Made by a program: the position numbers and the translations under genes. Under the pieces are notes generated by a model. That model ran no database searches and was not told the origin of the DNA. It saw only the letters and a list, made by a program, of their open reading frames with translations. 64,000 nucleotides of DNA from contig JARCOQ010000220.1 of the NCBI GenBank assembly GCA_029207755.1, positions 62,001 through 126,000 of the forward strand, given 5' to 3'. The DNA is from Chamaea fasciata (Eukaryota > Chordata > Aves > Passeriformes > Sylviidae). The stretch's first letter is position 1, and each line of letters starts with the position of its first letter. Positions 1-64,000 of this stretch are shown piece by piece.

Positions 1-825
1 TTCCCAAATTCCAGCCCCAGGTAATTCCCAAATTCCAGCCCCAGGTATTCCCAAATTCCAGCCCCAGGTAATTCCCAAATTCCAGCCCCAGGTGTTCCCA
101 ATCCCCCCAAATTCCAGCACCAGGTAATTCCCAAATTCCAGCCCCAGGTAATTCCCAATCCCTCCAAATTCCAGCCCCAGGTAATTCCCAAATTCCAGCC
201 CCAGGTGTTCCCAATCCCCCCAAATTCCAGCCCCAGGTATTCCCAAATTCCAGCACCAGGTAATTCCCAAATTCCAGCCCCAGGTAATTCCCAAATTCCA
301 GCACCAGGTGTTCCCAATCCCTCCGAATTCCAGCACCAGGTAATTCCCAAATTCCAGCCCCAGGTATTCCCAAATTCCAGCCCCAGGTGTTCCCAAATTC
401 CAGCCCCAGGTGTTCCCAAATTCCAGCCCCAGATAATTCCCAAATTCCAGCCCCAGCTATTCCCAAATTCCAGCCCCAGGTGTTCCCAAATTCCAGCACC
501 AGGTGTTCCCAATCCCCCCAAATTCCAGCCCCAGGTAATTCCCAAATTCCAGCCCCAGGTGTTCCCAATCCCTCCAAATTCCAGCCCCAGGTGTTCCCAA
601 ATTCCAGCCCCAGATAATTCCCAAATTCCAGCCCCAGGTATTCCCAAATTCCAGCCCCAGGTGTTCCCAAATTCCAGCCCCAGGTGTTCCCAATCCCCCC
701 AAATTCCAGCCCCAGGTATTCCCAAATTCCAGCACCAGGTAATTCCCAAATTCCAGCCCCAGGTAATTCCCAAATTCCAGCCCCGGGTAATTCCCAAATT
801 CCAGCCCCAGGCATTCCCAAACCTG
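1..825. repeat. Minisatellite, about 24-bp unit, about 33 copies
   Basis: The unit reads approximately CCAGGTAATTCCCAAATTCC followed by AGCC. Variants are 23 bp (GGTATTCCC) or 28-29 bp (GGTGTTCCCAATCCCCCC). The array is cut by the left edge of the window. It lies upstream of an ELP3 coding exon and so is probably inside an ELP3 intron. The open frames across it (PKFQPQV-type repeats) are products of the array. Confidence 0.93.
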
Positions 826-1325
826 GATTCAAATAACGGAATAACGTTTGGGAGCTGCGCTGGGTTAGAGGTTTCACCCGCACCGGCGTTTTCCAGGGTT
901 TTCCGTGCTTTTAATGGGATTTCACCGGGAAAAGGGGAACCCAGGGCGGCTTTAGGGGCGGGGAATTGTCCCGGAAAGTTTCCCGGTTCAGCTCGGATGG
1001 GGTTTGGAGCAATCTGGAATACTGGGAGCTGTCGGGGTTGGAATGGGATGGGATTGAAGGTTCTCCCTGATCCCGATTCCTGGAATTTAATGGGATTTCA
1101 CAGGGAAAAGGGGGAGGGTTTGGAGCTGTCGGGGTTTCCCTCCTCCTTCCATCTCTCCCCTAAAGAAATTCCGGATTTCAGTTCATTTCTCTCGGCTGCT
1201 CCGAGTCACGAGAGGCCCGGGGTGGGACCTGAGCTCCTTTTTGCTGGAATTCTGGCTCTTCCAAGGGGTTTTTGGCTGGATTTTTTCCCAGTGGGATCAC
1301 ATTCCAAGCCGTTTCGGGGGCTCTG
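826..1325. other. Non-repetitive spacer with a CR1-like tail fragment
   Basis: No exon is recognised here. The piece around 1013-1075 (GGGAGCTGTCGGGGTTGGAA then TGGGATGGGATTGAAGG) resembles the 3' end of a bird CR1 LINE in plus orientation. The rest is ordinary GC-rich intron-like sequence. Confidence 0.4.
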
Positions 1326-1329
1326 AGAT

Positions 1330-2106
1330 TTTTTAAAAAGAAAAAAAAAAGCTTTTGTGATTTAAAAAAAAAAAAAATCTTTTGAGATTTAAAAAAAAAT
1401 CTTTTGATATTTTTAAAAAAATCTTTTGAGATTTAAAAAAAAAATCTTTTGAGATTTCAAAAAAAGAATCTTTTGAGATTTAAAAAAATCTTTTGAGATT
1501 TTTAAAAATAAATCTTTTGAGATTTAAAAAACAAAAATCTTTTGAGATTTTAAAAGAAAATCTTTTGAGATTTAAAAAAAAAGAATCTTTTGATATTTTA
1601 AAAAAAAATCTTTTGAGATTTTAAAAGAAAATCTTTTGAGATTTTTAAAAAAAATCTTTTGAGATTTAAAAAAAATCTTTTGAGATTTTAAAAGAAAATC
1701 TTTTGAGATTTAAAAAAAAAGAATCTTTTGATATTTTAAAAAAAAATCTTTTGAGATTTTTTAAAAATAAATCTTTTGAGATTTTTTAAAAAAAATCTGA
1801 GATTTTTAGAAAAAAATCTTTTGAGATTTAAAAAAAATCTTTTGAGATTTTAAAAGAAATCTTTTGAGATTTTTTAAAATATAAATCTTTTGAGATTTTT
1901 TTTAAAAAAACTGAGATTTTTAGAAAAAAATCTTTTGAGATTTTAAAAGAAAATCTTTTGAGATTTTTAGAAAAAAATCTTTTGAGATTTAAAAAAATCT
2001 TTTGAGATTTTAAAAAAATCTTTTGAGATTTTTAAAAAAAATCTTTTGAGATTTTTAAAAAAAATCTTTTGAGATTTTTAAAAAAAAATCTTTTGAGATT
2101 TTAAAA
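1330..2106. repeat. AT-rich minisatellite of hairpin-forming units (20-23 bp, about 35 copies)
   Basis: Every unit carries the core AAATCTTTTGAGATTT. Its two arms AAATCT and AGATTT are reverse complements around a TTTG loop, so each unit can fold on either strand. Units are joined by A-runs of varying length. A few shortened units lack the CTTTT part (near 1795 and 1912). The array is in the ELP3 intron, upstream of the penultimate exon. Confidence 0.92.
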
Positions 2107-2249
2107 CAATTCCTTCCCGGCTGCTGCCGGAGCTGTTCCGTTCCCAGCCCTCGGGAGCTGCGGTGCTAATTGGCCTCTGCTCTTCCTTTGTTCCTTAATT
2201 CCTGCTCAGGGGAAGGAATTCCGCTGGAATTCCCAGGAATCCCTGGATC

Positions 2250-2945
2250 CCTGGGAGTGTCCCCGGAAAGGCTGGAGCACCCTGGGATCGTGGGATGCGC
2301 TGGGGTGGGATTTAAGGACCCAAACCAGGCTGGAATTACAGCACCCCAAATTCCTTTTCTTGGACGCTCCCAGGGATTCTCTGGGAATTCCAGCCCCTCC
2401 CCGCCCTTCCAGCCGGGAATTCCTTCCCAAGATCCCACCCCAAGCTCCCCTTTCCCAGGGAATTCCCTCCATTCCCAGCTTGCGATTGGATCCAGCCCCA
2501 TCCCGACTCCTATTCCGGGAAGGAATTTTGGGAATTCCCTGGGAATTGGGGACTCCAGGAAGGGTCTCCCCTTTTCCATCCCCGAATTCCAGGAAAACCT
2601 CTCGGGATGGATCCTGAGCGTCCTGGATCCCAGAATCCCGGAATGGATCCATGAGCCTTCAGTCCCATCCCATTCCAACCCCACCATCCCAGGATGCTCC
2701 AACCTTTCCTTGGACGCTCCCAGGGATTCTCCGGGAATTCCAGCCCCGCCGGGAATTCCTTCCCCATCTCCCACCAGTCCCAGCCCTCCGGCGTTGGGAA
2801 TTCCCAGTTTTCAAATCCCAGGATGAATTCCCATCGGGGGATCCATTCAACCCCATCCCCTTCCTGCCCGTGGAGAACCAGTCGGACACTCGGGGAGCTC
2901 CAGTGAAGAATTCCGCGACGAGCGGCAAAAACGCAAAAATTCCCT
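2250..2945 (-). mobile_element. CR1-derived dispersed repeat, copy 1 (partly duplicated)
   Basis: A block of about 300 bp beginning CTTGGACGCTCCCAGGGATT and running through GCGATTGGATCCAGCCCCAT to CCTGGATCCCAGAATCCCGG recurs at 28565-28900, 36240-36690 and 37410-37810. The CTTGGACGCTCCCAGGG start appears twice here, near 2368 and 2711, so the unit is partly tandem. The segments CAGTCCCATCCCATTCCAAC and CCATCCCAGGATGCTCCAAC match the reverse complement of a CR1 3' tail. It is probably a lineage-specific CR1 subfamily or a composite. Confidence 0.55.
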
Positions 2946-3115
2946 GAGGAATTTATCGTTGATCCCAACCCCCGCAACGTTCCTTTCCCCGTCCCTGGGT
3001 CATTCCCAAAAATCCCCGTCTCTTGGAAGTTGATTTTCACATCCTGACCTCGCTCTCGGCTTCTGTTTTGACGGAATTTCCCCTTTTTTTTTTTTCGTCG
3101 TTCCCGCCATTCCAG

Positions 3116-3197
3116 GGCTTTGGAATGCTGCTGATGGAGGAGGCGGAAAGGATCGCCAGGGAGGAGCACGGGGCGCGGAAAATCGCCGTAATTTCAG
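3116..3197 (+). CDS. ELP3: ELP3 penultimate coding exon (Elongator acetyltransferase subunit, partial)
   Basis: The 82-nt exon translates to [19 protein letters not shown] then ARKIAVIS, closely matching the C-terminal GNAT acetyltransferase region of vertebrate ELP3. It follows a good acceptor (long T-run, then GCCATTCCAG at 3115) and ends in phase 1 at TCA-G before a GTTAGG donor. The split glycine codon is completed by the next exon at 17237. ELP3 is the catalytic subunit of Elongator, a radical-SAM and acetyl-CoA enzyme that modifies wobble uridine 34 of tRNAs. The upstream exons with the radical-SAM core lie outside the window; the repeats at 1-3115 appear to be the preceding intron. I recognised the family from memory, and the frame and splice phases agree. 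Confidence 0.93.
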
Positions 3198-3904
3198 GTT
3201 AGGGGTTGTTTGGGGTTTTTTTTTTTTGCTTTATCCCTTGGGATTCAGCTTTTTTTTGGGAATTTTTTGGGGGGTTTTTTGGGATATTTTTTATCTTAAT
3301 CGGAAAACAAACCCCCGGTGCGTCACGGCCACCGTTGGGAGCGCTCCTCCAGCCGGGGGAGGACGCATCCGGAATTATCCCGGAGGCAAAAAAAACAAAA
3401 AACAAAAAGCTGGAGCCTTTCCTCCTCTCCCGTTTTTTTTTCCTGACCCTGGGGGGACAGCGAAGGGAGAACTTTGGGTTGGAATTGGTGGGATTTGGGA
3501 AGCTTTTCCGGGCGGGTGGAACCGTGGGATATCGGGAGCCTCGGGAACGTGGCCGTTCCCTGCGGAGCTGTTCCACCCTCCGGACGTGTCATCGTTTAAT
3601 ATAAATTATATCAATGGAATGATTCGATATAAATTGTGTCACGGCAGAGCTCTGATCCAGAGGGGGAAGGTTTTTTTCGGGAAAACAAAAAAAATCCTCG
3701 TTTTCTGCTGCCCCACCCAAAAAAAAAACCCCAAAAAATCCCCCAAAAAAGCAGGAATTCACAGCTTGGATCTGAGCAGCTCCCTGTGCGCTCCCAGCTG
3801 TAAAATCCCGGGATTTTCACGGATCACTGATCTCATGCTCCAAGAGAATCCTCGGGATTTTCTGGATTCTGTTCGCCTGTCGTTCCCGGAGCAGCTGTGG
3901 CTGC

Positions 3905-3995
3905 TCCGTCCCTGGAAGCGTCCGAGGAAAACTTGGAACAAGCGCGGGATTGCTGGAGGTGCCGGGCTTGGAATGGGATGGGATTTAAGGTCATT
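3905..3995 (+). mobile_element. CR1 LINE 3'-tail fragment
   Basis: The sequence CCTGGAAGCGTCCGAGGAAA, then a lightly diverged TTGGAACAAGC...GGTGCC and GGAATGGGATGGGATTTAAG, follows the order of a bird CR1 3' untranslated end in plus orientation. It is short, 5'-truncated and diverged. Confidence 0.55.
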
Positions 3996-4319
3996 TCCCA
4001 CCCCGTGGGAAAATGGGAATGATTCCTGGAGCTGGGAATGATTCCTGGAGCTGGGAATGCTGCCCGGAGCCATCCCAGCTGCTCCCAGTGTTCCCAGTTA
4101 AACATCCCTTCCTCAGGAGAGGACCGCCGGGAGAACTGCCTGTGCCGGGCCCCGGAGCGGCGGCAGACGGGCTGGGAATGCCTTTGGAGGGAAAACGAGG
4201 ATTGGGGAGGTTGGGGAAGGGGTTTGGGAGTCAGGGAAGTTAGGGATGGGAACTGGGAGCCGCCGGGGGTGTCTGGTGTGATGCCAGCGGCACCTCGGGC
4301 GCGGATAAAGCTTGGACGC

Positions 4320-5343
4320 TGATATCCCGGGATTCCAATATCCCTGCATTCCGTTATCCCTGGATTCCATTGTCCCTGGATTCCAATATCCCTGGATGCT
4401 CTTTTCCCTGGATTCTGTTATCCCTGGATTCCATTATCCCTGGAATCCGTTATCCCTGGATTCCAATGTCCCTGGATTCCGTTATCCCTGGATTCCGTTA
4501 TCCCTGGATTCCGTTGTCCCTGGATTCCGTTGTCCCTGGATTCCAATATCCCTGGATGCTCTTTCCTGTGGATTCTGTTATCCCTGCATTCCGTTGTCCC
4601 TTGATTCCATTATGCCTGGATTCCGATATCCCTGGAATCCGTTATCCCTGGATTCCAGTATCCCTGGATGCTCTTTTCCCTGGAATCCCGTTATCCCTGG
4701 ATTCCGTTATCCCTGGAATCCGTTATCCCTGGAATCCCGTTATCCCTGGAATCCGATATCCCTGGAATCCATTATCCCTGGAATCCGCTATCCCTGGATT
4801 CTGTTATCCCTGGAATCCCGTTATCCCTGGAATCCCGTTATCCCTGGAATCCCGTTATTCCTGGAATTCCGTTATCCCTGGAATCCGATATCCCTGGAAT
4901 CCATTATCCCTGGAATCCGCTATCCCTGGATTCTGTTATCCCTGGAATCCCGTTATCCCTGGAATCCCGTTATCCCTGGATTCCGTTATCCCTGGATTCC
5001 GTTATCCCTGGAATCCGTTATCCCTGGAATCCCGTTATCCCTGGAATTCCGTTATCCCTGGAATCCGATATCCCTGGAATCCATTATCCCTGGAATCCGC
5101 TATCCCTGGATTCTGTTATCCCTGGAATCCCGTTATCCCTGGATTCCGTTATCCCTGGATTCCGTTATCCCTGGAATCCGCTATCCCTGGAATCCCGTTA
5201 TCCCTGGAATCCCGTTATCCCTGGAATCCGTTTTCCCTGGAATCCGTTATCCCTGGAATCCCGTTATCCCTGGATTCCGTTATCCCTGGAATCCGTTTTC
5301 CCTGGAATCCCATTATCCCTGGAATCCCGTTTTCCCTGGATAT
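4320..5343. repeat. Minisatellite, 16/17-bp unit, about 62 copies
   Basis: The unit is GTTATCCCTGGAATCC or GTTATCCCTGGATTCC, with an extra C in the 17-bp form and occasional GATATCCC, GTTTTCCC or GATGCTC variants. Longer blocks (such as the run from GAATCCGATATCC to GGATTCTGTTATCC) recur three times near 4750, 4885 and 5065. This shows multi-unit duplication inside the array. Three open frames run along it because of the repeat. Confidence 0.95.
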
Positions 5344-5893
5344 TCTGAACCCTTTAGACCTCACGGCCCATCCTTCTCCCCCGTAACACGCCCAGGCCTT
5401 CCCCTGACCCGCTGCGGTCGGACATTCCCAGCCAGGAGCCGGGATCGGGGCCCTTTTCCCGGGATTCCCGGCTCTTCCGGGCAGGAAGCAGGAGGTGTCC
5501 CCTCCCCTGCTGAGGAGCGGAGATTTTTATTTTTATTTTTATTTTTTTTTGATTGATTTGCTCGTTTCGGGTCGTTTTCTGCTCGAGCGGAGCCTTTGTG
5601 CCGCGGGGCCGGGGGCTCGGGGTCGCTCCGTTATCCCCAGCCCTGAAATCCCGTTTTTCCCTCTGCCAGCCGTTGGGATTGCCGGGGCTTTGCTCCGCCT
5701 TTTCTTGGGATGGTTTTTTTTTTGGAAGGTTGTTGAATTCCGGTTTCTCCTGCTCTGGATTTGCTTCTTTTTGCTCTTTTCAAACCCCTTCCCCCCGAAA
5801 CCTCGATGGAACAGTTTCAAAATTTGTTCCTCTCGCGTCCACAAGGTGTTGGAAGTACAAGGGATGTGGGGAATCCTTGTGGAATGTGGAGAA

Positions 5894-6245
5894 TTCCTTC
5901 CTTCCTTCCTTCCTTCCTTCCTTCCTTCCTTCCTTCCTTCCTTCCTTCCTTCCTTCCTTCTTTGGGATTCCTTCCAGTTCCTTCCTTGGGGTTCCTTCCT
6001 TGGGATCTTTCCCTTTTTCCTTTTTCCTTTCCTTTTTCCTTTCCTTTCCTTTCCTTTCCTTTCCTTTCCTTTCCTTTCCTTTCCTTTCCTTTCCTTTCCT
6101 TTCCTTTCCTTTCCTTTCCTTTCCTTTCCTTTCCTTTCCTTTCCTTTCCTTTCCTTTCCTTTCCTTTCCTTTCCTTTCCTTTCCTTTCCTTCCCTTCCCT
6201 TCCCTTCCCTTCCCTTCCCTTCCCTTCCCTTCCCTTCCCTTTTTC
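5894..6245. repeat. Polypyrimidine microsatellite: (TTCC)n, (TTTCC)n, (TTCCC)n
   Basis: About 15 TTCC units (5895-5958) are followed by a short break. About 35 TTTCC units (to about 6190) then change in place into about 10 TTCCC units. The whole tract is pure pyrimidine on the plus strand. The sharp change of unit within one tract records two expansion phases. Confidence 0.95.
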
Positions 6246-6889
6246 CCCTTTCCCCTTCCCTCCCCTCCCTGAGGAAATGAAGGAGTTTTCCCTCCTGGGC
6301 GTTTGGAATTCCCAGCAGTGGCAGCGGGCTCGGATCAGAGCCACGTGCATTTTCCAGGGATTTTTTTTTTTTTCCCCTCCTGCAGAACTCCTGAGCGTCC
6401 CTCCTCATCCCTTCCCGTGGAATTCCCACGGATTTTCCGCCCTGCCTCGAGCCGGGGAGGAGGGATGACGGAATAACCTCTGGATGAGGGTGAAGGGGGA
6501 CGAAGGACAACCCTCTGTCCTTGGAGCCTTTCCGGCCGTCCCCCTCGATGGCATTTCCACTTTGAGCCGTGACATCCCATAATTAGCCCCGTCTGACCCG
6601 AATCCCGGGAGCAAACACTTCCAGCTGTTCCCTGAAAACAGCGCCGGCTCGGGAAGCGCGGGAGCGGATCCGGCAACGTTGGGAATGCCGCGCCCCTGCC
6701 TCCCCGAGCGCCCACAAACCCAAATATTCCAGAGATCCTTCGTGATCCCGGGATCTGGTGTCACCCTCGTGGTCTGGGGAGCTGGAGGATTCTGGGATTC
6801 CTTGGAAATTCCGTGAGATGACAAAATCCGGAAAAACCTCGGGGGGGTTTTTTCAGGGATGTTGGTTTGTCCTTCCTGGTGAGGCCTGG

Positions 6890-7145
6890 TGGAGATTCCA
6901 GGATCCACCCGGGATATCTGGAGGTGGCCGGCTGGAGATTCCAGGATCCACCCGGGATATCTGGAGGTGGCCGGCTGGAGATTCCAGGATCCACCTGGGA
7001 TATCTGGAGGTGGCCGGCTGGAGATTCCAGGATCCACCCGGGATATCTGGAGGTGGCCGGCTGGAGATTCCAGGATCCACCCGGGATATCTGGAGGTGGC
7101 CGGCTGGAGATTCCAGGATCCACCCGGGATATCTGGAGGTGGCCG
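6890..7145. repeat. Minisatellite, 43-bp unit, 6 copies
   Basis: Each unit contains GAGATTCCAGGATCCACCCG, GGATATCTGGAGGTGG and CCGGCTG. Copies are nearly identical; one has CACCTGGG in place of CACCCGGG near 6990. The high identity suggests recent expansion. Confidence 0.95.
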
Positions 7146-7194
7146 GGATGATCCCGAGGGATGGAGGGACAGGATGCGGGGAATGGGTTTGAAG

Positions 7195-7430
7195 TGGCAA
7201 TGGGAGATTTGGATGGGATATCGGGAAGGAATTCCTGGCTGGGAGGGTGGGCAGGGGCTGGGCTGGAATTCCCGGAAAAGCTGCGGCTGCCCCCGAATCT
7301 CTGGAAGTGCCCGAGGCCGGGCTGGACGGGGCTTGGAGCAGCCTGGGATCACTGGGAGGTGTCAGGGTTGGAATGGGACGATCCATAAGGTCCCTTCCGG
7401 CCCAAACCATCGCTGTGATTTTATCCCACC
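7195..7430 (+). mobile_element. CR1 LINE 3' end
   Basis: The stretch includes GGGAAGGAATTCCTGGCTGG, CTCTGGAAGTGCCCGAGGCC, GGCTTGGAGCAGCCTGGGAT, GGGTTGGAATGGGACGATCC and AAGGTCCCTTCCGGCCCAAA, ending CCATCGCTGTGATTTTAT. This is the usual order of a bird CR1 3' end in plus orientation. It is one of the clearest CR1 tails in the window. Confidence 0.8.
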
Positions 7431-7464
7431 GATTGTCCCGGGCTCCCCTGGGCAACCCCGGGTG

Positions 7465-8575
7465 AGGGAATCCAGACTGGGATTCAGGGAATCCACACTG
7501 GGATTCAGGGGATCCAGACTGGGATTCAGGAAATCCAGACTGGGATTCAGGGAATCCAGACTGGGATTCAGCGAGTCCAAACTGGGGTTCAGGGGATCCA
7601 AACTGGGGTTCAGGGGATCCAGACTGGGGTTCAGGGGATCCAGAATGGGATTCAGGGAATCCAGACTGGGGTTCAGGGGATCCAGAATGGGATTCAGGGA
7701 ATCCAGACTGGGGTTCAGGGGATCCAGACTGGGATTCAGGGGATCCAGACTGGGGTTCAGGGGATCCAGACTGGGATTCAGGGGATCCAGACTGGGATTC
7801 AGGGGATCCAGACTGGGGTTCAGGGGATCCAGACTGGGGTTCAGGGAATCCAGACTGGGGTTCAGGGGATCCAGACTGGGGTTCAGGGGATCCAGACTGG
7901 GGTTCAGGGGATCCAGACTGGGATTCAGGGGATCCAGACTGGGATTCAGCGAGTCCAAACTGGGGTTCAGGGGATCCAGACTGGGGTTCAGGGGATCCAG
8001 ACTGGGGTTCAGGGGATCCAGACTGGGATTCAGGGGATCCAGACTGGGATTCAGCGAGTCCAAACTGGGGTTCAGGAAATCCAGAATGGGATTCAGGGGA
8101 TCCAGACTGGGGTTCAGGGGATCCAGACTGGGATTCAGGGAATCCAGACTGGGATTCAGGGAATCCAGACTGGGGTTCAGGGGATCCAGACTGGCGTTCA
8201 GGGGATCCAGACTGGGATTCAGGGGATCCAGACTGGGACACGGCAAATCCAGACTGGAATAAAGCAAATCCAGACTGGGACTCAGCGAATCCAAACTGGG
8301 ACTCAGCGAATCCAAACTGGGACTCAGCGAATCCAGACTGGGACTCAGTGAATCCAGACTGGGACTCAGCGAATCCAGACTGGGACTCAGCGAATCCAAA
8401 CTGGGACGCAGGGAATCCAGACTGGGACTCAATGAATCCAGACTGGAACTCATTGAATCCAAACTGGGACTCAGCAAATCCAGACTGGGACTCAGCGAAT
8501 CCAGACTGGGACTCAGCACATCCAGACTGGGATTCAGGGAATCCAAACTGGGACTCAGCGCATCCAGACTGGGAT
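7465..8575. repeat. Minisatellite, 21-bp unit, about 53 copies
   Basis: The unit is GGATTCAGGGGATCCAGACT plus G, drifting to GGACTCAGCGAATCCAGACT in the last third. Because 21 is a multiple of three and the unit lacks stops in several frames, it produces open frames of several hundred codons on both strands with heptad periodicity. These have no recognisable domain and should not be annotated as proteins. Confidence 0.95.
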
Positions 8576-8579
8576 TGAT

Positions 8580-9435
8580 CGGGAGAAGCTGCGGGGGCTC
8601 CCCCAGGGGCGAGGGGCGGCCCCAGCCCGCCCATCCCGTCTCCGGCAGCGCAGCCCCGCTCGGTAAACCCCGGGCTCGGCTCCGCGGCTCCGCGCTGACG
8701 TCTGTCAGCCTTTTCCGTCCGGCGGGAGCAGCCGGCCTTGGCGTGTTCCCACCGCTCTGCGCGTCCTTATCTCCCGCCGAAGGGCGCGATCCAATCCCCT
8801 CCCGCCGCGCCTCAATCCCAGCCACCGGCAGCGTCCTTTCCTCGCCTTCCCCTCGGAATCCTTTTATCCCCTCAAACCGGGCCCGGCTCCCGAGGAGGCT
8901 CCGAGCGGGGTCTGATCCGCCTGGCTTCGTCCCGGCGCCTTCCAGGAGCTCATTTCCATGGAGCCGGGGATGGTGACGGCGTTCTCCCGGCCCAGGCCGC
9001 CCATCCGGGGGCTGTCATGGAGAAAATTGCCGCGGCCGCGGGTCGGGGATGTGTCACGGCCCGGTGACGGCGCCGGGGGGCGAGGCGGGATGGATTCCTC
9101 CTCCGGGGGAGGCAGCTCCAGCACTGCTGGGATCATCCCGGGAGTTGGGAAAAAATAAACATCCAGGGCTGGGGTGTTCCTCACCTGCTCCGCTCGGAGC
9201 AGGAGTTTGGAAGAGCTGGGATGGGTTTAATTCTGTGAATTCCTGCTTTGTCAGGAAGCTCCAGCTCCATCACTGGGATCATCCCGGGAGCTGGGAAAAG
9301 CTGGGGGAAAACCATCCAGAGCTGGGATTAATTTATTTTAACTCTCTGAATTCCCGCTTCGTTCCCTGCGTTCCGGAGCTTCCCAGGGATCCAAGAGGAG
9401 CTGCTGCCCCAGGGGAGCGCGCGGGCTCGGAGCGT
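8580..9435. other. GC-rich non-repetitive intron segment
   Basis: The region is CpG-rich and contains no recognised exon. It has the local repeat pair CTCCAGCACTGCTGGGATCA (9115) and CTCCAGCTCCATCACTGGGA (9259), each followed by TCATCCCGGGAGYTGGGAAA. I see no gene in it. Confidence 0.4.
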
Positions 9436-9439
9436 CCTC

Positions 9440-9560
9440 AAATCCCAAATGGTTTGGGTTGGGAGGGACTTCCAAGCCCCCCGTCCCACCCTCTGGATGA
9501 GGTTCCACCTCCCACCGTCCCAGCCTTTCCTCGGACACTTCCAGGGATGGGAATTCCAAG
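9440..9560 (-). mobile_element. CR1 LINE 3'-tail fragment
   Basis: AAATGGTTTGGGTTGGGAGG, then GACTTCCAAGCCCCC, ACCTCCCACCGTCCCAGCC and TTTCCTCGGACACTTCCAGG, is the reverse complement of a CR1 3' end. It faces a plus-strand tail at 9705. Confidence 0.7.
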
Positions 9561-9704
9561 GAGGAGCGCTGTCAAGAGGGGCGACAAAGCAAACGCAGAA
9601 GTTGTGGAGGATTTTTCCCCTCCTCGCTCCTTTTTAACCGGCAGCGTTATCCCTGTGAACGTTCTGAGGCGCCCAAAGTGGATCCCTGGCACAGAATTCC
9701 CGGA

Positions 9705-9840
9705 GGATTCGTGGCTTCCCCATCCCTGGAAGTGTCCGAGGTCAGGTTGGAGCCACCTGGGGCAGGGAAGGTGTCCCTGCCGGTGGGGAAGGACATCCCA
9801 AGGTCCTTCCCAAGGCGAGCCGTGCTGTGATTCCCTGGGC
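9705..9840 (+). mobile_element. CR1 LINE 3'-tail fragment
   Basis: CATCCCTGGAAGTGTCCGAG, GTCAGGTTGGAGCCACCTGG, AGGGAAGGTGTCCCTGCCGG and CCGTGCTGTGATTCCC are in CR1 3'-end order. The copy is truncated and moderately diverged. Confidence 0.7.
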
Positions 9841-11355
9841 CGGCTCTCGGGATCGCGGAGTTCATCATCCCAGAGCCCACAGGAAAGAACAAAAGTGACG
9901 GATCACGGATGCCTCGCGCGGCTCGGTGACTCATCCCAAATCCATCTCCCGGGCCGGATATTCCAACCGCCGCCTCTGGAGAAACCTCAGGAGCTGAAAA
10001 CCTCCCGAACGCCGGCATTGTGACAGATTTGGGGGTGAGGAGCTGACACCTTTCCCTGTCCCCGCGTCTCCCGATGGCCCAGGGCCACAGCACGGCAGCA
10101 GGTCGTTAAATCCTGGCGGGAAGTTACGGAATTACCTCCTGAATCTTTGGTTTTGTTGGGATTGGAGGCGGGAGACGGGCCGGCTCTGCCTTTTCCTGGT
10201 GTGGGCATCAAGGAGATGTTGCCGCCATCATAACGGGGTCGATGAGACGGAATCTTCCGGAATCTCTGGGATGGGTCTCACCCTGCAGACTCGGCCTTCA
10301 GCAATCGGTTGTCGTTCCACTTTTATTTCGTTCCGGGTTTTTCTCCCCTCCCCCCTCCAAAAAAGAAAAAAAAAAGCCGTTCGGGTGCTGTGGTTTCTTT
10401 TTTGTTTTTTATTTCTCCGGCCGAGAAGTCGGAGCGGCCCCATGGGGGAGGTTCCAAATCTCCATATTCCCGCCAAATCCAGCCCCGTCAGGAAGGTTCT
10501 GCGTCTTTTATGCACTCCCATCAAATCCAGTCTGGATTCAAGTGGAGCGGGGGGATTTTTTTTTTTGGGAGGCTGGAGGGCGATCCCAGGGCTATTTCTG
10601 CCCGTGGCTCAGGGCTCGCAGATGATCCCGTCCCGGATCTCCAAGGCCGCCGGCGCTGTGCCGTTGCCGAGCTGATGGAACGACGGCCAGGCTCCAGAAA
10701 ACTCCTCATGTTTTGAATCTGCGATTTCAAATTACCCCAGCTACGGCATCGTGGCCGCTCGGGGCCGTGCCGTGACAGAACCTTCCCTGCCAGACACACA
10801 GGGGCTGTGAAAACAGTAATTTAAAATCTCCGGGAAGCGTTCCAGCCAGGAAAAAGAGGGAGAGGAAAGAAAAAAAAAAAAAAAACCCACCCAAACAAAT
10901 CCTGACTTGCGTTTGAGATTAAAAACCGGAGGATTCCGGGGGCGGGTTCCTCCCGCAGGTCCAACGAACGGCGGCTCTCAGGGCTTGGGCGCAGCTGGGG
11001 GGTTGATTCCGCTGCCGGTTTTCGGGAGGATTCTCATTCTGGGATCGTCACTCGGTGAGCGCTGAGTCCCGGCCCGAATTAGCTCCTGGCGGCTGCTGAG
11101 GCGGGAGGAGGTCATGGAATACTCGGCTCTCTCCCGTCGCTGGGATTCAATCCCTCCGGGAATATCGATCCCGCTGAGAGTCGCTCTGCAGGGAAGAGCT
11201 CCGGGCCCCGGCGCTCGTGGGCGAGGAAAAAATATCCAAAATCGCTCCCGGAGCGCAGATTCGGTGACGTTAAATGGGGTTCTAATTATCTTTTCAATTA
11301 ATAATGTTGGATTCCTGTTTTCTCAGAGGGGGATGAGGCCCTGGCTCAGGTTTCC
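9841..11355. other. Intron segment with no recognised element
   Basis: The sequence is GC-rich with poly-A and poly-T tracts at 10358-10375, 10557-10566 and 10868-10886. I found no exon, RNA gene or tandem array. Confidence 0.4.
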
Positions 11356-11359
11356 CGGA

Positions 11360-11490
11360 ATTTGTCCCTGGAAGTGTCCAAGGTTGGAAAAGGCTTGGGA
11401 CAACCTGGGATAGTGGGAAGGTGTCCCTGCCCGTGGAAGAGGGATGGAACTGGATGAGCTTTGAGGTCCAACCCAAAGCGTTCCCGGGGA
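11360..11490 (+). mobile_element. CR1 LINE 3'-tail fragment
   Basis: CCTGGAAGTGTCCAAGGTTG, GAAAAGGCTTGGGACAACCT, GGGAAGGTGTCCCTGCCCGT and GGATGAGCTTTGAGGTCCAA match the CR1 3' end in plus orientation. Confidence 0.8.
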
Positions 11491-12227
11491 TACTGGGGGA
11501 CATTTCCGAAATCCTCCAGTTTTCCAGGGATTTTTATCTCCTCAGTATCTTCAGGAACTTCCGGAAAATCCAGTGCCAGTTGTCTGATTTTAAATACAAA
11601 TCTTTGCTGCAGGGATCGTTCCTTGGTTCCTTAAATTCAGAACTTCTCCGGGATTGCTCCGACGTGCCCCGGCTTGCTCAGGACTGTTAGAAAATCGGGA
11701 TTTTCCCGTTCCCTCGGTGCTGATAAGTCAGGGTTTGGTTATCTCTGATCCTTTGCCTGCTCCCCGTTGTTCCCATCTCCGGCGGAGGATTTGTTGGGAT
11801 TCACATGAAACAGCCTCGTGTTTTCCCAGGAGATAAATCCCGGCCTTGTGGGAAGCGGAAATGCCAAAAGAAACTCAACGGAAGATGGTGGGTGGAGCTG
11901 CTGCGCATTCCCGGCTCCAATTCCCAAATCCGCGGACTTTCCATCAGCGTCCAGAACACAGCAGACAAGGAAAAAATCCTCCCCCTTCCCGTTCTCCTGC
12001 ATTTCCATGGATCGAAAGCCTGAAGAGTGAGGTCTCGCTCCAAAGCAAACCCTGGAATGTCCACAAGTGTCGGTGGCATCCGTGTCCTTGGAATGCCGTA
12101 GGTGACAGCCAAAGCTTTTGTCACTTCCTTCTCCGTGACTTTTCCATAAGAAAGTGAAATTCCAGCTGCGGCAGAGCGTTCCCCTCGCACGGCACCGACA
12201 CGGCCTCACTGGTGCCAAGGGAAATGC

Positions 12228-13430
12228 CTTAGGCCATCCCGAATCCCCGTGGCCATCCCAAATTCCTGTGGCCACCCCGAATCCCCGTGGCCATCCCGAA
12301 TCCCTGTGGCCATCCCGAATCCCCGTGGCCATCCCGAATCCCCGTGGCCATCCCGAATCCCCGTGGCCATCCCGAATCCCCGTGGCCACCCCAAATCCCT
12401 GTGGCCATCCTGAATCCCCGTGGCCATCCCAAATTCCTGTGGCCACCCCGAATCCCCGTGGCCACCCCGAATCCCCGTGGCCATCCCGAATCCCCATGGT
12501 CATCCCAAATTCCTGTGGCCACCCCAAATCCCTGTGGCCATCCTGAATCCCCGTGGCCATCCCAAATCCCTGTGGCCATCCCGAATCCCCGTGGCCATCC
12601 CAAATCCCCGTGGTCATCCCGAATCCCCGTGGCTATCCCGAATCCCCGTGGCCATCCCGAATCCCCGTGGCCATCCCAAATCCCCGTGGCCACCCCAAAT
12701 CCCCGTGGCCATCCCGAATCCCCGTGGCCATCCCAAATCCCTGTGGCCATCCCGAATCCCTGTGGCCACCCCAAATCCCTGTGGCCATCCCGAATCCCTG
12801 TGGCCATCCCAAATTCCCATGGCCACCCCGAATCCCCGTGGCCATCCCAAATCCCTGTGGCTATCCCGAATCCCCGTGGCCATCCCGAATCCCCGTGGTC
12901 ATCCCAAATTCCTGTGGCCACCCCGAATCCCCGTGGCCATCCCAAATCCCCGTGGTCATCCCAAATTCCTGTGGCCATCCCAAATCCCCGTGGCTATCCC
13001 GAATCCCCGTGGCCATCCCGAATCCCCGTGGCCATCCCGAATCCCCGTGGCCATCCCAAATCCCCGTGGTCATCCCGAATCCCCGTGGCTATCCCGAATC
13101 CCCGTGGCCATCCCGAATCCCCGTGGCCATCCCGAATCCCCGTGGCCATCCCAAATCCCCGTGGCCATCCCGAATCCCTGTGGCCATCCCAAATTCCAGT
13201 AGCCATCCCAAATTCCCATGGCCACCCCGAATCCCCGTGGCCATCCCGAATCCCCGTGGCCACCCCGAATCCCTGTGGCCATCCCGAATCCCCGTGGCCA
13301 TCCCGAATCCCCATGGCCACCCCGAATCCGCGTGGCCACCCCGAATCCCTGTGGCCATCCCGAATCCCCGTGGCCATCCCGAATCCCCATGGCCATCCCG
13401 AATCCCCGTGGCCATCCCAAAATTCCTGCG
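12228..13430. repeat. Minisatellite, 19-bp unit, about 63 copies
   Basis: The unit is GAATCCCCGTGGCCATCCC, with CAAATCCC, TGTGG, CACCCC and GGTCATCC variants mixed along the array. Because 19 is not a multiple of three, each frame cycles through 19 residues every three units, giving histidine/proline-rich (plus) and glycine/aspartate-rich (minus) open frames. Longer blocks recur (for example the run with GGCTATCCC near 12630, 12860, 12990 and 13088), showing multi-unit duplications. Confidence 0.95.
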
Positions 13431-13499
13431 TCTGGCCTGAGACTCGCTGCTCATTCTGGGTGAAATCTGTAGCATTTTTTGAGATCCTTCTCCCCTAGA

Positions 13500-13665
13500 A
13501 TTCCCGGACGAGTTGGGTGGGAAAGGACCTGAGACCCCCCGTCCAGCTCCATGGGCAGGGACACCTCCCACCATCCCGGGTTGCTCCAAGCCCCATCCAG
13601 CCTGGCCTGGAACATTTCCGGCCACGAGGAATCCACCGATTCTCTGGAAAAACCATTTCCTGTCC
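13500..13665 (-). mobile_element. CR1 LINE 3'-tail fragment
   Basis: GGTGGGAAAGGACCTGAGAC, CATGGGCAGGGACACCTCCC, ACCATCCCGGGTTGCTCCAA and GCCCCATCCAGCCTGGCCTG are the reverse complement of a CR1 3' end. It extends towards ACATTTCCGGCCACGAGG. Confidence 0.8.
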
Positions 13666-15265
13666 TGTTGGCTGATCCTTGAAGGACAGTCTTCCCGGCG
13701 ATCCCACAGATTATCCAGGTGTCCCCCTGGGATGTCCAGCCTCCCTTTCCCACAGGCAAACCTCTGATCCACGTGGTTACTCCCCCCCCAAAAAAAAAAA
13801 AACCTGGAAAACCGCAGCTGGCGCCTCAGTGGGGGGCGAGGCATTGGGCAAGCTCAGGTTATCCCCGGAATATTTGGAGTAGGGGGGGGAGGAATCTGCG
13901 AGCCGGGATGCGCCCGGAGTCCGCATCCCGGGAGAAGATTCCGGCGGCTGCCAAGAGAGACGCGGAGATGAAGTCCCCGGTGCGTCTCGGCGAGCCTCTG
14001 CCGCAGAAATTTTATGAACTATTAGCGGGTCGTTAATGGTGCTGAAAACGATCTCATTTTCACTCAGCTCCGTGCCCGGCGAGCCGTGGCCGAGGGATCT
14101 TGGAGGATGCTCGGATGCCGTGTCGGTAATTCCGGCGCGGCAGGGCTGAGTCAGAGACGGGGATTGATGTGATTTATGGATTTACGGGATGGTTCTGCCA
14201 CGCTCCCCTGCCCGTGCCCGTCCCTCTGGGCCACCGGTGTGTTTCTCCCCGGTGCGTGAGCCGCTTCCCTCTGTCCCCGGCTCCGGGCAGGCTTCAGAAA
14301 TGTATTTCGTTCATTTTCGGGATGCAAATTCCAAGGTTTTTGGGAGGTTATCAGCGGCTTCCGCCGCGGTTCGGGTGCTCCCAAAAGGGGATTAAATTCG
14401 CCGCTGTCAGATGGTGCGTCACTCGAAGGCCGTGGGGAGGGGACAATCCCAAAAAAGCCTCACCTGGCTCCTGGGTTTCCATCCAGGCAGGTGGGATCGG
14501 AGCCTCTGTCCTCCTGCCGGATCTGGATCCGGATGAATCCTGCTCAGCCTGAGCTCTGGCACGGTTGGATATGGAACATTGCACATTAAATCCCTGTCCC
14601 AAAGCTGCCGGGCGAGGAATTCAGCCGGTTCTGGCTTGCAAAGCCAGGGGGGTTTTGGGTCTTCTTCCAATCCTGCGGGATAGTTCTTTTGGGAAATTTC
14701 TTGGAGGGTGTTTTTCCCCGGAAAACAGCTGGGAGCAGTGGGAAGGGTTCTGCCTGCAGAAGTGCCGCCGGCTGTGGGGGTGTGTTCGGGGTAAATCAGA
14801 GCGGCGAGGATTCGGGAAGAGATCCTGCTCCGTGGAGACCTTCCAGGTGTGTTGGGCATTCCAAGGTTCTTCCCCAACTCCGGCCTCTGGAATCGCTCTC
14901 TCCATGAGGGACACAGGTCCTGCCAGGACCCTGCTCCAGTCCAGGCTTCCCTACAGGGGTCACGGCCTCCTTGGGGACGTCTCCAGGGAAAGATTGTCCC
15001 GCTGGAGGACATTTGGTGGAAGAAGTTACTGCCACGAGCAAGGCTGGCACGGCCATGGAGACACCTGGGACACGTCAGCGTCATTGATGGCCTGAACCCA
15101 GAGAAGAAGACCTGGCACTCAATTCCTCTTTAAAGTTCTGTGGGATTCATGGAAGCAACCGGAGATGTTGCCTTCGAACCCCTCCCGTTTCCCAAGGGAT
15201 AAAGGAAAAAGGGGAATGGTTAAAGGACTCCGATGGAGGTGGTTTTAAAACCAGCAGTTGAATTA
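13666..15265. other. Intron segment with no recognised element
   Basis: The sequence is GC-rich and unique-looking, with a short poly-A tract at 13790-13802. I recognise no exon, array or CR1 tail between 13666 and 15265. Confidence 0.35.
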
Positions 15266-15269
15266 TTTG

Positions 15270-15870
15270 GTTGTCCTTCATCTGGAGGTGTTGCTGAGCC
15301 TTCATCCGAGTTGTTCGGGGCTGTGGATGATCTTCCAGAGCCAAAATTTGTGTTTCGGTATTTCCCGGTTTTGTAATCTTCGGCGGCTTTGTGATATTCC
15401 AGAGCCAAAATTCGCGTTCCAACCTTAAATGTTTTCGTGATCTTCGGTGGTTTTGTGACCTTCCAGAGCCAGAATTCATGTTTCGATCGTTCATGTTTTC
15501 GTGATCTTCCAGAACCAAAATCCGTGTTTCGGTATTTCATGGTTTTGTGATCATTACGTCGTTTTGTGATCTTCCAGAGCCAAAACTCGTGTTTCGATAT
15601 TTCTTGTTTTCGTGATCTTCGGTGGTTTTGTGATCTCCCAGAGCCAAAACTCGTGTTTTGATCTTTTGTGTTTTCATGATCTTTCGTGTTTTCATGATCT
15701 TCCAGAACCAAAATCCGTGTTTCGATATTTCATGGTTTTGTGACCATTACGTGGTTTTGTGATCTTCCAGAGCCAGAATTCGTGTTTTGATCTTTCGTGG
15801 TTTTGCGATCTTTCGCGTTTTCGTGATCTTTGGTGTTTTCGTGATCTTCCAGAGCCAAAATCCGTGGTTT
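15270..15870. repeat. Degenerate minisatellite with CCAGAGCC boxes about every 65 bp
   Basis: GATCTTCCAGAGCCAAAATT-type boxes recur about every 63-66 bp. Sub-units of about 22 bp such as GTTTTCGTGATCTTTCG lie between them. About nine boxes are visible. Divergence between units is higher than in neighbouring arrays, so this array looks older. Confidence 0.85.
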
Positions 15871-16239
15871 GCACCCCAAGTGCTCTGCTCATGACCGCAG
15901 GGGATGTTTTTTGGGCAGGATGTTGATTCAGGCCGTGGTCCCAGCCCTTGCAGGCAGAGCTCAGGAGAAGGGGAATGGACGTGTTTGCAGTGCGCTTGGG
16001 CTTTTCCTTCATTTCAGGTTCCGAAGGTGGGGTGAATTTGGGTCCCTCCGGGCTGTTCTTGCTCCTGCCTCTGCTGTGACATCACAGGGACTTGGAAGGG
16101 AATTTGCTCCGGTGTCTCCCAATTTGGGGCCCTTTGTGGTTTTCCAGGGTCTTCCCAACTGCTGGAATGAGGGAGGGACGCGAGGACATTTCGGGCCTGG
16201 GGCTCAGGTGCCTTTCCCGCTCCTTAAATCGATCCAGTT

Positions 16240-16340
16240 TGGGATCGTGGGATGAATCCAAGAGTGGTTGAGGTTGGACGGGACCTTAAGGACCATCCAG
16301 GTCCAAGCCCTGCCGTGGGGACGCTGGATGGGAATTCGTT
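16240..16340 (-). mobile_element. CR1 LINE 3'-tail fragment
   Basis: GAGTGGTTGAGGTTGGACGG, GACCTTAAGGACCATCCAGG and TCCAAGCCCTGCCGTGGGGA are the reverse complement of a CR1 3' terminus. Confidence 0.75.
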
Positions 16341-17236
16341 GGGATCTTAAACCCTTCAGGAACTCCTGAAATGTGCGTTTTGGAAACAGCCCCGAGGGTC
16401 ATTTTAACCAAACCTGCCCGAGCAGCCGCAAGGGCAGGAAAGGGTTACCAGGGTCATTCCCTGCCCGTTCCAGCCGATTCCTGGAGAGCCCTGGAGTTTC
16501 CGGGAAGGCTGGAGAGGGATCAGAGGAAAGAGGAGCCGCTCTTCCTGCCGGAGAGCCGAGTCCTCTCCATCCTCCGAATCCCTCCTCCGTCCCCAAGGAG
16601 TAATTACCGCACCTGCGAGTAATTAACTGAGGTTAATTAGCTGAGGTGGGCAGGATGAGGAGCTGCGCCCGTCCCGCCTTTCCTGCGGGAAAAGCTCCTC
16701 CTGGGGCAGCCTCCTCAAGGGAGGAAGGACAAGGGAAGAGGCTCCCGGAGGACGTTCGGAGCCGTCCTGCTGGAGGAGGAAATTGGATTGCGCCCACTCG
16801 AGCGCCTGGAGTGGAGCTGAGCTCATTCCCGGGAGCCTCCGGAATGGCTCCGGGGGGGTTGTAGGGTCCTTCAGCCCCCGGCGATGATCCCACAGCTGGG
16901 CCCTTGGGGCTTTTGTTGTGCCGGGGGTTCGCATTCCCCGTTCTTCCGTGCCGCTTCCTTTTCCCTCTCGGAGCTCGCGGCCTTTGCCGAGACAAAGGAC
17001 GCGGGGCACAATCCAGGGCGGATGGAGCAGCTGCGGCTCCTGCCTGAACAACACCGTAATTAGTCCAGCTGTTAATGAGCAAACGCCCCCCGCTCCGGCA
17101 CGGCAGCCGAGTCTGGAGAGGCCGAGCTCCTTCCAGCACCATTCCGCCTTGGAAGGGCCCGTCCTGCCCAGCCAGGTCTGGCTTTTCCAGCTTTTTTCCC
17201 CAAGGAATTTTAACCCCCTTGTTCTCCTCCTCGCAG

Positions 17237-17313
17237 GTGTCGGCACCAGGAATTACTACAGGAAGATCGGCTACGAGCTGGAAGGGCCCTACATGGTGAA
17301 AAGTCTGGAATGA
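17237..17313 (+). CDS. ELP3: ELP3 terminal coding exon (C-terminus)
   Basis: After the acceptor CTCCTCGCAG, the exon completes the split glycine codon and encodes [19 protein letters not shown] then VKSLE and a TGA stop at 17311-17313. This matches the end of vertebrate ELP3 ([12 protein letters not shown]...GPYMVK), the last strand and helix of the acetyltransferase fold. Together with 3116-3197 it gives 52 contiguous C-terminal residues with correct phase. The exon is only 77 coding nucleotides and is separated from its partner by 14 kb of repeat-laden intron. Confidence 0.95.
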
Positions 17314-17715
17314 TGCTCCCGGAGATCCTCGTCCTGGAGGAGCGGGAAGGACACAAGGCTTATCCCGGGAAAAAAAAAAAAGCCCAGGAATTTGCTTCTG
17401 CCAGAGCCCGCAAAGAGCTCCAGAGTTGGACTTGATGATCCTGGCGGTCCCTCCCATTCCCAGGATTTTATGGAATAGGCCATCATCTCCCCTGGGAAGA
17501 GCAGCCCTGGGATGATCCCGTTGCCCCTGGGGACGCTCCAGGTGTCTCATCACCTGTGGGGATGGGCTCCGAAGGTTGCATTTGAGGGGTGAAATTTCGG
17601 GATTTGGAGACCCTTTGGAGAGGCCTGGTGGGAAAAACGCCTCTTTTCCTGGCGCCGTGGGCTTTTGTAGGGCTTTGCATTAAAACCGGGAATAAATGCT
17701 GTGCTTATTTATTTA
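17314..17715 (+). other. ELP3: ELP3 3' untranslated region with poly(A) signals
   Basis: The sequence downstream of the stop has ATTAAA at 17679-17684 and AATAAA at 17691-17696, followed by TGCTGTGCTTATTTATTTAC. Cleavage is expected roughly 15-25 nt after the AATAAA. The end is inferred. Confidence 0.6.
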
Positions 17716-20700
17716 CCACCGGGCTCGGCTGCTTCTGTCCATCCCAAACAATCCCAAATCCCATCCTTTCCCGGGAGAAGGCTGCGAGGATTGGGAAGCC
17801 AGGACCTTGCTGGTGGGAAGAACCGAGATTCCTCAAAAACCCGAATCGTCCCTCTCAGGTGACGCGACCAGGGAGGAACTGAGGGTGGGAGGGATCTCGG
17901 AGTTCTCCGCTCCAGGCAGGTGGGGATGGTGATCCCTGAGTATCTCCCAAGGGTGCCACCGTCATCCCATCCCAGCGGGAATTGGGATTGCTCCGGCACC
18001 GCCTGCCCGTGGCGGATCCCTCCCGGCTGCTCCCAGTTCTCCATCCCTGGTCCTGGGGAGGGTTTGGTCCCAGGGCGGAGGAGAAGGTGGATCCTGTAGA
18101 TCCTCAGATTCTCCTCGTGGATCTCCTTGGAGAAGGCGTGGAATTGCCTTTCCTGCCGGGAATTCTCCAGTGAAAGCTCCTCAGCACCTCCCTCGTCTCT
18201 GTTCATCCCAGGAACCCCAAGGGCAGGTGGGTGTCCTTGGGCATCCACGATTCCAGACTTCCGGAAGCCGCATTCCCACGCTTGGCTTCAAACCAGGAGT
18301 GCCTGGAGCTCAACCCTTTTCCCCCTCTTTTTCGTGGGATTTCCGTCAGGAGCGGGGCTGAAATCCAGCGGCGACGGTGGCATTTTGGGGAAAACCCGAA
18401 GAGGAGGAGGAGGAGGAGGAATTCCGTGAGGAAGGCTCTCGGTGATGGCGGAGCGCGGGCTCGCAGCCAGGGCACGGAGAGACGACCAAACACCCAGGGA
18501 TGTGGTTAGCGCACCCCACGCCCAAACTGGGGAAGAGCTCCGCTTTACCCTCGGACGCTTTAGTTAGTCTAACTCGGAAAGTTCCGCGATTTTCTCGTCC
18601 CAGCTGGCTCGGAGCCAGCGCAGGGGCGCGGATCGGGGCTCCGGAGCGTGCCTCAAATCCCGTTGTCCGTTTCTTTAGGCCAAGAGCCAAAGAACCCGCC
18701 TCCGCTCCTGAGTGCTAAAGAGAGAGAGCAAAGAAACTCCAGGCTTTCCAAGGTGGTGTAAGCAGGTAGGAGACTGGTCTCTACACCTGCGTTGTTTTCT
18801 TCCTTTGTTAAAGCCTTGCGGATCTTTCGAGCCACGCTCGCGTCGTGCCGTCCCGCTAATCGATTTCAGCCGCTTCTCGGCGAAGGCTGGACCCCCTAGA
18901 GGGTTATGGGAAAAACCCACCTGGGGATAATCGAGTAGCGATGATCCAAGGAAAAAAAACCGGTCCCGCCGTTGGGAAAGCCGTGTCGGATTTCGATCCG
19001 GGCCAGCTGGATTTGTGGGAGCGGGATTTTGATTTTTCCACCCCCCGGAAGAAGGGCCACGCTCAGCCGTCGACACAGTAGAAGCGAAGGACGAAGGCGG
19101 CGTCCCGGAGGAGATGCAATTCCCGCTCGGAACGGGTGAAATCTTCCGGAAAACTTGTCGTCCTGTCAGGGCTGACACAATTACGGATGGCGCTGACGTC
19201 GGAGCCGTGACAGCCTCGGCTTTTTTTTTTTTCCAGGGCCGGCCGAGCTCACGCCTTCCGCGCATCCAGGAGCTCGGCCCTCCGGCAAGAACGGGAAATA
19301 TTGGATCCATTCCCTCTTTTTATTTTGTCTGAACCCAATCCGTCCGGCAGCTTTATCAGGAAATAAAGCAATTTTTTTTTTTTTTTTCTCCGCTCCGGGT
19401 TTATTTTTAGCTTCCCCATTTCCCAGCTCGTTCCGGGCTCGTTTCGTGCTGCGCCGGCTCAACCGCGGAGAAACTCTCGGGGCTTGTCTGCACAAGCTCA
19501 GGGATGGTTGGAAGTCGGATGGATTCGTTTGGATGTCAAGTTGTTCCCGCTGTTTCGTGTGCTGGGATTGGGATAAGGGCAGGGAGAGCGGGGCTGGGAA
19601 AAAAAATAAAATCAAATAAAAATCGGGGGAAATTTGGAAAATTTCCAATTCCAAGCTCCCCTGGGGACGGCTTGAGGCGTTTTTCTCATATCCGGCACGG
19701 GCGGCACTCCAAGGGATTTTCCAGCCGTTTTTTTTTTTTCCAGCACTCTGGAATTTCGGGGGGGGGTTGGGTGGTTATTGAAGGTTTTTGCTCGGTGAGA
19801 AGAGGAATTCCGACCCTTAGGAATTCCTGGCTGTAGGAGATCAGCCTGGAGCTGCTGACAGCCGAATTCCAGCCCCCCCCCCCTCCTCCTCCTCCTCCTC
19901 CTCCTCCCCACTGATGGGAAAAAAGTGGATTTTTCACACGAGATCTCCCACGACTCTTCAAAACATCGGAAAAGACCAAAAAAAAACCCCGGGTAGTCCC
20001 TAAAACCCAAGGGAGCACGGGATGTGGCCAATCCCAAACCTGCGGAAGTGAAACCTGGGGTTGGGAAGACCCAAAATTTCCAGGCTAAAGGTTGGAATAG
20101 AGGGGAAAAGGGGGGAGAATTTCCCAGAAATTCCGAAGAGCACCAAAATTCCAAGGAGGTGAGGTCAGGTATCCAAGGAAGTGCGGGGTGATGGGAATTT
20201 GATCTTCTCCCAAGGATCCGTCCCCTTTCTCCCGGCTGGAATTCTGGATTTCTCCTGCCATGAGATCCTTGGGATCGTCTCCGGCCCTTTTCCAAATGGG
20301 ATAAACGGGTTTGGTCCCTTTCAACGCCTGCAGCGGCCACTCGGCTTTGGGGTTTTCTCTCCTCCTTTTTCCAGTTCGTGGGGAAAAAATTCGGGAAAAC
20401 TGAGGTCCACGGAGAAGCTGTGGCTGCCCCTGGATCCCTGGGGGGGTCCAAGGATGGATTTTGGATCCTTGATCCACAGGGATCAGGAGATATCCCAGGA
20501 TAAGGAGCCCGGGGATGTCCCCAGCAAGGAGGAAAGGCAGAATTCCCGAGGTTTCCCCGTGGATTTGGGAGAAGCCAGAGCTCCCGGAGGAGCGGGAATG
20601 TCGGCACAGGATCGGGAATTTCGGCGCACACGGAGACAATTCCAGAGGAGAGAATCAGGGATTTGTGCTGGGATTCATGGAACAGTGGGAAGAGGAGGGA

Positions 20701-22340
20701 TAAATCCAGGAGATCCAAGGAAAACAGGGAGGGGAAGAGCCCCAAATCCCGGCAGGGATGGAATTCCAGAGGTGGAAAACGGCGGGAATCTTCCGCAGGG
20801 GCTCCGGGAGAGCTGGAATTTGGGAAAACAGGAGGCAGGGAATGGAATTCCCAGTGGGAAAGGGGAGCTCGGGGTGGGATCTCGGGAAGGAATTCCTGGG
20901 CTGGCTCAGGGGGCACCAGGGCCAGCGACTTCCTCCTTCCAGAATTTATTGAATTCCCAAAAAAAAAAAAGAAAACAACCGCCCTCACTTCCAGCAGCCG
21001 GAGGAGCTGGAGGATTTCTGATTCCTGGATCTGCTCAGGAATGATTTGGGCGATCCATTTCCGAGGAAAAAACGGGATTGACGGAGTGGATCCCGCCAGT
21101 GGATTTGGGCTTTTCCCTGGATAAATCCAGCCCCTGGATCTCGGGGAGTTCGGTTTGGTTTTGTTGGGGTTTTTGGGGTTTTTTGTGGTTTTGTGGGTTT
21201 GTCCCCACGGAAAAATAAGAACAGGTCATCCTGAATCCCAAGGAATCCGTTTCGTCACCCCGAGAGCTCCGGCATTTCGGGAAGATCCAAGGAAGGAAAA
21301 AAAAAACCAAAAAAATTCCCCCAAAAAACCATGGAAAAACCGGAAAACTTACGGGATTTTTTTTTTCCCTACCAAAGCAGGAAAAAAGCTTCACCTTCAC
21401 CTCGGGATTCAAGGAATCGCGGAGCCACGTCCCGCTTTTTCCTTCGGGAGAGGGGAGGCTGCGGAGAAAAACGTGGAATTACATGCTGAATCATGGAATT
21501 TCATCCTGAAAATGGGATTTCACCCACCTCCATCACCGTCCTCATCTCGAAAAACCTGGAATTCCAGGAGCTGCTCCCGCCAGGAATCGCCTTTCTCGAG
21601 CCCCCTCGAGGCCCAGCTGTGACGGCGATTTTGGGGATTTGGGGTTCCCAGCAGCTGGAAGTGAAACCGTCTCCAAAAATCCATCGTTTTTCCAGGTTTC
21701 CCATCCCCCATTCCCAAATGTCGGATTTCCCCGGGGGTTTTTTTTCCTGTTTTTTTTTTTTCTGAGTCGTTATTAACGAGCCGCCGTCGGCTTTTGAAAA
21801 GGAGGAAAAAAACACCACGGAATCATCTCCTCTCCCATTTTATCCCCATTCCCCCTCCGCCTTCGGATCAATCCTGACTCTGGAGTTGTTCTCAGGGATT
21901 CTTTCCCCCCCCCGGGAATTACTCCCTGGAAATTACAGGTTGTCGTTGCATCCGTTCGTTTCCCAATCGGCGAGGCGTCGGAGTGAAAAAAAAAAAACCG
22001 GGGGAAAAACAAAAAACTTGGGAAAACGACAAAAAAAAAGAGGAATTTTGCAAATGATTCCAAGGAGATGCTCGGTGTTCCTGCACTTCGCAGTAAAAAA
22101 ATAAAATAATAATAAAAAAATTAAATTAAAATTCGGATGTTTCGTTAATTTGTGGAGTTTCGAGGAATTAAAAATACGGAGAGGCTAAAAATATCCGGCA
22201 GCTGGGAGGGAACGAGCCCAACGCAGCAGGAAAAAAAATTTAAAAAAGGAAAAGGAGGAAAAAGCCATTCCTGAATCCTGGAATTCTCTCGTGTGGGGAG
22301 AGGGAGGGAAATCCTAAAATTATCCCAGAAAAATGGGGCT
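17716..22340. other. ELP3-kinase intergenic segment, no gene recognised
   Basis: I looked for exons on both strands and recognise none. Small features include a (GGA)n run near 18400-18420, a (CTC)n run near 19880-19912, many homopolymer A and T tracts, and at 20835-20915 a fragment of the CR1-derived dispersed repeat (GGGAAGGAATTCCTGGGCTG). The stretch 18490-19100 is AT/GC balanced and non-repetitive but has no identifiable function. Confidence 0.4.
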
Positions 22341-22349
22341 GGGATCAGG

Positions 22350-23660
22350 ACCAGGAGAGGCAGCGGGATGGCGTGGGCTGGATGCGGGATTGGGGATAAA
22401 AGGATGGAGGAAATTCAGGGGAAATCTTAATTAAGGATGGGGGAGTGTTAATTCAGGACGGGAAAAAGGATGGAGGAATCGTAAATTAAGAATGGGAAAA
22501 GGATGGGAAAATCTTAATTCAGGAAAAATCTTAATTCAGGGTGGGAAAAGGATGGGAAAATCCTAATTCAGGATGGAAAAATCTTAATTCAGGGTGAGAA
22601 AAAGGATGGGAAATCTTAATTCCAGATGGGAAAAGGATGGAAAAATCTTAATTCCAGATGGGAAAAGGATGGAAAATCTTAATTCAGGGTGGGAAAAAGG
22701 ATGGGAAATCTTAATTCCAGATGGGAAAAGGATGGAAAAATCTTAATTCAGCATGGGAAAAAGGATGGGAAAATCTTAATTCAGGATGGGAAAAAGGATG
22801 GGAAATCTTAATTCAGGATGGGAAAAAGGATGGGAAATCTTAATTCAGGGTGGGAAAAGGATGGGAAAATCTTAATTCAGGATGGAAAAATCTTAATTCA
22901 GGGTGGGAAAAAGGATGGAAAAATCTTAATTCAGGAAAAATCTTAATTCAGGGTGGGAAAAATATGGAAAAATCTTAATTAAGGATGGGAAAAAGGATGG
23001 GAAATCTTAATTCAGGGTGGGAAAAAGATGGGAAAATATTAATTCAGGATGGGAAAAGGATGGAAAATCTTAATTCAGGGTGGGAAAAAGATGGGAAATC
23101 TTAATTCAGGATGGGGAAAGGATGGAAAAATCTTAATTCAGCATGGGGAAAAGGATGGAAAATCTTAATTCAGGGTGGGAAAAAGATGGAAAAATCTTAA
23201 TTAAGGATGGGAAAAAGGATGGGAAAATCTTAATTCAGGGTGGGAAAAGGATGGAAAAATCTTAATTCAGGGTGGGAAAAAGATGGGAAAATCTGAATTC
23301 AGGGTGGGAAAAGGATGGAAAAATCTTAATTCAGGATGGGAAAAGGATGGAGGAATAGTAATTTGGGATGGGAAAAGCAGGGAGAAATCTCAATTCGGGG
23401 TGGAGAAAGAATGAGGGAAATTCAGGGTGTGAAAAAGGATGGGAAAATCTTAATTCAGGATGGGAAAAGGATAGGGAAATCCTGATTCAGGGTGGGAAAA
23501 GGATGTAAAAAATCTTAATTAAGGATGGGGAAAAATGGATGGAGAAAATTCAGGATGGAAAAAAGGATGGGAAATTTTTATTCCGGGTGGGGAAAAGGAT
23601 GGAGGGATCTTAATTAAGGTTGGGAAAAGGATGGGGAAATCCTAATCCAGGGCGGGAAAG
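22350..23660. repeat. Minisatellite, about 30-34-bp unit, about 40 copies
   Basis: The unit is built from GATGGGAAAAGGATGGGAAA and ATCTTAATTCAGG, with frequent loss of the middle GATGGGAAAA part. Both ends are degenerate (22420 onward and after 23340). Confidence 0.9.
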
Positions 23661-23799
23661 CAAAGAGGGGAACTCAGCACACGGATCCTGTTGTGACCCG
23701 CCCCCCCCCGGAATTCCGGGATGAGTTTTGTTCCCGCAGCGGTGCTTTTCCAAGGACAATTCCTGGCAGGAATTACAGGGACAGAGGCGCCTGGGCAGG

Positions 23800-24610
23800 T
23801 GGGAAAGGGAGGAGGAGGGAAGGAAAATGAGGAGGGAAAAAAAAGGAGAAAAAAGGGGAAGGGAATAAAGGGGGGAAAAGGGGGGGAAATGGGAAAGGAA
23901 AATGGGAAAGGAAAGGAGAAAATGGGGGAAGGGGGGGGAAGGGGAAAGGAAAGGGGGAGGAAAATGGGAAAGGAAAGGGGGAAAAGGGGGGAAAAGAAGA
24001 AAAAAAGGAGGGGAAAGAGAAAAACGGGGGGAAAGGGGGGGAAATGGGAAAGGAAAATGGGAAAGGAAAGGAGAAAAGGGGGGGAAGAGGGAAAAAGGGG
24101 GGGAAAGGGGAAGGAAAAGGGGGAGGAAAAGGAAAAGGGGCAAGGTGGAAAGGGGGAGGGAAAGGGAAAGGGGAAAGGAATGGGAAAAGGGGGAAAAGGG
24201 GGAGGAAAGGGGAAAGGAAAGGGGGAAAAAGGGGGGGGAAGGGGAAGAAAAGGGGAAGGAAAAGGAAAAGGGGAAAAGAAGGAGAAAAAAGGAGGAAAAG
24301 GGGGAGGAAAAGGGAAGGGAAAAGGAGGAAAGGGGGAGGAAAAGGAAAGGGAAAAGGAGGAAAGGGGGAGGGAAAGGGGAAAGGAATGGGAAAAAGGGGG
24401 AAAAGGGGGGGGGAAAGGGGAAGGAAAAGGGGGAGGAAAAGGAAAAGGGGAAAGGAAGGAGAAAAAAGGAGGAAAAGGGGGAGGAAAAGGAAAGGGAAAA
24501 GGAGGAAAGGGGGAGGGAAAGGGAAAGGGGAAAGGGAAAGGAATGGGAAAAATGGGAAAAGGAAAGGGAGGGGAAATGGGAAGGGGGAGGAAAAGGAAAA
24601 GGAAAATCCT
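23800..24610. repeat. Homopurine tract, about 800 bp of GGGAAAAGG-type units
   Basis: The plus strand is nearly pure purine (G and A), with irregular units such as GGGGGAGGAAAAGG and GGGAAAGGAATGGG. Longer blocks around GGAAAGGAATGGGAAAA recur near 24170, 24375 and 24535. The lysine/glycine-rich and proline/serine/phenylalanine-rich open frames on the two strands follow from this composition. Confidence 0.93.
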
Positions 24611-24959
24611 CTCCATGGATTTGTGCTTCAATCAGAGCTGGCAGCGAGGGGGGAAAACCCCAAATTTCCAACCCAAATTTCCAAGCCATTCCTGCCCCAA
24701 CACGCGGAATTTTCGGGAGCGGCTGCTCCTTCCCTTCCCTCTGGAAAAGGGAAGGATCCTTCCCTGGTGGGAAGCCAGATCTAATTTAAAAATCCATTTA
24801 AAAATCCAATTTTTTTTTTTTTTTCCCCCCAAGGAAGGGAAACACCATGGAAGGTTTTGGGTTGAGCTGAGAGAACATTCCAGAAAATTTGGTGGAATTT
24901 GTTCCCCCCACCCCCCTCCGCCAGCTCGGAGTTTTGGCGGGATGGCAGAGTCCAGGAAA

Positions 24960-27925
24960 TTCCAAGAAACACCAAAAATGAACACCAAAAAAAAATGCGG
25001 TTAGATACCAAAAAAAAACTCCAATTAAACACCAAAAAATTGCAGGTAAACACCGAAAATGAACACCAAAAAATTGCAGGTAAACACCGAAAATTAACAC
25101 CAAAAAATTGCAGGTAAACACCAAAAAAAATCTCCAATTAAACACCAAAAAATTCTAATTAAAACCTCAAAAATAAACACCAAAAAACCTGCAGTTAAAC
25201 ACCGAAAATAAGCAGCAAAGAACCGCGGTTAAACGCCGAAAATGAACACCAAAAAACTCCAATTAAACGCCGAAAAACCCTCCAATTAAACGCCAAAAAT
25301 ATACACAAAATAAACTCCAATTAAACCCCCGAAAATTCCAATTAAACCCCCCCAAAAACTGTAATTAGACACCAAAAATTTCCAATTAAACACCAAAAAA
25401 GCTCCAATAAAACGTGGAAAAAATTCCAGTTAAACACCGAAGAAACTTCAATTAAACATTGAAAAAACTTCCAATTAAACACCAAAAAACGCCGCAATTA
25501 AACCCCCCCAAAAAATTCCAATTAAAGAAAAAACTGCAATTAAACACCAAAAAAACTCCAATTAAACACTGAAAAAATTCCAGTAAGTGCCGAAAAACTG
25601 CGACTAATCATCAAAAATAAACCCCAAAAAACCGCAGTTTAAAACTGAAAAAACACCGATTAAACACTACAAATAAACACAAAAAAACCTCCAATTAAGA
25701 CCCCCAAAAATGCCAATTAAACACCAAAAAAACTCCAATTAAACACTGAAAAAACTCCAATTAAACCCCCCAAAAATTCCAATTAAATCCCCAAAAGAAC
25801 TCCAATTAAACCCCCCAAAAATTCCAATTAAACCCCCCAAAAAACTCCAATTAAACCCCCCAAAAATTCCAATTAAACCCCCCAAAAAACTCCAATTAAA
25901 CCCCCCAAAAATTCCAATTAAACACCGAAAAATACTCCAATTAAACCCCCAAAAAAACTCCAATTAAACACTGAAAAAACTCCAATTAAACACTGAAAAA
26001 ACTCCAATTAAACACTGAAAAAACCACTCCAATTAAAACACCGAAAAAACTGCAATGAAACCCCCCAAAAATTCCAATTAAACCCCCAAAAAACTCCAAT
26101 TAAACACCGAAAAAACTCAAACACTGAAAAAACCCTGCAATTAAACCCCCAAAAAATTCCAAATAAACCCCAAAAAACTCCAATTAAACACTAAAAAAAC
26201 TCCAATTAAATCCCCAAAAATTCCAATTAAACACCAAAAAAACTCCAATTAAACACTGGAAAAACTCCAATTAAATCCCCCAAAAATTCCAATTAAACCC
26301 CCCAAAAACTCCAATTAAACCCCAAAAAAACTCCAATTAAACCCTCCAAAAATTCCAATTAAACACCAAAAAAACTCAAACACTGAAAAAAACCCTCCAA
26401 TTAAACCCACCCAAAAACTCCAATTAATCCCCCCAAAAATTCCAATTAAACCCCCAAAAAACTCCAATTAAACACCAAAAAAACTCCAATTAAACACTGA
26501 AAAAACTCCAATTAAACCCCCAAAAATTCCAATTAAACCCCGAAAAAACTCCAATTAAACACCAAAAAAACTCCAATTAAACACTGAAAAAACTCCAATT
26601 AAACACTGAAAAAACCACTCCAATTAAAACACCGAAAAAACTGCAATGAAACCCCCCAAAAATTCCAATTAAACCCCCAAAAAACTCCAATTAAACACCG
26701 AAAAAACTCAAACACTGAAAAAAACCCAAACACTGAAAAAAACCCTGCAATTAACCCCCCCAAAAATTCCAATTAAACACCGAAAAACTCCAATTAAACA
26801 CTGAAAAAAAATTCCAATTAAACCCCAAAAAAATTCCAATTAAATCCCCCAAAAAACTCCAATTAAACCCCCCAAAAACTCCAATTAAACCCCCCAAAAA
26901 CTCCAATTAAACCCCCCAAAAATTCCAATTAAACCCCCAAAAAACTCCAATTAAAAACTGAAAAATACTCCAATTAAACACCGAAAAAACTCAAACACTG
27001 AAAAAAACCCTGCAATTAAACCCCCCAAAAAATTCCAAATAAACCCCAAAAAACTCCAATTAAACACTGAAAAAAAATTCCAATTAAATCCCCCAAAAAA
27101 CTCCAATTAAACCCCCCAAAAATTCCAATTGAACACTGAAAAAACTCCAATTAAACCCCCCAAAAAACTCCAATTTAAACCCCCAAAAAATTCCAAATAA
27201 ACCCCAAAAAATTCCAATTAAACACTGAAAAAAAATTCCAATTAAACCCCCAAAAATTCCAATTAAACACCAAAAAAACTCCAATTAAACACCGAAAAAA
27301 CTACAATTAAACCCAAAAAAACTCCAATTAAACCCTCCAAAAATTCCAATTAAACACCGAAAAAACTCCAATTAAACACCGAAAAAACTCCAATTAAACG
27401 CCCCAAAAAATTCCAAATAAACCCCAAAAAAATCCAATTAAACACTGAAAAAAAATTCCAATTAAACCCCCCAAAAAATTCCAATTAAACCCCCCAAAAA
27501 ATTCCAATTAAACACCGAAAAAACTGCAATTAAACCCCAAAAAAATCCAATTAAACCCCAAAAAACTCCAATTAAGCCCCAAAAAATTCCAATTAAACAC
27601 CGAAAAATTCCAATTAAACACCGAAAAAACTCCAATTGAACACCGAAAAAACTCCAATTAAACCCCCCAAAAACTCCAATTAAACACCGAAAAAACTCCA
27701 ATTAAATCCCCCAAAAAACTCCAATTAAACCCCCCAAAAACTCCAATTAAACCCCCCAAAAACTCCAATTAAACCCCCCAAAAACTCCAATTAAACACTG
27801 AAAAAACCACTCCAATTAAACCCCCCAAAAATTCCAATTAAACACCAAAAAAACTCCAATTAAACCCCCCAAAAATTCCAATTAAACACCGACAAAACTC
27901 CAATTAAACGCCCAAAATCTCCATT
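24960..27925. repeat. Three-kilobase minisatellite, about 19-bp unit CCAATTAAACACCGAAAAAA
   Basis: About 150 units of CTCCAATTAAACACCGAAAA and relatives (AAACCCCCCAAAAATTCCAATT) run with almost no G on the plus strand. The left part (24960-25700) is more diverged. Larger blocks recur, for example AAACACTGAAAAAACCACTC at about 26010 and 26600. This is the longest array in the window. Confidence 0.93.
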
Positions 27926-28560
27926 GAAACACCCCCCGGGCCAAATTCCACGCCAGGATTGAATCCAGGGCTGGAAATTCCATTTCCAGGTGGTTTCTCC
28001 TGGTTTTGGGGGAGTTTTTCTTTTGCCGTCGATGGGAAGAGAAGGGCCAAAAAGCGGGAAATTTTTCATTCTTTAGAAGGGATTTTCAACGTCTCCGCGG
28101 AAAAGGAACAGAAACATAAAAACCACCAAAAAGTTTGGGATAAAAGATTTTTTTTGGGGTTTTTTTTGTTTTTTTTTAAAGAGGGAGTTCTCCTTTTAAA
28201 AGTTCCTGTACAAATAAATAAGGTGGCGTCCGTATAAATAGAACCGCGGCGGGAAAGAAATCCGGGATTTTCCATGGATTTTCCAGGTGGAGAATTCCAG
28301 GGGAGGACGGAGATCTTCGGCACCTCCAACAGTTCCGGGTCCAGGTGGGAATCGACCCCTGGGGAGGAAAAAAAAAAAGGCAAAAAAAAAAATCCGGAAT
28401 TTTATCTTTGGTATCTTTGGGAATTTCGGGAAGAGCTCAGGGCAGCAGGGGCTTCCCAGGGGGAAAATTCCAAGTTTTTTCCTTCTCCTGGGGTTTAAAT
28501 TTATGGAAAAAAAGAAAAAAATCCCAAGTGGGTGGATTTTAAACCCGGAATGGTTGGAGT
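27926..28560. other. Unassigned segment with TATA-like and AU-rich elements
   Basis: TATAAATAG at 28233-28241 and CAAATAAATAAGG at 28211-28223 are visible; the second reads as an AU-rich TTATTTATTTG on the minus strand. Either the 3' flank of the minus-strand kinase or chance could account for them. I recognise no exon. Confidence 0.25.
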
Positions 28561-28564
28561 GAAC

Positions 28565-28900
28565 AGTGACCTTCAATCCCATTCCGTTCCAACCCCACCA
28601 TCCCAGGATGCTCCAACTTTTCCTTGGACGCTCCCAGGGATTCTCTGGGAATTCCAACCCAGCCGGGAATTCCTTCCCAAATCCCATTTCCCAGGGAATT
28701 CCCTCCATTCCCAGCCTGCGATTGGATCCAGCCCCATCCCGACTCCTATTCCAGGAAGGAATTTTGGGAATTCCCTGGGAATTGGGGACTCCAGGAAGGG
28801 TGTCCCCTTCCCCAAATTCCATAAAAAACCCCTCGGGATGGACCCTGAGTGTCCTGGATCCCAAAATCCCGGAATGGATCCACGGACCTTCAATCCCATC
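28565..28900 (-). mobile_element. CR1-derived dispersed repeat, copy 2
   Basis: This copy starts with the reversed CR1 tail (TTCAATCCCATTCCGTTCCA, CCACCATCCCAGGATGCTCC) and continues through CTTGGACGCTCCCAGGGATT, GCGATTGGATCCAGCCCCAT and GGAAGGAATTTTGGGAATTC to TCCCAAAATCCCGGAATGGA. It is highly similar to copies at 2340-2790, 36240-36690 and 37410-37810. Confidence 0.6.
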
Positions 28901-29755
28901 CCTCCTTTTATTCCCAAGAGGAAAAAGAACAGGATCATTCGGGAAGCAGGAGGCTGCAGCAAAGTTTGATTGCTATTGGCACTGCCTCCTTTAATTAACT
29001 GGCTCAATTAGCAGCACGCTAACGAGAGCTGGAGGGACGTGGAAAAGGAAACATTCGGGATCATTCCCACTTTTCCTCACTGGGAGCTGGGACAGAAATC
29101 CGGGAGCAGAAGGAATCGTTACAACCCGGAATTCCCGTGGAGAGATCGGCTTCAAAACTGGCTTTGGGATCCAGATTATGGATTGAGAGGGTCGGGAACG
29201 ATCCCAGAGTGCACCAGGAGGAATTTTCCAGGTTTTCCAAGGAATCCTGGCGCTTTACAAGATGAAAAGACTTTTTTTGAGGTGGAGGAAGCAACCCAAA
29301 AAACCCCGGGGACGAGGAAATGCTGGGGAAAATCGGGATTTCTCTCCCAGAAAAACGAATTCGGAATTGGCGACAGCCGCGAAGGAGAAATTTTGGAGCT
29401 GAAGGAAAAACCTAAATAGATTCTGGGATCTTGATGGACAAAAAGGCTGGAAAACCCTGGGAAGTCCCTCCTGAGTTTCCCTGAAGTTTGGGCTTTCGAA
29501 CTTCCATCCAGGATCTAAAACCCATCGGGAACTCAAAAAAAAAAAATTGGGAAAATTTATTGGTTTTTTTAAACTCATTGGAGGACTCGGGATTTCCAAT
29601 CCAGCCTTTTCCGAGAGATTTCCGTGGTGGAGAATTCCAGAGGGAAACTCCCAGCCCGGAGAGGGTGTGAATTAAAATAAACCAATTTTTATAATACTAA
29701 AATATTCAAATGACCAAAATAAACCAATAATCAATCAATTGATTATTCTCACACC
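28901..29755. other. Kinase 3' flank, possible minus-strand poly(A) signal
   Basis: I recognise no exon. A TTTATT at 29556-29561 reads AATAAA on the minus strand, about 725 nt beyond the kinase stop codon, and could end its transcript. An AT-rich stretch spans 29670-29750. Confidence 0.3.
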
Positions 29756-30095
29756 AGGATTTGGGTGATTAACTCCAAATAAATGGGAATTTTTGGGGAT
29801 GAACAGCTCCAAATAAACGGGAATTTTTGGGGATGAACAGCTCCAAATAAACGGGAATTTTTGGGGATGAACATCTCCAAATAAATGGGAATTTTTGGGG
29901 TGAGCAGCTCCAAATAAACGGGAATTTTTGGGATGAACAGCTCCAAATAAACGGGAATTTTTGGGATGAACAACTCCAAATAAACGGGAATTTTTGGGGT
30001 GAGCAGCTCCAAATAAACGGGAATTTTTGGGATGAACAGCTCCAAATAAATGGGAATTTTTAGGGTGAACAGCTCCAACTAAACGGGAATTTTTT
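29756..30095. repeat. Minisatellite, 33-34-bp unit, about 10 copies, in the kinase 3' flank
   Basis: The unit is CTCCAAATAAACGGGAATTT then TTGGGGATGAACAG. It ends about 190 nt before the kinase stop (on the minus strand it follows the stop), so it probably lies in the 3' untranslated region. Each unit carries TTTATT on the minus strand only as part of GTTTATTTGG. Confidence 0.9.
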
Positions 30096-30285
30096 CCCGC
30101 CCTCCCAACTTTTCTTCACCTATTGAAGGTGAAAAATTCTGAAAACTCAACCAAACTTTTGCCGAAACCTTTTTCTCTCAGTTTGGATTTTTTTTTTTTT
30201 TTTTTTTCCCCATGGATTTTCCCAGGATTTTGGCCTGGGGTTGATTCCCAAAAACCCCCGGGAAGCTCGGACTCACCCTCCCGCT

Positions 30286-30521
30286 CTAGGAGCCGGAGCG
30301 CGGCCGCTTTTTCCCGTAGGAAATCCGCTGGATCTTCACTTCCAGCTGGAAAGCATCCAGCCTTTCCTTGGGATTGAAGGCCAGCATGTGGTGCAGGAGC
30401 TGGCAGAGATCCTCTGGCAGGGATCCCTCGTCCTTCAGAGGGATCTGGAGCTTCAGTTTGGGATTTTCCAGCAGAGCTTCTCCCAGCGGGATCAGCTCCT
30501 TGCCTCGGCGGACGTAAGTGC
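30286..30521 (-). CDS. STK35/PDIK1L-family kinase, coding exon 3 (C-lobe end)
   Basis: On the minus strand this exon follows acceptor CGTCGCGCAG. It completes the split glycine 251 and encodes residues 251-328, beginning GTYVRRGKELIPLGEALLEN and ending KKRPRSGS before a TAG stop. The segment GEALLENPK and the FNPKERLDAFQLE helix, with Arg304 in the position of the conserved C-lobe arginine, are hallmarks of STK35 and PDIK1L. The basic KKRPR tail could act as a nuclear-localisation-type signal, but that is an inference. Confidence 0.92.
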
Positions 30522-30774
30522 CTGCGCGACGGAGAGCTGGGTTAGGCTGGGAGAACCCACCGGAAAAAAAACCCCAAAAATCAATGATTTGGAGGAAAAA
30601 AAACCGTTGGGAATGTTGTTGGGAATGTTGTTGGGAACTCTGCTCAAGGCAGGGATGAAGAGTCGGACACAAAAGTTTGCTGAGTTTAAAAAAAAAAAAA
30701 AAAAAAATCCCCGAGTGAAATTCGATTTCTCCGCCCAAGGCAGAGCAGGGGAATGGGAATGAGGGGATTCCCAA

Positions 30775-31315
30775 AGAGGGAATGGGCTGGGTGGAATTCT
30801 TGGGATTCTGAGGAATTGTCTGGGTGGAATTCTTGGATTCTGAGGAATGATCTGGGTGGAATTCTTGGGAATCTAAGGAACAGCTGGGTGGAATTTTTGG
30901 GATTCTGCAAAAATGATCTGAGTGGAATTCTTGGGATTCTCAGAAATGATCTGGGTGGAATTCTTGGGGTTCTCAGAAATGATCTGGGTGGAATTCTTGG
31001 GATTCTGCAAAAACGATCTGAGTGGAATTCTTGGGGTTCTCAGAAATGATCTGGGTGGAATTCTTGGAATTCTGAGGAATGATCTGAGTGGAATTCTTGG
31101 ATTTTGAAAAATTATCTGGGTGGAATTCCTGGGATTCTCAGAAATGATCTGGGTGGAATTCTTGGGGTTCTCAGAAATTATCTGGGTGGAATTCTTGGGA
31201 TCCTGAAAAATTATCTGGGTGGGATTGCTGGGATTTTAAAGAATGATCTGAGTGGAATTCTTGGGATTCTCAGAAATGATCTGGGTGGAATTGTTGGGAT
31301 TCCTGGGAAAAGCCA
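30775..31315. repeat. Minisatellite in kinase intron 2, about 33-36-bp unit
   Basis: The unit is GATCTGGGTGGAATTCTTGG then GATTCTCAGAAAT, about 15 copies. It fills more than half of the 1-kb intron between coding exons 2 and 3. The same unit family occupies the other intron at 31850-32400. Confidence 0.92.
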
Positions 31316-31517
31316 CATTCAAAGCATCTTGGAATTTATGGAGCGGCTCAGAATGGACCTTGAGGATCACCCAGGGAAAACCTTTGCCACCATCTCAAAG
31401 TCGCTCCAAACCCGTCCCCCCTGAGTAAATTCCAGGGGGTGGAAACGCCCCGGGAAAAAAAGTAAATAAATAAATAAAAAGAATCAGAGAGGATCCCAAA
31501 AAAAAAAATTATTCCTA

Positions 31518-32410
<893 letters not shown>

Positions 32411-32523
32411 GAGTTAGGAACGACCCGGGTGGATCCTTCCCTTCTCCGGGCAAACTCCCCCAGCTCCTGGATCCTTTCCCATCTCCAAGAGCCCCACGGC
32501 CCCACCACGCCCCGTCTCCCCAC

Positions 32524-33057
32524 CTTCACCACGGGCCCGTCGGCGCCGTGAGCCACCAGGATGTTGTCGGCCTTGAGGTCGCGGTGCACGATGCGGCTGC
32601 GGTGCAGGAAGGCCACGGCGCCGCTCAGCTGCCGCATGAAGCTGCGGTTGAGGCGGGCGTCGGGGCGGCGCGCCAGCAGGAACTCGTTCAGGGTGCCGCC
32701 GCGGCAGAGCTCGGTGACGAACCACAGCGAGCAGGCCGAGCGCGGGTCGGCGCAGCCGCGGCCCTTCAGGCACGTCTCCACCAGCGGGCAGGGCCGGCCC
32801 TCCAAGGGCTGGAAGAGGCGGCCGCGCTGCAGGACGCACTCCTCCAGCTGCAGCACGTTCCGGTGCCGCCGCCGGACGCTGAGCAGGGCCCAGAGCTCCT
32901 GCAGGGCCAGCTCGGCGTTCTCGGGCGCGTGGCAGCGCATCCTCTTGACGGCCACGCGCCGCCCGCTGAGGTTGGCCACGGCCTCGTAGACCACGCCGTA
33001 GCTGCCTCGGCCCACCTCCCGCAGCAGGCTGTACTTGGGGGGACCCTCCTCGGCCAT
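32524..33057 (-). CDS. STK35/PDIK1L-family serine/threonine kinase, coding exon 1 (whole gene 33057-30286, 328 aa)
   Basis: This 534-nt exon encodes residues 1-178 and ends at GTGGTGAAG before a GTGGGG donor (phase 0). The start ATG at 33057 is well fixed: an in-frame TGA lies seven codons upstream (33078-33076). Visible kinase elements are the glycine loop GRGSYG (16-21), the VAVK lysine 38, a probable alpha-C glutamate 54, and HRDLKADN with Asp160 and Asn165. The later exons supply DFG and APE, so the enzyme should be active and transfer phosphate from ATP to Ser/Thr. Blocks such as RRHRNVLQLEECVLQR and LREVGRGSYGVVYEAV place it with STK35 and PDIK1L. Length is near PDIK1L (about 341), while several residues look closer to STK35, so it may be a third paralogue. 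Usual family roles are nuclear or actin-associated; none is shown here. The exon is very GC-rich, with CpG-island composition. Confidence 0.93.
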
Positions 33058-33091
33058 TCCCGATGGATCAGGGGCTCATGGCAGGGAAAAC
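33058..33091 (-). other. 5' untranslated start of kinase exon 1
   Basis: On the minus strand the exon begins after TTTAAATCCTCTCCCAG, preceded by a long T-rich tract. There are 34 untranslated nucleotides before the ATG. An upstream non-coding exon must exist, possibly near the promoter-like region at 35930-36110. Confidence 0.6.
33068..33079 (-). promoter_or_regulatory. Minimal upstream ORF (Met-Ser-Pro-stop)
   Basis: ATGAGCCCCTGA sits in the kinase leader. It ends 10 nt before the main ATG and is in a different frame. Such a very short upstream frame can lower or regulate translation of the main frame. The ATG itself overlaps the in-frame TGA that closes the kinase frame. Confidence 0.5.
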
Positions 33092-33289
33092 CTGGGAGAG
33101 GATTTAAAAAAACAAACAAACAAAAAAAAAAATCAACTTTTACGCACCGACTAAACTCAAACTGAACGGTTTCCTGAGGGGAGGCAGCCGGAGTTGCCAT
33201 ATCCGTGGCACAGGGAAAACCCCTCAAATTGTCCTGGGGGGCTCCGGGACCCCTGGCGGGAGCCCAGGAAAGCCTTTGACCTCAGCCCA

Positions 33290-33786
33290 TGGGGAAAACT
33301 GCCAACGCTGGTGGAAGAAACGAGAACAACAAAAATTTAAATTCAGATAGCGGTTGAGTTCGTCACAGGGTGAAAATTTGTAGGTTTGGGGTTTATGGGA
33401 TGGAAGTGGATAGAGGCAACGTGGAGAATTTTGGGCGGTGTCCTAAGCTCTTCTTCTTCCCGCTCCATCTTCTGCTGTGACGGCGGCACAGAGACGCTGG
33501 TGGAATACGGGCGACGCGGAAAACGGCGTGCCTGGAATTGGCAGCGATTACCGGCACAAAACTGTAAATATAGTGCGGTTCAAGAGTTAACTGAATTAAA
33601 AACTTCTTTTAGCAAACTTTAGAGACCGGGTCTGGTGCTCTTGGCAGCCGTGTCTTTCAGCACCCTAAGCCTGGCGCTGAGCGGGTGCACTGGCCTTCAG
33701 ATAAAAAATTTAATAAACACCTTTCGAGACCAAGCTGCGAGTTCCGTTCTTCTTTCAAACTCTAGCGCAGAACTTTGAAAAAGAAA

Positions 33787-33790
<4 letters not shown>
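33290..33790. mobile_element. Possible solo LTR of an endogenous retrovirus
   Basis: This 500-bp non-repetitive block differs in composition from everything around it. It carries ATAAAAAATTTAATAAACAC (AATAAA near 33711), then CCTTTCGAGACCAAGCTGCG, in the style of an LTR R/U5 boundary, and a CCTAAGCTCTTCTTCTTCCC tract upstream. No coding retroviral sequence, primer-binding site or target-site duplication is identified. It is followed by an (AAAAC)n tract at 33780-33820. An old gene remnant is the main alternative. Confidence 0.3.
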
Positions 33791-33818
<28 letters not shown>

Positions 33819-33829
33819 TAATTAAGGGG

Positions 33830-34850
33830 ATCTTGAAGTCGAACTACAAAACCATGGTAACTGGGAGCCGGCTCTCCGGCACAATCCCGGCGGCACAGCG
33901 GGATCCGGCCGCCCGGGGCAGCGCCATCGATCCGCTCCCGGTGAGGGGGAGCTGGGTGAGGAGGGAAAAGGGCTCCGCGGGCACGTTCTCCTGCACGGGG
34001 GGGCAGAGGGAAGGCAGGACCTCCTGGGTCACCTGGATCGACTTTCCGATAAGATGAAGTTGGCCAGGAGCGCTGGGTTTGGCACTGAGGCTTTTTTCCC
34101 TGCTCGGAATTTTCACGGCTGCGTCACGTCCCTGCGCTTCCAGCACCGATTTCCTGCCTCATCCCTCTCCCCACGCCCTTCACGAGCTGACCCCGAAGTT
34201 CACCTCAAGCTCCCTGTCCCGCTCCCAGACCCCTCATCCCAGATAATTCCTCTCTCTCCGTAATCCAGCGCAAATTCCCACTGCAGTCCTACAGGTCCCT
34301 CATCCCCTTCTCCCCGTGCTCCTCCACACCGGCCCAGATTTATCCCTAAACTCACATTTAATTCCTTCCCCCCCCCCCCCCCCGCGCCTCAAACCTCCTA
34401 CCCCACCTGCTGCTGCCTTCAAATCCGCCTCCCTCCCCAAACCCACAGCCCAGCTCCTTTCCCAAATCCCATCTTCTCACCCAGCCCTCTCCCGGCTCCT
34501 TTCCGGAGCAGCTCCAAACCCCGACCTCCCCACGCACCCACTGCAATAAAAACCCACTCGCTTCAATCCTTCTCCCTTCCCTTTCCCATCCCCTCAGCCC
34601 CAGCCCCTCCCAACACCTCCAGACCCCTTGCTCACCTCAACCTCAGCCCCTTTTCCCATCCTCTGCCCCACTCCAAGCCCAGCTCTTCCCCACTTCTCAC
34701 CCAAGCCCCCTTGGACACCTCACCTCAGCCTCTTTTCCCACCCTCACCCGCCATTCCCTCACTCCCGGCTTTTCCCTGCTCCTTTGCCTGAGGCTTCCCA
34801 CCTCAGACCCTTCTCCGCACCCTCAGGCGGAGCCCCTTGGCCGCCTCAGC
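33830..34850. other. Non-coding segment, pyrimidine-rich to the right
   Basis: From about 34160 to 34840 the plus strand is strongly C/T-rich, with a poly-C run at 34368-34383. I recognise no exon. The left part (33840-34150) is GC-rich unique sequence. Confidence 0.4.
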
Positions 34851-35760
34851 CCCTTCCGTAGTCCCGGCGCCCAGAGCCGCTCGGGCCGGGCCGGTTCCCC
34901 TCACAACTCCGGCGCTCAGAGCCGCTCGGGCCGGGCCGGTTCCCCTCACAACTCCGGCGTTCAGAGCCGCTCGGGCCGGGCCGGTTCCCCTCACAACTCC
35001 GGCGCTCAGAGCCGCTCGGGCCGGGCCGGTTCCCCTCACAACTCCGGCGCTCAGAGCCGCTCGGGCCGGGCCGGTTCCCCTCACAACTCCGGCGCTCAGA
35101 GCCGCTCGGGCCGGGCCGGTTCCCCTCACAACTCCGGCGCCCAGAGCCGCTCGGACCGGGCCGGTTCCCCTCACAACTCCGGCGCTCAGAGCCGCTCGGG
35201 CCGGGCCGGTCACAACTCCGGCGCCCAGAGCCGCTCGGACCGGGCCGGTTCCCCTCACAACTCCGGCGCCCAGAGCCGCTCGGGCCGGGCCGGTTCCCCC
35301 TCACAACTCCGGCGCTCAGAGCCGCTCGGGCCGGGCCGGTTCCCCTCACAACTCCGGCGCTCCTTGGCCGCTTGGGCCGGGCCGGTTCCCCTCACAACTC
35401 CGGCGCTCAGAGCCGCTCGGGCCGGGGCCGGGTTCCCCCTCACAACTCCGGCGCCCAGAGCCGCTCGGACCGGGCCGGTTCCCCTCAGAACTCCGGCGCC
35501 CAGAGCCGCTCGGGCCGGGCCGGTTCCCCTCAGAACTCCGGCGTTCAGAGCCGCTCGGGCCGGGCCGGTTCCCCTCACAACTCCGGCGCCCAGAGCCGCT
35601 CGGGCCGGGCCGGTTCCCCTCAGAACTCCGGCGCCCAGAGCCGCTCGGGCCGGGCCGGTTCCCCCTCAGAACTCCGGCGTTCAGAGCCGCTCGGGCCGGG
35701 CCGGTTCCCCTCAGAACTCCGGCGCTCAGAGCCGCTCGGGCCGGGCCGGTTCCCCCTCAG
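34851..35760. repeat. CpG-rich minisatellite, 45-bp unit, about 20 copies
   Basis: The unit joins GGCGCTCAGAGCCGCTCGGG, CCGGGCCGGTTCCCCTCACA and ACTCC. Later units have CAGAACTCC. Because 45 is divisible by three, both strands stay open for hundreds of codons (Ala/Arg/Pro/Gly-rich) without being genes. The array directly adjoins a promoter-like region to its right. Confidence 0.95.
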
Positions 35761-35789
35761 CCCCTGCACTCACCGCCGCTGCCCCGGCA

Positions 35790-35900
35790 GCCGCTCGAAC
35801 CGGGTCGGTTCCCCTCGGGTCGGTTTCCCCTCGGGTCGGTTCCCCTCGGGTCGGTTCCCTTCAGCTCGGTTTCCCCTCGGCTCCGTTTCCCCTCAGCCGT
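35790..35900. repeat. Short tandem repeat, about 17 bp, CGGTTCCCCTCGGGT
   Basis: Five or six units of TCGGTTCCCCTCGGG and close relatives bridge the 45-bp array and the promoter-like segment. Confidence 0.8.
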
Positions 35901-35929
35901 TACCCGGCCTTCCTCTCGCTGGTGCCGCT

Positions 35930-36110
35930 CGCGCCGAATTCGCCGCCGCCGCAATTCCCGCCACGGCCTCTAGCCCCGCCCACCACCCGTCTCTCAGCCA
36001 ATCAGAGAACGCCTCCGCCAAGGGGCAGTGCTGCGCGTGCGCGGTGGCTGCGCTAAGCGGGGGAAACTACCATTCCCGGCAGCCTCTGCGGTCTCCGACG
36101 GGTGCGCGCT
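35930..36110. promoter_or_regulatory. Compact CpG-island promoter-like cluster, possibly bidirectional
   Basis: Within 180 bp there are an Sp1-type CCCCGCCC (35974-35981), an NF-Y box CCAATCAG (35998-36005), an NRF1-like GCGCGTGCGC (36033-36042) and ACTACCATTCCCGGCAGCC (36066-36084). The last closely resembles the ZNF143/SBS element ACTACAATTCCCAGC. There is no TATA box. This set is typical of housekeeping, often bidirectional promoters. The nearest gene is the minus-strand kinase 2.8 kb away, whose leader exon is missing, so this is its likely promoter. That link is inferred. Confidence 0.6.
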
Positions 36111-36239
36111 GAGGGCAAACCTCGTCGAAACGCGGGGAGCGCTGGGCTGTGATTTCCCCATCTGTCCGTCCTTCTGTCCCTCCGTCCCTCTGTCCCTCTG
36201 TCCCTTTGTCCGGCCACGCGAATGGACAAGGCAGGGGAT

Positions 36240-36690
36240 CCCCACACCTCCCAGGGTGCTCCAACTTCTCCTTGGACACTCACAGGGATTCTCTGGGAAT
36301 TCCAACCCAGCCCGGAATTCCTTCCCAAATCCCATTTCTCAGGGAATTCCCTCCATTCCCAGCCTGCGATTGGATCCAGCCCCATCCCGAGTCCTATTCC
36401 AGGAAGGAATTTTGGGAATTCCCTGGGAATTCAGGACTCCAGGAAGGGTCTCCCTTCCCTTTTCCATCCCCAAATTCCATAAAAACCCCTCGGGATTGAC
36501 CCTGAGTGTCCTGGATCCCAGAATCCCGGAATGGTTTGGGATGGGATGCACGGACCTTCAATCCCATCCCATTCCAACCCCACCATCCCAGGCTGCTCCA
36601 AACTTTTCTTGCCCACTCCCAGGGATCCAGGGGTTCTCTGGGAATTCCAGCCCAGCCAGGAATTCCTTCCCAAAATCCCCCCCACCTCTT
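36240..36690 (-). mobile_element. CR1-derived dispersed repeat, copy 3 (with a second partial unit)
   Basis: CTTGGACACTCACAGGGATT, GCGATTGGATCCAGCCCCAT and GGAAGGAATTTTGGGAATTC lead to CCCAGAATCCCGGAATGGTT. A reversed CR1 tail (TTCAATCCCATCCCATTCCA) and the start of another unit follow to about 36690. The CCCAGAATCCCGGAATGG junction looks like the 3'-terminal short repeats of CR1. Confidence 0.6.
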
Positions 36691-37405
36691 TCCTCCGGAC
36701 TCGGGATCTGCGCTCCAGCGGGACAAACCTCCATCCTCATCCGCCCTCCAGAGCTGGAATTCCCAAAAACCAGGGGGGAAAAAAAAAAAGATCCAAATTC
36801 GGACAAAACCTCATTTCTCCGCCCCACAGTGTCGGAAGAGGCCGTGGAGATTTTCCAGAAACCCGATGGATACGGGGAGGACACGGAATTCCGAAAGAAT
36901 TCCAGATGGGAACGAGTCACCGGCTCCAACCTGGTTCCCGGCCAGCCTTTCCCTCACACGGAGCAGATTTTTTTTCCTTAGGGAATGATTTTATTCTTTT
37001 TCCCATGGGAAGCAGGAGACCTTGGAGGAGCCGCAATCCCAAATCTGGGAGAAGGCGGCTGGAATTCCATCTTCCCCGTCTTCCAAGGGCTGGACGCGAA
37101 TGCAGCAGGAATTTGAGATCAAAGCAGCTCTTTCTCCACCCCGGAATATTTGGTTTTAATTTTTTAGGGAAGTTTTGCCGAAATCCAGAGTTTTCCCCCC
37201 CAAGGAAATGGGGCTGATGAGGTGATTTTTCCACACTGGGAAAATTTCCAGCTGGATCCGGGATGAGCTCTGGAAGTGCCCGTGGCAGGGGGCCGGAACG
37301 GGATGATCCCGAAGGTCTCTTCCCACCTGAACCATTCCAGGATTCCAGGATATTTGGGCTCGGATCCATCGTTTTCCATCATTTGAACCAAAAAAAAAAA
37401 AAAAG
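36691..37405. other. Non-coding segment, one weak exon-like island
   Basis: GCCCCACAG at 36821-36829 precedes an open stretch (SEEAVEIFQKPDGYGEDTEF...) that I cannot match to any protein. A probable CR1 tail in plus orientation lies near 37255-37345 (GAGCTCTGGAAGTGCCCGTG). No gene is called. Confidence 0.3.
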
Positions 37406-37409
37406 TTCA

Positions 37410-37810
37410 TCCCGTCCCCAACCCCGTTCCAATCCCACCATCCCAGGTGCTTTCCTCGGACATTCCCAGGGATTGTCTGGGAACATTCCCAGGGATTCTC
37501 TGGGAATTCCAGCCCAGCCGGGAATTCCTGCCCAGATCCAAATTTTTTCCCCCTTTCCCAGGGAATTCCCTCTATTACCAGCTTGGGATTGGATCCGGCC
37601 CCATCCCGACTCCTACTCCAGGAAGGAATTTTGGGAATTCCCTGGGAATCGGGGACTCCAGGAAGGGTCTCCCTTCCCTTTTCCATCCCTGAATTCCATA
37701 AAACCCCCTCGGGCTGGATCCTGAGTGTCCTGGATCCCAGAATCCCGGAATGGTTTGGGATGCACGGGCCTTCAATCCCATCCCTTCCCCTATCCCAGGC
37801 TGCTCCAAAC
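37410..37810 (-). mobile_element. CR1-derived dispersed repeat, copy 4
   Basis: This copy has CCAATCCCACCATCCCAGG, a small tandem duplication of ACATTCCCAGGGATT, and then the family core (GGATTGGATCCGGCCCCATC, GGAAGGAATTTTGGGAATTC, CCTGGATCCCAGAATCCCGG). Identity to copy 3 is high throughout the core. Confidence 0.6.
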
Positions 37811-38560
37811 CCACGGGACCACGGGAACGCCAAATTCCGGGGGAACGATTTTCCTGATTTTCCCAAATCCCACATCCCAAACCTTTTCCCGCCCAGGCTG
37901 TGGGTTCTGGCACGGATCCCAAAAAAACCCCAAAACCTGGGAACGCTAAAAAACAAAAGGATATTTTTCCTCCTCGTCACCAGCTCGGATCCCTTTGTGC
38001 AGATTCGGGGAGAAAAGGTGGTTTTTTTGGCAATAAAATCACAAAAATGGCAATTTTGGGAATGAAGCCTGGAGACGTCGGGAAATTATCCCGGGAAAGG
38101 GCAAAGCGTCTCCCAGGCCTAAAATCCAGGGAATTCTTGAAAATCCGGGCGTTTCAGGGAAGACCGGAGCAAGGTTTTCATTAAAAACCAGATTTTTTTA
38201 AATGAAAAAATAAATGTTCTGTTTTCCCTAAAAATTCCTCAGATCCAGGCTCTCATCCCGCCCCATTTTCCCTAAAAATTCCCCAAATCCCAGCTCTTAT
38301 CCCACCCTCCAGACACTCCCAGGTTGTTCCACCTCTGGTTTGGGGCACTTTCCCAAATTTTGGGCTTTTCCAGGCTCCAAGCACATCCAGGGTGGTCCCA
38401 GCCGGGGGCACAAACTCAATTCCCGAGCGGAAAGATGCTTCCAGCCCTTCCCGTGGAATCATTCCAAGGAATTCCTGAGATGGGATCGTGGCGCCGGATT
38501 TAATTAATTCCTGAGGTGGGGCAGGGAGAGGCATCGGCAGGGATGAGAATTCCAAAATAA
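37811..38560. other. Non-coding segment, no feature recognised
   Basis: The sequence is AT/GC balanced and unique-looking, with a small direct repeat of TTTTCCCTAAAAATTCC at 38222 and 38263. No exon is recognised. Confidence 0.35.
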
Positions 38561-38563
38561 AAC

Positions 38564-38585
38564 GGGGGGGGGGGGGGGGGGGGGG
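38564..38585. repeat. Poly-G run of 22
   Basis: An uninterrupted run of G stands 55 bp before the CCCATT hexamer array. Its exact length is uncertain because long G runs are prone to sequencing error. Confidence 0.85.
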
Positions 38586-38639
38586 AATGGGGATGGGGGG
38601 ATTTTTGGGAGAAACCAAAGGTTTTGGCCATTCCCATTA

Positions 38640-40370
38640 CCCATTCCCATTCCCATTCCCATTCCCCATTCCCCATTCCCATCCCATCCCCATTCCCATC
38701 CCCATTCCCTATTCCCATCATTCCCATTCCCATTCCCATTCAGCATCCCCATTCCCATCCCCATTCCCTATTCCCATCATTCCCATTCCCATTCCCATTC
38801 CCCATTCCCCATTCCCATTCCCATTCCCCATTCCCATTCCCCATTCCCATTCCCATTCCCATTTCCATTCCCATTCCCCCTTCCCATCATTCCCATTCCC
38901 ATTCCCATTCCCATTCCCATTCCCATTCCCCATCCCCATTCCCCATTCCCCATTCCCCATTCCCATCCCATCCCCATTCCCATCCCCATTCCCTATTCCC
39001 ATCATTCCCGTTCCCATTCCCATTCAGCATCCCCATTCCCATCCCCATTCCCTATTCCCATCATTCCCATTCCCATTCCCATTCCCCATTCCCATTCCCC
39101 ATTCCCATTCCCATTCCCATTCCCCATTCCCATTCCCCATTCCCATTCCCATTCCCATTTCCATTCCCACTCCCCCTTCCCATCATTCCCATTCCCATTC
39201 CCATTCCCATTCCCATTCCCATTCCCCATTCCCATCCCCATTCCCCATTCCCCATTCCCATCCCATCCCCATTCCCATCCCCATTCCCTATTCCCATCAT
39301 TCCCATTCCCATTCCCATTCCCATTCCCCATTCCCCATTCCCTGTTCCCATTCCCATTCCCCATTCCCATCCCCATTCCCCATTCCCCATTCCCATCCCA
39401 TCCCCATTCCCATCCCCATTCCCTATTCCCATCATTCCCATTCCCATTCCCATTCCCATTCAGCATCCCCATTCCCATCCCCATTCCCTATTCCCATCAT
39501 TCCCATTCCCATTCCCATTCCCATTCCCCATTCCCATTCCCATTTCCATTCCTATTCCCCCTTCCCATCATTCCCATTCCCGTTCCCATTCCTCATTCCC
39601 CATTCCCATCCCCATTCCCCATTCCCATCCCCCATTCCCATTCCCATTCCCATTCCCATTCCCATTCCCATTCCCATTCCCCATTCCCCATTCCCATTCC
39701 CCATTCCCCATTCCCCATTCCCATTCCCATCCCCATTCCCATTCCCATTCCCCATTCCCATTCCCATTCCCATCCCCATTCCCCATTCCCTATTCCCATC
39801 CCCATTCCCATCCCCATTCCCATCCCCATTCCCATTCCCCATTCCCATTCCCCATTCCCATCCCCATTCCCATTCTCATTCCCATCCCCATTCCCCATTC
39901 CCCATTCCCATTCCCATTCCCCATTCCCCATTCCCATCATTCCCATTCCCATTCCCATTCCCCATTCCCATTCCCATTCCCATTCCCATTCCCATCATTC
40001 CCATTCCCCATTCCCCATTCCCATTCCCATTCCCCATTCCCATTCCCATCATTCCCATTCCCATTCCCATTCCCCTTCCCCATTCCCATTCCCATTCCCC
40101 ATTCCCATTCCCATTCCCCATTCCCCATTCCCATTCCCATTCCCCTTCCCCATTCCCATTCCCATTCCCATCCCCATTCCCCATTCCCCATTCCCCATTC
40201 CCATTCCCATTCCCATTCCCATTCCCATCCCCATTCCCATCCCCATTCCCCATTCCCCATTCCCATTCCCATTCCCATTCCCATTCCCATTCCCCATTCC
40301 CCATTCCCATTCCCATTCCCCATTCCTCATTCCCATTCCCATTCCCATTCCCCATTCCCTGTTCCCTATT
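38640..40370. repeat. Hexamer array (CCCATT)n with CCCCATT and CCCATC variants, about 280 units
   Basis: Plus-strand CCCATT units, with frequent 7-nt CCCCATT units, run for 1.7 kb. On the minus strand this is GGGAATGGGAATGGG, a regular series of G3 tracts with 3-nt loops, as in telomeric quadruplex sequence but with a different hexamer. Higher-order blocks containing CATTCAGCATCCCC (near 38738, 39025 and 39459) or CCCTATTCCCATCATT recur, showing repeated segmental duplication. Confidence 0.95.
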
Positions 40371-40544
40371 CCTTCTGCTCCTCCAGCAAATCCCAAATCC
40401 ATGATTCCCACTCTCACGCTCAGGAGCGGGATGGGGGCGGGATGTGGGAGGGGCTGAGGTTGGAAAATCCCCTTTGGGAAGAGTTTGGGATTGATCTCGG
40501 CTTCTCCTGATCCGGGACATGGCGGGAAGTGGCTCCAAGGATGT

Positions 40545-41560
40545 GAGGAGGATGTGGGATGTGGGATTTGGGATGTGGGGTGTGGGATTTGGGATGTGAG
40601 GTGTGGGATTTGGGATGCGGGGTGCGGGATTTGGGATGCGGGGTGCGGGATTTGGGATGCGGGGTGCGGGATTTGGGATGTGGGGTGCGGGATTTGGGAT
40701 GTGGGGTGCGGGATTTGGGATGTGGGGTGCGGGATTTGGGATGTGGGGTGCGGGATTTGGGACGTGGGGTGCGGGATTTGGGATGTGGGGTGCGGGATTT
40801 GGGATGTGGGGTGTGGGATTTGGGATGTGGGGTGTGGGATTTGGGATGCAGGATTTGGGATGCAGGATTTGGGATGTGGGATTTGGGATGTGGGATGCAG
40901 GATTTGGGATGCAGGATTTGGGATGTGGGATGCGGGATGTGGGGTGCGGGATTTGGGATGTGGGGTGCGGGATTTGGGATGTGGGGTGCGGGATTTGGGA
41001 TGTGGGGTGCAGGGTGTGGGATGTGCGATGCAAGATGGGGGATGAGGGATGCAGGGAAGATGCGGGATGTGGGATGAAGGATGCGGGACGAGGGATGCGG
41101 GGAGGGTGTGGGATGTGGGGTGCAGGATACGGGATTTCTGATTCGAGATGCGGGCTGTGGGGTTGGGATGCGGGATGTGGGATGAGAGATTTGGGATATG
41201 GGATGCGGGACGTGGGATGCGGGATCTGGGGTTGGGATCTGGGATGTGGGATGTGGGTTGTGGGATGTGGGATGAGAGATTTGGGATATGGGATGCGGGA
41301 CGCGGGATGCGGGATCTGGGGTTGGGATGTGGGATGTGGGATGTGGGTTGTGGGATGTGGGATGAGAGATTTGGGATATGGGATGCGGGATGCGGGGAAA
41401 GATGAAGGGTATGGAATGTGGGGAGGATGCGGGATTCAGGAGGCGGGATGTGAAATGCGGGACGCGGGGAAGACGCGGGACGCAGGAAGGATGAGAGACG
41501 CGGGGATGAGGGATGCGGGGAGGATGAGCGATGTGGGATGAGGGATGCAGGATCAGGGAC
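40545..41560. repeat. G-rich minisatellite, 21-bp unit GGGATTTGGGATGTGGGGTGC, upstream of PNOC
   Basis: The left half (40550-41030) is a regular 21-bp array. The right half is a looser mix of GATGCGGGAT, GATGTGGGAT and GATGAGAGATTTGGGATATG blocks, including three copies of a longer GTTGTGGGATGTGGGATGAG block. It ends about 230 bp before the PNOC TATA box. G-runs are on the sense strand. Confidence 0.93.
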
Positions 41561-41674
41561 GCAGGGAGGATGCGGGGTGAGCGATGAAGGACGAGACGCG
41601 CGGGGAGGATGCCGGTGGCGGGGAAGGCGCGGGGTTCAGGATAAGGGACGCGGGCTGCGGGGGCAGCCAGTCGG

Positions 41675-41704
41675 TCGGTCCGTCCGTCCGTCCGTCCGTC
41701 AGTC
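41675..41704. repeat. Short (TCCG)n microsatellite
   Basis: GTCGGTCCGTCCGTCCGTCC and further units lie in the PNOC promoter, about 95 bp upstream of the TATA box. Confidence 0.8.
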
Positions 41705-41749
41705 TCCCGGAGCCGCCCGCCCGGCGGCAGCCCCGGGGGTGGGTGGGCT

Positions 41750-41820
41750 CAGGCGCGCACGTGGCCGGGGCGGGGGGCGCGATCCCGGCTATAAAAACCC
41801 CGCTCGGCTCCGGCACAACC
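41750..41820 (+). promoter_or_regulatory. PNOC: Probable PNOC core promoter (E-box, GC box, TATA)
   Basis: CACGTG lies at 41758-41763, a GGGGCGGGG Sp1-type box at about 41767-41776, and TATAAAA at 41790-41796. Transcription should start near 41820. The first downstream exon-like element ends in a consensus donor at 41865. The next plausible plus-strand coding exon is PNOC exon 2 at 51033, and opioid-family precursor genes have a non-coding first exon. The assignment to PNOC is inferred from order and strand. Confidence 0.65.
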
Positions 41821-41865
41821 GGCCAAGTCACGGAGCCGAGCGGCCGCCAGCTCAGCTCAGCGCAG
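41820..41865 (+). other. PNOC: Probable PNOC non-coding exon 1
   Basis: The segment from the inferred start to AGCTCAGCGCAG, followed by GTAGGA, forms a short untranslated exon. It has no ATG. The coding start is in the next exon at 51035. Confidence 0.55.
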
Positions 41866-42627
41866 GTAGGAATTCCTCTTTCCCGGGATGCTTTTATTCC
41901 CCCCCCACCACCCACCACATTTCCCCGATCCTCTTTTATTTTATTTTATTTTATTTAATTTTTTCCCCCCCACCCTTCATCCACGCTTTCTCTCCGCGTC
42001 CCGCTCCCGGCGCTCCCGCGGAGGCGATCGGAGCATCCCCGACCCCGCTCTCCCGGCGGAGGAAAAGTTTGCCTCTCCAGCCCCAAAATCCAGCCGAGTG
42101 GAGCCGCAGGGATGGATGCAACAAGAGGCGGCGTTGGCCTGCCCGGAGCCGGGGAGGGCTGCCGCGCTTCCTTCGGGATAACCGGGAATTTTGGGGTTTT
42201 TTTTTGGGAGGGGGGGGAAGGAATTTTTACAGGTTTGCCCATGCCGGTTTTTTCCCCACTACATTCCCCTTTCCCCGGGATTTTTCCCAGCTGCTGGGAT
42301 CACCCCTAAAATCACGGAAAAAAAAAAAAAACGACGAGCGTGGGATATTTTAATTTATTATTTTGTTGTCGCTTTGTTCGGTTCCGAGAACACCCCCCCC
42401 CCGCAAAAAAAAAAGGAAAATCAGGAGCGAGCGGCTGAGGAGATGTGGATGCGAGGGGGGGAAAAAATGTTATTCCCGGTTTTATTTTCCCCCTCTCCGA
42501 GCAGCCTTTTCCCGGCTCCCATCTGCGTTTTCCAGTCGCACCGCGGCGCCTCATTTTGGCCAATTATGGCCAATTACCTGATTGAGGGGCACCGCGAAAG
42601 AGGCAAGCGATGATTTTTTTTTTTTCC

Positions 42628-42658
<31 letters not shown>

Positions 42659-43834
42659 CCGCCGAGGATTCTGTAACCACCACCTCCCACCCCATCATTC
42701 CCAAATCCTTCTGATTTTTCCCTGAAATCCCCTCCAAAAAAAAAAAAAAAAAAAAACCAACCAAAAAACCCGGCAGGGTTTGGGGGAGCAGGGCAGGGGT
42801 GCGGTGGTGAAGGCAGAGGAGACTCTTGGATAATGATTTTCTTTTGAAATGGGGAAAAGCTTTCCCTCTTTCCCATGGATCCTTCCCGGCCGCCTCTGGA
42901 TCACCCTCTGGATCAGGCCTTGGCTTCGAGCAGGGTGGAAAAAAAAGGAGGGAAAAAAAAAATTTAAAAAAAAAAATCAAAAGATTTGGGATGGGTTTAT
43001 CTCCCGAGCCCGGGAAATGCCGGAGCGTCACCGGCCGCTTTTGGGGTGTTGGGAGCCATCCCAAAAGCGGGAGAATCCCATGGGAAGAGGGGCTGGGAAG
43101 CGTCTCCACGGCCCGGATCGCCTCAAATCGAGCGGATCAAAAAAGAAAAAAAATTCCCATCTGAGGCAGCACCTGCTGCCCCTTCCCCCGGCTCCTCTCC
43201 CGGGGTTTATTCCCATCCCCGCTGCTCCCACAATGGATCCGCCAGAGCTTTTCTTCTTCTTCTTTTTTTTTTTTTTTTCCCCCACCTCATCCCATTAAAA
43301 AAAAACAACAAAAAAACCAAAAAAAAAAACCCCGGCTCGTGCTGATGGATAAACCCGCCCTTATCTCCACCGCAGGCTGGATTCCCTGGGAAAGAAAAAA
43401 AAACCAAACAAAAAACCCCAACAAAACAGCAAAAAAAAAAAAATAAATAAAACCCACCCACCCTCATTTATATTTTTTTTTTTTATTTTTTATTTACCAT
43501 TCCTCCCCTGCCCGAAATGGATGAGGGTAATTCCAACCGAGCGTGGAATTCAAGAAAAAAAAAAATAATAATAAAAAATAGATAAACTCCGGATTTCAGC
43601 CTCGGGGGCAGCGGGGATGGAGCGGCCGCGTCCCGGCAAAGCCCTCCGGGATGGATGGGATTTTGGGAAGGGGGGGGGGATGTGTTTTTTTGGGGAGGAA
43701 AAGGGAGATTTTGGGGCCGGGAGGAACCCTAAGGCACCAGGGGAGTGGGAGAGGAGGGAAAATCCTTTGGCAAAGAGGGCCCAGGGTTTTTTGTGGTTGT
43801 TTCTTTTTTTTTTAAAAAAAAAAGATATTTTTTA

Positions 43835-44105
43835 AATGGGAGGTGGAAAATGTGGAAGAAATGGGAAAGGATGAGGAGGGGGGGGAAAAAAAGGGAGAAA
43901 AGGGGGAAAATGAAGGAGGGGGGGAAATTGTTGGGAAATGGGGAAGAATGAGAGAGGAAAAAAAAATGTGGTGGGGAAAAAGGGAGAGAAGGAGGGGAAA
44001 AAAAAAACCGCGTAGGAAAGAATGAGGGGAGGAAGAAAAAGTGGGGGAAAGAATGAGGCGGAAAAAAAGGGGCAAAGGGAAAAAAATGGGGAAAACAAAT
44101 CCTGG
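43835..44105. repeat. Purine-rich tract in PNOC intron 1
   Basis: Plus-strand G/A-rich sequence of irregular GGGGAAAAAAAGGGAG-type units. It is shorter than, but similar in make-up to, the tract at 23800-24610. Confidence 0.75.
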
Positions 44106-44754
44106 GGGGAAACGGCGAAAGAACGCGGCTTTTCTGGGGGGTTTTTGGGGTTTGTTTGTTGGGGTGTTGTTTTTTTTTTTCCACATGGATTTGTGGCTGG
44201 GAAACTCAGGAAGGGACTCGAAGCCGTCACCACCCAATCCCCCCCCTAAAAAAATAACCCCAAAAAAAGCCCCAAAATCCCCAAAAGCGTCCTGAGAGGA
44301 TTTTGGGGCGGGGGGCTCACAAAGCGCGATCCTCTCTCGGCGTTTCCCACCCCGATCCCGTTTTCCCGCGGACCTCCGGGACCCGGAGCCTCTTGGGGAC
44401 ACGGCGACAGTGACAGGGGGGTGGCAGCGCCGTTCCCATCCCGGTTTTTTTGGGTTTTTTTGGGATTGGGGAGGGGGGGGGGGGGTTTCGGGCCGTGACT
44501 CACCCGGGATGAGTCGCTGGAGATCAAAAGCTCCGTTCCCGCTCCTTCCATCAGCGTCCCCCGGAGCCTGCGGCGGGTGACAGGCGGGTGACAAGGCGGG
44601 TGACAAGGCGGGACGTGTCACCGCCCGCCCGGCGGGGACAAAAGGTGACCGTCATGCCGGGGAAGGGACCCCGCGGGAGGGTGAGGGTGGCCTTGGGAAA
44701 GGGAGCGGCGGGGATTTGGGGGGTGGCCTCGCTCCGTGTCGCATCCTCATCGTG

Positions 44755-45990
44755 GTCCTGTCTGTCACCTCGGTGGGGGTCCTGCAATTGTCCCCTGTGC
44801 CTCATCCTCAGCTCTGTCACCTCCCTGAATTGTCCCCAAACCCGGTGCCACATCCCCACCTCTGTCACCTCTTTGGTGTCCCTGAATTGTCCCCAAACCC
44901 GGTGCCACATCCCCACATCTGTCACCTCCCTGAATTGTCCCCAAACCCGGTGCCACATCCCCAGCTCTGCCGCCTCTTTCTGGTCGTTTAATTGTCCCCA
45001 AACCCGGTGCCACATCCCCACCTCTGTCACCTCTTTGGTGTCCCTGAATTGTCCCCAAATCCGGTGCCACATCCCCACATCTGTCACCTCCCTGAATTGT
45101 CCCCAAACCCGGTGCCACCTCCCCATCTCTGTCACCTCTGCCTGGTCCCTGAATTGTCCCCAAACCCGGTGCCACCTCCCCACATCTGTCACCTCTTTGG
45201 GGTCCCTGAATTGTCCCCAAACCCGGTGCCACATCCCCACCTCTGTCACCTCTGTCACCTCTGTGGGGTCCTTTAATTGTCCCCAAACCCGGTGCCACGT
45301 CCTCATCTCTGTCACCTTTATCTGGTCCCTGAATTGTCCCCAAACCCGGTGCCACCTCCCCATCTGTCTCCTCTGTCACCTCCCTGAACTGTCCCCAAAC
45401 CCGGTGCCACATCCCCATCTCTGTCACCTCTGCCTGGTCCCTGAATTGTCCCCAAACCCGGTGCCACCTCCCCATCTCTGTCACCTCTGCCTGGTCCCTG
45501 AATTGTCCCCAAACCCGGTGCCACATCCCCAACCCGTTCACCTCTGTCACCTCTGTCTGGTCCTTTAATTGTCCCCAAATCCTGTGCCACATCCCCACCT
45601 CTGTCACCTCTTTGGGGTCCCTGAATTGTCCCCAAACCCGGTGCCACGTCCTCATCCCAGTCCTGTCCGTCACCTCTGCCTGGTCCCTGAATTGTCCCCA
45701 AACCCGGTGCCACATCCCCATCTGTCACCTCAGTTTGGTCTCTGAATTGTCCCCAAACCCGGTGCCACATCCCCACCTCTGTCACCTCTGTCTGGTCCTT
45801 TAATTGTCCCCAAACCCGGTGCCACCTCCCCATCTCTGTCACCTCTGGTCCCCGAATTGTCCCCAAACCCGGTGCCATCTCCCCATCTCTGTCACCTCTT
45901 TGGGGTCCCTGAATTGTCCCCAAACCCGGTGCCACGTTCTCCTCTCTGTCACCTCTGTCCCTTCTGCCTGGTCCCTGAATTGTCCCCGAC
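44755..45990. repeat. Minisatellite, 48-63-bp unit, about 22 copies
   Basis: Each unit has CTGAATTGTCCCCAAACCCG, GTGCCACATCCCCACCTCTG and TCACCTCTTTGGGGTCC; the 57-bp form is commonest. Some lack the GGTCC-containing part or carry TTTAATTGTCC. Copies are very similar. It is C-rich on the plus (PNOC sense) strand. Confidence 0.95.
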
Positions 45991-46239
45991 ACCTGTTGGC
46001 CAAGCCAGGTGGGGCACGGGATTCTGTGGGAATTCTGTGGGAATTCTCCGGGAATTCTCCGGGAATTCTCCGGGAATGGGGCTCAGATCCCGCAATCCCT
46101 GCTGGTGGCAAGGACCGAACCCTCCCGGGACGGGGACAGGGACGGGACAGGGACAGGGACATGACAGGGACAGGGGTGGCAGCTCCCCAAAACCAGCCTG
46201 GAGCAGGTGGGAACTGGGAACAGCTGGGAATGTGCTGCC

Positions 46240-47432
46240 CCACCGAAACCCCAAAACCAAACAAACCCCATTGAAAATAAACCCCAATAAATAAACAAAC
46301 CCCACTGAATAAACCCCCAAAAATTAACAAACCCCACTGAAACAAACCCCAATAAACAAACCCCATTGAAATAAACCCCTTTAAACAAACCCCACTGAAT
46401 AAACCCCAATAAACAAACCCCACTGAAACAAACCCCATTAAACAAACCCCACTGAATAAACCCCAAAAATTTAACAAACCCCACTGAAACAAACCCCAAT
46501 AAACAAATCCCATTGAAATAAACCCCATTAAACAAACCCCACTGAATAAACCCCAATAAATAAACCCCATTGAAATAAACCCCAATAAACAAACAAACCC
46601 CACTGAATAAACCCCAATAAACCAATCCCATTGAAATAAACCCCAATAAACAAACCCCACTGAAATGAACCCCAATAAACAAACAAACCCCACTGAAATA
46701 AACCCCAATAAACAAATCCCATTGAAATAAACCCCAATAAACAAACCCCACTGAAATGAACCCCAATAAACAAACAAACCCCACTGAATAAACCCCAATA
46801 AACAAATCCCATTGAAATAAACCCCATTAAACAAACCCCACTGGATAAACCCCAATAAATAAACAAACCCCACTGAAATAAACCCCAATAAACAAATCCC
46901 ATTGAAATAAACCCCATTAAACAAACCCCACTGAATAAACCCCAATAAACAAACAAACCCCACTGAATAAACCCCAATAAACAAACCCCATTGAAATAAA
47001 CCCCATTAAACAAACCCCACTGGATAAACCCCAATAAACAAACAAACCCTACTGAATAAACCCCAATAAACCAATTCCATTGAAATAAACCCCATTAAAC
47101 AAACCCCACTGGATAAACCCCAATAAATAAACCCCATTGAAATAAACCCCAATAAACAAACCCCATTGAAAATAAACCCCAATAAACAAACAAACCCCAC
47201 TGAATAAACCCCAATAAACAAATCCCATTGAAATAAACCCCATTAAACAAACCCCACTGGATAAACCCCAATAAATAAACAAACCCCATTGAAAATAAAC
47301 CCCAATAAACAAACCCCATTGAAAATAAACCCCATTAAACAAACCCAAATAAACAAACCCCACTGAAATAAATCCCAATAAACAAACAAACCCCAATAAA
47401 CAAACCCCACTGAAACAAACCCCATTAAAAAT
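46240..47432. repeat. Minisatellite, about 27-34-bp unit AATAAACCCCAATAAACAAA
   Basis: Units combine CAAACCCCACTGAAATAAAC and CCCAATAAACAAA, about 40 copies, with almost no G except one per unit. Every unit carries AATAAA in the PNOC sense orientation, so dozens of poly(A)-signal hexamers lie inside the first intron. Confidence 0.93.
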
Positions 47433-48475
47433 TTTACAGGATTTCACGGGGTTTTGCGGGATCTTGCGGGGCTTTGTGGGGTTCTGCGGGTTTTTATAGG
47501 ATTTTGTGGGGTTTCACGGGATTTCATGGGGTTTTGGTGGATTTTGCGGGATTTTGGCGGATTTTGCGGGGTTTTGCGGGATTCCATGGGGTCTTGTGGG
47601 ATTTCACGGGATTCGGGGGGGAGTTTGAGGGGTTTCACAGGATTTTGTGGGATTTTGTGGGATTTTGTGGGATTTTCCACAGGGTTTTATGGGATTTCAC
47701 GGGTTTTGTGGGATTTCTCGGGGCTCTGCGGGACTTCGTGGGATTTTCTGGGATTTCGTGGTATTTTGCAGGGTTTTGTGGGGTTTCACAGGATTTCCCA
47801 GGATTTTGTGGGATTTCCCAGGATTTTGTGGGATTTTGTGGGATTTCACAGGATTTTGTGGGATTTTTGCAGCATTTCCCAGGATTTTGTGGGATTTCCC
47901 AGGGTTTTGTGGGGTTTCACAGGATTTCCCAGGATTTTGTGGGATTTCCCAGGATTTTGTGGGATTTTTGCAGCATTTCCCAGGATTTTGCGGGATTTCA
48001 CAGGTTTTAGTGGGACTTCATGGGATTTTGCGGGATTTTGCAGGATTTTGTGGGATTTCACAGGATTTTGTGGGATTTCGCAGGATTTTGCAGGGTTTTG
48101 TGGGATTTTTGCAGCATTTCACAGGATTTTGTGGGATTTCACAGGATTTCCCAGGATTTTGTGGGATTTTTGCAGCATTTCCCAGGATTCTGTGGGATTT
48201 CGCAGGATTTTGTGGGATTTTGTGGGATTTCGCAGGATTTTGTGGGATTCTGTGGGATTTCGCAGGATTTTGTGGGATTCTGTGGGATTTCACAGGATTT
48301 TGTGGGATTTTGCGGGATTTCGCAGGATTTTGTGGGATTTTGCGGGATTTCGCAGGGTTTCGTGGGATCTCACGGAGTTTTACAGGATTTTTGTGGGATT
48401 TCCCAGGGTTTCGGGGGTTTTCAGGGGTTTTGGGGTCTTTCCTGGGTTTGGGATGGTTCTCAGGGCCGTGTCCCC
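47433..48475. repeat. Minisatellite, about 20-bp unit GGATTTTGTGGGATTTCACA
   Basis: Units of TTTTGTGGGATTTCACAGG, with TTTCCCAG, TTTCGCAG and TTTTTGCAGC variants, run for 1 kb. The array is G/T-rich on the sense strand, opposite in strand bias to the array before it. Most units contain a pyrimidine-AG that resembles a weak 3' splice site. Confidence 0.93.
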
Positions 48476-48479
48476 GCGG

Positions 48480-51034
48480 TGCTGCCACCGTGAGGGCCGT
48501 GCTCTGGTTTGGGGTGTTTTGGGATGTTTTGGGGTATTTTGGGGTGTTTCTGGGGTATTTTTGGGGTGTTTTGGGGTGTTTTGGGGTGTTTTTGGGGTTC
48601 TGAGGCCGCTGTCCCCGCAGCCATGAGGGCCGTGCTCTGGTTTGGGGTATTTTGGGATGTTTTGGGGGTTTTTTTTTGGGTGCTTTGGGGTATTTTGGGG
48701 TGTTTTTGGGGTGTTTCTGGGCTATTTTGGGGTGTTTTGGGGTGTTTTTGGGGGTTCTGAGGCCGCTGTCCCCGCAGCCATGAGGGCCGTGCTCTGGTTT
48801 GGGATGTTTTGGGGTAATTTGGGGTATTTTGGGATGTTTTGGGGTAATTTGGGGTGGTTTTGGGGTGTTTGGGGGTGTTCTGGGGTGTTTCTGGGGTGTT
48901 TTGGTGTTCTGAGGCCGCTGTCCCCGCAGCCATGAGGACCGTGCTCTGGTTTGGGGTGTTTTGGGATGTTTTGGGGTATTTTGGGGTGGTTTTGGGGGTT
49001 TTTGGGGTGGTTTTCGGGTATTTTTTGGGGTGTTTCTGGGGTATTTTTGGGGTGTTTTGGGGTGTTCTGGGGTGTTTCTGGGGGTTCTGAGGCCGCTGTC
49101 CCCGCAGCCATGAGGGCCGTGCTCTGGTTTGGGGTGTTTTGGGATGTTTTGGGGTATTTTGGGGTGGTTTGGGGGGTTTTTGGGGTGTTTCTGGGGTATT
49201 TTGGGGTGTTCTGGGGTGTTTCTGGGGTGTTTTTGGGGGTTCTGAGGCCGCTGTCCCCGCAGCCATGAGGGCCATGCTCTGCTTTGGGGTATTTTGGGGT
49301 TTTTTGGAGTATTTTGGGGTAATTTGGGGTGGTTTTGGGGTGTTTGGGGGTGTTCTGGGGTGTTTCTGGGGTGTTTTGGTGTTCTGAGGCCGCTGTCCCC
49401 GCAGCCATGAGGACCGTGCTCTGGTTTGGGGTGTTTTGGGATGTTTTGGGGTATTTTGGGGTGGTTTTGGGGGTTTTTGGGGTGGTTTTCGGGTATTTTT
49501 TGGGGTGTTTCTGGGGTATTTTTGGGGTGTTCTGGGGTGTTCTGGGGTGTTTCTGGGGGTTCTGAGGCCGCTGTCCCCGCAGCCATGAGGGCCGTGCTCT
49601 GGTTTGGGGTATTTTGGGATGTTTTGGGGGTTTTTGGGGTGGTTTGGGGGTATTTTGGGGTGTTTCTGGGGTATTTTGGGGGTGTTTTGGGGTGTTTTGG
49701 GGTGTTTCTGGGGGTTCTGAGGCTGCTGTCCCCGCAGCCATGAGGGCCGTGCTCTGGTTTGGGGTGTTTTGGGATGTTTTGGGGTAATTTGGGGTATTTT
49801 GGGATGTTTTGGGGTAATTTGGGGTGTTCTGGGGTATTTTTGGGTGTCTTGGGGTGTTTTTGGGGGTTCTGAGGCCGCTGTCCCCGCAGCCATGAGGGCC
49901 GTGCTCTGGTTTGGGGTGTTTTGGGATGTTTTGGGGTATTTTGGGGTGGTTTGGGGGGTTTTTGGGGTGGTTTTGGGGTATTTTGGGGTGTTTCTGGGGT
50001 ATTTTTGGGGTGTTTTGGGGTGTTTTGGGGTGTTTCTGGGGGTTCTGAGGCCGCTGTCCCCGCAGCCATGAGGGCCGTGCTCTGGTTTGGGGTGTTTTGG
50101 GATGTTTTGGGGTATTTTGGGGTGGTTTGGGGGGTTTTTGGGGTGTTTTGGGGTATTTTGGGGTGTTTCTGGGGTATTTTTGGGGTGTTTTGGGGTGTTT
50201 TGGGGTGTTTCTGGGGGTTCTGAGGCCGCTGTCCCCGCAGCCATGAGGGCCATGCTCTGCTTTGGGGTATTTTGGGGTTTTTTGGAGTATTTTGGGGTAA
50301 TTTGGGGTGGTTTTGGGGTGTTTGGGGGTGTTCTGGGGTGTTTCTGGGGTGTTTTGGTGTTCTGAGGCCGCTGTCCCCGCAGCCATGAGGACCGTGCTCT
50401 GGTTTGGGGTGTTTTGGGATGTTTTGGGGTATTTTGGGGTGGTTTTGGGGGTTTTTGGGGTGGTTTTCGGGTATTTTTTGGGGTGTTTCTGGGGTATTTT
50501 TGGGGTGTTTTGGGGTGTTCTGGGGTGTTTCTGGGGGTTCTGAGGCCGCTGTCCCCGCAGCCATGAGGGCCGTGCTCTGGTTTGGGGTATTTTGGGATGT
50601 TTTGGGGGTTTTTGGGGTGGTTTGGGGGTATTTTGGGGTGTTTCTGGGGTGTTTTGGGGTGTTTTGGGGTGTTTCTGGGGGTTCTGAGGCCGCTGTCCCC
50701 GCAGCCATGAGGGCCGTGCTCTGGTTTGGGGTGTTTTGGGATGTTTTGGGGTAATTTGGGGTATTTTGGGATGTTTTGGGGTAATTTGGGGTGTTCTGGG
50801 GTATTTTTGGGTGTCTTGGGGTGTTTTTGGGGGTTCTGAGGCCGCTGTCCCCGCAGCCATGAGGGCCGTGCTCTGGTTTGGGGTGTTTTGGGATGTTTTG
50901 GGGTATTTTGGGGTGGTTTGGGGGGTTTTTGGGGTGGTTTTGGGGTATTTTGGGGTGTTTCTGGGGTATTTTTGGGGTGTTTTGGGGTGTTTTGGGGTGT
51001 TTCTGGGGGTTCTGAGGCCGCTGTCCCCGCAGCC
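48480..51034 (+). repeat. Minisatellite carrying copied PNOC exon-2 acceptor and start codon, 142-178-bp unit, 15 decoys
   Basis: Each unit contains GAGGCCGCTGTCCCCGCAG, CCATGAGGGCCGTGCTCTGG and then G/T-rich filler (TTTTGGGGTGTTTTGGGG). The same 36-39 bp forms the real acceptor and first six codons of PNOC exon 2 at 51035. Decoy ATGs are at 48623, 48780, 48932, 49110, 49265, 49407, 49585, 49740, 49892, 50068, 50243, 50385, 50563, 50707 and 50859. A degenerate copy with GTG stands at 48490. Units 49265-50068 and 50243-51035 are two versions of one six-unit block. Confidence 0.95.
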
Positions 51035-51157
51035 ATGAGGGCCGTGCTCTGGGACCTGCTGCTGCTCTGCCTGTTCGCCCGCGCGCGCGGCGACTGCCGG
51101 GGCGACTGCCTGCACTGCGACCGCCAGCTCTTCTACCGCGACAGCTTCGACGTCCTC
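51033..51157 (+). CDS. PNOC: PNOC coding exon 1 (signal peptide and first cysteines)
   Basis: After acceptor CCGCTGTCCCCGCAG the exon has CC, then ATG at 51035, and encodes 41 residues: MRAVLWDLLLLCLFARARG (a signal peptide, probable cleavage near residue 19), then DCRGDCLHCDRQLFYRDSFD and VL, before a strong GTGAGT donor at 51158. The C-x3-C-x2-C pattern (Cys21, 25, 28) followed by DSFD matches the N-terminal cysteine module of prepronociceptin and other opioid precursors. The phase is 0. The start is chosen because it is the only ATG followed by a secretory signal; the 15 upstream ATG copies lead into G/T-rich filler. Confidence 0.93.
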
Positions 51158-51359
51158 GTGAGTGTCACCTGCCGGCCCCCGTCACCGCGGGCACGCTCAT
51201 CCCTCGGCCGGCGTCTGGGGACATCGGGAGCGTCCCCACCGCTGTCCCCTGGGCGCCTTCAATCAGAGAGGGGCTGGGCTCCGGGGGGATTCGGGCTTTG
51301 AGGAGAAGGTGCCACCTGCTGTCGTTGTCACTCCCAGGTGGGCACCGGGATGGTCCCCA

Positions 51360-52880
51360 GGGAGGGCGAGGATCCCGAATCGGGGCGAGGATCCCGAATC
51401 GGGGTGAAAATCCCAAATCAGGACAAAGATCTCAAATCAGGGCGAAGATCCCAAATCAGGGCGAGGATCCCGAATCGGGGTGAGGATCCCAAATCAGGGT
51501 GAAAATCCCAAATCAGGACAAAGATCCCAAATCAGGGCGAGGATCCCAAATCCGGGTGAAGATCCCAAATCAGGGTAAAAATCACAAATCAGGGCGAAGA
51601 TCCCAAATCAGGGCGAAGATCCCAAATCAGGGTGAAAATCCCAAATCAGGACAAAGATCCCAAATCAGGGCGAAGATCCCAAATCAGGGTGAAAATCCCA
51701 AATCAGGACAAAGATCCCAAATCAGGGCGAAGATCCCAAATCAGGGTAAAAATCACAAATCAGGGCAAAGATCCCAAATCAGGGTGAGGATCCCGAATCG
51801 GGGTGAGGATCCCAAATCAGGACAAAGATCCCAAATCAGGACAAAGATCCCAAATCAGGGTGTGATCCCAAAGCAGGGTGAAGATCTCAAATCAGGGTGA
51901 AGATCCCAAATCAGGGTGAAGATCCCAAATCAGGGTAAAAATCCCAAATCAGGACAAAGATCTCAAATCAGGACAAAGACCCCAAATCAGGGTGAGGATC
52001 CCAAATCAGGATAAAAATTCCAAATCAGGGTAAAAATCCCAAATCGGGGCGAGGATCCCAAATCAGGGTGTGATCCCAAATCAGGGTGTGACCCCAAATC
52101 AGGGCGAAGATCCCAAATCAGGGTGAACATCCCAAATCAGGGTGAAAATCCCAAATCAGGGTGAGGATCCCAAATCGGGGTGAAGACCCCAAATCAGGAC
52201 AAAGATCTCAAATCAGGGTGAAGATCCCAAATCAGGGTGAGGATCCCGAATCGGGGCGAGGATCCCGAATCGGGGTGAAAATCCCAAATCAGGACAAAGA
52301 TCTCAAATCAGGACAAAGATCCCAAATCAGGGCGAAGATCCCAAATCAGGGTAAAAATCACAAATCAGGGTGAGGATCCCAAATCGGGGTGAGGATCCCA
52401 AATCAGGGTGAAAATCCCAAATCAGGATGAGGATCCCAAATCAGGGTGAAAATCCCAAATCAGGATGAGGTTCCCAAAGCAGGGCGAGGATCCCAAATCA
52501 GGGTGAAAATCCCAAATCAGCACAAAGATCCCAAATCAGAGTGATCATCCCAAATCAGGGTGTGATCCCAAATCAGGGTGAAAATCCCAAATCAGGGTAA
52601 AAATCACAAATCAGGGTGAGGATCCCAAATCGGGGTGAGGATCCCAAATCAGGGTGAAGATCCCAAATCAGGGTGTGATCCCAAATCAGGGCAAAGATCC
52701 CAAATCGGGGTGAGGATCCCAAATCAGGGTGAAGATCCCAAATCGGGGTAAAAATCGCAAATCGGGGTGAGGATCCCAAATCAGGGCAAAGATCCCAAAT
52801 CAGGACAAAGATCCCAAATCAGGACAAAGATCCCAAATCAGGACAAAGATCCCAAATCAGGGTGAGGATCCCAAATGGAA
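51360..52880. repeat. Minisatellite, 19-bp unit GATCCCAAATCAGGGTGAA, about 80 copies
   Basis: Units alternate GGGTGAA, GGGCGAA, GGACAAA and GGGTGAG endings, and AAATCAGG with GAATCGGGG. Blocks such as the pair of CGAATCGGGGCGAGGATCCC units recur near 51380 and 52250, which indicates duplication of longer segments. Confidence 0.95.
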
Positions 52881-53424
52881 GTGAAGACCCCCGACCAGGA
52901 CGGTCCCAGGACCCCAAACATCCCCGTCTCCCCATCCCGAACCCCAAACCCCTCCTGCGGATCCCCCAAAATCCCGCCGGGAGCCCCAGAAAGGGCGGGC
53001 CGAGCCCGGAGAACCCACAACTCCTCCAGCTCTCCACGCGGGTCGGGAAGAGCCGTGGAACCGAAATTTTGGTTTTTTGGTGGTTTTTTTTTTTTTCCCA
53101 GCCCCTAAATCCTCTTTTTTTCCCCTTCTCGTGTCCCGGGATTTTCGATCACCTCTCCCGATTTTTTGGGATCATCCCAAAATGCCGAATCCCACCAGGT
53201 GTCCCCGTCCCCGCCCGTTCCCGAAAGGAGCCGGCAGCTTGGAAACCCTCAGGGTCGGGAAATCTCCTCCCCCCAAAAAAAACCAACCCAGGAAGAACCA
53301 GAAAGCTCCAGGTGCCACCAAACTTTGGGGAGCCGCCAGCCCGCTTCGGCCCCAAAAACGTTTGGGTTTGAAGGCACCAGAACCGGGGTGGGACCCCTGG
53401 GGCAGGTCCTGTCCCAAAGCCACA

Positions 53425-54345
53425 GCGGCTCCGTGGTGGGATCTGGGGTCTCCTGGACCTCGTGGTGGGATTTGGGATCTCCTGGACCTCGTGGTGGGAT
53501 TTGGGGTCTCCTGAACTTCATGGTGGGATTTGGGGTCTCCTCAGCCTCGTGGTGGGATTTGGGATCTCCTGGACCTCGTGGTGGGATTTGGGATCTCCTC
53601 AGGATCTGTTCAGGCTGGAAGAAGCCTCGTGGTGGTATTTGGGATCTCCTGAACCTCGTGGTGGGATCTGGGGTCTCCTGAAATTCATGACAGGATCTGG
53701 GGTCTCCTGAACCTCGTGGTGGGATTTGGGATCTCCTGATCCTCGTGGTGGGATCTGGGGTCTCCTGATCCTCGTGGTGGGATCTGGGGTCTCCTGAACC
53801 TCGTGGTGGGATTTGGGGTCTGCTGAACCTCGTGGTGGGATTTGGGATCTCCTGATCCTCGTGGTGGGATCTGGGGTCTCCTGGACCTCGTGGTGGGATT
53901 TGGGGTCTCCTGAGCTTCATGATGGGATTTGGGGTCTCCTCAGCCTCGTGGTGGGATTTGGGGTCTCCTCAGGATCTGTTCAGGCTGGAAGAAGCCTCGT
54001 GGTGGGATTTGGGATCTCCTGAGCCTCATGGTGGGATTTGGGGTCTCCTGATCCTCGTGGTGGGATTTGGGGTCTCCTGAGCTTCAAGATGGGATTTGGG
54101 GTCTCCTGAACCTCTTGGTGGGATTTGGGGTCTCCTAAGCCTCATGGTGGGATCTGGGGTCTGCTGAGGCTCCTGGTGGTATTTGGGGTCTCCTGAACTT
54201 CGTGGTGGGATTTGGGATCTCCTGAGCCTCGTGGTGGGATCTGGGGTCTGCTGAGGCTCCTGGTGGGATTTGGGATCTCCTGAACTTCGTGGTGGGATTT
54301 GGGATCTCCTGAGCCTCGTGGTGGGATCTGGGGTCTGCTGAGGTC
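53425..54345. repeat. Minisatellite, 29-bp unit, about 31 copies
   Basis: The unit is CTCGTGGTGGGATTTGGGGT then CTCCTGAAC, with GATCTCC, TGATC and TTCATGATGG variants. A longer block with AGGATCTGTTCAGGCTGGAA occurs twice (53598 and 53968). Confidence 0.95.
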
Positions 54346-54714
54346 CAGTTTGGGCTGGAAGAAGTCTGGTGGTGGGATCTGAGGTCTCATTTGGATCAGA
54401 AGAAGCCTCGTGGTGGGATTTGGGGTCACCGCCGGGGCTGGTGGCACCTTCCTGGTGGCCGAGGTGACAATGACGAGAGGTCCTGCCGAGGTCTGGTGGC
54501 CTGGAGACCTCCTGGGTGTCCTCCAGCTGGCTCGGGGTGTGAGCAGGTCCCCGCCGTCCCATCCGCACGGGAATTCCGTGGATTTCTGGGCCAAAAAAAA
54601 GGAGGTTTTGGTGCATTTCCAGGAGGAAATCCCGGATTCGTTCCAGTGGGGAGGAGCTCGGAGGGGGAAAAAGGGATAAAACCCCAAATTTAGGGTTTGA
54701 GGGAGAGAGCGGGA

Positions 54715-55660
54715 TCAAAACCCCACAACAAGGCCGGGTTTGGTGACACCAAAACCCCACAGCGGGGTCAGGTTTGGGGTCAGGGACACCAAAACCCCAC
54801 AGCGGGGTCAGGTTTGGGGTCAGGGACACCAAAACCCCACAGCGGGGTCAGGTTTGGGTTTGGGGACACCAAAACCCCACAGCGGGGTCAGGTTTGGGTT
54901 TGGGGACACCAAAACCCCACAGCGGGGTCAGGTTTGGGGTCAGGGACACCAAAACCCCACAGCGGGGTCAGGTTTGGGTTTGGTGACACCAAAACCCCAC
55001 AGCGGGGTCAGGTTTGGGGTCAGGGACACCAAAACCCCACAGCGGGGTCAGGTTTGGGTTTGGGGACACCAAAACCCCACAGCGGGGTCAGGTTTGGGGT
55101 CAGGGACACCAAAACCCCACAGCGGGGTCAGGTTTGGGGTCGGTGACACCAAAACCCCACAGCGGGGTCAGGTTTGGGTTTGGGGACACCAAAACCCCAC
55201 AGCGGGGTCAGGTTTGGGTTTGGGGACACCAAAACCCCACAGCGGGGTCAGGTTTGGGTTTGGGGACACCAAAACCCCACAGCGGGGTCAGGTTTGGGTT
55301 TGGGGACACCAAAACCCCACAGCGGGGTCAGGTTTGGGTTTGGGGACACCAAAACCCCACAGCGGGGTCAGGTTTGGGGTCGGTGACACCAAAACCCCAC
55401 AGCGGGGTCAGGTTTGGGGTCGGTGACACCAAAACCCCACAGCGGGGTCAGGTTTGGGGTCAGTGACACCAAAACCCCACAGCGGGGTCAGGTTTGGGGT
55501 CAGGGACACCAAAACCCCACAGCGGGGTCAGGTTTGGGTTTGGGGACACCAAAACCCCACAGCGGGGTCAGGTTTGGGGTCAGGGACACCAAAACCCCAC
55601 AGCGGGGTCAGGTTTGGGGTCAGGGACACCAAAACCCCACAGCGGGGTCAGGTCTGCGGT
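54715..55660. repeat. Highly regular 40-bp minisatellite, about 23 copies
   Basis: Every unit is exactly 40 bp: AAAACCCCACAGCGGGGTCA then GGTTTGGGGTCAGGGACACC. The second half comes in three main versions (GGGGTCAGGGACACC, GGGTTTGGGGACACC, GGGGTCGGTGACACC). The first half is invariant except at the array edges. No length variation is seen in over 900 bp. Confidence 0.96.
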
Positions 55661-55989
55661 CGGTGGAGAAGATTTGATTCATGGAGGAGAAGAGGGCTTG
55701 GCCTCCATCCCGGTGTCCCGTGACCTCCGGGAGGACAATCCCGGCGCGGCCAGACCCCGAGGGCCGGGAATTCCTCAGGAGATCGGGGCGGGAGAAGCTC
55801 GGCCGGTGCTGCGGAGCTCTCAGGGCTGGTGGGACCTCGCGGGGTTCTGCTGCCACCCAGAGGAACGTTCCAGCTGGAGGAACCTCGGGAGGAGCAGCGA
55901 AGTTCTGTCCCCGGCTCCGGGAGCCAGGGCGTGCCCTGGGGACGGGACAGAGGTCCTGTCACACCTGCGCTGTCCTGGCCCACCTCCAA

Positions 55990-56520
55990 TGTCCCATCCC
56001 TCCACTCTCCTGCCCCACCTCCATCCCGTCCCACCTCCATCCCGTCCCACCTCCATCCCGTCCCACCTCCATCCTGTCCTGTCCCACCTCCATCCCACCC
56101 CACCTCCATCCCACCCCACCTCCATCCTGTCCCACCTCCATCCCGTCCCACCTCCATCCTGTCCTGTCCCACCTCCATCCCACCCCACCTCCATCCCACC
56201 CCACCTCCATCCTGTCCCACCTCCATCCCGTCCCACCTCCATCCTGTCCTGTCCCACCTCCATCCCACCCCACCTCCATCCTGCCCCACCTCCATCCCAT
56301 CCCACCTCCATCCCGCCCCACCTCCATCCTGCCCTACCTCCATCCCGTCCCACCTTCATCCCGCCCCACCTCCATCCCATCCCACCTCCATCCCGCCCCA
56401 CCTCCATCCCGCCCCACCTCCATCCCATCCCACCTCCATCCCGTCCCACCTCCATCCTGTCCTGTCCCACCTCCATCCTGCCCCACCTCCACTTCCCGTC
56501 CCACCCCACCTCCACCATCT
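55990..56520. repeat. Pyrimidine-rich minisatellite, 16-bp unit CACCTCCATCCCGTCC
   Basis: About 33 units. Some are extended by CTGTCCTGTCC, and these extended units recur at about 105-bp spacing near the left end. The pyrimidine-rich strand is the PNOC sense strand. Confidence 0.94.
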
Positions 56521-56633
56521 CGTACCTGATGATGTCTGGGGTGAAGGTCCCAGCAGAGCTCAGGGCGGGCGCGTGGAATTCAGGGAGGAATCGGGATTGG
56601 TGCCGCTCCCAGCAAAGGCGGCCTGGGGCAGGG

Positions 56634-57075
56634 AGGTTGGAGAGGGACACTGATCATCTCCACCACCCTCGGCTCCTCTGGGAGCTCAGCACGGGACCGG
56701 GGAGGAGACACCTCTGGGGACAGGAGGTTGGAGAGGGACACTGATCATCTCCACCACCCTCGGCTCCTCTGGGAGCTCAGCACGGGGCCAGGGAGGAGAC
56801 ACCTCTGGGGACAGGAGGTTGGAGAGGGACACTGATCATCTCCACCACCCTCGGCTCCTCTGGGAGCTCAGCACGGGGCCAGGGAGGAGACACCTCTGGG
56901 GACAGGAGGTTGGAGAGGGACACTGATCATCTCCACCACCCTCGGCTCCTCTGGGAGCTCAGCACGGGGTCAGGGAGGAGACACCCCCGGTGATGGGACC
57001 AGGGGAGCGCTGAGGAACATCTCCTGCACCTTCAGTTCCTCTGGGAGCTCAGCACGGGGTCAGGGAGGAGACACC
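56634..57075. repeat. Minisatellite, 91-bp unit, about 5 copies
   Basis: Units contain GGTTGGAGAGGGACACTGAT, CATCTCCACCACCCTCGGCT and CCTCTGGGAGCTCAGCACGG. The first four are almost identical. The fifth is degenerate (ACACCCCCGGTGATGGGACC). Confidence 0.94.
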
Positions 57076-57244
57076 CCCGGTGCCGGGGCCCGGGGAGCGC
57101 TGAGGAGCTGCCGGCCCCTTTTCCCGGGAGCGTTTCCCAGTGTGGGCTGCGGGCGTGGGCCGGGAGCGGTGGGAACGCCGGGAACCGACGGCGCTCTGCG
57201 CCATCCCTTCCCACCCAACCCTGCCACCACCCTGGCCCGGCCAA

Positions 57245-58322
57245 TCCATCCCCTGCTGGTGTCCCTGCTGGTGTCCCTGCTGTCCCCGATGATGTGTCTG
57301 ATGATGTCCTTGATGCTGTCCCTGGTGATGTCCCTGGTGATGTCACTGGTGATGTCCCTGGTGACGTCCCTGCTGTCCCTAATGATGTCCCTGGTGACGT
57401 CCCTGCTGCTGTCCCTGATGTCCCTGCTGTGCCTGACAGTGTCCCCGACGATGTCCCTGATGATGACGGTGTCCCTGACGATGCCCCTGATGTCCCTGTT
57501 GTCCCTGCTGATGTCCCTGAGGACGTCCCTGGTGACGTCCCTGCTGCTGTCCCTGATGTCCCTGTTGTGCCTGACTGTGTCCCTGACTGTGTCCCTGATG
57601 ATGACGGTGTCCCTGACGATGTCCCTGCTGCTGTCCCTGACAATGTCCCCGATGTCCCCACTGTCCCTGACGATGCCCCTGATGATGTCCCGGATGTCCC
57701 TACGATGTCCCTGCTCTCCCTGATGTCCCTGCCGATGTCCCTGCTGTCTCTGATGTCCCTGCTGCTGTCTCTGATGTCCCTGCTGTCCCTGCTGATGTCC
57801 CTGCTGATGTCCCTGGTGATGTCCCTGCCGTCTCTGATGTCCCTGCTGATGTCCCCACTGATGTCCCTGCTGTCCCTGCTGATGTCCCTGCTGATGTCCC
57901 TGCTGATGTCCCCCACTGACGTCTCTGATGTCCCTGCTGTCCCTGGTGATGTCCCTGCTGATGTCCATGGTGATGTCCCTGCTGTCCCTGCTGTCCCTGC
58001 TGTCCCCACTGATGTCCCTGCCGTCCCTGCCGATGTCCCCGCTGACGTCTCTGATGTCCCTGCTGATGTTTCTGATGTCCCTGCCGATGTCCCTGCCGAT
58101 GTCCCTGCTGTCCCTGCCGATGTCCCTGCCGATGTCCCTGCTGTCCCTGCCGATGTCCCTGCCGTCCCTGCCGATGTCCCTGCTGTCTCTGATGTCCCTG
58201 CTGCTGTCCCCACTGATGTCCCTGCTGTCCCTGCCGATGTCCCTGCCGACGTCCCCGCTGACGTCCCTGATGTCCGCCGTGACCGTCCCTGGTCCCCGCT
58301 GACGCTGTCCCCTACGTCCCTG
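57245..58322. repeat. Minisatellite of GATGTCCCTGCT units (9/12/15 bp) ending at the PNOC exon acceptor
   Basis: Units GATGTCCCTGCT, GTCCCTGCT, GATGTCCCTGCC and GACGTCTCT run to within a few bases of the CCCTGGCAG acceptor at 58326. Because all unit lengths are multiples of three, frames stay open (DVPAVPADVP and MSLLSL types on the plus strand, GTSAGTAGTS on the minus). The upstream piece 57075-57245 is GC-rich and unique. Confidence 0.93.
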
Positions 58323-58326
58323 GCAG

Positions 58327-58469
58327 ATCTGCGTCCTGGAGTGCGAGGGCCAGGCGGTGCCCAGGGCCACCTGGGAGCTCTGCGCCGCCGCCAGCCGAGC
58401 CGCCCCTCGGCCGCGTCCCCTCGCCGCCCGCGCCTGGCCCGGCGCCGCGCCCTCGCGCCGTCCCGACGA

Positions 58470-58502
<33 letters not shown>

Positions 58503-58710
58503 TCAGGACATTTCCCGGCGGCCCGCGGAAAGCCGGGCGGCCAAGGGGGTGCAGAAGAGGTACGGGGGTTTCATCGGGGTGCGGAAGTCGGCGCGCAAGT
58601 GGAACAACCAGAAGAGGTTTAGCGAGTTCCTGAAGCAGTACCTGGGCATGGCGCCGCGCTCCAGTGAGTACGGCCCCGGCCCCGGCGCCGGCCGTGACAA
58701 CGAGATCTGA
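58327..58710 (+). CDS. PNOC: PNOC coding exon 2: nociceptin/orphanin FQ precursor
   Basis: The exon encodes residues 42-168. ICVLEC...ELC supplies Cys43, 47 and 60, completing the six-cysteine opioid-precursor module. A poly-Asp run (88-96, from nine GAC codons, then Gly-Asp-Asp) fills the acidic spacer. Dibasic Lys-Arg 118-119 and 137-138 release YGGFIGVRKSARKWNNQ (120-136), a 17-residue nociceptin. FSEFLKQYLGMAPRSS follows, like the mammalian C-terminal peptide. The secreted peptide should act on the NOP receptor. Mammalian nociceptin starts with Phe; here it starts with Tyr. The predicted precursor is 168 residues, close to human (176). A GTGAGT donor at 58664 offers an alternative end that would replace the last 14 codons with another exon. 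Confidence 0.94.
58465..58500 (+). repeat. PNOC: Coding trinucleotide repeat (GAC)9-GGC-(GAC)2
   Basis: This in-frame microsatellite encodes the acidic run of the precursor just before the nociceptin sequence. Its length may vary between individuals. Confidence 0.95.
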
Positions 58711-58895
58711 GCCGCGGTCACCGCGGCCGTCGGGGTCACCGGGGTCACCGAGGCCTCACCCCCACCACCCCCCACCCTCCCCGCCCGCCCGTCACATCCC
58801 ATGGGTGCCATCCCACCACCACGGGGGCCATCACCTGGAGAAACCGTGCGGAAAACGGCTCGGGAACCGCCGGGACGGCGACCGGGAGGGACGCC
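58711..58895 (+). other. PNOC: PNOC 3' flank or untranslated region
   Basis: GC-rich sequence follows the TGA stop. No poly(A) signal appears before the next array. The nearest AATAAA-type hexamers lie beyond 60320, so the transcript end is unresolved. Confidence 0.35.
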
Positions 58896-58899
58896 CGCC

Positions 58900-60135
58900 G
58901 GGACATCTTTGGGGTTGCCCCTTGGGGTCACCTTCGAAGTTGTCCTTGGGGTCACCCTTAGGGTCACCTTCAGGGGCACCTTTGGGGTGGCCCTTGGGGG
59001 TCACCTTCGGTGTCATCATTGGTGTCGCCCTCAGGGTCGTCTTTGAGGTCACCTGTGGGGTCACCTGTGGGGTCGTCTTTGAGGTCACCTTTGGGGTCAC
59101 CTTTTGGGCCACCTTTGGGGTTGCCCCTTGAGTCACCTTTGGGTCACCTTTGAGGTCACCTTTAGTGTCACCTTTTGGGTCAACTTTGGTGTCACCTGTT
59201 GGGTCACCTTTGGGTCACCTTTAGGTCACTTTTGGGTCACCTCTGGGTCACCTTTGGTGTCACCTTTGGTGTCACCTTCAGAGTCACCTTTGGGTCACCT
59301 ATGGGTCACCTTTTGGGTCACCTTTGAGGTCACCTTTAGGTCACTTTTGGGTCACCTTTGGTGTCACCTTCAGGGTCACCTCTGGGTCATCTTTGGTGTC
59401 ACCTTTGGTGTCACCTTTGATGTCACCTTTGGGTCACCTTTGATGCCACCTTTGGGTCACTTTTGGTGTCACCTTTGGTGTCACCTCTGGGTCATCTTTG
59501 GTGTCACCTTTGATGTCACCTTTGAGGTCACCTTTGATGTCACCTTTGGGTCACCTTTGGTGTCACCTTTAGGTCACCTTTGGGTCACCTTTAATGTCAC
59601 CTTTGGTGTCATTTTTGGGTCACCTTTGGTGTCACCTGTTGGGTCACCTTTGGGTCACCTTTGATGTCACCTTTAGGTCACCTTTGGTGTCACCTTTAGG
59701 TCACCTCTGGGTCACTTTTGGGGTCACCTCTGGGTCACCTTTGGTGTCACCTTTGGGTCACCTCTGGGTCACCTTTGGGGTCACCTTTGGGTCACCTTTG
59801 GTGTCACCTGTTGGGTCACCTTTGAGGTCACCTTTGGGTCACCTTTAGGTCACCTTTGGTGTCACCTGTTGGGTCACCTTTGAGGTCACCTTTGGGGTCA
59901 CCTTTAGGTCACCTTTGGTGTCACCTTTAGGTCACCTCTGGGTCACCTTTGGTGTCACCTTTGGGTCACCTTTGGGTCACCTTTGGTGTCACCTTTGGTG
60001 TCACCTTTGGGTCACCTCTGGTGTCACCTTTAGGTCACCTCTGGGTCACCTTTGGTGTCACCTTTGGGTCACCTCTGGTGTCACCTTTAGGTCACCTCGG
60101 GGTCACTTTTGGGGTCACCTCGGGGTCACCCTCCC
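58900..60135. repeat. Minisatellite of GGTCACCTTT units (11-15 bp), about 100 copies
   Basis: Units are GGGTCACCTTT, GAGGTCACCTTT, GGTGTCACCTTT and TAGGTCACCTTT. Each contains GGTCA or GTCA, and many contain AGGTCA, the core of nuclear-receptor half-sites. The left end (58900-59110) is more diverged. Confidence 0.94.
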
Positions 60136-60174
60136 AGCCAGGGAGGAGGGGCTGCAGGGTTTGGTTTCCCCCAA

Positions 60175-60900
60175 TTAAAAAAAAAAAAAAAATTGGGAAA
60201 AAAGAATTAATCAAAATTCCAAATGAAATAGGAAAATGTTTTTTTTTTAAAAAAATAATTTTTTCCTTTTTTTAATTTCATAAAACTGAAAAGATTTAAA
60301 GTAGAAATTTTTTTAAAAAATTACATTAAATAAAGAAGAAAATGAAGTAAAAAATTTAAAGTTTCCATCAATCAAATCATTTCAAGAGGCTTAAAGATAA
60401 ATGAAAAACATTTAAAAGAAATTTTTCCAAAAAGAAATTAAAAGTTCAAAATATTTAAAAGAAATAAGGAATAAATTTGAAAATATCGCAAAAAAATAAA
60501 AGACAAACGTCAAAACTATTTTCGGAGGAATAAAAAAGAAAGTTTCCAAAGGAATAAAGATTCAATTTCAGAAGCATTAAAAAAGGAAGAAAAAACAAAC
60601 TTCAAAAACATTTCAAAGGAATAAAAATGAAATTTCAGAAGGATTTCGACGGAATTTAAAAAAAAAATATAAATCTCAAAACTATTCCAAAGAAATAAAG
60701 AGCAAATGTGAGAAATGTTTCAAAGGAATAAAGAAATCATCAGAATTCTTTTTAAAAAATGAGTTTAGATATTGAAAGTCAACGGAGGGAAAGCGTCTAA
60801 AAAAGAAAATTAAAATGAGAAGAAATGAAAAATACAAATTTCTACGAAAAAAAAAATTAAAAGAAAGAAATAAAAAAGAAAAAAATGAAATTCAAGAAAA
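60175..60900. repeat. A-rich low-complexity tract
   Basis: AAAGAAATAAAGA-like sequence with very low GC. Weak periodicity of phrases like CAAAGGAATAAAG and AATTTCAGAAG is visible. Several AATAAA hexamers occur on the plus strand. Confidence 0.8.
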
Positions 60901-61045
60901 TCAAAATGAACCAATTCCTGCCCGGAAGGCTCCGCCCCCAAGGGAATTATTTGGGGAATTTCAGAATTCGGGAATTTGGGGAATTCGGGGAATTCTCGCA
61001 GCCCCCTCAGCCCCAAACCTCAATTTTGGGAGGATTTTCACCTTT
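60901..61045. other. Short GC-richer island
   Basis: About 140 bp of balanced sequence, with GGAATTTGGGGAATTCGGGG, separates the A-rich and T-rich tracts. No gene is recognised. Confidence 0.3.
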
Positions 61046-63365
61046 TTTTTTTTTAAACTTTTTTTTTTGGTTTAAATTTTTCCTTTTTTTTTTTTTTTTG
61101 CCCCTCCCCGAATTCCGGGGGAGAATTTCCCGCTCTCGGCTCTGCCGCTTTTGGGGGTTTTTTTCCTTCTTTTTTAAAATTTTTTTTTTCCTCTTTATTT
61201 CCCCCTTTTTTTTTTCTTCCCCCCCGCTTTTTTTTCCTTTATTTCCCTTTTCCCCCTTTTTCCGTTTAATTTTTCCCCCTTTCTTTCCTCCATTTTATTT
61301 CCTATTTTTTCCATTTTTCCCTTTCTTTCCTCCATTTTATTTCCTATTTTTTCCATTTTTCCCTTTCTTTCCTCCATTTTATTTCCTATTTTCCCCTTCT
61401 TTTCCATATTTTATTTTATTTTATTTTATTTTAATTTATTTAATTTAATTTAATTTAATTTAATTTAATTTAATTTAATTTCATTTCATTTCATTTCTTT
61501 CCTTTCATTTCTCCATGTTATTTTGGGTTTTTTTCCCCTTTCTTTTCTCTCTTTAAACTCATTTTAATTTATTTTTCCCTTTCTTTCCCCCATTTTATTT
61601 CCTACTTTTCCCCTTATTTTCCATATTTCATTTTATTTAATTTTACTTCATTTCATTTCATTTCATTCCTTTCATTTCTCTATTTTATTTTGGGTTTTTT
61701 CCCCTTTCTTTTCTCTCTTTAAACTCATTTTAATTTTTTCCCCTTTCTTTTCCCCATTTTATTTCCTATTTTTCTTTCTTTTCTCCATTTCATTTATTTT
61801 TTAATATTTTTCCCTTTCTTTGCCTAATTTTATTTCTTTTTTTAAATTTTCTTTCTCCCTTTCTTTTCCCCATTTTATTTCCTATTTTTCTTCTCTTTTC
61901 TCCATTTAATTTATTTTTTATTATTTTTCCTCCCTTTCTTTTCCCCATTTAATTTTTTTAAAATTTTCCTCCGTTTCTTTTCCTCATTTTATTTATTAAT
62001 ATTATTTTCCCCTTTCTTTCTCCCATTTTTTTTTTAAAAAATTCTTTTTTCTCCCTTTCTTTCCCCCATTTTATTTTTAAAATTTTTTTTTCTCCCTTTC
62101 TTTTCCCCGTTTTATTTTTTTCTTTCCTTTCTCCCCCTTTTTTTATTTTTATTTTTCTCCCTTTCTTTTCCCCATTTTATTTTTTAAAATTTTTCTCCCC
62201 TTCCTTTCCCCATTTTATTTTTTTATCATTTTTTCTCCCTTTCTTTTCCCCATTTTCCTTTTTTTATTATTTTTTCTCCCTTTCTTTTCCCAATTTTTTT
62301 CTTTTCTTCCCTTTTTTCTCCCCTTTTTTTCTTTTAAAATTTTTCCTCCCTTTCTTTTCCCCATTTTCTTTTTTTTTTCCTCCCTTTCTTTCCCCCATTT
62401 TTTTTATTTTTTCTCCCTTTCTTTTCCCCATTTTCTTTTTTTTAAAATTTTTTTTCTCCCTTTCTTTTCCCCGTTTTATTTTTTTCTTCCCTTCCCCCCT
62501 TTTTTATTTTTATTTTTCCCCCTTTCTTTTCCCCATTTTCCTTTTTTTATTATTTTTTCTCCCTTTCTTTTCCCAATTTTTTTCTTTTCTTCCCTTTTTT
62601 CTCCCCTTTTTTTCTTTTAAAATTTTTCCTCCCTTTCTTTTCCCCATTTTCTTTTTTTTTCCTCCCTTTCTTTCCCCCATTTTCTCTTTTTTTATTTTTA
62701 TTTTCCTCCCTTTCTTTCCCCCATTTTTAAAATTTTTTTCTCCCTTTCTTTTCCCCATTCTCTTTTTTTAAAATTTTTTTTCCCCCTTTCTTTTCCCCAT
62801 TTTCCTTTTTTTATTATTTTTTCTCCCTTTCTTTTCCCAATTTTTTTCTTTTCTTCCCTTTTTTCTCCCCTTTTTTTCTTTTAAAATTTTTCCTCCCTTT
62901 CTTTTCCCCATTTTCTTTTTTTTTCCTCCCTTTCTTTCCCCCATTTTCTCTTTTTTTATTTTTATTTTCCTCCCTTTCTTTCCCCCATTTTTAAAATTTT
63001 TTTCTCCCTTTCTTTTCCCCATTTTCTTTTTTTAAATTTTTTTTCCCCTTTCTTTTCCCCATTTTCCTTTTTTTATTATTTTTTCTCCCTTTCTTTTCCC
63101 AATTTTTTTCTTTTCTTCCCTTTTTTCTCCCCTTTTTTTCTTTTAAAATTTTTCCTCCCTTTCTTTCCCCCCATTTTCTCTTTTTTTATTTTTATTTTCC
63201 TCCCTTTCTTTCCCCCATTTTTTTTATTTTTTCCTCCCTTTCTTTTCCCCATTTTCTTTTTTTTAAATTTTTTTCCCCCCTTTCTTTTCCCCATTTTCTT
63301 TCTTTTTTTTCAAATTATTTTTCCCTCCCTTTCTTTTCCCCATTTTATTTTGTATTTTTTTTTGT
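61046..63365. repeat. Long T/C-rich array of TTTCTTTTCCCCATTTTATTT-like units
   Basis: Units of CCCTTTCTTTTCCCCATTTT with varying T-runs continue for 2.3 kb. A block of about 250 bp (from TTTTTTATTATTTTTTCTCC to TTTTTAAAATTTTTTTCTCC) is repeated three times near 62540, 62810 and 63065. A pentamer stretch (TTTAA)n lies at 61430-61485. Confidence 0.93.
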
Positions 63366-64000
63366 AGCGTTCCGGCACCGCCCTCCCAGCCCGGCACAGG
63401 CAAAATTAAATTCCTGCTCCTGCTCCGTCCTCTCTCTCTCTCTGCCGGACCCCAAAGCGCTTCAGACTCGAAAAACAAAACAAAACAAAAATCTCCAAAA
63501 AAAAAAAAAAAAAAACCAAACCAAAAACAATTTCTCTCTTTGTTCTTCTCAAAAATTCCACATTTTCCCCCACCCCGGGAGCCGACGAATTCCAGAGGGA
63601 CCCGCGCGGAAGTCGACGTGAAATCGACGCGAAATCGGGGGGAAAAATACGGAATTTGGGCAAAAAAAATTTTGGATTTTTTTTTCTGTTGGTTTTGGGT
63701 GGGGTTTTTTTGTAGTTCTTTTTTTTTTTTTTTTTTTTTTTTCTCCAAAAAAAAAATCAGCCTCGAATTCCCAGAGAATTTCCCGGGATTTAATTCCCGA
63801 CTTTCAGGGGGTCGCAAAAATCCCCCAAAAATCCAAAAAAAAGAGAAAATCCCAAAAATGTCCCAGAATTCTGGTAAATTTTCATTTGGTTTGATTCCCC
63901 CTTCTATTAATTTTGTTTTCTTTTGATTTTGTTGTCGCTGTTCCCACTTTTTTCCCCGAGCGTTTTCCTCGGAATTTCGGAACCTTCGCGCCGCGCTCGA
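63366..64000. other. Right-end segment, no gene recognised
   Basis: Sequence becomes unique again after the T-rich array, with a (CT)n run near 63430-63442 and poly-A/T tracts. The downstream neighbour in mammals would be ZNF395, but I see no exon of it. Confidence 0.35.

Follow-up and report, generated by a model that had tools for sequence, protein, structure and literature searches.

A tandem array of 16 units, each of which carries the branch point, acceptor and initiator codon of exon 2 of the prepronociceptin gene (PNOC), is located directly at the 5' edge of that exon in the analyzed window (the whole stretch of 64,000 nt). The copying of exon edges together with splice sites had already been described in bird introns, of which the preliminary description of this locus was unaware. 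Hron et al. (2026; PMC12954441) reported "sequence stuttering" in introns of chicken dot chromosomes and named it "exon stuttering" when the sequence repeated along the intron is one side of an exon together with its splice donor or acceptor. The PNOC array fits the definition of exon stuttering and, judging by its sequence, is unambiguously a further example of this recently described instability of bird genomes. We consider it likely that the array arose by exon stuttering that copied the 5' edge of PNOC exon 2, that it was enlarged by exchange and that the last acceptor is the one used; the array would then most likely be a tolerated by-product. With this case, exon stuttering now includes a neuropeptide gene, a unit that contains an initiator codon and, probably, a songbird, and the locus offers a natural experiment on how one acceptor is chosen among 16 near-equal sites.

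The PNOC gene and its sequence context

The gene on the forward strand is PNOC of the avian type, as identified from its predicted product, which matches the opioid neuropeptide family (PF01160, E = 8.3e-14). A TATAAAA box (41790..41796) can be read in the sequence, and its spacing from the donor of exon 1 suggests that it belongs to the PNOC promoter. Exon 1 (41820..41865) is non-coding; its start is approximate, being guessed from the TATA box, and it ends at the donor CAG/GTAGGA at 41866. Exon 2 (51033..51157) consists of CC and 41 codons, encodes the signal peptide and is followed by the donor CTC/GTGAGT at 51158. The coding part of exon 3 (58327..58710, up to the TGA) comprises 127 codons plus the stop and contains KR-YGGFIGVRKSARKWNNQ-KR. 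Both coding exons are open and, when joined, encode a 168-residue PNOC. The introns flanking exon 2 are 9.2 kb (upstream) and 7.2 kb (downstream) long.

The hexapeptide preceding the nociceptin cleavage site is AAKGVQ, which is the one listed for the common canary (PMC10280075) and makes a passerine likely. According to the same source, the nociceptin sequence of birds is identical to that of other non-mammalian tetrapods, so the peptide alone cannot narrow down the species. In the zebra finch, an EST spans the first 77 PNOC residues (PMC2873334), and hence a songbird transcript with the PNOC N-terminus exists; the gene was only partly present in the 2010 genome data and had to be retrieved from this EST, as would be expected of such a repeat-rich locus. 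Exon 3 itself contains a coding trinucleotide repeat, a run of nine GAC codons (58465-58491) encoding poly-Asp, in the same repeat-prone gene. A search of solved structures for PNOC returned none.

Tandem repeats (TRF score of at least 100) constitute 47% of the window; their share reaches 64% in intron 1 and 75% in intron 2. About one-third of the non-overlapping G-quadruplex motifs of the forward strand (33/95 in the window) fall into the 2.5-kb array at 48508-51052, where they lie on the sense strand of the pre-mRNA. Sense-strand comparison of exons 1 and 3 with introns 1 and 2, 20 kb of upstream sequence and the 3' flank yielded no match of at least 15 nt. An array based on a 12-bp repeat (57251-58269) stops just upstream of the acceptor of exon 3 (58326) and contains no copied exon sequence of at least 15 nt. 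On the reverse strand, the window contains a protein kinase exon (32188-33075; PF00069, E 2.1e-22), which resembles STK35/PDIK1L; capture of this exon into its own flanks was not seen on the sense strand, the best match being 13 nt. Of 20 large ORFs outside the repeats, one has a Pfam match, and no structured RNA family reached its gathering score anywhere in the window.

Architecture of the array

The array (48508..51052, forward strand) consists of 16 units arranged head to tail, with lengths of 133-178 bp. Each unit starts with a G/T-rich filler made of 10-11 bp repeats and ends with TTCTGAGGCCGCTGTCCCCGCAG joined at the exon border to CCATGAGGGCCGTGCTCTGG. A search for GCTGTCCCCGCAGNNATGAGGGCCGTGCTC with up to three mismatches found 16 matches (48608-51049), all on the forward strand, 11 of them exact and five with a single mismatch, whereas 100 shuffles yielded no match. 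Only the last core, which is the genuine edge of exon 2, runs into the PNOC signal peptide. The other 15, identified as sequence matches at 48608..50876, are decoys with their first exonic bases at 48621, 48778, 48930, 49108, 49263, 49405, 49583, 49738, 49890, 50066, 50241, 50383, 50561, 50705 and 50857. Thus, the preliminary description was accurate in its account of the anatomy: it had assigned the gene to PNOC, counted 16 copies of the acceptor and start context with only the last leading into the signal peptide, and proposed that the repeat unit had captured both elements.

The captured piece comprises bases 1-20 of exon 2, starting at the very first exonic base and with the acceptor attached. 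The 20-mer CCATGAGGGCCGTGCTCTGG is exact in the real exon and in two-thirds of the decoys (10/15), whereas the other five differ by one or two bases. CCGCAGCCATGAGG is the same in all 16 copies, as is CCATG, and both AG and ATG are retained in 15/15 decoys. Besides the acceptor AG, the only adenine between position -60 and the acceptor is at -18, within CTGAG, the position expected for a branch point; an additional adenine at -54 is present in 3 of the 16 copies. The branch-point/acceptor part (23 nt) has one variable column among the 16 copies, and three columns vary in the 15 copied coding bases next to it.

A decayed 17th copy of the exon 2 edge (48455..48507, forward strand) precedes the array. 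Its last 17 bases are identical to exon 2, the acceptor AG is changed to GG and the ATG to GTG, and it contains approximately 8 extra bases. The latter make TGCTGCCACCGTGAGG, a near-Kozak context. This copy may preserve an older and longer edge of exon 2, from which 8 bases were lost before the amplification. The exact core sequence had no match among viral contigs, and the predicted RNA fold of one unit plus core is not unusually stable (z = -0.71).

Acceptor choice and upstream start codons

Splice sites were scored with crude matrices (not MaxEnt), which serve for ranking only. By this measure the 16 acceptors of the array are nearly equivalent, at 2.55 bits for 15 of them and 3.09 bits for one decoy. 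The real acceptor ranks 53rd among the 262 AGs scored between 41866 and 51200, as the best placed of a 15-way tie. The neighboring array of a 10-bp repeat (ATTTTGCGGG, 47431-48401), in which TTTCGCAG was read at six sites, accounts for 30 of the 40 best-scoring AGs listed, all of them above the true acceptor; hence the decoys are not special within intron 1. Donors of the type GGG/GTAATT in the filler score slightly higher than the exon 2 donor (5.87 vs. 5.23 with the same crude matrix), so that cryptic exons may be formed.

The array acceptors differ in the exons that they would produce. Exon 2 is 125 nt long with the last acceptor and 301 nt with the next one, the range over all decoys being 301-2537 nt. 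Exon definition favors the sites closest across the exon, and upstream 3' splice sites are preferred overall, a preference that is only reduced, with no clear reversal, in the class with long introns on both sides (Carranza et al., PMC9225289). Some use of decoys is therefore conceivable. Nevertheless, since both introns flanking exon 2 are long and only the last acceptor yields an exon of normal size, the spliceosome most likely selects the last acceptor through exon definition.

Any transcript spliced to a decoy would carry a leader with many upstream ATGs, as had been anticipated: their number varies between 2 and 33, and none is in frame into PNOC. The distances between successive ATGs range from 142 to 178 nt, and 7 of the 15 equal 152, 155 or 176. 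At these spacings the frame opened by one ATG had been proposed to close on the ATGA of the next copy. This holds for five of the seven (copies 2, 4, 7, 9 and 15), whereas copies 8 and 14 halt earlier at a TAA. Among the remaining eight frames, seven end at the TGA of TTCTGAGG, and that of copy 13 reads through the next ATG. Only one upstream ORF, starting at 50859 in copy 15 and 59 codons long, terminates on the PNOC start itself as ATGA; its peptide, the sole one compared with Pfam, had no match.

Possible function of the decoys

The most serious competitor of a tolerated by-product is a regulatory array of splice decoys, which we regard as unlikely. Under this explanation, a share of transcripts that depends on copy number is spliced to decoys, the resulting leaders with upstream ATGs are poorly translated or degraded, and array length sets the output of nociceptin. 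The complete retention of AG and ATG, the single variable column in the 23-nt part, the out-of-frame upstream ATGs and the copy 15 ORF that ends on the PNOC start are all compatible with it. By analogy, a VNTR with a splice site alters splicing in human ABCA7 (PMC5954066). On the other hand, use of the decoys would give the long forms of exon 2 noted above, and neither of two comparisons pointed to selection. Variable columns are rarer in the decoy cores (1/28) than in the adjoining copied coding bases (3/15), but the difference is not significant (Fisher P=0.11), and little variation in the cores is expected of a young array. The excess of variable columns in the filler (36/112) over the core is significant (P=0.0014) and would favor selection, but the alignment of low-complexity filler is unreliable. 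Selection for start-stop overlap was likewise rejected, since spacings of that class occur at the frequency expected by chance (7/15, P=0.20). Overall, the 16 copies provide no good evidence for selection on decoys or overlaps, and the earlier suggestion that the array damps or tunes PNOC translation found no support.

A heritable version of the same idea, in our judgment slightly less probable still, treats the array as a length-variable damper. Exchanges at the acceptor/ATG core would add or remove several equal acceptors at once and so shift the share of PNOC transcripts lost to decoys; if this were true, individuals would differ in their nociceptin output.

Growth of the array

All 16 unit junctions have the same form, CTCTG[G/C] followed by TTTGGG, and a single founding junction is therefore likely. 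Beyond this, the array contains a repeat of higher order. The five-unit blocks U06-U10 (49283..50085) and U12-U16 (50261..51052), the latter abutting the rest of exon 2, align over 803 columns with 790 identities, 2 mismatches and 11 gap columns. The unit between them, U11, is a hybrid: it differs from U10/U16 by the deletion of one filler base and by two bases in its tail, the latter found elsewhere only in U05. Moreover, U05 and U11 each precede the same unit type (U06 = U12). A 40-bp run, TGGGGGTTCTGAGG...GAGGGCC, is common to U05 (49234-49273), U11 (50212-50251) and the genuine branch-point/acceptor/ATG stretch at the exon edge (51004-51043). The array retains the trace of its last growth step, the duplication of a 978-bp block, and we infer that the exchange point lay in the interval 50212..50251 of U11, i.e., inside the 40-bp stretch that includes acceptor and ATG. 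The simplest reading of this pattern would be unequal exchange in which a decoy core recombined with the core then adjoining exon 2. U05 and U10 also share an identical run of 60 bp at their 5' ends, and gene conversion or haplotypes joined by the assembler would leave a similar trace.

The history of the locus may then be outlined as follows. A local tandem duplication would have brought base 20 of the exon (CTCTGG) next to TTTGGGG, a G/T-rich stretch located further upstream in intron 1. Exchange between units would have enlarged the array, with that between a decoy core and the core adjoining exon 2 as the latest event, while the 10-11 bp repeats of the filler slipped. Every product of such exchanges would still have its last core intact and continuous with exon 2, leaving the coding sequence untouched, and RNAs spliced to decoys, with their upstream ATGs, would yield little nociceptin.

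The copy number given here is that of one assembly, and an assembly artefact has to be weighed: at least the second five-unit block might have been falsely duplicated from haplotypes or misassembled, so that the true number is smaller. The two blocks are indeed as similar as two alleles might be, and local variation in introns of this kind is sometimes technical, as Hron et al. warn (PMC12954441). However, the 11 units outside the second block represent about nine distinct types of filler, with U04/U07 and U10/U11 as pairs that are nearly identical, a diversity that two haplotypes of a single copy would not produce. In addition, raw nanopore reads confirmed the tandem arrangement in stuttered PHF8 introns of chicken (PMC12954441), a precedent that would speak for the PNOC array by analogy. 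An artefact thus appears improbable, and growth of a genuine array by exchange remains our preferred interpretation.

Comparison with exon stuttering in chicken

In chicken, stuttering was described for 115 genes and 236 introns. The pieces copied from exons measure 20-187 bp (median 36) and are present in 1-44 copies (median 4), more than 90% of their sources lie at most one base from the border of the exon, and intron length varies strongly between individuals (PMC12954441). No further paper in the literature searched used the corresponding terms. The PNOC array resembles such cases as PHF8 intron 18 in that one side of an exon, together with its splice site, is repeated in tandem within the adjacent, repeat-rich intron while the exon itself is intact. 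The copies abut the exon border and include the splice site; 15 of them lie in intron 1 in addition to the decayed one, and both the copied length of 20 bp and the copy number of 15-16 are within the reported ranges. The tandem-repeat shares of introns 1 and 2 also fall inside the 7-93% range of median simple-repeat coverage on chicken dot chromosomes, the two measures being different. In contrast to the cases in the main text of Hron et al., the captured edge of PNOC carries the initiator ATG; that main text, to which our comparison was confined, contains neither "PNOC" nor "start codon". The described cases are from chicken and preferentially from dot chromosomes; the PNOC of the present locus, with YGGFIGVRKSARKWNNQ and the AAKGVQ listed for canary, points to a probable passerine.

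With the BLAST settings of Hron et al., exact 20-base copies score 40.1 bits, and 50 shuffles of intron 1 reach at most 30.2 bits. That intron 1 harbors an ordinary minisatellite with an incidental resemblance to exon 2 is hardly credible, even though the intron holds many unrelated arrays: bases 1-20 of the exon recur in every unit, and both the core search and these shuffle scores contradict it. The copies have the minimal length of 20 required in the published screen and score below its 42.1-bit cut-off, which is a noise filter and not part of the definition of exon stuttering. Because this cut-off misses 20-base captures, such arrays may be undercounted. As possible causes, Hron et al. named replication stress linked to G-quadruplexes and meiotic strand invasion and called the mechanism speculative (PMC12954441). 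Unit U11 bears on this question, as it would set an exchange inside the copied splice-site core.

Comparison with other tandem splice sites

A literature search for tandem arrays of an acceptor plus a start codon found nothing related, and the nearest systems share only parts of the PNOC arrangement. The IFI6 (6-16) minisatellite reportedly contains multiple splice donors (Turri et al., 1995); it is similar to PNOC in being a minisatellite with repeated splice sites and differs in that these are donors. The VNTR in intron 18 of human ABCA7 likewise has the splice site of the exon itself at its beginning; a single unit can be retained in RNA, and the length of the VNTR affects splicing (PMC5954066). 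Unlike in PNOC, this site is a donor, the unit is only 25 bp long, and the available sections of that report make no mention of a start codon. In polyubiquitin UBC, equivalent sites also occur in a tandem repeat, but these are dual-specific sites, each both donor and acceptor, by which coding repeats are spliced in or out (PMC10809524). The W-repeat exons of EBV share with PNOC the repetition of acceptors in a tandem array, and the choice between the W1 and W1' acceptors decides whether a start codon is made (PMC12451641). There, however, the genome is viral and the repeats themselves are spliced exons that form part of the gene product, whereas the PNOC repeats are intronic copies of the edge of a single exon.
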